Below the pieces are notes generated by a model, which searched no databases, was not told the origin of the DNA, and saw only the letters and a program-made list of their open reading frames with translations. A program made the translations under genes and the position numbers. A stretch of 64,000 nt of DNA from Brachionus manjavacas (taxonomy: Eukaryota; Rotifera; Eurotatoria; Ploima; Brachionidae): positions 380,001 to 444,000 of the forward strand of contig JAHQIY010000015.1 of NCBI GenBank assembly GCA_019054805.1, in the 5' to 3' direction. This document shows positions 1-64,000 of this stretch, in pieces. Within the stretch, counting starts at the first letter, position 1, and each line of letters starts with the position of its first letter.

Positions 1-1069
1 TCAACTAGTTCTCATCTCAAATCGCTGGCATTATGACTGATTAACCTTCATCAAAAAACTCTCTTATGATCTAGCTTTACTCTCATAACACTTTAGAGCA
101 AGTTTTTCAACCAAATTTAAAAATGTTTTTGAATTTAAAAAGTCTTTAAAATGGCATTAATATCAAACAACGGTATTTTTGATTCCATTGAGATCTTTAT
201 TAACAATATTAGATTCTTTTTTCTAATATAAACTTTTTTTTTTTCAAAATTCTTTTTAAATTTATAGTTCATAAAAGAAGGCAAATTCAATTAATTAAAC
301 ATTTCTGGTTCTTCATTTTTTTCTTCGCTTTTCAAAAAATCGGACCATGTCTTGACTATTCAACCAATACTCACAATTTATCGATTGATTAGTTATAAAT
401 TTATTTGTTTAACAGATTAAAAATAAAAATCCCAAAGTGCAAGAACAATAACAACTAATGGAACAGAGTGATTCAATCCTGGCCTAACATCTCTAACTGA
501 GACTGTTAGTAATTTAAAACTATTAAAAGACTCCTAGTTCAATAAATGATCGAACTGCTGAATTTTGAACGACCTGTTTTCTTCCAAGTTTCTGATAATG
601 AATTTAAACTAGGAAAAGAATAATTTAAAATTTATCTGAATACGGATTTGTAAAGATTTCCAAATATTTACTGTTTTAGACTCTACTTCGTACTTGAGAG
701 TTATATTAAGTCTAATGTAAATAGACACTAAAAATGATAAAATATTTATAAAAGTCCAACAAATAATTTTTTTTTTAAAAATTAACTTTTTGCCCTTTTT
801 TTTCTTTCTTTATTGAATTGTGCGTATAAAATAAAAACATAAAAATAGAATTTTATTGAAAAAAAGATGGGTCTAAAGTTTTGAAAAAATTCTTTACTTT
901 TTCTAAATATTTCAAATCCTAGAGAAGAAAAGCGCAAATATACAAAAGATTAAATAAAAACCTTATTTATTTTTTTCAATTTTTAGGTGGATGATAATAT
1001 TTGGACATTTTTGGACATTAATACTGATAATTTAAATTTTATTTTGTTTGATTTTAAATTTTTAAAATA
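1..1069. other. Non-coding AT-rich sequence
   Basis: No open frame longer than background, no recognisable RNA gene and no clear repeat. Homopolymer T and A runs dominate. The stretch 1411-1800 is similar. Confidence 0.5.
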
Positions 1070-1410
1070 GGCAAATTGAAGTTTATGATCAAATGTAAAT
1101 TTCAAATCAAAATTTTTAGTTTTTTATTTAAGTAAAAGGGCATTTTTTATCAATTTTTTAATAATAAATGACTAAACTTTATTTAACATTATTTGTTTTA
1201 AATGTCGATTTTAAATTTGTTTTTTAAGTTTTCAAAAAAAGATTTTAGAAGAGTCAATTAAAGGTCAATTAGATAAAAAAAGGTTTTTTAATTTTAAATT
1301 AAAATAATATACATCTTATGCTTAATTTAAAATAAATAATTTTATCATTAATTAGATTTTAATCAATTAAATTTTGATCATTTGATTATGATCATGAACT
1401 TCAAGTTGCC
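1070..1410. mobile_element. Short inverted-repeat element (MITE-like), GGCAA termini
   Basis: The left end (about 1070-1095) and the reverse complement of the right end (about 1379-1410) agree closely. Both begin GGCAA, then TTGAAGTT, then ATGATCA, so this looks like a roughly 341-bp non-autonomous element. The interior is AT-rich and non-coding. I could not fix a target duplication in the flanking A/T sequence. The GGC/GCC ends resemble those of the MULE at 29,992-31,250, so it may be a non-autonomous relative, but this is inference. Confidence 0.45.
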
Positions 1411-1799
1411 TTTTATATTTTGGGATGAAATTTTTTTTTTTTAAATCGTATAATTAAAAAAAAAGACGTGGATTTTTTATAGGTCCCTATTACAAAACGA
1501 AAAAAAGTTCTTTTAAATCGTTTGAGTCTTTTTGTTGAATCTTTAAGAGTTCTTATTTGGAATATTTTTCTTTGCTTAGTTTTGCCTGTTCTCGGACAAC
1601 TTGAGCCTGTTTGACACGTTCATAATTTATCAATACTCCAACTTTTTTAATAAGCATTTGATCAGTAAAGATAGAATCGGAAGATTTTTGTTGATTATCT
1701 TGTTTATTCCTGAATGGAATGTTTTTCGTTACAAAAAAAGAATATTCAATAAAATAAAATCTTTAAATTTTTAATTTTTTGCGAGCATTTTAAGATGGC

Positions 1800-3770
1800 C
1801 ATACAGTTCTGGCCTCAAAATTTTAAGATCAGAACTGAATACGTTCTGAACTTCGTCTACTTTAATATTAATAGTTGTCCAACAGTTTTGAGCCGAGTGG
1901 TCTTTTGCGCATATAAAAATTGTTTTTTTCTATCAAAATTTTCACGTAGTTTATGAAGAAGTCGTTGATGCGGTACCGTATCAAAAGCCTTTGAGAAGTC
2001 TAATAGTATTTCATCCACACTGTTACCTTTGGCCAACTCAGTCGTGATCATATCAAGCGTTTCAAGTAGATTCGTTCGGGATTTTTCCTGTCTCTAATGA
2101 TTTTTCGAAAATTATCTTCAATGGAACTGACATCGTTTTTGCGCAGTTTTTCAGTATCAGTGGATGTACTTGGTCTGTGCCCATCGATTTGTTGCCATTT
2201 AATTTCTCTAGTCTCCGTTCAATCAGATCCTCGTTTAGCACCTGCATGACATTCTCAATATCGAAAGTAGAGGAAGTACGTAAAGGAAAAAAAGTTAAAT
2301 TATCATTGGTTTCTTTATTAAAGACTGAATGAAACTGATCATTTAATAGCTCAGCTATCAGTTTTTTGTCACTCGTTACTTCACCCTCTTTTGTTCTTAA
2401 CATTCTTATTTCTTCCTTTACACCCATTTTGCTTCTTACATAGACATAAATTAGTTTCGGATCACTTTTTGCTTTTTTAGACAGTCTATTCTCATAATCG
2501 GATTTTACATTTCTTAACTTCTGTTTTAACTCTCTACATGCTTTTCCATAATAATATTTACTTATTTCAAATGAACTTTTATTACATCCTTTCATCTTAT
2601 AACAAGCTCGATGCTTTAGTTTTATCACTCTATTAACCTCGTAGTTAATCCATTTTTCGCTCTTTCGCAAATTCTCTCTTTTCTTGAGTACGTTTTTCTC
2701 ATAGAGTCGCAGATACACATTCAGAAAACTTGCATAACATTCATTAAGATGCCGTCCAACAAATTCTTTTTTCCAGTCCACTGACCACATACCAGTGTTG
2801 ATTTGGTGAAAATCAGCTTTTCTTACGTTTTTTCTCTTTTTTTTCGTAAATCTTGTGCTCACATCTTTCATTGCAAATTTCTACTATATCAACAAATGAG
2901 CCTTCTCGGCTTCACCTAGTGGTGGCAAAGCCCTCACTTCCAGAACTCTTTCAGGCTCACTCGTTAACAGTAGATCAAGTACACTTGAATTTCCATTTTT
3001 TCCATATATAAATGTTGGAAAATCCACACACTGAATCATATACGATTCATCTAAGCCTTCCAAGAACCGCATCTCATTTTCTCCACTGGCATTTCCGCCA
3101 TCACATGTCCAGCTGATTTCTCGGAAATTGAAATCTCCACAGACTACCACCGCATTATATATTTTATTCTCAATCATTTTCCTTGCCTCTTTTAATGAAT
3201 CATTCACACACACAGTGACAAAATCATTAGTTTTAGGTGGTCTGTACATGCATCCAACCAACAAACTTTCAGCACCACTTCTCACGCCACACCATATCTG
3301 TTCAACACCATCTGCACATAAAACTCTACATGTCACTTCCATCGAACACAGATCATCTCTCACATATATAAAAACTCCACCGCCACGTCCCGTTCTGTCT
3401 CTTCGGTATAAAGTATATCCAGATATACACGGTATCGAGTATTCGGAATACCAAGTCTCAGATACACATACAATATGTGGCCTATCCAACTTATCCAACC
3501 GGACAACAAGCTCCGTAAGTTGGTTGTTGAGTGAAGTGGCATTTGTATAAATACAAGTGAGAAAAGGTTCACGAACACTTATCCTTTTCTTATCTAAACT
3601 ACAATTCAATAAAGGCGACCCAAGAAATTTATTGACCTGGCTAGAAAAAGATCCACCACTCCCCCTAACTATTCTATTAGCACTAATTACATAATTATTT
3701 TTAACTTTAAAATTCTTCTCAGTTTTTCTATTATTTCTATATAATAGGCAAAAAAATCGGCTCCAAATCT
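1800..3770 (-). pseudogene. Dead non-LTR retrotransposon: endonuclease plus fragmentary reverse transcriptase
   Basis: Read on the minus strand, 3770 to 2884 encodes an APE-type endonuclease of a Jockey/CR1-like LINE. Visible motifs are SETWYSE, the RRDRTGRGGGV block, YRPP, CGDFN and a final PPLGEAEKAH in place of the usual SDH. Two in-frame stops near 2881-2886 interrupt it. The same frame continues at 2871-2062 as the lysine-rich linker up to GTDQVHPLILK and TGKIP. The product then jumps directly to the block just before RT motif A (LETLD, then LDFSKAFDTVPHQRLL, 2051-1857). About 70-80 codons, including the RPISLT region, are therefore missing, and the YADD box is absent too. A short C-terminal-like stretch follows down to about 1800. 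It cannot move by itself. Confidence 0.85.
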
Positions 3771-4175
3771 AAACATATTCATGATGGTTCGTACCGTTCT
3801 AATTACATAACGTAATTGTATGAATTTAATGACATGTCACTAAAATTGATAAAAAAAAACTCCAGAAATTAATTCTCTAAAAATCCTGAAAAAAAGAAAA
3901 CATCTTTTTTGCATAATGTTTTTATTAAAATAAATTTAAAATTTAACTCTTACTCGAACAAAAACTTTTATTTGGATATAAAATTTAAAATCCTATTCAA
4001 AAATTAGAAAAAATATATAGAATTCATTTCACGTAATTCATGCCAAAAAAAATATGAAAAAAAAAATAAATAAACTATATTGAGATTTAAAATCGAAGAA
4101 AAAAATCTAAAATTAAAATTTGGTTAAAAATGGATTAAAAAAAAAAGCCCAAAAACCATCTTATATTAGATTGAC
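3771..4175. other. Gap between LINE relic and chitin synthase 3' end
   Basis: AT-rich sequence with no gene. It includes the 3' untranslated region of the minus-strand fusion gene. A TTTATT near 3919 reads AATAAA on the minus strand and is a possible polyadenylation signal. Confidence 0.4.
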
Positions 4176-7100
4176 TTAAACATCGTTGATGTTATAAGTA
4201 GGCTCATTGGTCTGATTCGGGTTGCCATACGCTCCATTACTGCTGTAAAAAGACAATTTGGATTGTCGATGCGCATTTTGTATATTGCTGCTGACTTGGT
4301 GCAAAAAAATGTCATTGACTTTGACGCGCGGCTTCTGCTTCAGTTGATTGCCCTTGCCCTGGCTGAGCGCGTGCCATCTCCGTCTAAAGACCACGTCCAG
4401 CGACTTGTTATAAGAGCCCTTTTGTTGTCTATACTTTGACTGCAGATAATTGCTATTGTAGGTTTGAATAGAATTGGCGCCAACAGGCATGTAGACCGAT
4501 GCTGCTGCGTCGCCATCATACACTTTCGAGCCCATCGAAGTCAAATCTAAATTGAATAGGAAAAAAAATAAAAAAAAAAATAAAATTTTGTTTGTTTCTC
4601 TTTTAATTTTGTTATTACCAGGATGATTATTGTACGGATATTGACTGTTGTACTGGGACTGGTTGTAGATGATCGAAGTGGCCCCATTGGGATTGTAAAT
4701 GTTGTCCTGATAGTTGTAGTTTTGCTGGTCTGCATTTTGGTTGTACTCGTTGTCGACGTCATAGTCCGGCGCTGGCAAATCCTCCTCTTCAAAACCCTTG
4801 ATCTGCTGCAACACCTTCACAGTCTGCACCACGTCCTCCACTTCCATTTGATTGATGTTAAACTTTCTGGCGCACACTTTCAAGTCAGTCGAGGCCAGCA
4901 AATGCAGCACAGTGCCATACCGATGCCACAACATGGACACAAACTGAATGATCAAAATGGTGGCAAAAAAAATCAAAAATCCAAAGCCGAGCGGCTCGAA
5001 CCTGAGCGGCTCGTAGTTCAACCTGGGTATGGGAATGTAAATGTAGTCTCTTACTTTGGACTGGACCAATTGCAAGTGAAATATGATCACCATCCACAAG
5101 GCGTTGATCATAAAAAAAGCAAAGCAGCCATTGTTGCGCAGCGCCTTCAGATCTCTGGCCACTTTGGCCTCGTAGTTCTTGTCGGCAATGAGCGGATGCA
5201 AGTAGCGCTCAATGAGCTTGTTGTAAAAGTGAGTTTCTTTGGCGTCCAAAAAGCCAAGCGGACACTGGTCCAAATAGGCCACCTCGATCCATGCCGGATT
5301 CACCAAGTCATCTCTTTTCTTCGCCTCTTCTTTGTCATAGTAATTGTTGCTAGCACAACTCTGAGTGCCATTTCTCTTTCTCACATTGGACACGCTCAAC
5401 TTGGACCTGTTCTGATAGATCTGCGTCCTGTTCAGCCGCTCTTCCACTTCCTCCTGGTTCAAAAAGCCCAAATCGACGCCGTCGATTTCTTCTTCGTTTT
5501 TGATGCGCTCAATGCGCTCCAAAGTGCCCAATATTTGCTTCAAAATGACATTGTTGGTCTCGTTGGTCTCGATGCCGAGCCAGTCGCGCAAAAAGCCCTT
5601 CAGCGACTTGCTATACTTGGACGGATTGACAATGTTGATGGTAAACTGGCCCAGAAAGCTCTTCTGCTTGGCCTTTTTGGCCGCCTCTTTTTTCGCCTCC
5701 AGCTTGGCCTTTTCCTCTTCCTCTTTGGTCATGTTTTTTTTCACCGACTTTTTTTTCTCTACTTCGCGCGTGCCCCACGACACCACGTTCAAATTGCACA
5801 GCGAATAGATCAACAAGAGCAAGTAGCCGGACGGAATGGTCAAAAAGTAGAGAGCGCCGGGCACAATGCACCAAAACTCCTGCGGATGGGTGACCGACGC
5901 TATGATAAAGATGGCAAAGAGCATGATGAGAAAGACCGCGTTGGGCGAGGTCCACGAGTCCTCGGCTATTTGAATGGTGGTGCCGACGATGACGGCCATC
6001 ATGATCACGGCATAGATGGCGCTCATGAACGCGGCCACCCGGATCTGAAAGTCCGTCGTGGTTATGTAGCACAAGAGCAGGTAGATCATGGCGGGCACCA
6101 CCGACAACAAGAACGAGTCCCACAAACTGGTGCCGAGGCACGCGTTAAACGCGCCGCATATCATCAGAAGCACAGTGGCCGGTCCGAGCACCGTCGACAC
6201 CATTAGCAGCAGCTGATAGACAATGTACAAATAGGATATGCTGTCGTTGACCTGCACTATGTGTTTGTAGTCGGCCAAAAAGTCCAGTATGTTGGCTATG
6301 GTCGAGGGCACCCAGCGACGCCGCTGGTTGTAGAACTCGTGAAAGGACTCGGGCGCATAGGTCAAGGCGTCCGAGGCGGCGCAGTACTCGACCCGGTAGC
6401 CTTCTTGCAGGAGCAGTGTGCAGAGCCAGCGGTCCTCGCCTTGGTCGTACTGGACGTAGTGGCGCGCCTCCGACGACTTCATTTGGTAGGTGCGCAACAC
6501 GTGATCGTCGACCACTGACGACCCGCGGAACAGCGAAAAACAGCCCGGCGAACACATCACACAGCCGAGTATGTGCTCGGCCGCCTTCTGCAGCCAATGG
6601 CCAATGGCGTACTCGAATTTCTGGTACCAGACCATGGGGCCGGAGCCGATGGGGTGGATGCGGCCGCACGCGGCGCCCACTTTTTTGTTCTTTTTCATGC
6701 GGTCAATGAGCAAGCGGACGGCCTCGGGCCTAAAGTCCACATCGCCGTCCAGAGCCAGCAAAAACGTGTTCTCGGCTCTGACCCGGTCCAAGTCGTCCAT
6801 GTTGTTCAGCAAATTGCCAAAGCCTTTGAAGCACTTTGACTTGGACTTGCCATTCGACTTTTTGCTATTGTACTTTTTTTTGTACAGCTTTTCCATTTTG
6901 TCCAAGTTGCCAAATATCTTCCAGCCGATTAGATAGTAAATGTACATCACTTGACTCCAGCGTTTCTTGTGACGAATTTTAGTCTTGTCCTTGAGGTGAG
7001 CGATGAGCAGGTTGCCGCCCGGCAGTATCCAAGTGAGGCGGCCGCCGTACGGCGTCGGCTGTTTGAGCGGCGCCGCTATTTTCATGGGCACCTCGTGGAC

Positions 7101-10100
7101 CGAAGTGGCCGCCTGGTCCATCACAGACACCAGTATTTCCACAAATTGGTTGGGCACCATTTCGCCGTCGTCGTTCTCTTCCATGGCGTCGTCGAAAAAT
7201 ATGTGGCCCTCGTACTCGTAGTAGTCCGGGTCCTTGATGCCAAAGTACTCTTGGGCCTTGCGTCTCGCGCTCTGGTCAATGTCCAAGCGCATTATTGACT
7301 TGAGCAATTGCAGCATTTCGGTCTCGGTCTCGTGCCACATGGTCGCACAGCTGTATATCACAATGTTCACGTCTTTTTTCAGCTTGGTCTCCATGTCGCT
7401 GTCCATGGACTCGTTTGGTGAGGCAGGCTCGCCCGCCGCTTTGAATTTAAATAGCAATTAGTTTTAAGTGACACAATCAACAGCATCTATTATGTGCTAC
7501 AGGACAGAATGGGGCCAAAACAACCAAAAAAGACAAATTTAAAATATCAATCGAAAAGATGTACAGTGGTGTTCGGGATTTGGTAATTTACGTAAAAAAA
7601 CGTAAGTTTACCAGATTTTACGTAAAATTATGTAAAAAAAAATTTGTCCAAAAAATTCAAATAATTTGGCACTTTTTTAAAAAATTGAATTTTTTTTTTC
7701 CTTAAATATTTATTTTCAAATTTATGAAAAAAAAAATTTACCATAATTTACGTAAATTTTGGTAAAATGTAATCAATTTAATGGTAAAAAATGGTTGATT
7801 AAATTTTTTAATTAAATTTTTTAATTACGTAAAAAAAAAATATCTTAATAATTTTTTCAATGCTTTTTAATTGTTTGACCAACTTTTCAATTGTTTGTTT
7901 TAATTTATATTTTAAATTGTAACCTTTTATAAATTTTAAAGTAATTTTGACATTTTACCAAAATTTACGTAAATTATGGTAAATTTTTTCAAATTGAAGG
8001 ATAAAATAAATTCAATTTTTTTAAAAAAGTGCCAAATTCAAAAAATTTCAATTTTTTGGACATTAATTTGATTAATTTGGCACTTTAAGTCAAAAGGGTT
8101 CGTGGCAGAGCCCTGGTATAAGTAAAATGGGCTTAGGTCAAAACAGGGTTGTTTAAAGTTTACAAGTCTCAAGTCAAGTCCAAGTCCGGACTTTGAAATT
8201 TTTTTAAATTTTCTTAAATTAAACTGAGTCAAATAAATAGCATCGGCAACCCATCAGTCAAAATGACGGACAAATGAAGTTTCTGAAGTTCCAGGTAGTT
8301 ATTATGATGGCCTAGCAAGTGTCAATGTTCGGCCTTGGACTTTAATTTGGCACTTTTAAACAACTCTGGTCAAAAGGGTCCGGGGCAAAGCATCAGGGTT
8401 TCGAGTAAGCAGAAGTTTAGGGTCTTTTTAATAAATTAGTCTTAACTTTTATTTAAAGTTTTATTTTTATTAAAATTAGCGGTGAGGAAAATTATGGGCC
8501 TTTGTTAACTTGCCTACTTTTTTATTTTGCAATTATTTAAGTAAAAAAATGCAAGTGAGTCATCTAAATTTAGCTTTAGAATTAATACAACTGAATATAA
8601 AAAAATTATTTCATTTAAATTACTCTAAAGTGAATAGTGCGAACGATTTTTTAAATTTTTCCGAAATGTTGATAAGTCGATGTACCTGTTTCATTTTTCA
8701 CACTGCATTTACAAAAATGTCATTAATATTGGCCTTAAAATACTTTACTGCAACAATGAAATTTTTTCAAGTTGAGATGGAAAATTGATGATTTTATAAA
8801 TGATAAAAAAGAACAGAAAAAATGTAAAAAATTGAATAACTTTTTTTCTAAAGGTTTAAACTTAGTTCTGCAAATTTAGCAGACCTTAATAATTGATGCA
8901 ACTTTGAATGTTGCACAATGTTGCATTTACAGAACTAATTTTAAACTTTTAGAAAAAAGTTATTCAATTTTTTTACATTTTTTCTGTTCTTTTTTATCAT
9001 TGATAAAATCGTCAATATTCCAACCCAACTTGAAAAAATTTCAGTAAAGTATTTTTTAAGGCCAATATTAATGACTTTTTTGTAAATGCAGTGTGAAAAA
9101 TGAAACAAGTACAGCGACTTATCAACATTTCAGAAAAATTAAAAAAATCGTAATAATAATTTAAAAAATAATTTTAATTATTATTTAAATTAAATAATAA
9201 TATTTTTATTTAATTATTTTAAATAAAATAATAAAATAATTATTTTATTTTTACCCTTAGTTCTTTTGTACTTTACTTCACAAAACCCCATTGAAGCTTT
9301 CCATCTACTGATTTTAAAAACGTCCGAATGACAATAATGAATTAATTGATTACTTTGAAAACTATATTTTTTAGAGCTATGAAATCACTCACTGAAATGA
9401 CAATTTTTTTTAAATTAAAAGTTAAAATCTTATTCTATTTTATTTAACTATAGTTGACTCTTAAAAAAGAAGATTCAAACAAAGGCTTAATGCCTGGGTT
9501 TTACTCAGGTATCCAAAATTATTCATTAAAAAATAAAATAATCATTTATCTCTAATTTGAATTTAATTAAAATTTATTTTTTTTCTTAATGAATTAATTG
9601 ATTATTTTTTTTGCTTTTATAAATAAAGATATTGGGACACTTTTGTTCTGCAAAAAAAGGTTTAAAAAATTTTTAATAATTACCTTCGTCCACTGAGGCC
9701 TTGTTGTCGAGGACCGAGTACGCGTCGCTTCGCTCATAGCGGCGTCGGTTCATCATCAGCGATTGTTCAGTCAGAATGGCACAATAGCCGGGCAAGACAA
9801 ACAATCTGTCGGTAAAAGCCAATCGTTGACCCTTGCCGAACCATACATGTCCGCCTATCCACAGCTGCGACAACCACCAGAAGCCAAGACCGCATATCAC
9901 TTGCCATTTGAACGAGCCCGTCTGATAGCCCTCGTGGCACGTCCAGTACACAAAGTCATCGCTGAGCACAGCCGATTGCGGAAACCATTTGCAAATGACG
10001 AGAGCCACGGACAGAGTGATCGGCGTGACCAGGGTCAGAGGAAGAGCAAAGCCCAATCGCTGCATGCACAGCTTGCACGCTAGTCGGCCCGTGTAGTAGC

Positions 10101-13100
10101 ACAGAGCCGAGCAGACCACTTGCAGAATCATGGGCGCCAAATAGGTGATCCATCGGTCTTTGTAAGTGGGCTGATCTTCCACTGTCCGCATGGGCACACT
10201 GGTCATTGACGGCACAAACATCTGAGCAGCAGTGTACGCCAGCAAAGTGTCGTTCAAAAAGTCAGCTGATCGTTTTTTGAGCGGTAAGGGCGGTGGAGGT
10301 GGCGGCAGCGGTCCAAAGCCGGCCATTTGGTCACCAGACCAAGCACCGCCATTGGCGCCATACTTGAATCGGCTGTCGGCCACATCATCAATTGTTCGGA
10401 ACACTTTGCTCGAGTTGAATATGCCCGGGTGAAATATGTAGGCAAATAGAAGCGTGATGGCTATTTTCCACACACTTGTCATCATGCTTGTCTTGATCCT
10501 GGTAGCGGCGATGTTCTCCTTGAGCAGTTTTATGTTGACAAACTTGTACGAGCCGCATTTGATGTCGCGGTCGACAAAGTTCTCCCACCAGACCAGCGAG
10601 ACTAGCATGAGCGCTATGGGCAGCTCCCATTCGATCTGAAACGAAGACAAAATGTCCTGCAGTATCAAGTTGGTGCCGTTGTTGGGCACGGATTGAGCGG
10701 GCAGAGGCCGAGTGGTGTCGAACGCGTCCAAAAAGTAGTCTGCTTGGCGCTTTTTGAGCGTGTCGAACGAGTCGTACAGGGTGTCGGTGGTGAAGAGGTC
10801 GCTGGTGGCGCCACCGGCGTCAATGTGCGGCGCTGGAGCCGTTCCTGTGTCCGACTTGAACATGTACTTGGACGCGAACACTATGCCGAACACGGTGCAT
10901 TGCATGGCCACGGCGCAAAAGTCCATCACGAATATGACGAGCTTTCGCGCTGCGTTCACGTGGTTTTTGCTCACTAGAAATTTGAGGATGCCTGGTATGG
11001 TGCAGACGGCGTTCATGATGAGAATGGCGCGTGACACGTCCAGTTTGGGCAGCACTCGGAACACGAATATGGACATGCCGAAGCTGTGCGCTGTTTCGAT
11101 CACCAGGACAAAGAGCATTACTTTAAGTGTGGGCCATGGCTTGTTGCCGAACAATGCTTTGAAAATGCTGTCAAAAAATGTGAACATGTAGGGCGCACAA
11201 ATGCTCGATATCAACATCCAGACCCAGCGTTCTTTGTACGCATTTTTGTCACTCTTTGTTAAATTTTTTTAATTATTTTTTTTGTTTTAATTTTAGAAAA
11301 TTTTATAAAGTAGCTTTGCTTGAGATTCAAAAATTATTAATAATACAAATTAAACTTTTTTTCAAACAATTTTTGACAATTTAAATAATTAAAAAAAATT
11401 AATTTCAAAATGAATTTTAAAAGGATTTAAAAATAGCTAAATTTCAATTTTATTATTTGAATTAAACAAGAAATTTGATGTAGAAATCCTAGCGACAAAA
11501 AATTAAATATCTCTTAAAATATTTTTCAAAAATTATTTTTGTTTAATTAATGCAACAATTAGACCAGTAAAGGAATTAAAAAGTTAGCTTAAATTAAACA
11601 ACTCTCATGTTTCTACAGTTTTCAGCTAAACTCAAGATGTTAACTTACAATATAATAAAAAAGAAGCAGGCCACAAATTTTTAATTTTATCAAAAAAATT
11701 CAAAGAACTTGGAATCTTCTAGAAATAAAGAAGAATAAAGAAAATTAGAGTATAATTCGAATTCGAAATTTGTTTTTATTCGAGTTAATATAATTAAATA
11801 TAAATTTTAATATAATTTTTTTTTTTACTTTTAAATTTTAAATAATTATTAAATATAAAATAAAAAAAATTTTAAACTTTAAAAAATAAAAGAAAGACTT
11901 ACCGGAGACAATCAAAGATCTGTGGACTTAGAGAGAAAATTGAAAGAGGGGGTCTCGTTTAGTTTTATTTTTTACCATTTCGAAATTTAACTATCAAATT
12001 TTTGTATTTGCTAGACAAAAATTAGAATTGTTTAAATATTGGGACTTTTTTGCTAAGGAAAAATTATACAAATTTTGAGTCAAAATTAATTTGAAATTTT
12101 TCTATTTACATTTGCTCGGAATCAGGCAAAATTTGTATAAAATGTTAAGCATTATCTTTAAATTAATTTCTTTTTGAATAAATTTAGTTTTTTTCACATT
12201 CTAGATGAAAATTTTTTAAACCCTAAAGACATTAATAAAATTTAAAAACAAATTAAAAAAATTTAATCAGTCTAATCCCTCGATTTATGTTCCAAGCACG
12301 TCATAGCTTATTATTAGGTTTATTTTAATATATAAAGTTGTTTTTTTTTTCTAAATTTAAGGTCTCTTTATAATTAAATTAATTCTTTGCTGGTTTTTAT
12401 TTCCAATTGAATTTTTTTTTTAATTTTATATTTTGCTAAAATTAATACATCCAGCTATTTATACTCGATATTATATTAAATAAAGATACAACAAATTTTT
12501 AATCAGCAAATATACTTTAAAGAGAACAAAATGTCAAATTTTAATCCATAATTTTTTTATATATTAGTTATTTTTTGAGCCAAGTAGATAGGTAAACTTT
12601 GCAATTAAAATCTTTTCTTAATTGCTTGTTTATCATTAATGCCTGTAAATCCTTGAATATCAAGTCAATATTTACAAAGTTTTTTGTTTACCTATCCAAA
12701 TAAGATTCTCAATTTTTGAACTGTGACAAATCAACCACAATTAAACAAAAATTTTATAATTTTAAATGAATAAAACCCTCCTAAACAACTTGTTAACTTT
12801 AGATTTTTTAATTTATTTTAAATAAAAAATTGATATTTTTTATTCAAATAAAATTTCAGCTGAAATAATTTTACAACAAATTTTAAATTACCGTTTCGAC
12901 ATGTCCAACAGCGTTGGTCATCAGCAAAAATGCTCCTTTTCCAATTATAGCTGTAGCAAGCACTACCAAACCAAGCACTATATAAGTGCACACTTTGAGT
13001 ATTTGTAGAGACAGATGAAAAAAATGAACTCTTTGTTCATAAGTCTCTTCTGTATCTACGCACCTGGCCGTGTCCCAAACCTCATAAAGCATTCTTTGAA

Positions 13101-16100
13101 AACATAAAAAATAATTAATTTTTTTTCTTAAAAAAAAAAAAAAAAAAAGAAAATACTTAAAGTTGGCATCCAAATCGGGTTCGTTCATAGCTTTCATTTT
13201 ATCTTCGGCACCTGAGCCTGCTACATGTCCACTAATTTGAGAAAAATTCGATATGCTGGTGTCATCGAATTCTTTTTTGGCCTTTTGCAAATCAGCCTGT
13301 TCTTTCTTGAACAGGAACTGTTTTCGCTGAGCGATCATTAACTTTCTGAGAATGCTTCGCTTGTGGCCATAGTTCAGTTTAAGATTGACCATCTCAGTGC
13401 CTTGCTGGTTGTCTTCTGGATTAAATGGAGTCGATTGACGATTCTTTTGGCCAAGATCGTGGGCCAAAAGAGCAATCTCATCATCGGTCAGAAATCCTGC
13501 TGTAGACTTGTACTCGTGCACATCACTGTAGTCCAATTTTTCCACCTCGGACTCCAGCTCTTCCCACTTATCATCAGAAATCAAATTTAACTTTTTGACC
13601 AGCTTAAGCATCTCATTGTAGTCCTCTCGGTCCACATAGTCCTTCATTTGTCTCTCAATTTTGTTCTTTAGAGTCTTTATTTTTTCCTTTTTGTGATGGT
13701 GTTTGTTGACATCGGACTGATTGTTGTAGTGGTTGTGCGAGTTCATGGTAAACGAGGTGTCCGAGTCCATTTTTTTAAACTTCGATGATTTGGTATCACT
13801 CAAATTGTTGTCCTGATTGTTGTAATTATTGTAGTTTGTTCTATTTGAGCTTTTTAGGTTCGAATTGGACGAATCGTCCACAAAATCAGACATTTCGTTC
13901 ACTGTCTTTATCAGAATCAAGTCGCTTCTCTGCAATTAACAACTCCGAATTATTTTAATACAAATGTAAATCAAAGCGACAAATTTCATTTTAATACATC
14001 TAGAAATTCAATTTTTTCTTAAATGAATCCTTATTTTTTGTTCATTGTCACTTATTCACATCAAGTTAATTTAAAATTTATTTAATCATCCTTTTCTTTG
14101 TAATTTACCCTTTTTTCAATAGTAAAAATATTATTTACATAATAAACACTATTCTAATTAATACAAAAAAATGTTTTCTTTTTTTAAATTAAATTAAGGC
14201 TCATTTTTAAAATAAAAATTCAATAATCATTTACTTTTCATAGTTGTTATAAAACTAATTTAATTAATTGAACATTTTTATCTAAATTTAAAAAAAAAAA
14301 TCTCAATTATCGAAAAAATGTTAGAATTAAAAAAATTTAATTTCGTCTCACTTTAAAAATTTTTTTATTATTATTTAACCCCTCTTATTTATTTAAAATT
14401 TTTCTTGAAAGCTTTAATTAATACATTAACCAAAATTATTAATTTAAATAAATATTTTTCTTACAAATTATTATTCTCAATGGGTTGAAACTAATCAATA
14501 TCAAAAATTTGATATTAAAAAATTTAATCAATTTATCCTAATAATCAAAATTGATAGTTTTATTAATTTTTTACTGTCCTTTTCATTAAATTAATGTTTA
14601 AACCAAAATTTTTAATTAAAAAAAATATTTTTTTTACAAATTATTATTCTCGATGGGTTGAAACTAATCAATATCAAAAATTTAATCAATTTATCCTAAT
14701 AATCAAAATTGATAGTATTATTAATTTTTTACTGTCCTTTTCATTAAATTATTATTTCAACCAATTTAAAATTAATCGCTTTTAAACAAATTAAGAACAA
14801 ACTTTAATTTTAAGTCTATTATTTGAGCTAATGTGTTCGTAAGCGGCCAGACCGAGGCTTTGAGCCAGGCTTACGAAAAGAATTTTGTCTTCAGTCTGGT
14901 CCTGGACCATTTCTAGCATTCTTAGCAGTCTTCGGCGGCACAGGAAGCCCCGTACCATTTTTTGGCACACAATCACCTGGCTTACCAAACTATCTAACTG
15001 TTGATTGAGTATTTCCGGGTGCCACATTTTCAAAAAAACCTACACAACAAATAATTACGAAAGGTTATAATTGTTTTGAATCAAGGAAAGTAATTGTAAA
15101 CCCCGGAACCCACACACACACATACACAAACATAAAAATACACACTTTCATTTAATTTAAATTGAAATAAAATTTAAAAGACTTAACCTTTTTTAGTTAA
15201 AATAAACGTTCGAGTTATAATAGGAGATAAAATTTTTATTAAATATTCACTAATACCCTAAAGACTTATCTATTTTTAAACAAAAGAATTCATTTTAATT
15301 AATAACTCGATCCGTAAGTTTAGGTTGCGCAACGGCTCAATGCAGAATCCTCGCGTAATCTCCGCGAAAATATTCAATTAATTTAAAGCTTTTTCTTTTT
15401 TTTGTTTCTTTCTTTATTCCTAAGCAATTTTCCAATTAAGATCAAAATAGAAAGAGTTTTTTTACAATCGACTGGCAAATAAGCAAGAGTAAGCTAAAAC
15501 TAAAAATTAACACGACCATTTTTTGACAATATTTATTAATCTGATTAAAGCCTATTAGTCGGGATTAACCCCGGCAAAATTTAGAGATATCGATGGTCGT
15601 GTCTATTTTAAAGATTAGAAAACATTTAGTAAACAAAAAACAACAAAATCCCAGCAAATTAAATGTCTTTTATATGAGAAAAAAAAGCTAACCTAATTTT
15701 TGTCTAAAGTTTAATAAATGCTAAAATATTGATTTTTAATTTAATTCCGCCCTTGTTTACATTTAATTAATATCCTTGATTCAACCCCCCATTGATTAAT
15801 GCTTACTTTGGTCTTGCCAATTGCGTAATCCTTGATATCAAGCTCTTTCAGGATGGACTCGCAGTGTTTGCCAATGGGCTTGAGCTCTTTGCACATAGGA
15901 AACGCGATTATCTGGTACTTGTCCAAAAAGTCCTCGAAGTGCATGCGATATGGCCAGCCTTGGTTGCGTATGTGCGCTATGTCCAACAAGCCATTGTACT
16001 TGAGCTGCTCGGATATGAGATCTTGGTCGAATTTGTTCGACTTGCGCTCATGGTTTGGCTTCAGACACCTGAAAAAAAATTGCTAAAATTTTGCTCTAAA

Positions 16101-19100
16101 TTAGCTCTGATTTGACTACTTTTTGTCGCATTTTTTGTCTACACTTCTTAGGCTTTTCTTATTAAACTCGTTAGAAAGCAAATTATCGCCGTACTCATAG
16201 TTATAATTGAGCACGGCAGCACTCACACTCTGATCTATTGATGCATTTACGTCATTGGAACATTTGGTCAAGTTTAAATTTAAATTTAAATTATTCATTA
16301 AGAACACACTAAATTTTTATTTATTCTTAATTAATTTAAAAACTAAAAGAGAAAAATTAACTTCTAGAGTTTTTATTAATTTTCTATTTTTTTTTCAAAA
16401 GAAATAAATATTTTGATTATCAATTAATTTAATTATAAGTCAACATTTTTTTTTTAATTACCTCTGAATTTGTAAGATGACGAATTTTTTTGTAACTAAA
16501 AAAAAGATGAAATCCCCAATTTGTAATTTATTTGAAATATTTTTATTTTTAAATAAAAATTTAAATCAAACACCTATCTTATATAAACTAAGACGGGATA
16601 TTTCCTCAAATTAATTAATCTTGATTATTCAATATTAAAACATAGTTGAAATATTTGTAACCCATAGATAATACAAACATACACAAGTTTAACAAAATAT
16701 TTTCCTAAACACTTAATTTGGACCTTTGTTAACTATGTCCTTAGTTTAAACAAGCAAATATTTGCCATCAACTAGCTCGTATTTGCTAGCTAGGGCGTTA
16801 CCGCTATTCAATTAAGACCCATAATATCAATAGAGGACCTCAGTAGTCTCAACACTCAATTGTTCGGCTAAAATTTCAAAGTGGTCTCTTAATTAAAATA
16901 GCCGCTTATAATTGAAAATAAATTGTTTATTTGCTTTTTAGTCTATCTATCTACGTTCCGAGTATGTTTACTATAACTTTCTTTTTTTCTAAAAGTTAAT
17001 TGTTCACGGTCTAAACTCGCTCTTTAATAGTCAAATCTAAGCTTTTAATAATCTATTTTTTTACCGCACAAAGAACGGCTCCGCGTCTTTCATTTTGTCC
17101 AATAGTTCGGCCAACGAGTTCTATATTAAACAAAAATTTAAAAAATTTTAACATAATATTTCTCAATCTTACTCTAAAATGACAAGTCACTGTCACTTGA
17201 TTTAGCTTATCTTTTTGAATTGTATTTGTTTTAAGTGTTTGACTTAAGAATACAAAAATTTTGAAATAAATAAAAAATTTTATTAAAAAATTACATTCTT
17301 TTTTTGATACTCTTGGTCCTCTTTTGGGTAAAACTGTCCCTTTGTCTTCTCAACTCGTTGGATTTTGGCCGCGATGGCAAATACGGCTTGGCAATAAAGG
17401 CAGTGGCCGAGCGCGAAATTGAGCCCGACTCGGTTCTCTCCACAGAAAAGAGCTCCGATACCACTTCTATATTTGAGTTTTTCAAGCATTCAATGATGTT
17501 TTGGCTCAGATTGTCGCGGTTTTTCTCCAAAAATCCTTTGGCGTTGTAAATCACCCTACCAGCGTAGTGGTTGATGCCAAAAGTGAGATCAGTGGCTCTT
17601 GAGCGCACATATCTGTCCGAGTTTTTCCAGTGAGAGTAGAATTTCTCGACCAGTGAGCTGTCAGAGGCTCGTGGAAACTTTGACTCCTCGTCTAATAAAG
17701 CAAATAGTCCCAGAGGACCCATGAACACTTCTATTAAGTCTTCGTTGTTTTGAAAATCGACAATGTCAAACGGAATGCCTTCATTGAAGTATTCTTCCTC
17801 TTCTTGTAGAAAAATGTGCTCATTGAAATAAAACTGTAGATGTTCATTAGCTGCATTGATGCACAATTGCTCGAAGCTGTTTAGAGAAAAATTTTCAAAG
17901 CCCGACATGTCCAAAATTCCGATTGACGGCAACAAGTCAAGCTTTTCCCTTTGAAATTTAATAAAATTGTTTTAAAATTTTCTTTGTTTAATATTTTAAA
18001 GCTAAGAAGACTTGTCACTATTTATAGTTTGACAAGCACTTTGTATCTTAATCCGCTATCCGTGAAATTTTTGCAACAAATTCGGGATTATTTATAAATC
18101 AAAATAGCTAGATTTTAAAACAGGATATATTTCCTAAATAATTGAACAAAAACAAGATTTTTTACTATTCAAAGCTTTTAATTTTTTTTCAAATTTTAAA
18201 TTCTAAATCTCTTTTTTAAATATATAAAAATATTTAGCTAATAAATTTTGAAAAAAACATTTTTTTAATTGTTTACCCGAGCGCACTATTCGGCTGCAAA
18301 AGCTCATTAATTTGATGAACAATCCATCCAAACAAGCGTTCATATAAAGCTTTGGCAAGTGCATCGCGTCCATCATTAGCCTGGTCTTTATTTTTCAGAC
18401 TAACCACTTTTTCTCCTTTGGTAACATTCGAGCTGGATATGAGGGCAGTGGCCAAAATTTCCTGGTCCAAACACAACAAATTGGACACAACTTCAAGAGG
18501 ATACTCATCGTCAATGTAAACACCGTCAGTTTCTTCGTCTTGGCAGAAAGAAATGTTGGTCAAGTGCAAAACGGCAGCTAAAATGGTAAAAATGAGCGTG
18601 ATGTCCTCATCCAGAAAGCCAACTCTTTTCATTATGTCTTTCTGAGCCTGGAACATCATTTTGCAGTATTTGATCTCGCTCTTGGTCAAATAGGCCTTGC
18701 AGCCCGCACTAGTTCCAAGGATGCGAAAATTTTCCAATGAATCCAGATAGTAATATTCCAATTCCTCTTTTTCCAGTCCGCTAAACATGTAATAAAATAT
18801 GTGGTAGTTTCTTTCGCCCGGTCCGTGATTGACCACTCGGGATTTCTCCAGCAAATAGTCATAGACCTTGGCGCCAAGTATTTGTCCTTCATCTGTAAAA
18901 ATCATTTGAACAAACTTGCCAAATCGGCTCGAATTAGAGTTCATGCATGTCTGTGCATTGCCAAACGCCTCCAACAGTGTGTTCACATCTACAATCTTTT
19001 TTTGCAGTTCCTTATCAAAATCAGTCTTGCACAGGTAAATAATGTGCTGTATCATGAGCTTAGTGCTCTCAGTTTTTCCTGCTCCAGACTCACCCGACAC

Positions 19101-19508
19101 AGCTATGCACTGAGTCGCTTTGTGAAAAAGCATGCGCTGATAGGCCGCGTCTGCCACCCAGAACACATGTGGTGTGAGCAAAGAGCGGAACCTCACTTTT
19201 GAATAGGCCCTGTGCTGCTCTTTCTCGTATATATTCAACTGTTTGAACGGATTTACGGCAATCAGCACATCTCCAATATAAGTCTTTAATTAATAAAATA
19301 AAATTTTTACAAAATATTTAATAAATTTTTAGAATAAAATATAAAAAAAATTTTTTTTCTTTCTTACGTATATTTGTCCATTTTTGTAGCGAACATAGAG
19401 TTCGTTTATAAGAGCCTGTTCATCTAGAAAGTCAAGCTTGGACAAATCGTCCACTTCGCCTTTTCCAGCAGTTCTATATGATTGATCGTACTCAGAAGTA
19501 ACCCGCAT
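4176..19508 (-). CDS. Myosin motor-chitin synthase fusion protein (12 exons)
   Basis: The product is a membrane chitin synthase (family GT2, UDP-GlcNAc to chitin) with an N-terminal myosin motor. Exons, in coding order: 19508-19368, 19283-18277, 17948-17295, 17242-17173, 17120-17065, 16068-15807, 15039-14803, 13929-13157, 13093-12892, 11253-9684, 7438-4619, 4546-4176. All have GT-AG borders and matching phases, giving about 2,720 aa. Motor: P-loop GESGAGKT at about 111-118, switch I NSNSSRFGKF at about 162, switch II DMSGFE at about 396, FRNSLAELLDKM, FVRCLKPN, and one IQ motif at about 754-767. A charged, Asn-rich linker follows (about 810-1075). Next come the N-terminal membrane helices (exons 9-10), the GT2 core with ALDGDVDF (about 1886), EDRWLC (about 1992), QRRRW (about 2029) and SWGTRE (about 2211), then more helices. 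Fusions of this kind are known in mollusc shell and other lophotrochozoan chitin synthases. The start at 19508 precedes DDLSKLDFLDE by only about 20 residues; an upstream exon is not excluded. The short fourth exon (70 nt) is my inference from phase and from myosin homology. Confidence 0.93.
4547..4618 (-). other. Stop-free 72-nt intron in chitin synthase C-terminus
   Basis: On the minus strand the intron starts GTAATAAC and ends with a pyrimidine run and TTTAG. It splits a codon after the first base (G|AT, Asp). Its length is 24 codons with no in-frame stop, so splicing and retention both keep the frame open. Retention would add a Phe-rich hydrophobic stretch to the Asn/Tyr-rich cytoplasmic tail. 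Confidence 0.7.
7562..8065. mobile_element. MITE with TACAGTGGTG terminus and TACGTAA-rich arms
   Basis: The left end at 7562 reads TACAGTGGTGTTCGGGATTT. Two arms of about 120 bp form an inverted repeat (about 7640-7775 against 7948-8065). Both carry TTTGTCC/GGACA, GGCAC and the TTTACGTAAATT core. The right terminal TACAGTGG is missing, so the copy is truncated. It lies in the intron between exons 10 and 11 of the fusion gene. TA-flanked CAGTGGTG ends are typical of Tc1/mariner-derived MITEs. Further copies or ends are seen at 33421, 47467 and 63851. Confidence 0.75.
8644..9150. mobile_element. Palindromic foldback element, about 507 bp
   Basis: The left arm (8644 to about 8880) and right arm (about 8915-9150) are near-perfect reverse complements around a loop near 8897. 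Shared blocks include CGATTTTTTAAATTTTT, TTTCACACTGCATTTAC, the GAACAGAAAAAATG run and GTTTAAACTTAGTTCTG. It has no coding capacity; short open frames inside are chance. It lies in the same intron as the 7562 element. A shorter relative is at 20,300-20,610. Confidence 0.8.
13094..13156 (-). other. Stop-free 63-nt intron in the fusion-gene linker
   Basis: The intron reads GTATTTTC, a long T run, then TTTTCAAAG on the minus strand. It splits a Lys codon (AA|A). The length is 21 codons with no stop in frame, so the reading frame survives retention. It separates the hydrophilic linker from the first chitin-synthase membrane segment. Confidence 0.7.
14452..14757. repeat. Imperfect direct tandem duplication in intron 7
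   Basis: Two units of about 135-140 bp, at 14452-14592 and 14624-14757, share AATTATTATTCT, GGGTTGAAACTAATCAATAT and TTTTTACTGTCCTTTTCATT. The second unit has lost about 15 bp around GATATTAAAAAATTT. It lies in the intron between the IQ-motif exon and the linker exon, with no coding sense. Confidence 0.75.
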
Positions 19509-20299
19509 CTTATTTTTTTTATTTATTTAAAAAAAACATATCTAAAGTTAAATAATTTAAAAATAAATAAACAAAGGTGTTTGGACAATGCACAGAATCC
19601 TTGGCATTAACTTTGACTGTTGTCAAATAGGGGCTTTGCAATCAATATGTCACTAAAGCCATTCTTAATCAATATTTTATTTTAGTTGGACTTAACAAGA
19701 TTTTGGGGCGTATTTACGCTAAAAAGCAAATAGTTTAAGCTTCGGAGCTAAGTGGTCAATGTAACATATGAAAGCTAGACAAGGGAAGTAAGTGAGCAGT
19801 TATTAATTAATTTATTACAAATGTCCGACTTTAAGTGGGTCTTGAAGTTTTGTGGCGATCACTAAAATACAAAAATTGAAAGTTTGTTGCTCGATTATTT
19901 ATTCAAAAGGTTGTTGTATGTAAAAGGATTATTGAAAGAGAGTTTTGTGTTCAGCTTTATTGCCGGTATAAATTTGTCATAAGCCTATTAAGAATGTCTA
20001 AAATTAATTTATCCTAGGTAGTTTGATTTTTTGGAGATGGTAATTGCGAGATTTTTTACAATTAAATCAACTGATCCTTGTAATTGTGGCCTCGTTTTGT
20101 TTCTAGCAAACAAATTTTAATTTAAAGCAAACATGGCTAAATGAAAATTTAGAGGCTTAATTGCATGAATACAAATAAAACTAATTTGTAGTCAATTTTT
20201 TGAAAGTAAAGATTGCAAATTATTTTTATGTTATTTAGAAAATTAAATAAAATCAATTGTTCACCAAATTTTTGGTTTTGTGAAATTCAGTACAAAATG

Positions 20300-20610
20300 A
20301 AAAAAAGAACAGAAAAAATGAAAAAAAAATTGAATAACTTTTTTTCTAAAGGTTTAAACTTAGTTCTGTAAATGCAACTTTCAAAGTTGCATCATACATA
20401 AAAGCCTGCTAAATTTGCAGAGTTATGCAGAAATTAAATTTCAATATAATCGAGCGTGGTGTATTTTGCAGAGATTCTGCACACCATTAGCAGACTTTTA
20501 CAGTTGATGCAACTTTGAATGTTGCATCATGCTGGATTTACAGAATTTATTTTAAACTTTTAGATAAAAAGTTATTAAATTTTTTAATACTTTGTTCTGT
20601 TCTTTTGTAA
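20300..20610. mobile_element. Second copy of the foldback element family
   Basis: The ends are inverted repeats of about 85 bp carrying GAACAGAAAAAATG, GAATAACTTTTT and GTTTAAACTTAGTTCTGTAA, the same blocks as at 8820-8990. The central part, with two AACTTTNAANGTTGCAT palindromes and a GCAGA-rich core, is longer than in the first copy. It lies about 0.8 kb upstream of the fusion-gene start. Confidence 0.75.
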
Positions 20611-20717
20611 ACCCAATTTTTTTTTCGATTCTATTCCATATTCCCCATTTTGGCAAGGAAAGTTCAAAATTTCAATTCAGATCTTTTTTTTAATAGCATT
20701 TATCTCTAAAATTTTTT

Positions 20718-21411
20718 TTGAATTATTTATTTATTTAGTAAATATGAACAAAAACTTACGATTATTGTTCAGCTCTCTTGAGCTATTTTTCTAAAGAGGC
20801 AATAGTTAAACTAGATAAAAGTTATTATTTTTCTATTTTTAAATTGTTTAAGTTCAAATTTGAATCGAAAAACTTTAATGATGTAAATAATTTTTTGGAA
20901 AATATGGCTTATATGCTTTTCAGCATAGATTTTTAGAAAGAATGTTATCATTCTCTTTTAAGACTTTATTCTATCATAACTCGTCTGAGAATTTAAAAAA
21001 TAGATTTTTTAAAAACGACTCGAGAAATTAGAGTTACAATTTAAGGAATAGTGCAAACCTGTTTGAACCGATGGCAAAAACGAATAGTGGAGAAAAAACA
21101 TTTGGGTTTTTTTATTCAAGATAATTTATAGCTTTGTGATCAAACGATCAATTCTGAAATTTACAACATTCAAGCTATCAATTTATAATAATATCAATTT
21201 GATCTTTATTGCCTTTGCAAAAAAATTGAAAAAATTTGATATGAATTTATCAATGTGTTTGTTTTCAAAATAACAGATAATTTTATTATTATAAAAATTA
21301 AAATTTTAATTATTAAAAATTTTATTAAAATAAATAAATGAAGTGTTAGACTACGATAAGGACACTAGCCTATTTGAATTATTTATTTACTTAGTAAATA
21401 TGAACAAAAGT
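20718..21411. repeat. Pair of 40-bp direct repeats in an empty stretch
   Basis: The block TTGAATTATTTATTTA, TTAGTAAATATGAACAAAA occurs at 20718-20757 and again at 21373-21411 with few changes. The 19,509-22,430 stretch otherwise shows no gene apart from the foldback element. The upstream side of the fusion-gene start (19,510-19,650) is its likely promoter region, but no specific box stands out. Confidence 0.5.
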
Positions 21412-22434
21412 TAAAAAAAAGAAAAGCCTATCTAGTAATTATTCACCAGTTAACTTTATAAGTCAAAGCTGCTATGGTTTTTGTACCACAGAACCTAAAA
21501 TCTGTTACTATGATCTACGATCCTCAAATTCAATAACATATCAAGTTAATTATCTTGATGTTTTAATTAAATTAAATTAATATAAAGTGTCATCGTTATC
21601 GCAATGACCATTGTCTACTATCTTTCTTACTTTTAATATTTTATTATTTTGATTTGTGATTGATGTTTTTTAATTATTTCTTCTACCATAAAAATGTAAA
21701 ACTTTATTTCATTTATTTGTCTTATTCGAATATTTCCACAAACAATAAAAAACGTTTACCTAGGCCTTTTGTCGTAATTGTCATAAGTGTTATTTTATTT
21801 AATAAAATAAAATATAAAAAAAAAACAACTAAACGAAATTTTATTAACTTAACCTTATCGGAAGGTTAACAATCTTCGTAAAAATATGAAATTTAATTTA
21901 AAAAACAAAAGAAAATTTATTATGAAATTAAATTTTTCATTCATTGATAAATTTTATTTTTTTTTATTGAACCAAAACTCGAGTTGACATCAAAATTGTT
22001 AAAAAAAAAACAATTAATAATCTTTGAAAAAAAGCTAAATGTTATTTCACCAAATTTTCTCTCTGGTGGTGGCTCTATGAATCATAATTTAAATTGAGCA
22101 ATTAATTTTAATACCTTCGTTATTAATAAAAATATTATTAAAAATAATAAAATCCACTCTTTTTTATTAAACAAAACATCTAATTTAATTGATGATAAAC
22201 AAATATATTAAGAATCCTTTCTTCTAATAAAAATACATTTTAATCAATAATCAAACAATATAATTAATAAATTAACACTTATTTTAATAAGTGAGCTTCT
22301 TTTTTATTAAAAATTATCTAAATTTATTATTGAACATCATTTATTACTCACAAATTTTTGATTGTCAATTATTTCTTATAATGCTATATAAATCCGATGT
22401 AAACATAAGGTTAGCTACTATTAAGGAATAAAAT

Positions 22435-23348
22435 AAATAAGAATTGTTAGTGAAGAAATAAGACTGGATAACGATTATACGTTAGACGATACAACAGACC
22501 AAGATGACTTTCAAGAACCAGTAACAATTAAATCACGAGGAACTGGAAAAATCTATCTACATCACAAAAATTATGAAAGTAATGAAATATTTAAAGAACA
22601 GCTAGAACAAAATTCAATCAGCTCAACAAATTGGAACTCAAATGGCTCAAAGATATTAAAAAACGATAGAAAATTGGAATATTTTTGTCGATACAAAAAA
22701 AATGGATGTAAAGTAGCAATGTATGCATTGACAGCTGATGAGAATCTATTTCGAGTATTTATTTCAGATAATGAACATACTTGCCATCAAGACAATGAAG
22801 AAGAAACAAAAATTCCAGAAGAAACACAAAAACACATCAAACAATTAGATTCACTTGGAACAAAACCAGAAGCAATATTTCATCAATTAACAGTTTTAGG
22901 TATTCCGCCAGTTAAAAAAAGCGACTTGACAAATTTTCTTCAAAAAATTCGTACAGAAAAGAAAGAAGTTGCTATGCCTACACTACAAGATCTTAAAAAC
23001 TGGTGTGATAATCGATTATAATTACCAGAAAGTGAAGATCAAGTATTTGTTGGTAAAAACGAAATTCAAGCATTGCCTGTACAAACGTTCAAAATATTTC
23101 TGACAACAAAAAGATTACTAAGCTTTGCGTGCATCAACAGTCATATTTTATCTGATGCGACTTACAAATTATTATATGGTGGATTTCCACTATTGACCGG
23201 TGGAACAACTGACAAATCAAGAAAACTACATCCATTTGGTTTAGCACTATGCAAAACAAAACAAGAAGATGATTTTGCTTTTTATTTCAAAGCTCTAAAA
23301 GAAAATTGCAAGAAACACTTGGATTTTACAATTAATCAATTGAATTAA
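22435..23348 (+). pseudogene. MULE transposase relic, N-terminal half
   Basis: One reading frame is open from about 22435 to 23348 except for a single TAA at 23019-23021. It begins without an ATG. Residues YFCRYKKNGCKVAMY ... NEHTCH form a FLYWCH/WRKY-like zinc module typical of Mutator-like transposases. A helical linker follows, then the start of the DDE domain: SDATYKLLYGGFPLL with the probable first catalytic Asp at 23153, then HPFGLAL and DDFAFYFKAL. It stops before the second half of the catalytic domain, and a LINE fragment begins just downstream. It is an inactive fragment. Confidence 0.8.
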
Positions 23349-23404
23349 ATACTTTTTAATGACGTTCATTTTCCTGCAAAAAAAATGCACGTCAAATATT
23401 AATA

Positions 23405-23640
23405 ACTCAAAATATCCTTCTTGAGATTATTGACGTTGTCACATCGGCGATGAAGAATAAGAAGCCTATATTCTTCGACTTTGCGAAAGCCTTCGATAAG
23501 GTTCCTCATAGCAGGCTGAATAAGCTAAGAAGTGTTTGCATTCACAGACAACTTCTCGACTGGATTAAACTTTTTCTGAAGGGTAGGAGACAGCGTGTGG
23601 TCCTAGGTTCACACGTCTCAAATTGGAAATATTTTGAAAA
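23405..23640 (+). pseudogene. LINE reverse transcriptase fragment
   Basis: The frame encodes the RT motif A block FFDFAKAFDKVPHSRL, followed by LLDWIKLFLKGRRQRVVLG and VSNW, as in Jockey/CR1-type LINEs. Residues are deleted between the Ile and Phe before FDFAKAF and at NKLRS, and the YADD region is gone. It abuts the 3' side of the MULE relic. Confidence 0.8.
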
Positions 23641-23959
23641 AAGCAAAAATTTCTAATTGAAAACAATGAGTCCTTATGTCCGAATAATTGTATTGTTACA
23701 GGTGAAAAATTTTTTTAAATAAATTCTAACCAATATGAATTACCATCATCTAAAACGTTATTGATTAAGCTTAAAAAAATAATTTTTAAATTTTTAAATG
23801 TAATTCTTTGAATAAAATTAATTTCATCTTGAAAAGTAATTACTTCAGTATTTTTGAATAGGTGTTTATCAAATAATTTTAGATAAATTATTAGATAAAT
23901 TATATTTGTAAACAAATAGATGAAGATTTTTTATAGTTGAAAAAAATTCGAGCATAAAT

Positions 23960-24700
23960 ATTATCAATCCACAAATCCAGTAAAAATCTTCACTAATTTA
24001 GTAAAAAAATAACACAATCAATAAACAGTTAACTAATTCAGTTTATAATATTTATTTCAGAAAAAGAACACAAAAAATAAAAAAATATCACAAAAAAGAT
24101 GAAAAAACACTAATTCAATTAAATCATAACTTTATTTTAATTTTATTCACTAATTAAGTAAAAAAAAATTACATAAAAAAAATAAAAAAAATACCTATTT
24201 TTTTTTTGTACAACCATTTGGACAATAAAAACCTCTTTTTTTTAACATTTTTGCGTTACACTTCTCACAACTTATTTTAATTCTTGAGCTTTTGATTTCA
24301 TTTGTTTTCTCCATTACAACATCATCTTCTTGACTCGAGTCCGTTTTTCGTGTTTGGAATACCATCATAATACCTTTCGTACCAGCCGTTGTTTTTATAG
24401 ACCCATTGACTTAAAAAATATTCTAAAAAAATCTCTATTTCCCTAACCTTTTTTGCTTTCCATTTTTGCTCGAATAATTTTACTTACTTGAATTTGAGTA
24501 TAAGGAATATCTTCAACTTCTATATTTATCAAATTAGTGCAGGTTTTATCTAATTAGTGAATTAATAAATTAATTAGTGACAGTTTCGCTCAATTAGATA
24601 TGTTTTATTGGTTTTGTGAATAAAAAACCAAATTAGTTTTTTATTAATGAAATAGTAATATTTTTACTGAATTTGTGATTTTTTTCTAAATTTGTGGTGA
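23960..24700 (-). mobile_element. Internally deleted MULE-like element with 57-aa zinc-ribbon ORF
   Basis: Subterminal inverted repeats (CACAAATYCAGTAAAAAT near 23969 and, inverted, 24650-24690) and repeated CACTAATTA motifs flank a small minus-strand frame at 24368-24195. This frame is intact: ATG to stop, 57 aa. It has an acidic/Ser N-terminus, then SCEKCNAKML and FYCPNGC, a Cys2-Cys2 ribbon (CxxC-x11-CxxxC), then a Lys tail. The same ribbon ends relics at 37.3, 39.6 and 52.8 kb, so I read it as the C-terminus of a MULE family transposase left after internal deletion. Confidence 0.55.
24195..24368 (-). CDS. 57-aa zinc-ribbon peptide (MULE C-terminal remnant)
   Basis: A short intact ORF starts with two Met codons and ends TAG. 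Cys residues at positions 34, 37, 49 and 53 could bind one zinc. The product is Lys-rich at the end. It is probably the last exon or C-terminus of a deleted transposase, not a host gene. I see no promoter evidence that it is expressed alone. Confidence 0.45.
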   Translation of the reverse strand: MMVFQTRKTDSSQEDDVVMEKTNEIKSSRIKISCEKCNAKMLKKRGFYCPNGCTKKK

Positions 24701-25209
24701 ACGTCTACTGACGTCCAAAAAATTCCATATTTAATTTTTGAAATTTCGATACATTAAATGATTAATGTAATTTACAAAATTAATGACCTAATATTATACT
24801 GGAATAAATATAATTGTGAACCAATTCTAATTAGTGTAATAATAAAGGCAATTATTACATATTATATATCAAAATAAAGGACTAACTTTGAGCTTTAAAA
24901 TGAAATGTAGAGTGAATGGCTGGTGATATGATGTTAAGATGATAGAGATACAATTCAAAGAACAATTAATTCAAACATTTAGTTTACTCTTAATTAATAG
25001 CCGAATATTAACATTTGCTAATTGAAAATTTCAAAAATTTAAGACAATTTTTTTTTAATTTGCTTGTTTCTTTCTACTTTTCAAATTCAAACAAAAATAT
25101 TTATGCTTCATAAAATTAAAAAACAAATTAACATGTATGACATGATGGAGCATTTATTTTTTCAACTCAAATAAAATTAAACTTAAATTTTTTGAAATTT
25201 TTTTTTAAA

Positions 25210-27576
25210 ATGACTGAATTAAGAAACAAAATATTCGAATATCACGCTAGTTTGATAAATGAAATCGACATTCAGTGTGAGAAGGCTATTTTGTTGTTAA
25301 AAAATGACCACATTGTAGATCAAATTAGTGCTTATCGTGATAAGTTGATTTCAAAAATTAAACAAGTTGAAAAAATCAAACTGGAAGATGAAAAAGAATT
25401 GAATAATTTTTACGATGGAACTTTCGCTTTTTTTAAAACAAAAACCCTAGAGCCTGAAAAAAGTTCAGACTTTTTATCATTCAGTAAAGATTTAAATCTA
25501 GAAAATTTTGAATTTTCCAAGCATATAGGACAATTGGTAATTATAAATTGTCTAAAACATGCATTAGTGAACAAACTAAAGTAAGTGAAAAAACAAATTT
25601 TTAAATCCAAAATTGATAAATTTAAAAATCAAAAATTAAACCCGACTATTTCTAATGGCATTTTTTCTAATGCCGACTTGATTATTTAGAAGAATATTCT
25701 AAAGAAAAAGTGACCACAAAAAGTCGTCATTTAAGCTGTGTGAAAATAAGATTTAAATTAAGGAATTATAAATTTACATTAAACAGCATATTTTATAAAG
25801 CTTGTTTTGCTAAAAAGATCTCAAAAATATTTTCAGATAAATTTAGTTGAAATTTCAATTGACTTATGAAAAAAACGCGACTAAAAATTATTTAAATTTA
25901 GAGGAGAAAACTATAAAACTAATGCTTATTGTTACTATTTTGAGGTGAATAAATTTAAATTAAAAATTTTTTAATTCAAAATTAAAATTTTAATTAATTA
26001 GGATTCAATAAGTTTTCAAGCGTATGCTCAGCTGATCAAAAGTAAAAGTGAACAAGTGATAATCGATTTAACCAAAAAAGAAAATAATAAGCTCAATAAA
26101 TTGGAGTTTTAAGGTGGGGATGCCTTATCGTATGTAGATGAAGACAGTATTAAAGAAAAGCTACCTTTTGATGTAGATAGTGTTAAAGAGCTAAAAATAA
26201 AGCGTTTTGGTGACAGAGAGTTCCCCAAAGAATTATGCAGTCAATTAAAAAATATAACCAAACTTTGTTTAAATCTTGATAAGTTAAATTGTTTCGAAGA
26301 AAATACATTTGCTGGTTTGCAAAGAATTGAAACATTAGAATTATCTAAAATGTCAATTAAAATAGAAAAAAATGCATTTAAGCCATTATTTAATTTAAAA
26401 ATGCTCATTTTAAAAGATACCAATTTAAATAAGTTTCACAAAGAAAATGGACTCGAAAGCCTCAAAAAGTTGAAAATAATCAATTGCTCTTTTGACGATT
26501 TTCAATTTGATTATTTCGAATCATTCAAGGCTCTCGAGTACTTGCAATTGATTGACTGTCAATTTGACAAGAATGGTCACAAGCCTTTAATTTTAATGGA
26601 AAATTTGAATATTTTGGAAACAGATTCACATAACGCGCTAAAAATCAAAAGCAATCTTGAAATTTTGAGCCTTGATTATCAAAGAATTTCACCTGAAATG
26701 TCATTTAATGCGCTCAAATTTCTCAACATAAGAAGAGGATGCTTACTAAATGAAATCAAATTTTTGAATCTTTTGATAAATCTAGAATTTTTAGACCTAA
26801 AATTGCCAAAAAAATTTTCAAGAGATTTTGACCAAGTCAATTTGCCAATGCTAAAATATTTAGCTTTGACTTGCTCCAATACACCTAACTTTAATCAATC
26901 AATGAAGAATTTACAAGGTTTGGAATTGATAGAACCAATGTTTATACCTCGTGATGAGTTTGTTAATTTGACAAGTCTTGATTATTTGGTTATAACTAAC
27001 CCACAAGCATCGGTGCTCAAAAAGTTTTGTAACACAACGTTTGATGCGATTAAAAAATTGAAATTTTTGAGAATAGACAAATCTGATTCGGAATTTTTCT
27101 ATATAAAAGATGAAACTAATAAAATAAATGAAGCAATGTTAAAGCTTTTCGACTCTCCTGATAAACTAAATTACTTTACAGAGGACCAAAGGCTATTTGA
27201 GGTGAAAAAAATTTTTTTAAATTAAATTCAATTAAATTTTGAATTTTAGCCAATTTTATTATTAAAAAAAATATATGTATATTTTGACTGTCTATTTTAG
27301 ATAAGTGCTAAATTTGGCGAAGAGTCAATAACTGAAAAAGTATATTTTGAGAAGCATTTGCAAGTATCCGATTGTGTTCGTGAATTTGTTCTGAACCAGG
27401 AAACAAATTATTTTAGAAATTATTTAAGAAGCACAAGTAGACGTGAGTCAAACTTTTATTTTGATGAAGAAACAGATAGTGAAAAAGAAAGTGATTACAG
27501 TAATTATAGGGATTATTTTTATGATAGTTTTGATGACTACGATAGTTTTGATGACCCTTATGATATTTATGACTGA
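25210..27576 (+). pseudogene. Leucine-rich-repeat protein gene with premature stop
   Basis: Three exons join in phase: 25210-25580, 26013-27201 and 27301-27576. Donors are GTAAGT and GTGAAA; acceptors are CAATAAG and CTATTTTAG. Together they make 611 codons. Exon 1 encodes a helical N-terminal region. Exon 2 has irregular leucine-rich repeats (LENLNILE-, LEFLDLKLP-, LKYLALTC-like units). Exon 3 ends in an acidic Tyr/Asp/Ser-rich tail with repeated YDSFDD. In exon 2 a TAA at 26110-26112 (codon 157) interrupts an otherwise open frame, so it is a recent pseudogene, a null allele, or a sequence error. No transmembrane segment or signal peptide is evident. I do not know its function; rotifers carry many such LRR genes, by inference. 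Confidence 0.65.
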
Positions 27577-29524
27577 TTGGAATGAATTGTGTGAATAATC
27601 TTTGCATGGATTTTTGTTATCAAAATTTCAAATATGTTTTTTTTCCGAATTTACTAAAACTCATTTTTTTTCAAGTTCTAATTAAAGTTTTTGTTATTCC
27701 AATAAAAAATTCAAGTGAAATATTTTTAAGTTTTTAATAATTAAAAAAAAAATTCTAAATTTTTTTAATTTAGAGCTGAAAGTTTATTTATTTAAAAGCT
27801 CATGACTTTTAAATTCATACGTATTTGATGTCGTAGTGTTTTTAGTCTTTCAAAAAACAATTTGTTAATATCAATTAAATTTAATAAATAGACAAGACTA
27901 AACAACACTGCCTACTCTCTAATTTAATTAATGATAATAATTTTCAGATTGATATTGTTAAGGCAATTTAAAATTTAAATTTAATTTTAAGGATATTTAA
28001 GTTTAATGATCATTCTTTACACTTATTTCGAATGTTGTGCACTTTTACAGCTTCAAAATAAAAATATCCTGTTTTTTTACTTTAATTCAGTATTAACATT
28101 TACTTTTTGAATTTAAAAGCGAACTGTAATCGCAGCTCACTTTTAAATATTAAATAATACTTTTAAATAAACAATTAGCTTTTGATTTTTAGCGCGTTAT
28201 TCACTTCTACTTATATTTTTTTTTAGATTCAAAAAAATATATAAGATTGTATTTTGACTCTAAAATCAAAATGTTTATTTTATTAAGTATTTCAATTTTT
28301 TAAGAAAAACAGCTGATTCAACGAAAAAAAAACTGTTAATGTTTTCAGAGAAGGTTTCAACTTTTTGAACAATATAATTGAATTATGGTCATATGGGAAA
28401 GATATTAAACTATTTTTAAATACTTTCAAAAAGGGAAAAAAAAATTTAAATTAACATTTTAAATTTTTTAACATTATTTTCGATAAAATTTTGCAATCAA
28501 GTGAAAAGATTAAGTTTCGATAAAAAATTTAAAAAATAAAAGCTTGTTTTTATAAAAACTTTGTTCACTTAATGAACAGATGGAACAGTTGTCTTTTAAA
28601 TCAAAAAAATTTGTTTTATAAATATAAATGTGTCAATTAAGATTCAAGAATTCAATTTTTCTAGTTTTAAATTAAATAAAAAAAAAGTTATTTTATTTAT
28701 TTTTAAAATGTGGATGCTTTACCGCTTATTCACCGAAAAACCCATTTTTAAGTAGATGTATCATTAAAGCCTTGATGACAATTTACTTTTGAAGAAAAAA
28801 AATTAAAAAACAAAATTTTATAGTGAGTTAGGATGTCGATTAATTTTTCTTTTAACAAAACTGTCCTGGTTCGATCCCTGATTCAAAGCTAAATTATTAT
28901 TATTATTTTATTCAATAAGATTCAAAGCTAAAATTGTTCATTTTGATTTATCGAATTTGGAAGATAATTGTCATCAGATCAATCATCTAAATTGTATAAA
29001 TTGTATTAGTTTTTAATGAGAAACGATTGGAAAACTATTTTTCAATCTGACAAATTCAAAGATAGTTTTTTTTGCAATTTGAATGAAATTTTGTCTTTCG
29101 CTTGGATTTTTGAAAATGGCAAATTTCTTTCTATTTGGAGTCGTAAAGCTTGCCAAATTTAAATATTTGTTCTAAAGTATGTTAAGCAATTTTTGGCTTA
29201 AATTTAGACTTATAATCAAAGCCTAAATAAATTTTATTTTCTTAAATTACAAATTTTATCAAATTATTTTGTTTGAAATATGGTTTGAAAATGTTAAATA
29301 TAATTTTTTAAACTGCTTTAGACAATAACAAACATCAATTAAAAATTTCCACTTAAAAAATATTAAAAAACCCATATGCAATGGAGGTTTCAATAAGTAA
29401 TAAAACAATTAAAACTTTAAATAGTTTAAAAAATTCTTCTTTTTTTAAAAACTTTTTTAATTCCGAATAGAATGCTTACAGAAAAAAAAAAGGAATTAAG
29501 AGTGAAAATTGAAAAAATTTAAAA
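27577..29524. other. Gene-free AT-rich interval with tRNA-like box
   Basis: No convincing gene. At 28,830-28,885 there is a GTGAGTTAGGATG stretch followed by GGTTCGATCC, resembling the A and B boxes of a tRNA-derived SINE. It lacks a foldable anticodon arm, and GATTCAAAGCTAAA is repeated directly at about 28,879 and 28,919. From about 29,525 the sequence becomes homologous to the 3' flank of the second malic enzyme gene. Confidence 0.35.
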
Positions 29525-29991
29525 AATTTAAAAAATTGTTTTATTTTTATTATTTTTGTTATGAAACCTATATATTTGTGGTGGATTTTATTAAATTTGT
29601 TGATACTAAAAGAAATAGTTTAAAGATTAAGATTTAGAATAAGTTGAAAGATTTTAATTTAATTTGAATTGATTGTCTTTATTTAAAAAAATTAAAAAAA
29701 TCAAATGATCTATATAAAATACTTAAAGTAAATGCCTTGAAGTAAAATCATTAATTAAAAATATCAAATATTATTTTTTTCTATATGAATTAAAGAAACC
29801 ATAACAAATATTTTTTGTGAATAATTAATGTTGTATTTTAGGATCTTTGAAATAATTTTTGCCAATTGATTTTTTAAAAAGAAAATTTTTTATTTATTTA
29901 TTTGGAAATTCATTACGACTTAACACTTTTTCTCAATTCTAAAAAATTTAATATATGGCGAATTTTTTGAAAAAAAAATAATGAAAAGAAA

Positions 29992-31250
29992 GGCTAATTA
30001 TATTTTTTTCACTAAAATTTCTGAATCAAGCACCAATTTTACTTTAATAAAAAAAAGAACTCATAATTTTCCCAACAAATATTATTGCATCTAATTTTTC
30101 GAAATAATTATGTAAATTCTGAATGCTTTTATAAGTTCTGAAAAAAATTTGAATTAAAAAAAACTAAAATGATTGATATTGAAATTGAAAATTTGATGGT
30201 TTTTGATGTTCCTGTGGCACAAAAAGTGGTCGAAAAGGACTTTTCAGAGGACGGTGATGACTGTTCTGTAGACGGAGAAGCTAACAATGAAGAGCAGAGC
30301 AAAAAAAGGAGAAGAATAACTGTAGTGTGGAGTTTTGTCAAACAATTTGACAATGAGACGTTTGTGGAGTCCGAAATAAGATCTAAATGTCCTGAGTTTT
30401 TACTTGCCGATGGTGCTCATTCAATAACAAATGGGTTCGAAAAAGTTTTCGGCGAAAATTACAAGAGAATTATGTGTTGGGCTCATGCTGAAAGAGCTAT
30501 GGAAAGACATCTAAAAATCGATAAAGACACAAAACAAAAAGTTTTAAAAGATATTTTCTCTTTGCAGTTAAGCTTTTCAGATTTGAAATTTAAGTTAGGC
30601 TATAAACTCTTAAAAGAGAAGTGGCTAATTAATGAACCAGTCAAAGGAATCGAAGAATATTTCGATTATTTTGAAAAGGAATGGATTAATTCCTCTAACT
30701 TTGGCTGGTTTGAAGGTTTAGCCCCTTCTTACCCAAGTACTAATAATGCTTTAGAAGCAACCAATAAATCAATAAAAGATGTTCATACTTTTAGAGAAAG
30801 AGTCCCATTCTCTCAATTTATTGAACGTTTAAAGATTATATTAAATCGATTTTCCACTGATAGGTTAAGTTTGAAAAAATTTAAAGAGGAGCCAGATATT
30901 TCTGAATTTTGGAAAAAAGCTATTGAATATTTAAGCATATTATTGTAATTGCTTTACACAAAAAATCAATAACAATACCAGAAAAATACTACGATACGGT
31001 TATTGGTTCAAAGCCTAAGCCAGGAAGAAAAAAAAAGGCTCAAGATTGGCATATTATTCAAAATAATTAATTAATTTTTTTATTTTTTATTTTCACTTTT
31101 TGGTGCTAATTAGATTGTTTTTGAATTTTTATAATAAATCTTAATTTTTATATGTGAAAAGAAATTTTTTTGATACCCAAGAAAAATAATAAACACTAAG
31201 TAATATTGGTGCTTTATTCAGAAATTTTATCAATATAAAATTAACATGCC
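29992..31250 (+). mobile_element. MULE (Mutator-like element), 1,259 bp, with 9-bp target duplication
   Basis: The element is flanked by the 9-bp direct repeat GAAAAGAAA (29983-29991 and 31251-31259). Its ends are inverted repeats of about 50 bp beginning GGC and sharing TAAAATTTCTGAAT and AAGCACCAAT. The homologous flank of the second malic enzyme gene at 40,746 has a single GAAAAGAAA and no insert, that is, the empty site. A 9-bp duplication and the encoded protein both fit the MULE superfamily. Confidence 0.92.
30169..30948 (+). CDS. Truncated MULE transposase (259 aa)
   Basis: It encodes the second half of a MULE DDE transposase. Motifs: LLADGAHSITNGF with Asp81, the CWAH motif at 103-106, and NNALEATN with Glu196. 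The part carrying the first catalytic Asp and the FLYWCH zinc module is missing. It is replaced by about 50 unrelated acidic residues ending in a KKRRR basic cluster. After the stop at 30946, another frame continues with a recognisable tail (PEKYYD, KPKPGRKKK, up to about 31,070), so the C-terminus is frameshifted. It is probably unable to transpose alone. Confidence 0.8.
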   Translation: MIDIEIENLMVFDVPVAQKVVEKDFSEDGDDCSVDGEANNEEQSKKRRRITVVWSFVKQFDNETFVESEIRSKCPEFLLADGAHSITNGFEKVFGENYKRIMCWAHAERAMERHLKIDKDTKQKVLKDIFSLQLSFSDLKFKLGYKLLKEKWLINEPVKGIEEYFDYFEKEWINSSNFGWFEGLAPSYPSTNNALEATNKSIKDVHTFRERVPFSQFIERLKIILNRFSTDRLSLKKFKEEPDISEFWKKAIEYLSILL

Positions 31251-31329
31251 GAAAAGAAAAATCAAAATTATATTTTTAAAAAAAAAATATTAAATTTATT
31301 ATTTCATTTAATTGAAAAATCTCATTAAA

Positions 31330-34627
<3,298 letters not shown>

Positions 34628-36574
34628 TTTTTTAATTTTAAATAGAAATTAAAAATTATGTTTTTATTTTAAAAATATATTTGTGAATAATTTAAGAATA
34701 AAACTTGGTATAAGGGATTAAATTAATGACATTTTTTAAATTTTCTATTCTATATTTGAATGAGAAACAAATTTTAGTATATTTTAGTATTTTTGCCTTT
34801 TGGTCTATCCCTTAGATTAGTATCAAAATTCATTTTATACTAAAAAAAACCTTAGATATTTGAATTATTTCTAATTAAAAAACTAAGCTGTAAAGCCGTC
34901 CTCCAAGATTATTTCGTTGTAAAAAAATAAATTGCGCAAGAAATTAAACATTTATCCATCTGTGAATTAAAAACGCTTAAAAAATACCTTTCGTCAGTAC
35001 CATAGTAGAAAATTATAGACTCTTTAATGTTAATAATGTATAACAAAAAGGTTTCTTCGTCTCATGTGAATCTTATACTCATTTTTCTCAAATTATAAAA
35101 TAAAATACAATTTATTATTAAATAAAATACAAATAAATTTTAGAAAAAAAAGAATATTTATGGCTAAGTAGTATTTAATCTGAATCACAAATTCTAGGAA
35201 AGTGATATTGTGAAGCTTTTGAATGTGTTGGAAGATATCTTTCAGCATTCACGTTGTCAGTCATCTTGTGCAGGTTTTATATTACCTTCTTTAGCTCCTT
35301 GGTGACGGCATATTGCTTGGCGTCTTCATTTATGCTGTTGTTAAAAATTCAAAAGAAACAGTTTGGTTTGGTAATTTTATCAGGAAATTAAGTTCTTTGA
35401 TAACAGTTCAAGTTTCGGATGAAACATATTTTTCTTAAAAAATTTGGCAAGTTTTGTAGACTATTACCAGGAACGGATTAAAAAAACTATCTAAAAATTA
35501 GTTTCAACTTGTACCTATCCGCGTCCTTTTTTGATGATAAAATCAATTTTATATTATCCTTAAACAGAATTCTTAAAATTATTTTTTTCAATAATAAATC
35601 TCATTCATAAATTAGCTCAAAAAGACATTATATTCTAATTCTAAAAATTAAACAGAATATTTTTTAAAAAAAGCAAACCATTTTTTTATTTAAAATGGGT
35701 AACAAAATTGGTGTAATCAGAAATTATCAAAAAAAATCATTTTTAATTAAATCTAAAAAATTTTATTCTATGAAACAGATTTAAAAAAAAATATTTTGTT
35801 GAGCAATTTTAGCTTAAAAATTATTTTTTCAAAACTAATCTAATCAATATTAGTCATTGTCATAATTGTTCTGTACAGTAAGATGCTCCACATGGAAGTA
35901 TCTAAAGAAAGCGTTTTCATTCAGAAAAATAAATTCAAAAAATTTAATTTAAATTTTTCAATGTTTTACCTTTTGGACAGGTTTATTTTTAGATTTCATT
36001 CACTCATCTGGGATTGTCTTTTCAAGGAAAAACAAAAAGCAAAAATTATAAGTAAAATTGGTAAGAAACTAATTGACTTGGTCATCTTTGACCAGATCAC
36101 GATCAGAATCGTTTAGTTTTTACAGACGCTGCAAAATGACCCAAAATGTCAGTACTGAAAAGTCCTGCAACGCCCTTTTTTGATAAATCCAATTATAGCT
36201 CTATAATTACCACGCATTGCATAGCTAACATTAAAATTTCTTTAAAAAGAGAAAAAATTTTAATGGTATAAATTAGGTTTAAATTTAAAATAACCCTGAA
36301 TTCAATGCAAAATACAGAAGTCAGTAATGAAAAAAATTATCTTAGTTTTTAATTTAATAATTGAAATTAAGTTAAGCCATGATACTTTATTTAATACGTA
36401 ATTAAAATAAAAATTAATTTAAGTTGGTTGAGAAAAATAATATTTAGGTCTAATAATTTTAAGTCAATAAACAAATTTTTTTCTCTAAAAAACTTGCTAC
36501 GGTATATCATCGATTCTCATGATTTTATAATTATTTGAATTTATTTCGATTTGTACCTTTTTACAGATTTTTTC
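34628..36574. other. Gene-free interval upstream of malic enzyme copy 1
   Basis: AT-rich and without a supported gene. A minus-strand frame near 35,285-35,345 (AKQYAVTKELKK, then a GT) and a 29-codon frame starting near 35,256 are short and unrecognised. I do not call them. Confidence 0.4.
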
Positions 36575-37144
36575 TGGACCATAGTAAACTGTTACCACAA
36601 AAATAGTAAATTATACCACTAATTAAATAAAACAACCACAAATTAAATTTTCAATCACAGATTCAGTTTTTTTACACTAATTAAGTTATTTTACCAATAA
36701 TTTTTATTTTAAACCATATTTTGATTACAATAATCATAAATTTAATAAAAAAATATCAAAAGAAGAATAAAAAAAACAAAAATAAAAAAAAACTATTGCT
36801 TTAGTTATTCAACTAAAAAAATAATTTTTTTTTTTTAAATTGCATGTAACAAATTTAACATTTCTTAAAATTTTCGAATCTATTATCATTATAATTGACT
36901 ACAGCTGAACTGATAGTTAGAATATCTAGATCCCATTAACTTTTTTTGATTCTTCCTTTCTTGATTTCTTTGACCATTTCATTCAAGTCTTCAAATTACT
37001 AGTGTAGATCGTAAGTGATCGCTTTACCTCGCATTCTAATTTTATACTGAGATTTTAGTTCATCGGGCAAAGCTTGATCAACATCGTCTAATTTTTGGTC
37101 AGTTGGGCACTCTAAAATGCTTTCTTTTGATAAAGTTTGAATCA
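36575..37144 (-). pseudogene. MULE relic, N-terminal piece
   Basis: On the minus strand a frame starting at 37144 reads SKESILECPTDQKLDDV, followed by MRGKAITYDLH, two stops, and FEDLNEMVKEIKKGRIKK. It matches the start of the relic at 39.7-40.1 kb (SHESVLMNPTDETLDDV). The low-coordinate end (36,575-36,720) has the family's ACCACAAA/CCACTAATTAA subterminal repeats. The zinc module and DDE domain are missing. Confidence 0.5.
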
Positions 37145-37270
37145 TTTAATTAAAAAAACATATATTTAAATATATATCAATATGTATATATATATATAAA
37201 AAAATATTATTTTTTAATTTGAATAAATTTATTTTTATTCTTTTTTTGATATTTTTTGTTTCATAAATTC

Positions 37271-37336
37271 AAAATCTCACAAATGCGTGGAAACCGTTAT
37301 TTTTATTGTCCAAACAAGTGCAAAAATAATTTTTTT
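37271..37336 (+). pseudogene. MULE C-terminal zinc-ribbon fragment
   Basis: The frame reads MRGNRYFYCPNKCKNN and a stop, the second half of the CxxC/CxxxC ribbon of this element family. It points away from the minus-strand N-terminal piece at 36.9-37.1 kb, so the two are parts of rearranged or nested copies. Confidence 0.4.
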
Positions 37337-37345
37337 TTCTTTTTT

Positions 37346-38050
37346 AATTAGTTTATTTTTCAGTTAATAGCTATTTTTTAATAAAATATCTGATAATTTA
37401 CTAAAATAGATACTTTTTTATTAGAATAGAGTGTTTTTAATAAAATAGAAAAAAATTTAGCTTTTTTTTTAATAATTTTGAGGCAATTTTTTATTTATTA
37501 GAGGTATATTTTAATATTTTAGAAGTATGCAAAGAACTTATGCCCTTAAAATCAAAATTCTATTCGTTATCAACTTAACCTGAAGCCAAAAACTTCAAAT
37601 TAATACATTAAGGAGAGAAAATATGATGATAAATTTAATTTGTAATATTTAAGATATTCATAATTCAAAGAGAAAATAGCGACTTTACGTCTTACATAAA
37701 AAAATTTATAAATCAGTAAACGATTCAGAATAGATTGAATCGAAAAGCCAAGAAAGCCCTTCTCAAATGGGCAGTTAGAGATAACAAATTTAAAGGATAA
37801 AGAAATCAAAACAATAACACTTCAATACCAGCAAAAAATTATTGTGAGTTAAGTTTTAAATCTAATCAAATTGCTAAGCAAAAAGATAATGAACATGCGA
37901 AATTGGAACCAATTTTTTCCCCCATAAAAAATATGGGATCTTGATAAACGGAAAATTTTAGGGGTCAGCGTTTTAGAAATCCCCAATAATTGCGACTTTA
38001 ATTGATGGTTTCACATTTTTGATAATATTAACGGACTTGGTCAAAGCGAA
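37346..38050. other. AT-rich interval, nothing recognised
   Basis: No convincing frame. A 69-codon minus frame at 37,600-37,809 has no features and biased A/T codons, so it is probably chance. Confidence 0.4.
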
Positions 38051-38054
38051 AGTT

Positions 38055-38400
38055 TTTTTACTGGACAAAGGCAAACGTGGTAATGAACGAAGAGGTGTCA
38101 GAATCGTTGGAAGTAATTAATGGTGTGCCAGAAGGCTTGTTGCTCGGTGCCTTATTGTTTGTAACTTATAAGCCACACGAGAGCACTGAAAAGGACCGTG
38201 ATCTGGGCATCATCCTTTGTTCAAGCTTAAAATGAGGCCAAAAAGCAGATTAAGCTGCAAACTCAGCCTCCATTGCCATTTGGCAATTGAGCAAGGCTTT
38301 CAAATTGTCATTAAAATCATTTAGATTTCTTTATGATGCATTTGTTAGACCGCATTTAGAATATGCAATCCGTATCATACCAAAATAAAAATAAATTTAC
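38055..38400 (+). pseudogene. LINE reverse transcriptase C-terminal fragment
   Basis: Broken frames carry VINGVPEGLLLGALLF, then a jump over the YADD box to STEKDRDLGIIL, a KADAA-like stretch and FRFLYDAFVRPHLEYA. This order matches the RT C-terminal half of Jockey/CR1-type LINEs. Several stops and one large deletion make it inactive. Confidence 0.75.
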
Positions 38401-38510
38401 TTGAAAAAGTACAAAACCTGTCATGATAAATAATGAGCCATAATATTTTGCAACCACAAAACTAGTAAAATTTACCACAAATTTATATAAAATCACCACT
38501 AATTAATTAA

Positions 38511-39237
38511 GAGATCTATTTCTTTCTGCTAGTAAATTTTTTTCTTCTGCTTGCAAATTTTTTAATAACTGCTAGTAAAAAAAATTAATTAATGATAGCT
38601 AAATTTTTTTTATGCTTCTAAAAAATTAATACCTGCTAGCTAATTTTGACAATAAATAAAAGAGAAAAACCAGTTAATATTAATCGACAATTTAGCAAAA
38701 GCAACAAGCTACTCCTTTGGAAAATTCGTTTTAAGAGTATAACAATTTATCCAATGTTAAAAATAGTGAAAACTTATCAAATCCTTTACAATTAGATGAA
38801 CCGAATGATTTAGATATTGATCAAAATTATCAAGCTGATGCACAAAAATCTTCAAATGGTCCTAAACTCCGTGGCAGACCTCTTGGTTCTACAACTAAAA
38901 GAAGAAATACAGAAAATAATTCTTTCAGATAATCAAAAAGACAGTGAAAAAATTAAATTTGATATTTACTTTTTTCACTGTCATAAGAAATTTTAATTTT
39001 TTTTGTCGGTACTAAGCTTAATTTCTTTTTTCTTTTTTTCAAACTTAATATGAAAAAAATTTTATCAAAATATTTTGGTTATTTTTTTATACTTTTATTT
39101 TTTCTATCATAAGCATAATTTTACAAGCAGGTGAAAAAAAATTGCCAGCAGAATAAAATAATTACTATCATTATATTAGCTAGCATAAAATTTTGCTAGC
39201 AGAAATAGAAAATTTACTAGCAGAAGAAATAATCTCC
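38511..39237 (+). mobile_element. Inverted-repeat element with CTGCTAGTAAATTT termini and AT-hook ORF remnant
   Basis: The left end GAGATCTATTTCTTTCTGCTAG and the reverse complement of the right end differ by small indels. Both arms contain further CTGCTAG/CTAGCAG motifs over about 120-150 bp. The interior (38,740-38,935) holds an acidic/Asn-rich frame ending in LRGRPLGSTTKRR, an AT-hook-like DNA-binding motif, then a stop. This suggests a deleted DNA transposon that kept the N-terminal part of its protein. The superfamily is unknown to me. Confidence 0.55.
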
Positions 39238-39409
39238 ATTTATTAAAACCGAAACTAATTTATTTTATTTGTAATTTATTTAGTATATCATAACTAATAC
39301 AACGAATTAAGTTTTTTTCATTCAAAATTTACAAGTACACTTGCTAAATTTACAACTGTCCAGGTTGATGACAATAATGCAGATATCGCATATTTCATGC
39401 ATCATTTTG

Positions 39410-40060
39410 TCAAAGTTTGTCCAAGTTTTTGTACCACAAATTTAATAAAAAAAACAACACGAATAAAAATAAAACAAATATGTTAGAATTTAGACAGTTT
39501 TATTAGTTTTGAATAGAAAATAACAAAAATCGAATTATTTTAATAGAAGTAATACAAATTTTTATTAATTAAAACAAAAAAAAAATATTATATTAATCTT
39601 GATTACATTTGTTAATACAATAATAACGTCGTTTTTTGAGTGAAGAGTTACATTTTTTTCAGTTGACGTTTGCATCATCAGTCTCGTTAGATGCCTTCGC
39701 CTTTTTACTTGGTCTCGGTTGTTCAGGCTCATTACGAAACAATGACTAGCTGAGTTTTGTGTTGCTTGTAGATATAAGGTGCTTTAAAACCTTTAGACAA
39801 ATATCTGCAGTAGTATCGATATTTATCTTTGTCTTGTTTTTTGAATTGCATATTCTTGCCTTTAATATCTCCATCAGCAATCATAATGAGAAATTCATCA
39901 TAGTTTTCAAATGAACTAAGGAATTCAAACTCGATGTTTGTACCTCTTTTCTTGAGATCTTTATAAATCAAAATATTTCTGCCTGAAATATTTTCAACAT
40001 CATCTAAAGTCTCATCAGTCGGGTTCATAAGAACACTTTCATGAGATTGAGTCCATTATT
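39410..40060 (-). pseudogene. Deleted MULE: N-terminal FLYWCH-like module joined to C-terminal zinc ribbon
   Basis: On the minus strand, 40050-39732 encodes SHESVLMNPTDETLDDV, a spacer, and YRYYCRYLSKGFKAPYIYK, a FLYWCH-like module. The frame stops at 39732. A shifted frame (39,729-39,595) gives PEQPRPSKKAKA and a ribbon KKCNSSLKKRRYYCINKC whose first Cys codon is TGA. The whole DDE domain is missing. The end near 39,430 has the ACCACAAATTTAATAAA subterminal motif shared with other copies. Confidence 0.6.
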
Positions 40061-40824
40061 AATATTTTTAAAATAAATAAAACTTGGTTAAATCATTTTG
40101 TATTTAAATTACTCAATTTTGGACATTAAAATTAAAAAAATTTACTAATTAACTAATCAATTTGATCTGAAGCTAGTCAATAAAAAATAAATTTCTGTGA
40201 TGAGTGTATTATTGTTGATCATTATTTATTAATTTTGTTTTTGTTATAAAAAAAAATGATAAAAATCATTTATTAGTTATCATTAAAAATTAAAAAATTG
40301 TTTTATTTTTATTATTTTTGTTATGAAACCTATATATTTGTGGTAGATTTTATTAAATTTGTTGATACTAAAAGAAATAGTTTAAAGATTAAGATTTAGA
40401 ATAAGTTGAAAGATTTTAATTTAATTTGAATTGATTGTCTTTATTTAAAAAAATTAAAAAAATCAAATGATCTATATAAAATACTTAAAGTAAATGCCTT
40501 GAAGTAAAATCATTAATTAAAAATATCAAATATTATTTTTTTCTATTTGAATTAAAGAAACCATAACAAATATTTTTTGTGAATAATAAATGTTGTATTT
40601 TAGGATCTTTGAAATAATTTTTGCCAATTGATTTTTTAAAAAGAAAATTTTTTATTTATTTATTTGGAAATTCATTACGACTTAACACTTTTTCTCAATT
40701 CTAAAAAATTTAATATATGGCGAATTTTTTGAAAAAAAAAATTTTGAAAAGAAAAATCAAAATTATATTTTTTAAAAAAAAATATTAAATTTATTATTTC
40801 ATTTAATTGAAAAATCTCATTAAA

Positions 40825-43422
<2,598 letters not shown>

Positions 43423-43933
43423 TTTATTTTAAACAAATAATTTAAAAAAAGGCTTTAACTCTGGAAATAAAAATCTTAATATTAATCAGCTGAGTTAATT
43501 AAATTGTTGTTCAATTTTTTTGTTAAATTCACGTTTTGCAAAAAGGTGAGCTGTTCTTTTTTTTACTAGAACTTAAATAATCAAAATTATAATTCCATTT
43601 GAACTAATAGAATTAAGACTAATTTGATAAACAATTTGTGATTAATCTTATCTTGAATACCATGGCGTAGTTTTTTTTTTCAAAAAATGTCCCAACAAGC
43701 TTTGATAAGTTTTGAAAGAAGTTTTTAGAATGTATTAGAGGTTTTTTTAGACTCATGTTCAAAAAAAAAACGCCGAGTCATATTTTTTCATAAATTATAA
43801 TCTGGAAAAATCGATGATTTAGTTGTAAAATGAACAATAAGTTTTATATTACATAATGGAAAATTGTAAATTATAAAAATATCTAAAATCTGATTTCAAA
43901 TTTTTATTTAAATAATTAAATAATAAATGTGCT
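43423..43933. other. Spacer between malic enzyme 2 and DDAH
   Basis: AT-rich and gene-free. It contains the upstream region of malic enzyme copy 2 and the 3' side of the DDAH gene, both on the minus strand. No specific site is identifiable. Confidence 0.4.
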
Positions 43934-44755
43934 TTATTTAACTTTGAAAAAAACGCTTCTACAAGTTAAACAGCCATCGATTTTTTTAAATTCTGAGTTT
44001 TCAACTTTAATCCTATTATCTTTATTCAAATTATCTATTCTCGAATACATATGCTCATATTCTAGACATGTTAAAATATTCCTATTAAAAACTAAAATAT
44101 TTGCTGCACAATTTTCATCAACCTTAACGAATTCATACTCTGAACCAAACTTTGATTTCGTGATGATTTGTTCTTGGATCAAATTAGCTTCTTTGGTTTG
44201 ACTAATAATGACAACTCCAGGCGATATCATGGACATAAATGATTTTAGATGCAATCCTTCAGAAACTTGGCAAACAGTGACTGGGTACTCACTGAAAAAG
44301 GTTTTGAATTCATCAATTCCTTTTTGGTTGGTTCTGGTCGATGTGCCGATGATAAACTCTTTGCCAGTGAACATGCAATCGCCTCCTTCAATAAAAGATT
44401 CATTAATATTCTGAACCAAGCCAATTTGAAGATTTAATTCTTTGGAAATTTGTTCCAGCTTTGATTTGACCGAAAGAACTTCATTTCTTCTCGATTCAGC
44501 GCCTGGGTTGGTGATGAAAATCTTGTCTCCCAAAGCAATGCATGTATCCTCGACAAAAACACAGTCCGGATGATTTTCATTACTTTGAATTTTAACCAAT
44601 TTTATGCCGCAGCTCTCAAGATGTTTCAGGTAAGATTCATGCTGTTTTTTGGCCATTTCATAATCAACAGGTTCATGTTCGTCTAGGCTAAGACCATTGA
44701 TAACGCTTTTAGGAACATCATCACATACCAAAGCATGAGTGTATTCAAAATTCAT
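43934..44755 (-). CDS. DDAH: N(G),N(G)-dimethylarginine dimethylaminohydrolase
   Basis: A cytosolic hydrolase that converts asymmetric dimethylarginine to citrulline and dimethylamine, removing a natural inhibitor of nitric oxide synthase. The 273-aa single-exon ORF is close to the usual length of about 285 aa. Family features: VFVEDTC near residues 66-72, STRTNQKG near 139-146, EGLHLKS with the catalytic His169, and DGCLTCRS with the nucleophile Cys265. No signal or membrane segment. It lies head to tail with malic enzyme 2 and is followed upstream by three tRNA-Arg genes. There is no intron, although neighbours have several. Confidence 0.93.
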   Translation of the reverse strand: MNFEYTHALVCDDVPKSVINGLSLDEHEPVDYEMAKKQHESYLKHLESCGIKLVKIQSNENHPDCVFVEDTCIALGDKIFITNPGAESRRNEVLSVKSKLEQISKELNLQIGLVQNINESFIEGGDCMFTGKEFIIGTSTRTNQKGIDEFKTFFSEYPVTVCQVSEGLHLKSFMSMISPGVVIISQTKEANLIQEQIITKSKFGSEYEFVKVDENCAANILVFNRNILTCLEYEHMYSRIDNLNKDNRIKVENSEFKKIDGCLTCRSVFFKVK

Positions 44756-44843
44756 TTTTGATAAAATTTTAATAATTAAATCATTTTTTGTTGGATATTA
44801 AATATAATTTTGTCATGTGATTTTTCATTTTTTTGAAAAAAAC

Positions 44844-44916
44844 AACCCGAGGCGGGACTCGAACCCGCAATCTTCGGTTTAGGAGACCGACGCCTTATCC
44901 ATTAGGCCACACGGGC
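44844..44916 (-). tRNA. tRNA-Arg (CCU), copy 1
   Basis: 73 nt, cloverleaf with anticodon loop CTCCTAA (anticodon CCU, reads AGG). A box TGGCCTAATGG, B box GGTTCGAGTCC. The acceptor stem has a terminal G-U and one T-T mismatch (6-67). No intron. A T7 run just past the 3' end is a Pol III terminator. Confidence 0.96.
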
Positions 44917-45204
44917 TTATTCAATTTAATCCTTCAAAGCCATCATTATCAAAAGGAAGCCAAAATTTATTTTACAAATATTAAATAATACGAAATTACT
45001 AATTGATCTTTTAAAAATTTTTTTGATGAAATTGAATTAAATTTCTATTAAAACTTTTTGATTAAAATTTGATTTTAAAAAATTAGATTACATCTAAATT
45101 AAAACTTGAAGTGTGTTTTAATAATAAATTGAATAAAAAATATAAAATAAATTTTTATTGTTTAATTTATTAAAAAATTTAAAATTTTTAAACTTTAAAA
45201 AAAA

Positions 45205-45277
45205 AACCCGAGGCGGGACTCGAACCCGCAATCTTCGGTTTAGGAGACCGACGCCTTATCCATTAGGCCACACGGGC
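45205..45277 (-). tRNA. tRNA-Arg (CCU), copy 2
   Basis: Identical in sequence to the copy at 44,844. It is followed by a T10 terminator on the minus strand. The flanks are not related beyond a few bases. Confidence 0.96.
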
Positions 45278-46248
45278 TTGACTTTTTATTATTGATAAAA
45301 TACAGTTTATTAAACTTTTTTGTTATTTTTTAATTTAAAAAAAATTTTGTATACATATTTCAGAAATTTTTTTTTAAAAAACAAACCATCCTTCGATCCT
45401 CATCAAACTAAAAAAAGGTTTTTTAAAAATAATTTCAGCTAAGTACGGATCTAATTAAATAGTTTGAATTTAATTCTAAAAGCAAGGGATCGTTTCCAAG
45501 ACAGAGATAATTTTCAAGTCAAATGGGAACATGCATAGAAAATTCAGGTAAATCACCATTAATAATAATTAAGAGGATACTTAAACAAATTTAACGATAT
45601 GTTTTTTTTTTAAGGCTAAATAGATTTTAAGATACATAAAATGAAAGGCATAATACTTTTAAAATTTTATTAAATAAAAATTCAATTAACAATTGAAAAA
45701 TCCTTTTTTTTAACTTATAAATTTTTTTTAGAAAGTCATCTTAAAATTGATGAAAACCCTTAAAAGAATTATTTTAAATAAAGCTAATAAAAACATCATT
45801 TTGTTTGTGAACTATAAAAAAGAATAAAAACAAAAAAGTTTATCGATAATTTTTAATAAATTCAATTTCCTACATTAGGATTACAAACAAATATTTTTGA
45901 ATTAAACCACCATGATAGGAGTTTGAAAGGAACCTGAAAAACCTATTTAATTAAATATCTAATGAATTAGATACAATATTATTTAAAAAGTTGAATATAG
46001 AAAAACAAAAAAGATATTTCCAGAAAATAATGGGCTTTAAATTAAAATGTAGAGGCCTTTATTGAAAGTCATGATCACCTAAGGGTAGACATTAAGAATA
46101 TTTTTATTTCGGCTTTATAAAGACAATAAAGCTTGCTGAAGATCGTGGTATAGTTTTTTTTGTACATTGAGCTTTACTATTTTTAACGATTTAATTTTAA
46201 AGGTTTAAATTATTCTTGGTAATATTATTTTTAAAAGTTGAAAAAAAC

Positions 46249-46321
46249 AACCCGAGGCGGGACTCGAACCCGCAATCTTCGGTTTAGGAGACCGACGCCT
46301 TATCCATTAGGCCACACGGGC
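46249..46321 (-). tRNA. tRNA-Arg (CCU), copy 3
   Basis: Identical to the other two copies. It is followed by GTTTTTTT as the terminator, the same near flank as copy 1. The 45,278-46,248 interval between copies 2 and 3 is AT-rich and gene-free. Confidence 0.96.
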
Positions 46322-46550
46322 TTCAGAATTGTACTCAAATTTAGTTCTGTTTCAAACAAAAAAAATTGACCGTGAACAAAAATTGTTAGATAATAAAAAC
46401 CAGTGGTAACAAAAAATTTAATTAATCTAAATTTTTAATAAATACAGCAAGAACTTTTTTTCTCATTACTTTAAATTTTAAATAATATGAAAAAAATGAA
46501 TATTTTTATGATAATAATTTTATTTTTTACAACATTTAAAATAACATAAA

Positions 46551-47039
46551 TTATTTAGATTTTAGAAGAGAAAATTTATTGACTAAATTATTAAAAATAG
46601 AGCCTTTTTGGGCATCTTGTCGACAGCTTTGACTTAACGCAATGCACTCATGATCTTCGGGTATTCTGTGTTTATTACAAAAATTTCTGTGACAAGACAA
46701 ACATTCAAATTTTAATATGTCTTTGGTTTTGCATGACTTAATCGAGCATTTATTCGATGAAGATTTTTTGCTCTGTATCTCATTAAATTGACACTTTTCC
46801 ATATGCTTTGCCAAACAGTAGTCGAGATCTTGACCACGTTTAAACTCAATAGTCTGGTTGCACAATTCGCAAGTCGGAATTTTGTAATCAAATTTCTGGT
46901 ACTCTTTACAACCATGAGCCTCATATTTGAAATGTTCACTGCAGTAAAAATGACTACATGCCTTGCATTTCATAGGCAACAAGTCGAGTCGGTGACATAA
47001 TTCTTCTTCGCAATGTTTACCTTTATCTAACAGCTCCAT
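46551..47039 (-). CDS. AN1-type zinc finger protein, ZFAND2-like
   Basis: 162 aa with two complete AN1 fingers of the pattern C-x4-C-x9-C-x2-C-x4-C-x2-H-x5-H-x-C. Finger 1 uses C10, C15, C25, C28, C33, H36, H42 and C44; finger 2 uses C98, C103, C113, C116, C121, H124, H130 and C132. Between them is a Cys/His-containing CELC ... KHMEKC segment. Two AN1 fingers and this length fit ZFAND2A/B (AIRAP), which associate with the proteasome and p97 in stress proteostasis. I see no C-terminal ubiquitin-interacting motif or CaaX box, so it resembles the shorter 2A form. Single exon. A minus-strand AATAAA near 46,510 could be the polyadenylation signal. Confidence 0.92.
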   Translation of the reverse strand: MELLDKGKHCEEELCHRLDLLPMKCKACSHFYCSEHFKYEAHGCKEYQKFDYKIPTCELCNQTIEFKRGQDLDYCLAKHMEKCQFNEIQSKKSSSNKCSIKSCKTKDILKFECLSCHRNFCNKHRIPEDHECIALSQSCRQDAQKGSIFNNLVNKFSLLKSK

Positions 47040-47849
47040 TTTAAAATTAATTTTTCTGAAAAAGTTGGGTCGTATTTAAATAGTAAATACGATTCATTTT
47101 TGCTTATATCATAATTAGGAATAATTTATAAAAATGACTCATGCCAAAATTTCAAAATTGCGCCGTAATTCGAACTTTCAAGACATGCTTTGAATTTAAA
47201 AAAAACCTAACTTAAAAAAAACGTAGCTGTTAGATAAAGGTATTGTTACAGAAAAATTTGATTACAAAAATGGAATTGTGTAAGTTCAATTAGATACAGA
47301 ACAAAAAATCTCCTTTCAAATAATCCAGAAATAGGCATCCCTAAAAAAACTAAAAATTTTTTTAGTTACTTCACTAACTATTAGTTTTAATTTTTGAATT
47401 AAAAATTTTCTCTTTCTAAAGAATTTTCCCACAAATAACTAAATTGTTTAGCATCAATCAATTAATTACAGTGGTGCTGGAATCTGATTTTGGTAAATTT
47501 TGGATTAAAATGCGTAATTTTACGCAATATTTCTCAAATTAACAAACTATTTGCTAATTTACGTAAAAAGACGAGTTATTTGGTAGAAACAATGGTAAAT
47601 TGTTTAATAAAGTAAAAAAGAGAAACATTTTGTAAAAAAGTTTTTTAATTATTTTCAAGATTTATTAATAAAAATACGTTTAATTTTATAGATGATAATT
47701 TTGAAAGTAGTAATAATGGAAGTTTTAACTGTAGCTGGCTAAGCAGCGAGTTTGCTGACAAGGCACACTAAGATAGCTGATGTGATTGATTGCTGCTCAT
47801 CCAACAATTAATGCCTGCTTTAAAGCTGTTAACATTGATAACAAAAAAG
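47040..47849. other. Intergenic interval with MITE end
   Basis: Gene-free. At 47,467 the terminus TACAGTGGTGCTGGAATCTG starts a TACGTAA/GGTAAAT-rich block to about 47,610, another copy of the family at 7,562. No opposite end is clear. Confidence 0.5.
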
Positions 47850-48403
47850 TTATCTCTAAGCTGGAGCCTTTTCTTTGTGATATTTGAAGCATTAACCTCT
47901 TCCTTGGATTTTGGTCACATTCAAATTGTTGTTTTTTTCAACCAATTCTATTCCATGCATGAACTTGTATTATTGAATTAGATCACCTCTTTTTCTTCTT
48001 TCCACCAGATTTGAAATGTTGAAAGCCTTCAATCTGCTTTCATACGGAAAAAACAAATTTCGTAGCTCTGCGTTGAATTCTTTCAACACTCTCACAATCA
48101 GACTTAAGATTTGGGACCATACAGGCACCGCAAATTCCAAGAACGAACAAAAGTCAATTACAGAGATCTAAGTAACTTAAAATCAAAACGAGCAAATGAT
48201 TTCCTGATGCGACCTAAAATTTGATTTGCTTTGTTTGCAGTCTCTATCACTTGATTTTTCCATTTTAGATTTGTATTGAAAATAGCTCCAAGATCTCTTT
48301 TGGTTTCTAACGTTGATAACTCCTTACCATTAATAAAATATCTCTGCGCTTGATACCATTTGCGAGAACATTTTAGAAACATCTGCATACATTTTGACAA
48401 CAT
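47850..48403 (-). pseudogene. LINE reverse transcriptase C-terminal fragment
   Basis: The minus-strand frame 48403-48158 encodes QRYFINGKELSTLETKRDLGAIFNTNLKWKNQV, KANQILGRIRKSF. After frameshifts come LEFAVPVWSPNLKSDCESVERIQRRATKFVF, RLKAFNISNLVERRKRGDLIQ and YKFMHG. This order matches the 3' end of a Jockey/CR1-type LINE ORF2. The 5' RT motifs are absent. It is a typical 5'-truncated, decayed copy. Confidence 0.85.
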
Positions 48404-49804
48404 TCTCTATTAAGTAAATGAAATATAAATTAAAAAAAAAAAGAAATTTTATTAAGAAAGACTTCTATAATTTACTGTTTAATTAATAGTAATATTGGTT
48501 ATAAAAAAAAAACAACGATTTATAGAGTCTATAAAAAATAATAGAGATTAAGGGGTAAAAGGAATTTTCTTTTGGTCGGCTTCTGTCATAGTGCAATTTA
48601 ATTTTATTCTGTTATTAATTTTTTTTTAAAAATAATATCAGTTTAAGTTTGAAGTCAAAAAATTGAATGATGAATAACTTTTAAGAAAAATGTGGATTAT
48701 CGTAAAATAGCCTAATGGGGTGATCTATTTTTTTTGATATTTTCAATTTAGCTAAATAAGATTAAGGAACTAAAAATTTTAAGATCCCTTTTGTCCGAAT
48801 TACGATGAGTTAAAGGTGTTAATCTTATTTCCCTATCTGTTGTCAGCTTTACCCAAGCAATTAACCTAGTAGCCCCGTATTTATTTAGGATTTTATGATT
48901 TTTTTGTTCATATGATTTTGAAAAGATTGAGATGAATTTAGATGATTTTTCTTCTCGAATAAAATTAAAAAAATTTATACAACCGACTTGCCTTTTGTTG
49001 ACCTTTAAGTAAAAATGAAAGAATTTTTTTTTGAAATAATTAAGTTTCTTAAATCAGAAATCAAATAGAGAATTAAGGGATAATGGATTAAGGGGTAAAT
49101 GGTGAACCCTAAAACCCTTTTAGATACCTCGACTAAAAAACTTTATTTTAAGGGCAAATTTAAGGGCAATAGATAAGTATTTCAAAAATTACAAATGTAA
49201 TCAAATTTTACCCTTTTAGTCAATATGTCAAAAAAATAAATAATTTTCATAATTAATTTTTATAGATCAAAATATTAAAAAAAAAACATTTTTGATTATT
49301 AACAATTTTGTATTTTGTTTATTAGAAGATTATTAACAAATGAGTAATAATTAAAAAATTAAAAAAAATTTTTACTCAAACAAATACCATATAAATTTAT
49401 GGTAAAAAATGTATACATGATATAAAAATCTTGTCATTTATATTTTTTTTGAATAATTTAAAAAATTAAGCGCTTTAAAATAAATTTGATTATTAATTAA
49501 AATTCAATTAAAAAAAAATAAAAGAGCTCTTAAATCAAAATTGCACAACAAGCTTAACATATAAATTCGCTTTTAAAAGATTTTTTCAACAAAATTTCAC
49601 TTTTTTTAATTTAAAAAAAAATTGATTTTAATATATTTTATTCAAAAAAAGAACTATGATCAAAGCAAAGTTAATGAGTTAACAATAACGCTAATGTTAA
49701 TAAATAATTGCAAATTTATTTTTTTTTTATTTTAAAAAAATTTTGAAATATTCTCTAAATAAATAAGAACTCGTTTATTTAAGATTAAAAAATATCATCG
49801 CACA
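48404..49804. other. Intergenic interval upstream of USP5
   Basis: No gene seen. The segment is AT-rich with several TTAAGGGGTAAA-like short repeats (about 48,550 and 49,075). The last few hundred bases should contain the USP5 promoter, but no box is identifiable. Confidence 0.4.
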
Positions 49805-52186
49805 ATGAACACTAGACAACTTGTCGAAAACTATTCCAGTCAAGCCAGAATCGCCGCTCAAAGCGACAAAGTCTACAAAGACGAATGTGTGTACACATTT
49901 GACACTGCCGAGAGTCCGGATGGTCTTTTTGTTTGCTTGACCAGCTTTATTGCAGTTGGCAAACAATCACTGGCAACACATTTTGAAAAAACAAATTCTC
50001 ATTTGTATCTTCATATAAAAACCTTACGACACGAAATACTAAATGTCCAAGAGCCAGAAAAAAAAATTACTAAACTGGCCATCGGTGTGGAGGGTGGATT
50101 CGATCTAGCAGAAAAAAAATACTCCTACGAAACCCAATACTCTTTGTTTATCTACCCCGAAGATTTGGAACTACCGCTAGACCAGTCTTACTCGAGTCCG
50201 GACTCTACTGAACAAGTCACCACATCAATCCAGTCCATAATCAAAGCCGAATCGGCTTCGCTCAAACAAGAACTAGATCAAGCATGGGAAGGAGACATCC
50301 GGTGTATTTCCAAGCATTCAAACAATCTGTTACAACTTCCTAATCCGGCACAGATATCTCCAGATCCTAGGACATGGAAATGCGAGGTTTGTGGCATGGA
50401 CAGCAACTTGTGGCTTAATTTAACAGATGGAAAAATTTTTTGTGGACGCCGTCAATTAGACGGCTCAGGCGGCAATAACCATGCAATTGAACACTATGAC
50501 GCTACCAAATATCCGCTGGCTGTAAAATTGGGCACAATTAGTGCTAAAGGAGCCGATGTTTACTCGTATGATGAAGATGATATGGTCGAGGACACAAATT
50601 TGGCTGTTCATTTGTGCCACTTTGGCATCAACATGTCAAAAATGGAAAAAACTGAGAAAACAATGGCCGAGCTGGAGATCGATTTGAATCAAAAAGTTGG
50701 CGAATGGGACAGAATTCAGGAGTCGGGAAGCAAACTGGAGCCGGTTCACGGACCTGGCTATACTGGTATGAAAAATTTAGGCAATTCATGCTATGTCAAT
50801 TCAGTGGTGCAAGTTTTGTTCACAATACCTGATTTTGTGAACAAATATTTCAAAAATTATGAACAGTACAAAAAGGGGCCTCAACGCGATCCATCAGGTG
50901 ATCTTAATTTTCAAATGAGCAGACTGGGCTATGGTCTTCTATCGGGCCGGTATGCTGAGCAAGAACAAGCAATTCGGCCTGTTGTATTCAAAAACCTTGT
51001 TGGCAAGGGACACGTGGAATTTTCGACCAGAAAGCAACAAGATGCCTGTGAATACTTGATTTATTTGATCGATCAAATTGAGCGAAGTTTACGCAAAGAC
51101 TCGGTGGATCCAACGAGCCCGAGTGATTGCTTCAAGTTTCAGCTCGAGGACCGCATTGAGTGCATGCAGACAAACAGGGTCAGCTACAAGCGCAGAGATG
51201 AGTATTGTTTATCGGTGCCCATAGCCAAAGACAAAGCAGTGAATAGGAAACAAGTGGAAGAATGTGAGGCCAAGAAAATAGAGCTGGAAAAGCAGGGTCT
51301 TAAATTAGAGCCGGGCGAAATGGTCCGACCGCAGATTAGACTCCAAGATTGTCTGGATTTGTTCACTCAAAATGAGGTTATAGGAGATTTTTATAGTTCA
51401 GCAGCTAAGTCCAAAGGAGAGGCAAAGAAAAGCATGAAAATTGCCACTTTTCCCGACTATTTGGTCATCCAGGCCAGAAGGTTTGATATGGCGCCTGACT
51501 GGACTCCGATCAAACTGGACGTGTCTCTTCAAGTACCCGATGTGTTGGACTTGGAAAGTTATAGAGCTAAGGGAATTCAAAATGGAGAATTGGAACTTCC
51601 AGAAAATGGTAGTCAAGAGCCTGAGATTGAGCTAAATGAAGCGATTGTGTCACAGTTAATGGACATGGGTTTTTCTGTTGAGGGAAGCAAACGGGCCGTT
51701 TTTAACACCAGAGAGGAGAATAATTCAGAAGCAGCGGTAAATTGGGCCGTAACGCATATGGAGGATGCGGATTTTAATGCACCATTTTCACTGCCTTCAA
51801 GACGACCATCTAAGAAAGCCAAAACTTTTGATGACGAGTCTGTTAGTTCGTTGATTTCTTTTGGTTTTAGTCGAGCTCAAGCAGTGAGAGCGCTGGAGGA
51901 AACAAGTGGAAGTTTGGAAAGAGCGGCCGATTGGCTGTTCAATCACCCTGAAGTCGAAATGGAAGTGTCCGAAAGTTCAAGCGAGAACACCAGGTTGAGA
52001 GATGGCCCGGCAAAATATGAACTTGTTGCTCTTATTTCTCACATGGGCTCAAATGCTAATGTTGGTCATTATGTGGCACACATCAAAAAAGAAAATCAAT
52101 GGGTAATTTTCAATGATGAAAAAGTTGCCAAGTCCGAGAATCCGCCCAAAGACCTAGCTTATTTATACTTTTATAAACGTGTTTAA
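49805..52186 (+). CDS. USP5: Ubiquitin carboxyl-terminal hydrolase 5/13 (isopeptidase T)
   Basis: A cysteine protease that disassembles unanchored polyubiquitin chains. 793 aa in one exon. Order: an N-terminal zinc-finger-like region; ZnF-UBP at about 190-260 (WKCEVC with Cys193 and Cys196, CGRRQLDGSGGNNHA), which binds the free ubiquitin C-terminus; the USP Cys box GMKNLGNSCYVNS with Cys329; the QQDACEYL block; two UBA domains (about 610-655 and 677-720) inserted in the catalytic fold; and the His box GSNANVGHYVAHIK with His755, ending FYKRV. This is the USP5/13 architecture, slightly shorter than vertebrate forms (about 835-860 aa). Orthology to USP5 rather than USP13 is assumed. An AATAAA lies about 60 bp past the stop. 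Confidence 0.96.
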   Translation: MNTRQLVENYSSQARIAAQSDKVYKDECVYTFDTAESPDGLFVCLTSFIAVGKQSLATHFEKTNSHLYLHIKTLRHEILNVQEPEKKITKLAIGVEGGFDLAEKKYSYETQYSLFIYPEDLELPLDQSYSSPDSTEQVTTSIQSIIKAESASLKQELDQAWEGDIRCISKHSNNLLQLPNPAQISPDPRTWKCEVCGMDSNLWLNLTDGKIFCGRRQLDGSGGNNHAIEHYDATKYPLAVKLGTISAKGADVYSYDEDDMVEDTNLAVHLCHFGINMSKMEKTEKTMAELEIDLNQKVGEWDRIQESGSKLEPVHGPGYTGMKNLGNSCYVNSVVQVLFTIPDFVNKYFKNYEQYKKGPQRDPSGDLNFQMSRLGYGLLSGRYAEQEQAIRPVVFKNLVGKGHVEFSTRKQQDACEYLIYLIDQIERSLRKDSVDPTSPSDCFKFQLEDRIECMQTNRVSYKRRDEYCLSVPIAKDKAVNRKQVEECEAKKIELEKQGLKLEPGEMVRPQIRLQDCLDLFTQNEVIGDFYSSAAKSKGEAKKSMKIATFPDYLVIQARRFDMAPDWTPIKLDVSLQVPDVLDLESYRAKGIQNGELELPENGSQEPEIELNEAIVSQLMDMGFSVEGSKRAVFNTREENNSEAAVNWAVTHMEDADFNAPFSLPSRRPSKKAKTFDDESVSSLISFGFSRAQAVRALEETSGSLERAADWLFNHPEVEMEVSESSSENTRLRDGPAKYELVALISHMGSNANVGHYVAHIKKENQWVIFNDEKVAKSENPPKDLAYLYFYKRV

Positions 52187-53400
52187 ATCAAATTCCGCTA
52201 AAGATTCGCTTTCAACTTTTTAAAGCTTATAATTAATATAATTTTAATAAAAATTATAAAATATTTTAGTCTTTGTTTAACTTGTTCAATTAGCTTAGAA
52301 AAAAAAAATTTAAAAATTTTAAATATTTAAAATAGTTTTATGATAGATTTACGTAAATAACGCAATTTACTTTTATTTATGTAAATTGTAAACGGGCCAA
52401 AAAATGTCTCATTATCTCTTAGTAATTTTTTTCAGAATTTTGTAAAAAAGGTAAAAAAAATAGCAATTTTTTATTTTTAATTTAGTAAAATGATCTCATA
52501 AATGGTTTAATATATTTTCTCATTTAAAACCTGATATCTATCCTTTTTTTTGACGTCTAAAAGGTGTTAGAAAACTATTGAACTCAAAAATTGCCTTGTA
52601 ATCATTTTCTTTACTGTAAACATTTTCTTTTGTTGATTTGCATTTTTACACAAATACTCTATACATACCAATCCTGACACTTCAGCACCAAAAGGAATTG
52701 AATCTGACGACGATTCAAATGATTAGTCAATACAAGAAAATGTATCCAAGAGACCAAGTATAGATTCAGTTACATAAGAAATGTTTTTGTGAAAAATGTG
52801 GAGCTAAATGACTAAAAGATGATACTGGGCTTGTTCAAATAAATGTAGTAAAAGTAAAAAAAAAATTTTTTAATACTTTTGGTATTTTTCTAAATAATTT
52901 AGTGTCAAAGTGATAAAAAAAGTGCCTTTTTTTTAATTTTTTTTTTATTAATTGTGTGAAAAATTTGATTTTTGGGATAAAAAATTCAATTTTTTAATTA
53001 AGGATTTTTTAATAAAGGAGTGATTTTTGCGAAGATTAAGTCTTTTTTAAGTTCAAAATTCTGCATTAATTAACTCAAAAAATTCAAACTTAATCATTTG
53101 AATTTTATCGTAAAAATTCAAATTATATTCTTTAGTTCTTCATGAATTCAAAATGTAGAAAAATTTGAACAAATGCCACAAATTTCATCATCTAAAATTT
53201 GTTTAGAAAAGCTTCATTATGATATTTTTTTATTTTTAAATCAAATAGTTTATTGTGAATTCTGTTTCTCTCCTAGAAGAAATACCACTCCGAATTGGAA
53301 CCTTTTTAGCGAAAGAAAATAAAAAAATGACTCAACACATTTGAAATAAGATTTTTTCTTTTGTTTTTATTTTTACAATTTATTTGGAAATATTTTTTTT
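52187..53400 (+). other. Repeat-rich interval with MULE zinc-ribbon relic
   Basis: From 52,345 to 52,395 there are TACGTAA-type motifs. At 52,700-52,860 broken plus-strand frames read SDDDSND, VSKRPSIDSVT, CFCEKCGAK and, after a shift, CSNKCSKSKK. This is the same C-terminal ribbon as at 24.2 and 39.6 kb, with a stop and a frameshift. The rest is AT-rich and gene-free. Confidence 0.45.
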
Positions 53401-53419
53401 TGAGCGAATGCGCTAGATT

Positions 53420-54373
53420 TGATTCAAAACTGGTAAAGATAAGATTCAACCACTTGATCAAGGTATAATTAATTCGTTTAAAGTGAAAAATAGAAATAAA
53501 ATTGTCAGAGATAAATTAGAATGCATCGAATTCGGCTCGACTCCAACTGAAACTGATATTAAGAATTCTATTTTCAAAATCAAATCAGCATGGGATGAAG
53601 TTACCGCTCTGACTATACGAAACTGTTTTAACAAATCTGGTTTCAGTAATGACACTGTAAGTCCTAATAGTGATTGTGAAGAGAGTTTTTTTTTTAATAG
53701 TTATTTTTATTTAAAAATTAATTTAAAAAGGCTTCGAGCTAACATTCGAAAAGAGCGCAAACTGCACATTCGAAGTGAAGCTCCTTCTGCCCAGTAAAAA
53801 AATAAAACAATAATAAAAACAAACAGAGTGAGACACAACCTAATTATATAGCCCAATATATAGAATCTAAAAAATTGGATCTAAATCAATTTGCTTATGT
53901 AAAATGTGACGAAAATGTACCTATAAATGGACAACTAACAGATGACGAAATAATTGATTTGGTTACAAAAAAGTCGAACAATGAAATCCAAACGATCGAA
54001 GTTGAAGTGCCAGAGACTGAAATTGAAGAAGATCACAAAAAGATCATTTCTCGCCAAGAATTCTTGCTGATGATAATCAAAATCGAGATTTATTGAAAAA
54101 ACTCCAGGAAATCGAGACCTCAATAATGAAAAATGTCGAAGTGAAACAACAAAAAATTTCAGATTATTTTGTTGAACATTAATTTTTTTTTCTTATTTTT
54201 TTCAATTTTTCTTATTTTTTTTTATATTTTTCATATTTTTTTTTTAATAAAATTTATGGAACCGAAATTTCACACCCCATCTTTTTACATGGAATTTTCG
54301 TTATAACATACCTCTCTATAACGAACATCTTTTTTTGGAACGGAGGACTTCGTTATAACGAGGTTCGACTGTA
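53420..54373 (+). pseudogene. Tigger/pogo-type transposon, 3' end
   Basis: The plus-strand frame from about 53,440 encodes QPLDQGIINSFK, which contains the third catalytic Asp of pogo/Tigger DDD transposases. It continues KSAWDEVTALTIRNCFNKSGF, then after a shift DENVPINGQLTDDEIIDLV (53,875-54,096), the usual acidic C-terminus. The element ends with a terminal repeat at about 54,335-54,371, reading CGTTATAACGAGGTTCGACTG next to TA. The helix-turn-helix and the first two Asp are missing and no 5' terminal repeat is present, so it is 5'-truncated and dead. Confidence 0.88.
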
Positions 54374-54481
54374 TTTTCTATTTCAGTAAAAGTTTAATTT
54401 TTAAAGACATTCAATTTCCGTATTTAGATTTTTTCAAAGAAACAATTTTTAAATAGTACAAGGATTCCAGGCTGCTACAGC

Positions 54482-54564
54482 AATCGAAGCTACTAACCAT
54501 TCTTCGAGTGTCATTCAATATTCAAACAAAATATGAAATAAATATTTTAATCTAAAATAAACAA
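54482..54564 (+). repeat. 83-bp repeat, left copy (inverted partner at 60,131)
   Basis: This block matches the reverse complement of 60,131-60,213 at 82 of 83 positions. It lies about 110 bp beyond the Tigger terminus. Nothing in it is coding. The near identity suggests a recent duplication or a shared young repeat family. Confidence 0.9.
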
Positions 54565-56091
54565 GGATGCAAATTAAAAAAAAAGAAAAATCTTTTATGT
54601 GCGAAATAAGTGATCAGATTCATTGGTTTATGCTTTTTTTCCCAAAATTTCAACTAAAAGTAAAAAAGTTCATCAAGGATTTTTCACTTTCAAAAAAAAA
54701 AAGCTTGAAAAACTTAAAATCAAGATTAGATTTTATTAAAAGAGATATTTTGAATATAATCCTGTTTTATTTTTTACTTAACTTATGTACATTATATTAG
54801 AAAATACAAGAAATTCGAAAAGTTTGCTTTTTTAGTAAATTAAATCAAGATGTCTCAGCAATTTCTGGGGTAATTTTGGGATAATTGCTAGTTGAATAGT
54901 ATTTTTTAAAATAACGAAACTCGTCTAGATTATAAAAATTTTGGTCAATTTCAAGAATAAGAAATCATGCTTTTAACTATAGATTTGTTAAATTTTCTAG
55001 TTTTTGGGTTTCAAGTGTTATTTGAACTGTTTAACTTAATTACCTTGTTGTTTAAAGATTTTCATAAAGCTATGTTATCAAAGATTTCATTTTAACTTTT
55101 TTAAATTTAAAAATTAAAAAATTTTAATTTAAATATTTTTTTTAATGAATTTAAATGAATGAAATTTTAATCAATATCTTGAGGCATACTTATTAGCTTG
55201 TTGATTAACCTTGAAATTTTAATAGATATAAAAATTAAATTTAAAATTAGATTAAAAAAAGATGTGTTAAAAATTTTTTATTTTGTTAAATTAATTAAAT
55301 TGATATATTTGATATTGAACAATTAATTGAATTTGTTAAAGGTTAATGTCATGAAAATTGATCAAGATCAGGTTTTTGAGATTTTAACAAAATCACAGCA
55401 AAATAAAAATCTAATGCTGTTAACGCTTCATTTATGCCTAGTCTTTCTAATTCTGTGTTATTTGCCCACAACAATTCTAGAAAGATTTTTTTCCTTTCCA
55501 TTCATTTTCTGAATATATTGATAAAACCACAGAAAGAATAATTATCAAAACAAATATCAGAAAAAATTCTTAAAAAAGGCTGCTTGATTTTAATTAAATT
55601 TAAATTTAACTTAATCTAAGAGGAGTTTACAAAAAAATTATAATTTTTTTTAAAGAAGAACAAAATAAAGACAAGAATGATAAAAAAAATCTAATGAGCT
55701 TGACATTCATTTTTATTCGAATTTAAATTGTTCTTTTGAATAAACATGTTTTACTTAATTTTGTTAACGGTTAAGTTTTCTTATCAACAAATTTTTATAA
55801 AATAAATAATTTATCGAAAATTTTTCCGCAAGGAATATAGAAAAAACGATCAAAAAGAAACGATTATAAATCATATGAACATGAAGTGATATTCAATAAA
55901 CAAAATTTATCTTTTTTTTTTTTTAATTAGATAAAAAAATGAAATAAATAATCAAATGATTCGACTATTTGTTAATTGTTTAGTAAAAAGAATAACTATT
56001 TTTCAAGCTAATCATTCAAGTTAAAAAGAAAATAAAATGTTTAAAAAAAAATTTTTAGTTTTTAATTCAAATTTTTAGAGAGTGGAAAAAA
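54565..56091. other. Interval upstream of acyl-CoA synthetase
   Basis: AT-rich. Small frames at 54,567 and 55,327 (the latter with one hydrophobic segment) have no homologue I recognise and no splice context, so I do not call them genes. Confidence 0.4.
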
Positions 56092-58894
56092 ATGATCGAT
56101 GAAATAGAGACAATTAGAGATATTTGGAAGGATGGACCAGAAAATTTATGTCCAGCTGAATCGTACTTCTCTTCCAGTCTGGATCAACCGGTTTTACTGA
56201 GACAAGGAACAGACAAATACAAACCAATGTCTATTTACACCATGTTCAAGAATTTAATTGACGAAAATCCGTATCATTACGCTATGGCTTATAAGAAGAA
56301 TTTAAATGATGAATGGATTAAGATCACATTCAATGATTATTGGAAAATGTGCCAGAGAGCAGCAAAAAGTTTTATTCAAGTAAAATTTAAATGAAAGCAT
56401 TTTTTTCAATTTAAAATAAATTCTTTTTTTATGAAGTTGGGTCTTCAACCAAGTGAATGTGTTTGCATATTGGGTTTCAATGCTCCACAATGGTTTATTG
56501 CGCACTTGGGAGCTATAATTGCTGGTGGTGTTGGATGTGGAATTTACACTACAAATTCGGTCGAGCAAATAGAATATATTTTAAAAGACTGTAATGCCAA
56601 AATTGTAGTAGTAGAAAATGCTGCTTTGTTAAAAAAAGTTGTTGATTGTTCAAAAAGATTGGGAATAAGCAAAATTATACAGTACTCAGGTGAAGTTGAA
56701 AGCACTCATGTTTTGTCGGTAATTATTTTTTTATTGGCATTCTCTTTTTAAATTTAATTTTTAAATTTTACTACTTTTAAATTTTACTACTTTTAAATTT
56801 TACTACTTTTAAATTTAATTACTTTTAAATTTAAAGTGGAATGAATTTATGGAACATGGAATTGATGTATGTGACTCAGAACTTAGTTTTCGTAAAAAAA
56901 CACTAGCACCAAACAAATGTGCTTCCTTAATTTACACAGTAATTGAGTACAAAAAAAATTTTAATTAATTAACTTTTAAAAATAAGAGTGGTACGACTGG
57001 AAATTCTAAAGCAGTGATGCTAAGCCATGATAATATTACTTATCTAGTACGGTTTATGAGCGATGCAGCATTTTTAAAAAAATATGAAGAACGCATTATC
57101 TCCTATTTGCCTCTAAGCCACATAGCTGCACAGCTTTTGGACATTTTTGTGTCATTAAGTCATGGAATTACGGTCTATTTTGCTCAACCAGATGCTTTAA
57201 AAGGAAGTTTGAATGACACAATGAGACAAGTAAGACCGACTTATTTTTTCGGTGTTCCGAGAGTTTGGGAGAAAATTCAAGAAAAAGTTCAATCAAATTT
57301 AAATAACTTAGCAGGAATTAAATTAAGTTTATTTCAATGGGCTCAAAAAGTTGCTTCGGAGAAGATAAAAGCCGGTTTCAGAGGCGAATCATCAGGTTTT
57401 TATCCTTCTTTTACAATTGCCAAAATTCTGGTCCTAAACAAGGTTCATAAACTTCTTGGCCTCGATAAGTGTAGAGTTTTTAATAGCAGTGCTGCACCCA
57501 TTACTAAGGAAACACTTGAGTTTTTCATAAATCTTGGTATTCCTTTGTGCGAAATTTATGGAATGAGTGAATCAACTGGACCGCATTGTATTGGCACTGC
57601 TGTGGCTAATAAAGTCACCTCAGTTGGACCTTTGAGACAATTCAATAGATCAAAATTGGGAGAAAAAAATGCTGAAGGATGCGGTGAATTATTGGTAAGT
57701 GGAAGGCATGTTTTTATGGGCTATTTAAACGATCAAGATAAAACCAAAGAAGCATTTGATACTGAAGAGTGGCTCCGTACTGGTGACGAAGCCAAAATAA
57801 TAGATAATTATATCTTTATTACTGGACGTCTTAAAGAAATAATAATTACTGCTGGTGGTGAGAACATAGCTCCGGTGCCCATTGAGGACAATCTTAAAAA
57901 CGAGTTGCCCAGTTTGCTTAGTAATTGTATGCTAATAGGAGACAAAAAAAAGTACCTGGTTATTCTAGTTACTTTAAAGGTAAGAGATACAAAATACAAA
58001 TCAAATAATATTAATTATTATATATTAAATTATATAATAATTAATATTAATAATGTAATACACCCTACGTATCACTTGATCATCAGCTCCTCGATGCGCA
58101 ATGATAAGTAAGAATTAAAACACTTGTCACCGATCCGAAGATAGACGCTTCTGGATGCTGATATAAACATTTATATAATATCTCACATCTTGTCTTGATT
58201 ATAAGCCCGTGTTCTTGACACGAACTCATGGGTATAAATAATGATTCCATTCTCAGTGCTTAGAGAGATATTTTAGTGATTATACTAACCATATAAATTG
58301 TTAGAGCTCAACAATTATTTAATAAACTATTCAAAAGTATACTTGTTTTATCATTCATTAACTCGCTTTACATTAATAATATATTATTATATTAAATTAA
58401 ATTTTAAATTTAATATTTAATTTTAAATTATTAATTAAAATATTTGGAAGGATCAAATATTCAATTTAATAATCAAATATTCAATGCGGAATATTCAATT
58501 TTTTTAATTTTAAGTGCAAACTTAATCAGGAAACTGGTGAACCGCTGGATGAGCTAAGCACAGAATGCATCAAATATTTAGAGAGCATTAATTCAAAATC
58601 AAAAAATGTCACTGATATCATTGGCAATAAAGATCCCATAGTTTACAAAGCCATTGAAGAAGGTTTGATTAAATTTATTAAGTTAATTTTAAGAGTTTTT
58701 GCTTTTTTGATAAAGGTTTAAAAACTGCAAATAAAAAAGCACCCAGTAGAGCAGCATGCATTCAAAAATTTTCCATTTTGCCTAGAGATTTTTCAATTGC
58801 GAACGGAGAACTGGGTCCAACATTAAAATTAAGAAGACCTATTGTTACTAAAATGTACACTGATGTGATAGATAGTTTATATACAGATAATTGA
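56092..58894 (+). CDS. Long-chain acyl-CoA synthetase, bubblegum (ACSBG) type
   Basis: It activates long or very-long-chain fatty acids to acyl-CoA using ATP. Six exons join in phase: 56092-56379, 56437-56718, 56837-56938, 56987-57979, 58515-58662 and 58716-58894, giving 663 aa (human ACSBG2 is 666). Motifs: AMP-binding YTSGTTGNSK at 223-232, YLPLSHIAAQ, FGVPRVWEKIQEK, YGMSESTGPH, TGDEAKI at about 489 and GRLKEIIITAGGENIAP. The FGVPRVWEK and SESTGPH blocks favour the ACSBG subfamily over ACSL1-6. No N-terminal membrane anchor is evident. The start ATG follows GGAAAAAA and fits the family N-terminus. Introns are 48-118 bp except the fourth (535 bp), which is enlarged by an LTR insertion. Confidence 0.95.
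58054..58372 (+). mobile_element. Solo LTR in ACSBG intron 4
   Basis: A 319-bp segment begins TGTAATACACC and ends CTTTACA. It is flanked by the perfect 7-bp direct repeat TTAATAA (58047-58053 and 58373-58379). Inside are a TATAAATA box (about 58,232) and AATAAACTAT near the end, as in an LTR promoter and polyadenylation site. No internal retroelement sequence adjoins it, so it is a solo LTR left by recombination. It shares start and AATAAACTAT blocks with the segment at 61,568-61,872. Confidence 0.75.
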
Positions 58895-59771
58895 AATTAT
58901 TTAAATTTATGAGAAATCAAATCGATTGTTTTAAAATTTAAATTTAATTTTAAATTATACATTTAATTTCTTAAATTTACCACATTATTAAAGATAATTT
59001 GTCGTACATTCAAGAAGGAATTAGTAATGGGTGATTATTCGATTATCATTTTTTCATTTTCGAAAATGGCAATCATTCCATAATCATGCTTTAATTAATA
59101 GCCTATAATTTTTGGTTTAAAAATTTTATATATTTTTATTTATCTTCACTTTATATCCAATTCTATGACGATGATTTTGTTGAAATTTAGAAAATTTATT
59201 CTCTTATTTAATTTATTTTTGCTCATTTCATAATAAATATTAGTCTAGTTAATTACACTTTTGACCCGAAAATAAAATAGATCATTTCATTTTGTGAATT
59301 GTTAATGTCTTCTTCGCTTTAAACCATGATAATTTACTTGCCTCTTTTAGCTTTGAAAATAAATTTCTTAAAACAAATGTTTAAAAAGAATGTTCAAAAT
59401 TTTGACTGGTAAAATAAAAGAGTTGGTCAAAAGTCAAAGTCAAGTCTGGACTTTGAGTGGACTCAAGTCAACTAAATTTTTTGAGTCCTTGAGTACTTGA
59501 GTCCACTCAAGTCAAAGTCAGACTTTGACTTTTAACGATTCTGACTTTAAAGTTTGACTTTTGACCAACTCTGTAAAATAATGACCGAATTTGACCAAAT
59601 TACTTAATTAATTTACTTAAACAGTTAAGAAAATTTAAAAATCTTTGGTTCAATACAGAGATGTATAATCATTGAGATTACGTAATCGATTACGGTAATC
59701 AATTACAATTAAGTAATCGGAATCGGAATCATAATCTTTTTCTCAAGAATTCAAAAATAATCAATTATTTA
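58895..59771. repeat. Repeat-rich interval: CAAGTC foldback and TACGTAATCGATTAC block
   Basis: At 59,419-59,572 the block AGAGTTGGTCAAAAGTCAAAGTC returns inverted (GACTTTGACTTTTGACC) after many CAAGTC/GACTTG units, making a roughly 154-bp foldback. At about 59,657-59,745 a GATTACGTAATCGATTACGG segment with repeated AATCGGAATC follows. No gene seen. The CAAGTC units recur at 8,165-8,200. Confidence 0.6.
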
Positions 59772-60126
59772 CTTCCTCTTCCTCCCTTCTTCCTCGCTTA
59801 TTCCTTTCCTCTTCCTCTTCCTCTTCTCCTTCCTCTTCTCCTTCCTCTTCCTCTTCCTCTTCCTTTCCTCTTCTTTCCTCTAAGAAAAAGGAAGGAAGGA
59901 AGAAGGAAGGAAGAAGGAAGGAAGAAGGAAGGAAGAAGGAAGGAAGAAGGAAGGAAGAAGGAAGGAAGAAGGAAGGAAGAAGGAAGGAAGAAGGAAGGAA
60001 GAAGGAAGGAAGAAGGAAGGAAGAAGGAAGGAAGAAGGAAGGAAGAAGGAAGGAAGAAGGAAGGAAGAAGGAAGGAAGAAGGAAGGAAGAAGGAAGGAAG
60101 AGGAAAGGAAGAGGAAATGAAGAGAA
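59772..60126. repeat. Pyrimidine tract followed by purine tract with 11-bp minisatellite
   Basis: Positions 59,772-59,881 are almost pure C/T (CTTCCTCTT-like units). At 59,882 the strand switches to almost pure G/A. Positions 59,891-60,100 form about 19 copies of an 11-bp unit, AAGGAAGGAAG. The two halves are roughly complementary and could pair as a long hairpin or form triplex DNA. Confidence 0.95.
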
Positions 60127-60130
60127 AATA

Positions 60131-60213
60131 TTGTTTATTTTAGATTAAAATATTTATTTCATATTTTGTTTGAATAGTGAATGACACTCGAAGAATGGTT
60201 AGTAGCTTCGATT
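60131..60213 (-). repeat. 83-bp repeat, right copy (inverted partner at 54,482)
   Basis: Reverse complement of 54,482-54,564 with one mismatch. It starts 5 bp after the purine tract. With its partner it brackets 5.6 kb containing the whole acyl-CoA synthetase gene. Confidence 0.9.
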
Positions 60214-60289
60214 CCTAAGTATAAATAAATTTTCGAGAAAATCAAAATATAATCAATCTCGAGTTAGTAACCTAGAAGTTTTATTGAAG

Positions 60290-61290
60290 ATGAAGAAGAT
60301 GATCAAATGGAAAAAGACGTTGAACCCGATAAAAATAATATTAATTACCATGATTTATTACTTCATCCGAATCTGAATCTTATGAATCGGAAAATAAAGC
60401 CTTTTTCTTAGTTGAACAGATGGTGACCATAGTTATTTCGCTTTTTACCCAGATAGTCGATTATATTCAAACAAACCTACTAAACGTTGGATTAGAGTCT
60501 TGATCTATAGTGTTCTAAGGTAAAATTCAAGTCAATTTCTGAGTGAAATTAGAACAAAAATTATTTTTTTTATTTTAAGACAGTTCAATATTTCTTTTTG
60601 TGATATATATCTCTTTCTTTCATAGTTGAGCTTACTTAAATCTAGCAGCTGTTCTCAGCAGCTAGTCAATTTAAAAAAAAAAAAATAACTGAGTTATTGG
60701 GTAATGGTCGCGGTGGTAAATTATTTAATTTTAAATTTTAAGGAAATAAGTTTTATTAAAACGATCTTTTTAAGTAGAAGAATACCTTGTATATTTGATT
60801 ATTACCCAGAATTTGATACTTAAGCATAGATTTATGTTGACCAACAAGCTACTAGAAAAAAATGTGATTATTTTTTGAAAGATATGGCTATTAATGACAA
60901 AAATTTAGAACTAATTGGAGAGACAAAGACTTGCAGGACTAAGGAAACTAACCATAACCTTACTCGTTCGGAAAGAATGGTTGGTTTTGATTTAAAACTA
61001 TGGGCTATTGATTTTAATCGAAATACAAAAAAGGCGTTTTTTGAGGGTCACGAAAGGTCTAATGTTGTTTAACACAGAAAGAATTTTTCTCCAATTTTAT
61101 GAGTAGACAAGACCACTTTTATTTTTTTGGTAATGATTCTCTTGAATTGAAAAAGCCAATTGAAAAGCCCTATATATTGATATTCCATGATGAATCAACT
61201 TTTAGAAGCAATGGACAATCCCATTCAAGATGAATGAAACGAAACAATTATCCATTTATTAGCACAGGGTAAGTCATTTGCATTTTATCG
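60290..61290 (+). pseudogene. DDE transposase relic (HDESTF type)
   Basis: Broken plus-strand frames give an acidic stretch near 60,290-60,330, FAFYPDSRLYSNKPTKRW near 60,440, then at 60,860-61,072 a 65-codon piece ending KKAFFEGHERSNVV. After stops and shifts comes KPYILIFHDESTFRSNG (about 61,160-61,215), where HDESTF carries a probable catalytic Asp. A Trp codon seems to have become TGA, before KRNNYPFISTG. The GHER-VV plus HDEST-F pair is familiar from a DDE-endonuclease family in fungi and invertebrates. The 3' half is absent. Confidence 0.6.
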
Positions 61291-61567
61291 AAATTGAATT
61301 TTTTTTTTCGAATCTTTTGATTAAACTAAAGAATTCGATATTTTTGCTGTTCAACTACTTTCTTTTTCAATTTACTGAAAATTATGCTTTAAGGACTTGA
61401 AATTAACTTGGGAATTGTAGTTCTGGGTTCGACTCGTATCTCCTACGGTACTTGTTCCTCCATACAAAGTTTTGTCTCCAGTTGAATTTTTTTATTATTT
61501 TTTCTGACTAGATTTTGAATTTTCTTTATTTTCTTCTAATGTGATATACAAAGTCTTACACAAAGCT

Positions 61568-61872
61568 TGTTACCCACACTTTAAGCACTCACTTACTTGA
61601 TGATCAACTCGTGTTTAAATCATATATATAGAATACGTGACTATATTATTAATGTTATTAATATGTTATTAATTAACACGCCTCGCAATACTTCTAGAAT
61701 CAGAATGGAATTCTATTCTAGAAGATTCATTATTCCTAACGAGATACAGATGTCAACGCTATATATAAGAAACGAACACAATCATTTTAAGAAGACATTA
61801 TATTATTATATTATATTACTTTATATTTATATTATTGCAATAAACTATTAAACAACTATCCTTGTTATAACA
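61568..61872 (+). mobile_element. LTR-like segment related to the solo LTR at 58 kb
   Basis: It begins TGTTACCCACACTT and contains CACTTACTTGATGATCAACTC, resembling the start of the 58,054 LTR. It ends with AATAAACTATTAAACAACTAT and CTTGTTATAACA. Length is about 305 bp, the same size class and orientation. I cannot find a target duplication, and the internal region is absent on both sides, so it is an old solo or truncated LTR. Confidence 0.5.
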
Positions 61873-61891
61873 AGTAACTTATTTTTATAAT

Positions 61892-62224
61892 TTAATTTTT
61901 TTCTAATGTAATTATGTATATTGCCACCGATCTGGTGGCCTTTTGGGTCATCTCGGCATATCTGTGCTTAGCCTTCTCTTTCGTCTTGTATCTTGTACTT
62001 TGACTGGCCAGCATAACGCAAAAAGCCAGCTTTGCATATCGAATCAAGAATTTCTGAAAAAATTTGCCTTGTTCGCATCCATGAAGTTTTCGAACCTGTC
62101 TTTGTACTCTTCCCATCACACAACAACAGAATTTAGCTCTACACCTGAATATTTCAAAGCGCTCATCTTTCTTTAGTTCAAAACTCAAATATGCTATGCT
62201 CAATGCGCCAGATGACGTATTCAA
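61892..62224 (-). CDS. Unrecognised 110-codon ORF, compositionally distinct
   Basis: An open frame on the minus strand with a Cys-rich patch (CRAKFCCCVMGRVQRQV) and a basic, Ala/Thr-containing C-terminus. It is visibly less AT-rich than everything around it, which is unusual in this window. I recognise no family, and no splice sites or upstream start context are convincing. It may be a retroelement fragment next to the LTR-like segment, or an exon of an unknown gene. Confidence 0.25.
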   Translation of the reverse strand: MNTSSGALSIAYLSFELKKDERFEIFRCRAKFCCCVMGRVQRQVRKLHGCEQGKFFQKFLIRYAKLAFCVMLASQSTRYKTKEKAKHRYAEMTQKATRSVAIYIITLEKN

Positions 62225-62518
62225 AGATATTCAAATCAAAACAGCCTCGGACTCAATAGAATCAAAAATTAGCTGAATTTATATTAACTTGAAGTTGACT
62301 CAGCTTTAAAAAAAAGTCATGCTTTAGTTGTGTGTTTTTTATTTTATTAATTTAAATATGATCCAGGATAGTCCAGTGTTATTTTAAAAAGATTCTCGAA
62401 TGTTCTAAACTTACTTACAAAATAAACTAAACATTAACATCGAGGATACTACAGTTTTTATAGACCCTTATGCAAAGCAATAATGAATTGCTAAAATGGT
62501 AAATGATATGGTAATAAT

Positions 62519-62612
62519 TGTCCCAATATTATCCTAGTGGTTAATGGTGAGACGCTCATCTCTTTTTTATGTGCCTTTTTGTGCAACGGCTTCGATCCGA
62601 CCCAGAGGCTAC
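62519..62612 (+). repeat. tRNA-like SINE candidate
   Basis: CCTAGTGGTTAATGG resembles a Pol III A box, and GGCTTCGATCCGACC, about 50 bp on, resembles a B box. The anticodon arm does not fold well, so it is not a functional tRNA. 62,225-62,518 and 62,650-63,283 show no gene. Confidence 0.3.
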
Positions 62613-63292
62613 TGCAACGAATTGATCATCTACACCGCAATTATTACCCATTCGAAACGGGTCCCGCTATTTTTATGATGAAAAAGGTTTAAACATTCTA
62701 TCTGTATTTCAAAGATATTTTGAAGATTATTTCACTCTCAGCGGGTTTTTAATAAGTAATTATCTTTTACACGATGCGGTCAGAGCAAACCGGTCAATTA
62801 GGCAGACGGTTTTATGCAGTCATTTAGCCGGTCAAAATTTCCTAATCAATCGATCTGGAGAATAAAAAATGGCAAATTTCTCTCTTCGCAGAATCAAAAA
62901 AAAAACAACTCAAAAATAAGCAAAATACTAAAAATATCAATCAAAAGTGGTTCTACCAAGAATTTTAGTCTCAAAAATTTTACAAAACTGAGGTCTTAGT
63001 AATTAATTAATATAAATTTCAAAAAATAAAATTCGATGAAAATATTAATTCAAGCTTTAAGCCAAAAAACATCTGTAAAAAGGTAAAATAACACAGTTAA
63101 TCAAAAGTAAATAAACATGTGATTTCAAATTGGGAGCAATGTCAAATTTTGAAAATAAACAAAAAAAAAAGGAAAAAAAAATTTTAAATCTGTTCTATTG
63201 AAATTTTTTAAAAAATAATAGGCAAGGAAAGATCTGACCAATTTGATTAGATCCAAACGATCATTAGAATTTCTCTGAGAACAAGATTTAAC

Positions 63293-63295
<3 letters not shown>

Positions 63296-63328
<33 letters not shown>

Positions 63329-63438
63329 TTTACTTTTATTCGTTTTTTACACTCGTTGGGCTAAAAAGAAGGACTTAGTTCCATTCTGTGCTGCCCGAGG
63401 CTCCCCTCAAATTATTTAAAAAAAAAAAAAAAAAAAAA
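63296..63438 (+). mobile_element. Mini-retroposon with T31 start, A-tail and 12-bp target duplication
   Basis: The insert starts with 31 T, has about 90 bp of relatively GC-rich sequence (GTGCTGCCCGAGGCTCCCC near its end) and finishes in about 21-22 A. The 12-bp sequence AGATTTAACCAA flanks it on both sides (63284-63295 and 63439-63450). A target duplication plus poly(A) indicates LINE-mediated insertion of an RNA copy. The opposite T run at the other end suggests two inverted tails, as in twin priming. Confidence 0.85.
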
Positions 63439-63524
63439 AGATTTAACCAAAGAATTTAATTTCAAAAATAAAAATGTTTGCAAAATGTAAATAAATTTTT
63501 TTTTTAAATTAGTTTAAAATTTTA

Positions 63525-63851
63525 ATTCATCAATTTTACCATTTTTTACTATTTTATACCATTAAATTGATTAAATTTTACCAAAATTTACGTAAATTAG
63601 GGTAAATTTTTTTTTTCATAATTTTGAATATAAATATTGAAGGATAAAGAAAATTAATTTTTTTTTAAAAAATGCCAAATTATTTCAATATTTTGGACAT
63701 TTTTTTTTTACATAAATTTACGTAAAATGATCGAAATTTACCGAATTTCACATAAAATCTAGTAAATTTACGTTTTTTTACTTTTTACAATATAAATTTA
63801 CTATTTTTTACGTTTATTATCGTAAATTACTAAATCCGGAACACCACTGTA
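63525..63851. mobile_element. MITE right half, TACAGTGGTG family
   Basis: Read in reverse from 63,851, the segment starts TACAGTGGTGTTCCGGATTT and continues with TACGTAA-rich sequence, GTCC, GGCAT and TTTACGTAAATT, the same order as 7,562-7,770. The left arm and terminus are missing. The remaining 63,852-64,000 shows nothing. Confidence 0.75.
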
Positions 63852-64000
63852 CTTTTAGATTGGAAGATAAAAATCAAAGAAGAAACTTCTTCAAGATATA
63901 ATATTCTGAAAAAGAATTTATCTGCCCTTGTGACGACATTAAATACATGACGTAGGGCCTCCAATTTTATCTAAATTTAAACAAGCCATTTTACACAAAT

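Follow-up and report, generated by a model that had tools for sequence, protein, structure and literature searches.

The minus strand of the window, by which we mean the whole stretch of 64,000 nucleotides of Brachionus manjavacas DNA that was analysed, very probably carries an intact animal gene whose product, a chitin synthase linked to a myosin, is of the lophotrochozoan type and is assigned to class-36 by its architecture. When the gene was rebuilt from the raw sequence it ran from an ATG at 19508 to a TAA at 4176 in a single frame of 2,720 residues, with 12 exons, GT-AG borders at all 11 introns, consistent phases at every junction and no internal stop across the 2,720 codons. This independent reconstruction bears out the sequence-only reading, which had proposed a complete gene of 12 phase-matched exons at 4176..19508. 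The GC content of the coding sequence is 48% as against 22% for the introns, and the window as a whole is AT-rich (29% GC). Chance open frames were considered as the source of the gene and were rejected.

The motor is complete and matches Myosin_head (PF00063) over positions 1-679 of the 679 in the profile with 678 bits and an E-value of 2.3e-203. Exon 1 (19368..19508, on the minus strand as are all the exons) contains the start codon, an N-terminus of 18 residues and the start of the motor (GQIY), the Pfam motor beginning at residue 19. These 18 residues are all that precedes the motor and an SH3-like domain was not seen there, which agrees with the short N-terminus described earlier. Exon 2 (18277..19283), in which an NCBIfam scan found no match, codes for the P-loop (GESGAGKT at residue 111), switch I (NSNSSRFGK at 162) and glutamate E338 at the TEDS site. 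Switch II, the relay, the lower 50K domain and the first part of the basic loop 2 are in exon 3 (17295..17948), and switch II is DMSGFE, as had been read, at residue 396. The remainder of loop 2, up to and including CHFR, is encoded by the 70 nt of exon 4 (17173..17242); with the boundaries that we chose, loop 2 has 17 K/R and 5 D/E in 65 residues. Exon 5 (17065..17120, NSLAELLDKMKDAEPFFV) has only 56 nt and is followed by exon 6 (15807..16068) with RCLKPN (residue 643) and the SH1/converter region as far as GKTK. HYAG...FLEKNRD is also kept. The functional meaning of these motifs is that generally known for myosins. Exon 7 (14803..15039) adds the end of the converter (VFLK), one IQ-like motif and a post-IQ stretch. 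Thus, of the earlier claims about the motor, the P-loop and both switches are there, and the one IQ motif stands as a single IQ-like motif but scores 15.7 bits, which is below the Pfam cut-off of 20.3. The description of the motor as class-divergent is not borne out, since it has canonical motifs and matches the whole profile; the divergent copy is a paralog on contig C9 that is described below. Among the best 60 of 151 sequence matches to solved structures, myosin X and VIIa came first, at E 7e-144 to 8e-142, and were closely followed by myosin II and XV, an order that is not a classification.

Converter and membrane are separated by 363 residues in the window copy. Exon 8 (13157..13929) is a linker whose first part is of low complexity; it has no Pfam family, and its single-sequence AF2 model has a mean pLDDT of 46.9, at which the fold is not interpretable. 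The first hydrophobic (membrane) helix of the chitin synthase is in exon 9 (12892..13093) and the N-terminal membrane region of the synthase, which matches ChitinSynthase_IV_N (PF23000, E 1.5e-13), is in exon 10 (9684..11253). Exon 11 (4619..7438) encodes the GT2 catalytic domain and the C-terminal hydrophobic helices, and exon 12 (4176..4546) a polar C-terminal tail and the TAA stop. The full GT2 chitin synthase that had been claimed is confirmed by the match to Chitin_synth_2 (PF03142, E 4e-28) and by all five of the synthase motifs looked for, namely, CATMWHET at residue 1688, LALDGDVDF at 1885, GEDRWLC at 1991, QRRRW at 2029 and SWGTRE at 2211. We take SWGTR to be the CS-specific motif of metazoan type II chitin synthases. 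No C-terminal SAM domain, which is found in most type I metazoan chitin synthases, was matched at E 0.001 when the C-terminal frame of 1,093 amino acids was scanned with Pfam; the synthase half thus has the GT2 motifs and the CS-specific motif of type II enzymes and no SAM match. A crude Kyte-Doolittle scan of the protein placed 13 of 14 hydropathy peaks in the tail. Among solved structures the GT2 part matched chitin synthases, with six different sequences (best E 2.7e-13), and had a weaker match to hyaluronan synthase 1. An NCBIfam scan of the synthase frame returned only two matches, both below their cut-offs: NodC with 63.5 bits (cut-off 550) and PgaC/IcaA with 22.9 bits (cut-off 422).

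A search of the genome (114.2 Mb, 61 contigs) for the chitin synthase family found at least four places, and all four candidates were scored. The 30 kb fetched round each of the three other places, on contigs C9, C1 and C12, were searched by tblastn, the window protein being the query and E 0.001 the threshold, and on C9 a motor adjoins the synthase. This second myosin-chitin synthase lies on the minus strand at about 251.3-263.0 kb (fetched stretch C9:249001-279000) and was rebuilt as 12 complete exons, followed by the first part of a thirteenth that was cut off at an arbitrary point. Its motor matches Myosin_head over profile positions 2-679 of 679 with 499 bits and is identical to the window motor at 240 of 696 aligned positions, and its synthase has all five motifs. 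In exon 12 of this paralog the converter (GVSKVFIK) is followed without interruption by 105 residues and then by the synthase's first membrane helix. Since this junction is within one exon, the fusion is visible there without any splice. When nine intron positions were compared between the two genes, three coincided in both position and phase (residues 48, 643 and 1135; these are the 3' introns of window exons 1, 5 and 9), one was a single column off with equal phase (residue 383) and the other five had no counterpart nearby. The C9 motor has a P-loop, GESGSGKT, and a switch II, DMFGFE, but its switch I is altered (NSNSTRFAN), the TEDS position (ungapped) is a glycine and not an acidic residue, and MVIKCRD is found where the window copy has FLEKNRD. 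No IQ motif was matched in it at E-values up to 1, and its loop 2 is less basic with 9 basic and 4 acidic residues compared to 17 and 5. In known myosins the switch I arginine and the switch II glutamate form a salt bridge. The C9 motor is not demonstrably dead because it keeps both. We read the window motor as being under full constraint and the C9 motor as relaxed. With its exon-internal junction and degraded motor, the C9 paralog is a built-in comparison for the window gene.

The C9 paralog bears directly on whether the window locus could be two neighbours mistaken for one, namely, a short myosin that ends near 14803 and a chitin synthase that starts from the exon 8 ATG (MSDFVDD). The donor at 14803, GTTTGT, is the weakest of the 11 as judged by eye and not by a computed score, and it sits exactly at the proposed boundary; the intron there is 873 nt long and an in-frame ATG lies 12 codons past its acceptor. 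However, the C9 exon at 9694-9130 of the fetched stretch spans the SKVFIK converter motif, the linker and the first membrane helix and leaves no gene boundary. Moreover, the phases agree at 14803/13929 (0/0), so that the in-phase junction claimed by the sequence-only reading is upheld, no 72-mer of the intron looks coding (best score -10.7), and the same architecture has been published for related animals. Two separate genes are therefore very improbable because the paralog carries the junction inside one exon, and the locus is best read as a single gene that fuses myosin and chitin synthase, a reading that the gene model supports. Within the fused gene the end of exon 7 is less certain. An alternative donor, GTAAGC at 14874, is in phase 0 and lies 72 nt upstream; its use would end exon 7 early (14875..15039) with the phase unchanged and remove 24 residues, and with either donor the frame runs on into exon 8. 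The 72 nt between the donors score as coding (7.4), a score reached by 3 of 1,014 overlapping intron 72-mers, with 7 of 112 CDS 72-mers as low or lower. Since these 72 nt score as coding, 14803 is the more probable end of exon 7, and a second isoform that is shorter by 24 residues through the 14874 donor is possible. It is still more improbable that the gene is a chitin synthase of the fungal type with a class XVII myosin, gained from a fungus or a contaminant. Myosin-chitin synthase fusions do occur in fungi (PMC3942024, PMC3942036), and in the fungal class V/VII synthases (myosin XVII) a myosin motor is likewise combined with a chitin synthase and works alike. But myosin XVII, as it is described in the text of PMC3942036, has Cyt-b5 and DEK_C, and Pfam scans of the window gene, which covered its motor-neck, linker and synthase frames, matched neither. 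In addition, the synthase part matches ChitinSynthase_IV_N as well, and ordinary eukaryotic genes (a USP5-type hydrolase, malic enzyme and DDAH) are on the same contig.

As an animal fusion protein, the window gene product would have its motor on the cytoplasmic side of a membrane-embedded, multi-pass GT2 synthase. The motor is predicted to hydrolyse ATP, its P-loop and both switches being intact; with glutamate E338 at the TEDS site, gating by heavy-chain phosphorylation would not be needed, and the basic loop 2 may let it bind cortical or microvillar actin. Gripping actin in this way, it could carry, position, tension or hold the synthase where chitin crosses the membrane. From this architecture we infer a direct physical link between the actin cytoskeleton and chitin extrusion, for which the likely sites in a rotifer are presumably the jaws or the egg shell. 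In molluscs the motor-linked synthase has been suggested to act in mechanical feedback (text of PMC2241824 and PMC8003268), and the motor of the analogous fungal enzymes is said in PMC3942024 to matter for trafficking and the site of secretion. A fusion protein whose motor does not move and is merely an actin- or membrane-bound anchor would agree with the general statement in PMC5583752 that ATPase or lever parts are disrupted in some myosins, and also with the C9 paralog, which has no IQ match and is altered in switch I and at the TEDS site. We regard this as unlikely for the window copy because the motifs of its P-loop, both switches, RCLKPN and converter are all preserved and can be aligned with myosins of solved structure. 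Taking a moving motor in the window copy as the preferred reading, we tentatively suggest, as a possibility that we would not favour at present, that the two genes have divided roles: the window copy, with its intact motor, IQ-bearing neck and 363-residue spacer, would move or tension the synthase, and the C9 copy, with 105 residues, no IQ match and altered switch I, TEDS site and FLEKNRD, would be a pseudo-motor that tethers the synthase to actin. If true, such a pair of a mover and a tether would let transport and anchoring be separated within one organism.

Weiss 2006 reportedly described a chitin synthase of bivalves that carries a myosin domain; likened by description, it and the window protein both have a myosin head and a chitin synthase, the bivalve enzyme being one of shell formation. 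The 2017 paper on the class-36 myosins is said to be by Kollmar and Muehlhausen. In the text of that paper (PMC5583752) class-36 comprises the myosins of molluscs, annelids and rotifers in which the motor is followed by multiple transmembrane segments and a chitin synthase. The window protein has a complete N-terminal motor and, in one frame, a tail with a chitin synthase and transmembrane segments, and no difference shows between the two on the features that this text describes. Since rotifer homologs are included there, a myosin-chitin synthase from a rotifer has already been published. Published fusions come from molluscs, annelids, brachiopods and rotifers. Zakrzewski et al. (2014, PMC3942024) divide the lophotrochozoan type II synthases into three motor-linked clades, A-C, and a motor-less clade D, with secondary motor losses in groups B and C. 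Like groups A-C in that text, the genome studied here has an N-terminal motor, no SAM domain that could be found, and paralogs with and without a motor side by side. The sequence-only reading was thus correct, by the text of PMC3942024 and PMC5583752, that motor-bearing synthases are established for molluscs and other lophotrochozoans. The animal fusions originated independently of the fungal ones according to PMC3942024 and PMC3942036, and the latter (2014) places them within class XVI. The word rotifer is absent from the main text of PMC3942024 by term search, and a literature search for chitin synthase and Brachionus returned no title on this gene. The window gene is a clean and complete genomic example of a protein that would couple the actin cytoskeleton to a polymer-extruding enzyme. 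Because gene editing exists for B. manjavacas, as reported in the text of PMC10395877, the role of the motor in chitin deposition becomes testable.

The two other synthases, on contig C1 near 7,517,544 and on contig C12 near 1,786,920, were identified by their Pfam family matches, and in the roughly 21 kb that were fetched upstream of each tblastn at E 0.001 found no motor. The C12 synthase has all five motifs and C1 has four, the first being missed by the search pattern; the C12 Pfam match includes one TAA, which is probably in an intron. In a quartet of the four synthase cores, which consists of own-genome paralogs only and kept 870 of 1,479 alignment columns, the best tree joined window with C12 and C1 with C9 in 90% of 200 bootstrap replicates and so leans against uniting the two motor-bearing copies. 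By p-AU no topology was rejected: p-AU was 0.903 for window with C12, 0.127 for window with C9 and 0.06 for window with C1, and bp-RELL was 0.881, 0.101 and 0.018, respectively. If this tree is real, it would mean motor loss in the other copies or separate histories. Because the C1, C9 and C12 sequences were assembled from the pieces that tblastn aligned to the window protein, identities and branch lengths are biased towards the window copy.

Several other features are present in the window. Plus-strand frames at 22437-23656 and 30142-30948 look by eye like remnants of a MULE/FLYWCH transposase and a reverse transcriptase, and the frames 22437-23021 and 30142-30948 matched no Pfam family at 0.001. 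An endonuclease-reverse transcriptase fragment (Exo_endo_phos_2) lies at 2884-3768 on the minus strand, immediately 3' of the fusion gene. On the plus strand at 49763-52186 there is a USP5-type ubiquitin hydrolase frame of 807 uninterrupted residues with UBP zinc fingers, UCH and two UBA domains. Two malic-enzyme frames, at 31330-32475 and 40825-41973 on the minus strand, are 9.5 kb apart and differ at 22 amino acids, 20 of them in residues 67-115, while the last 638 of 1,146 bases are identical in nucleotide sequence; this suggests a recent gene conversion or a swapped cassette.
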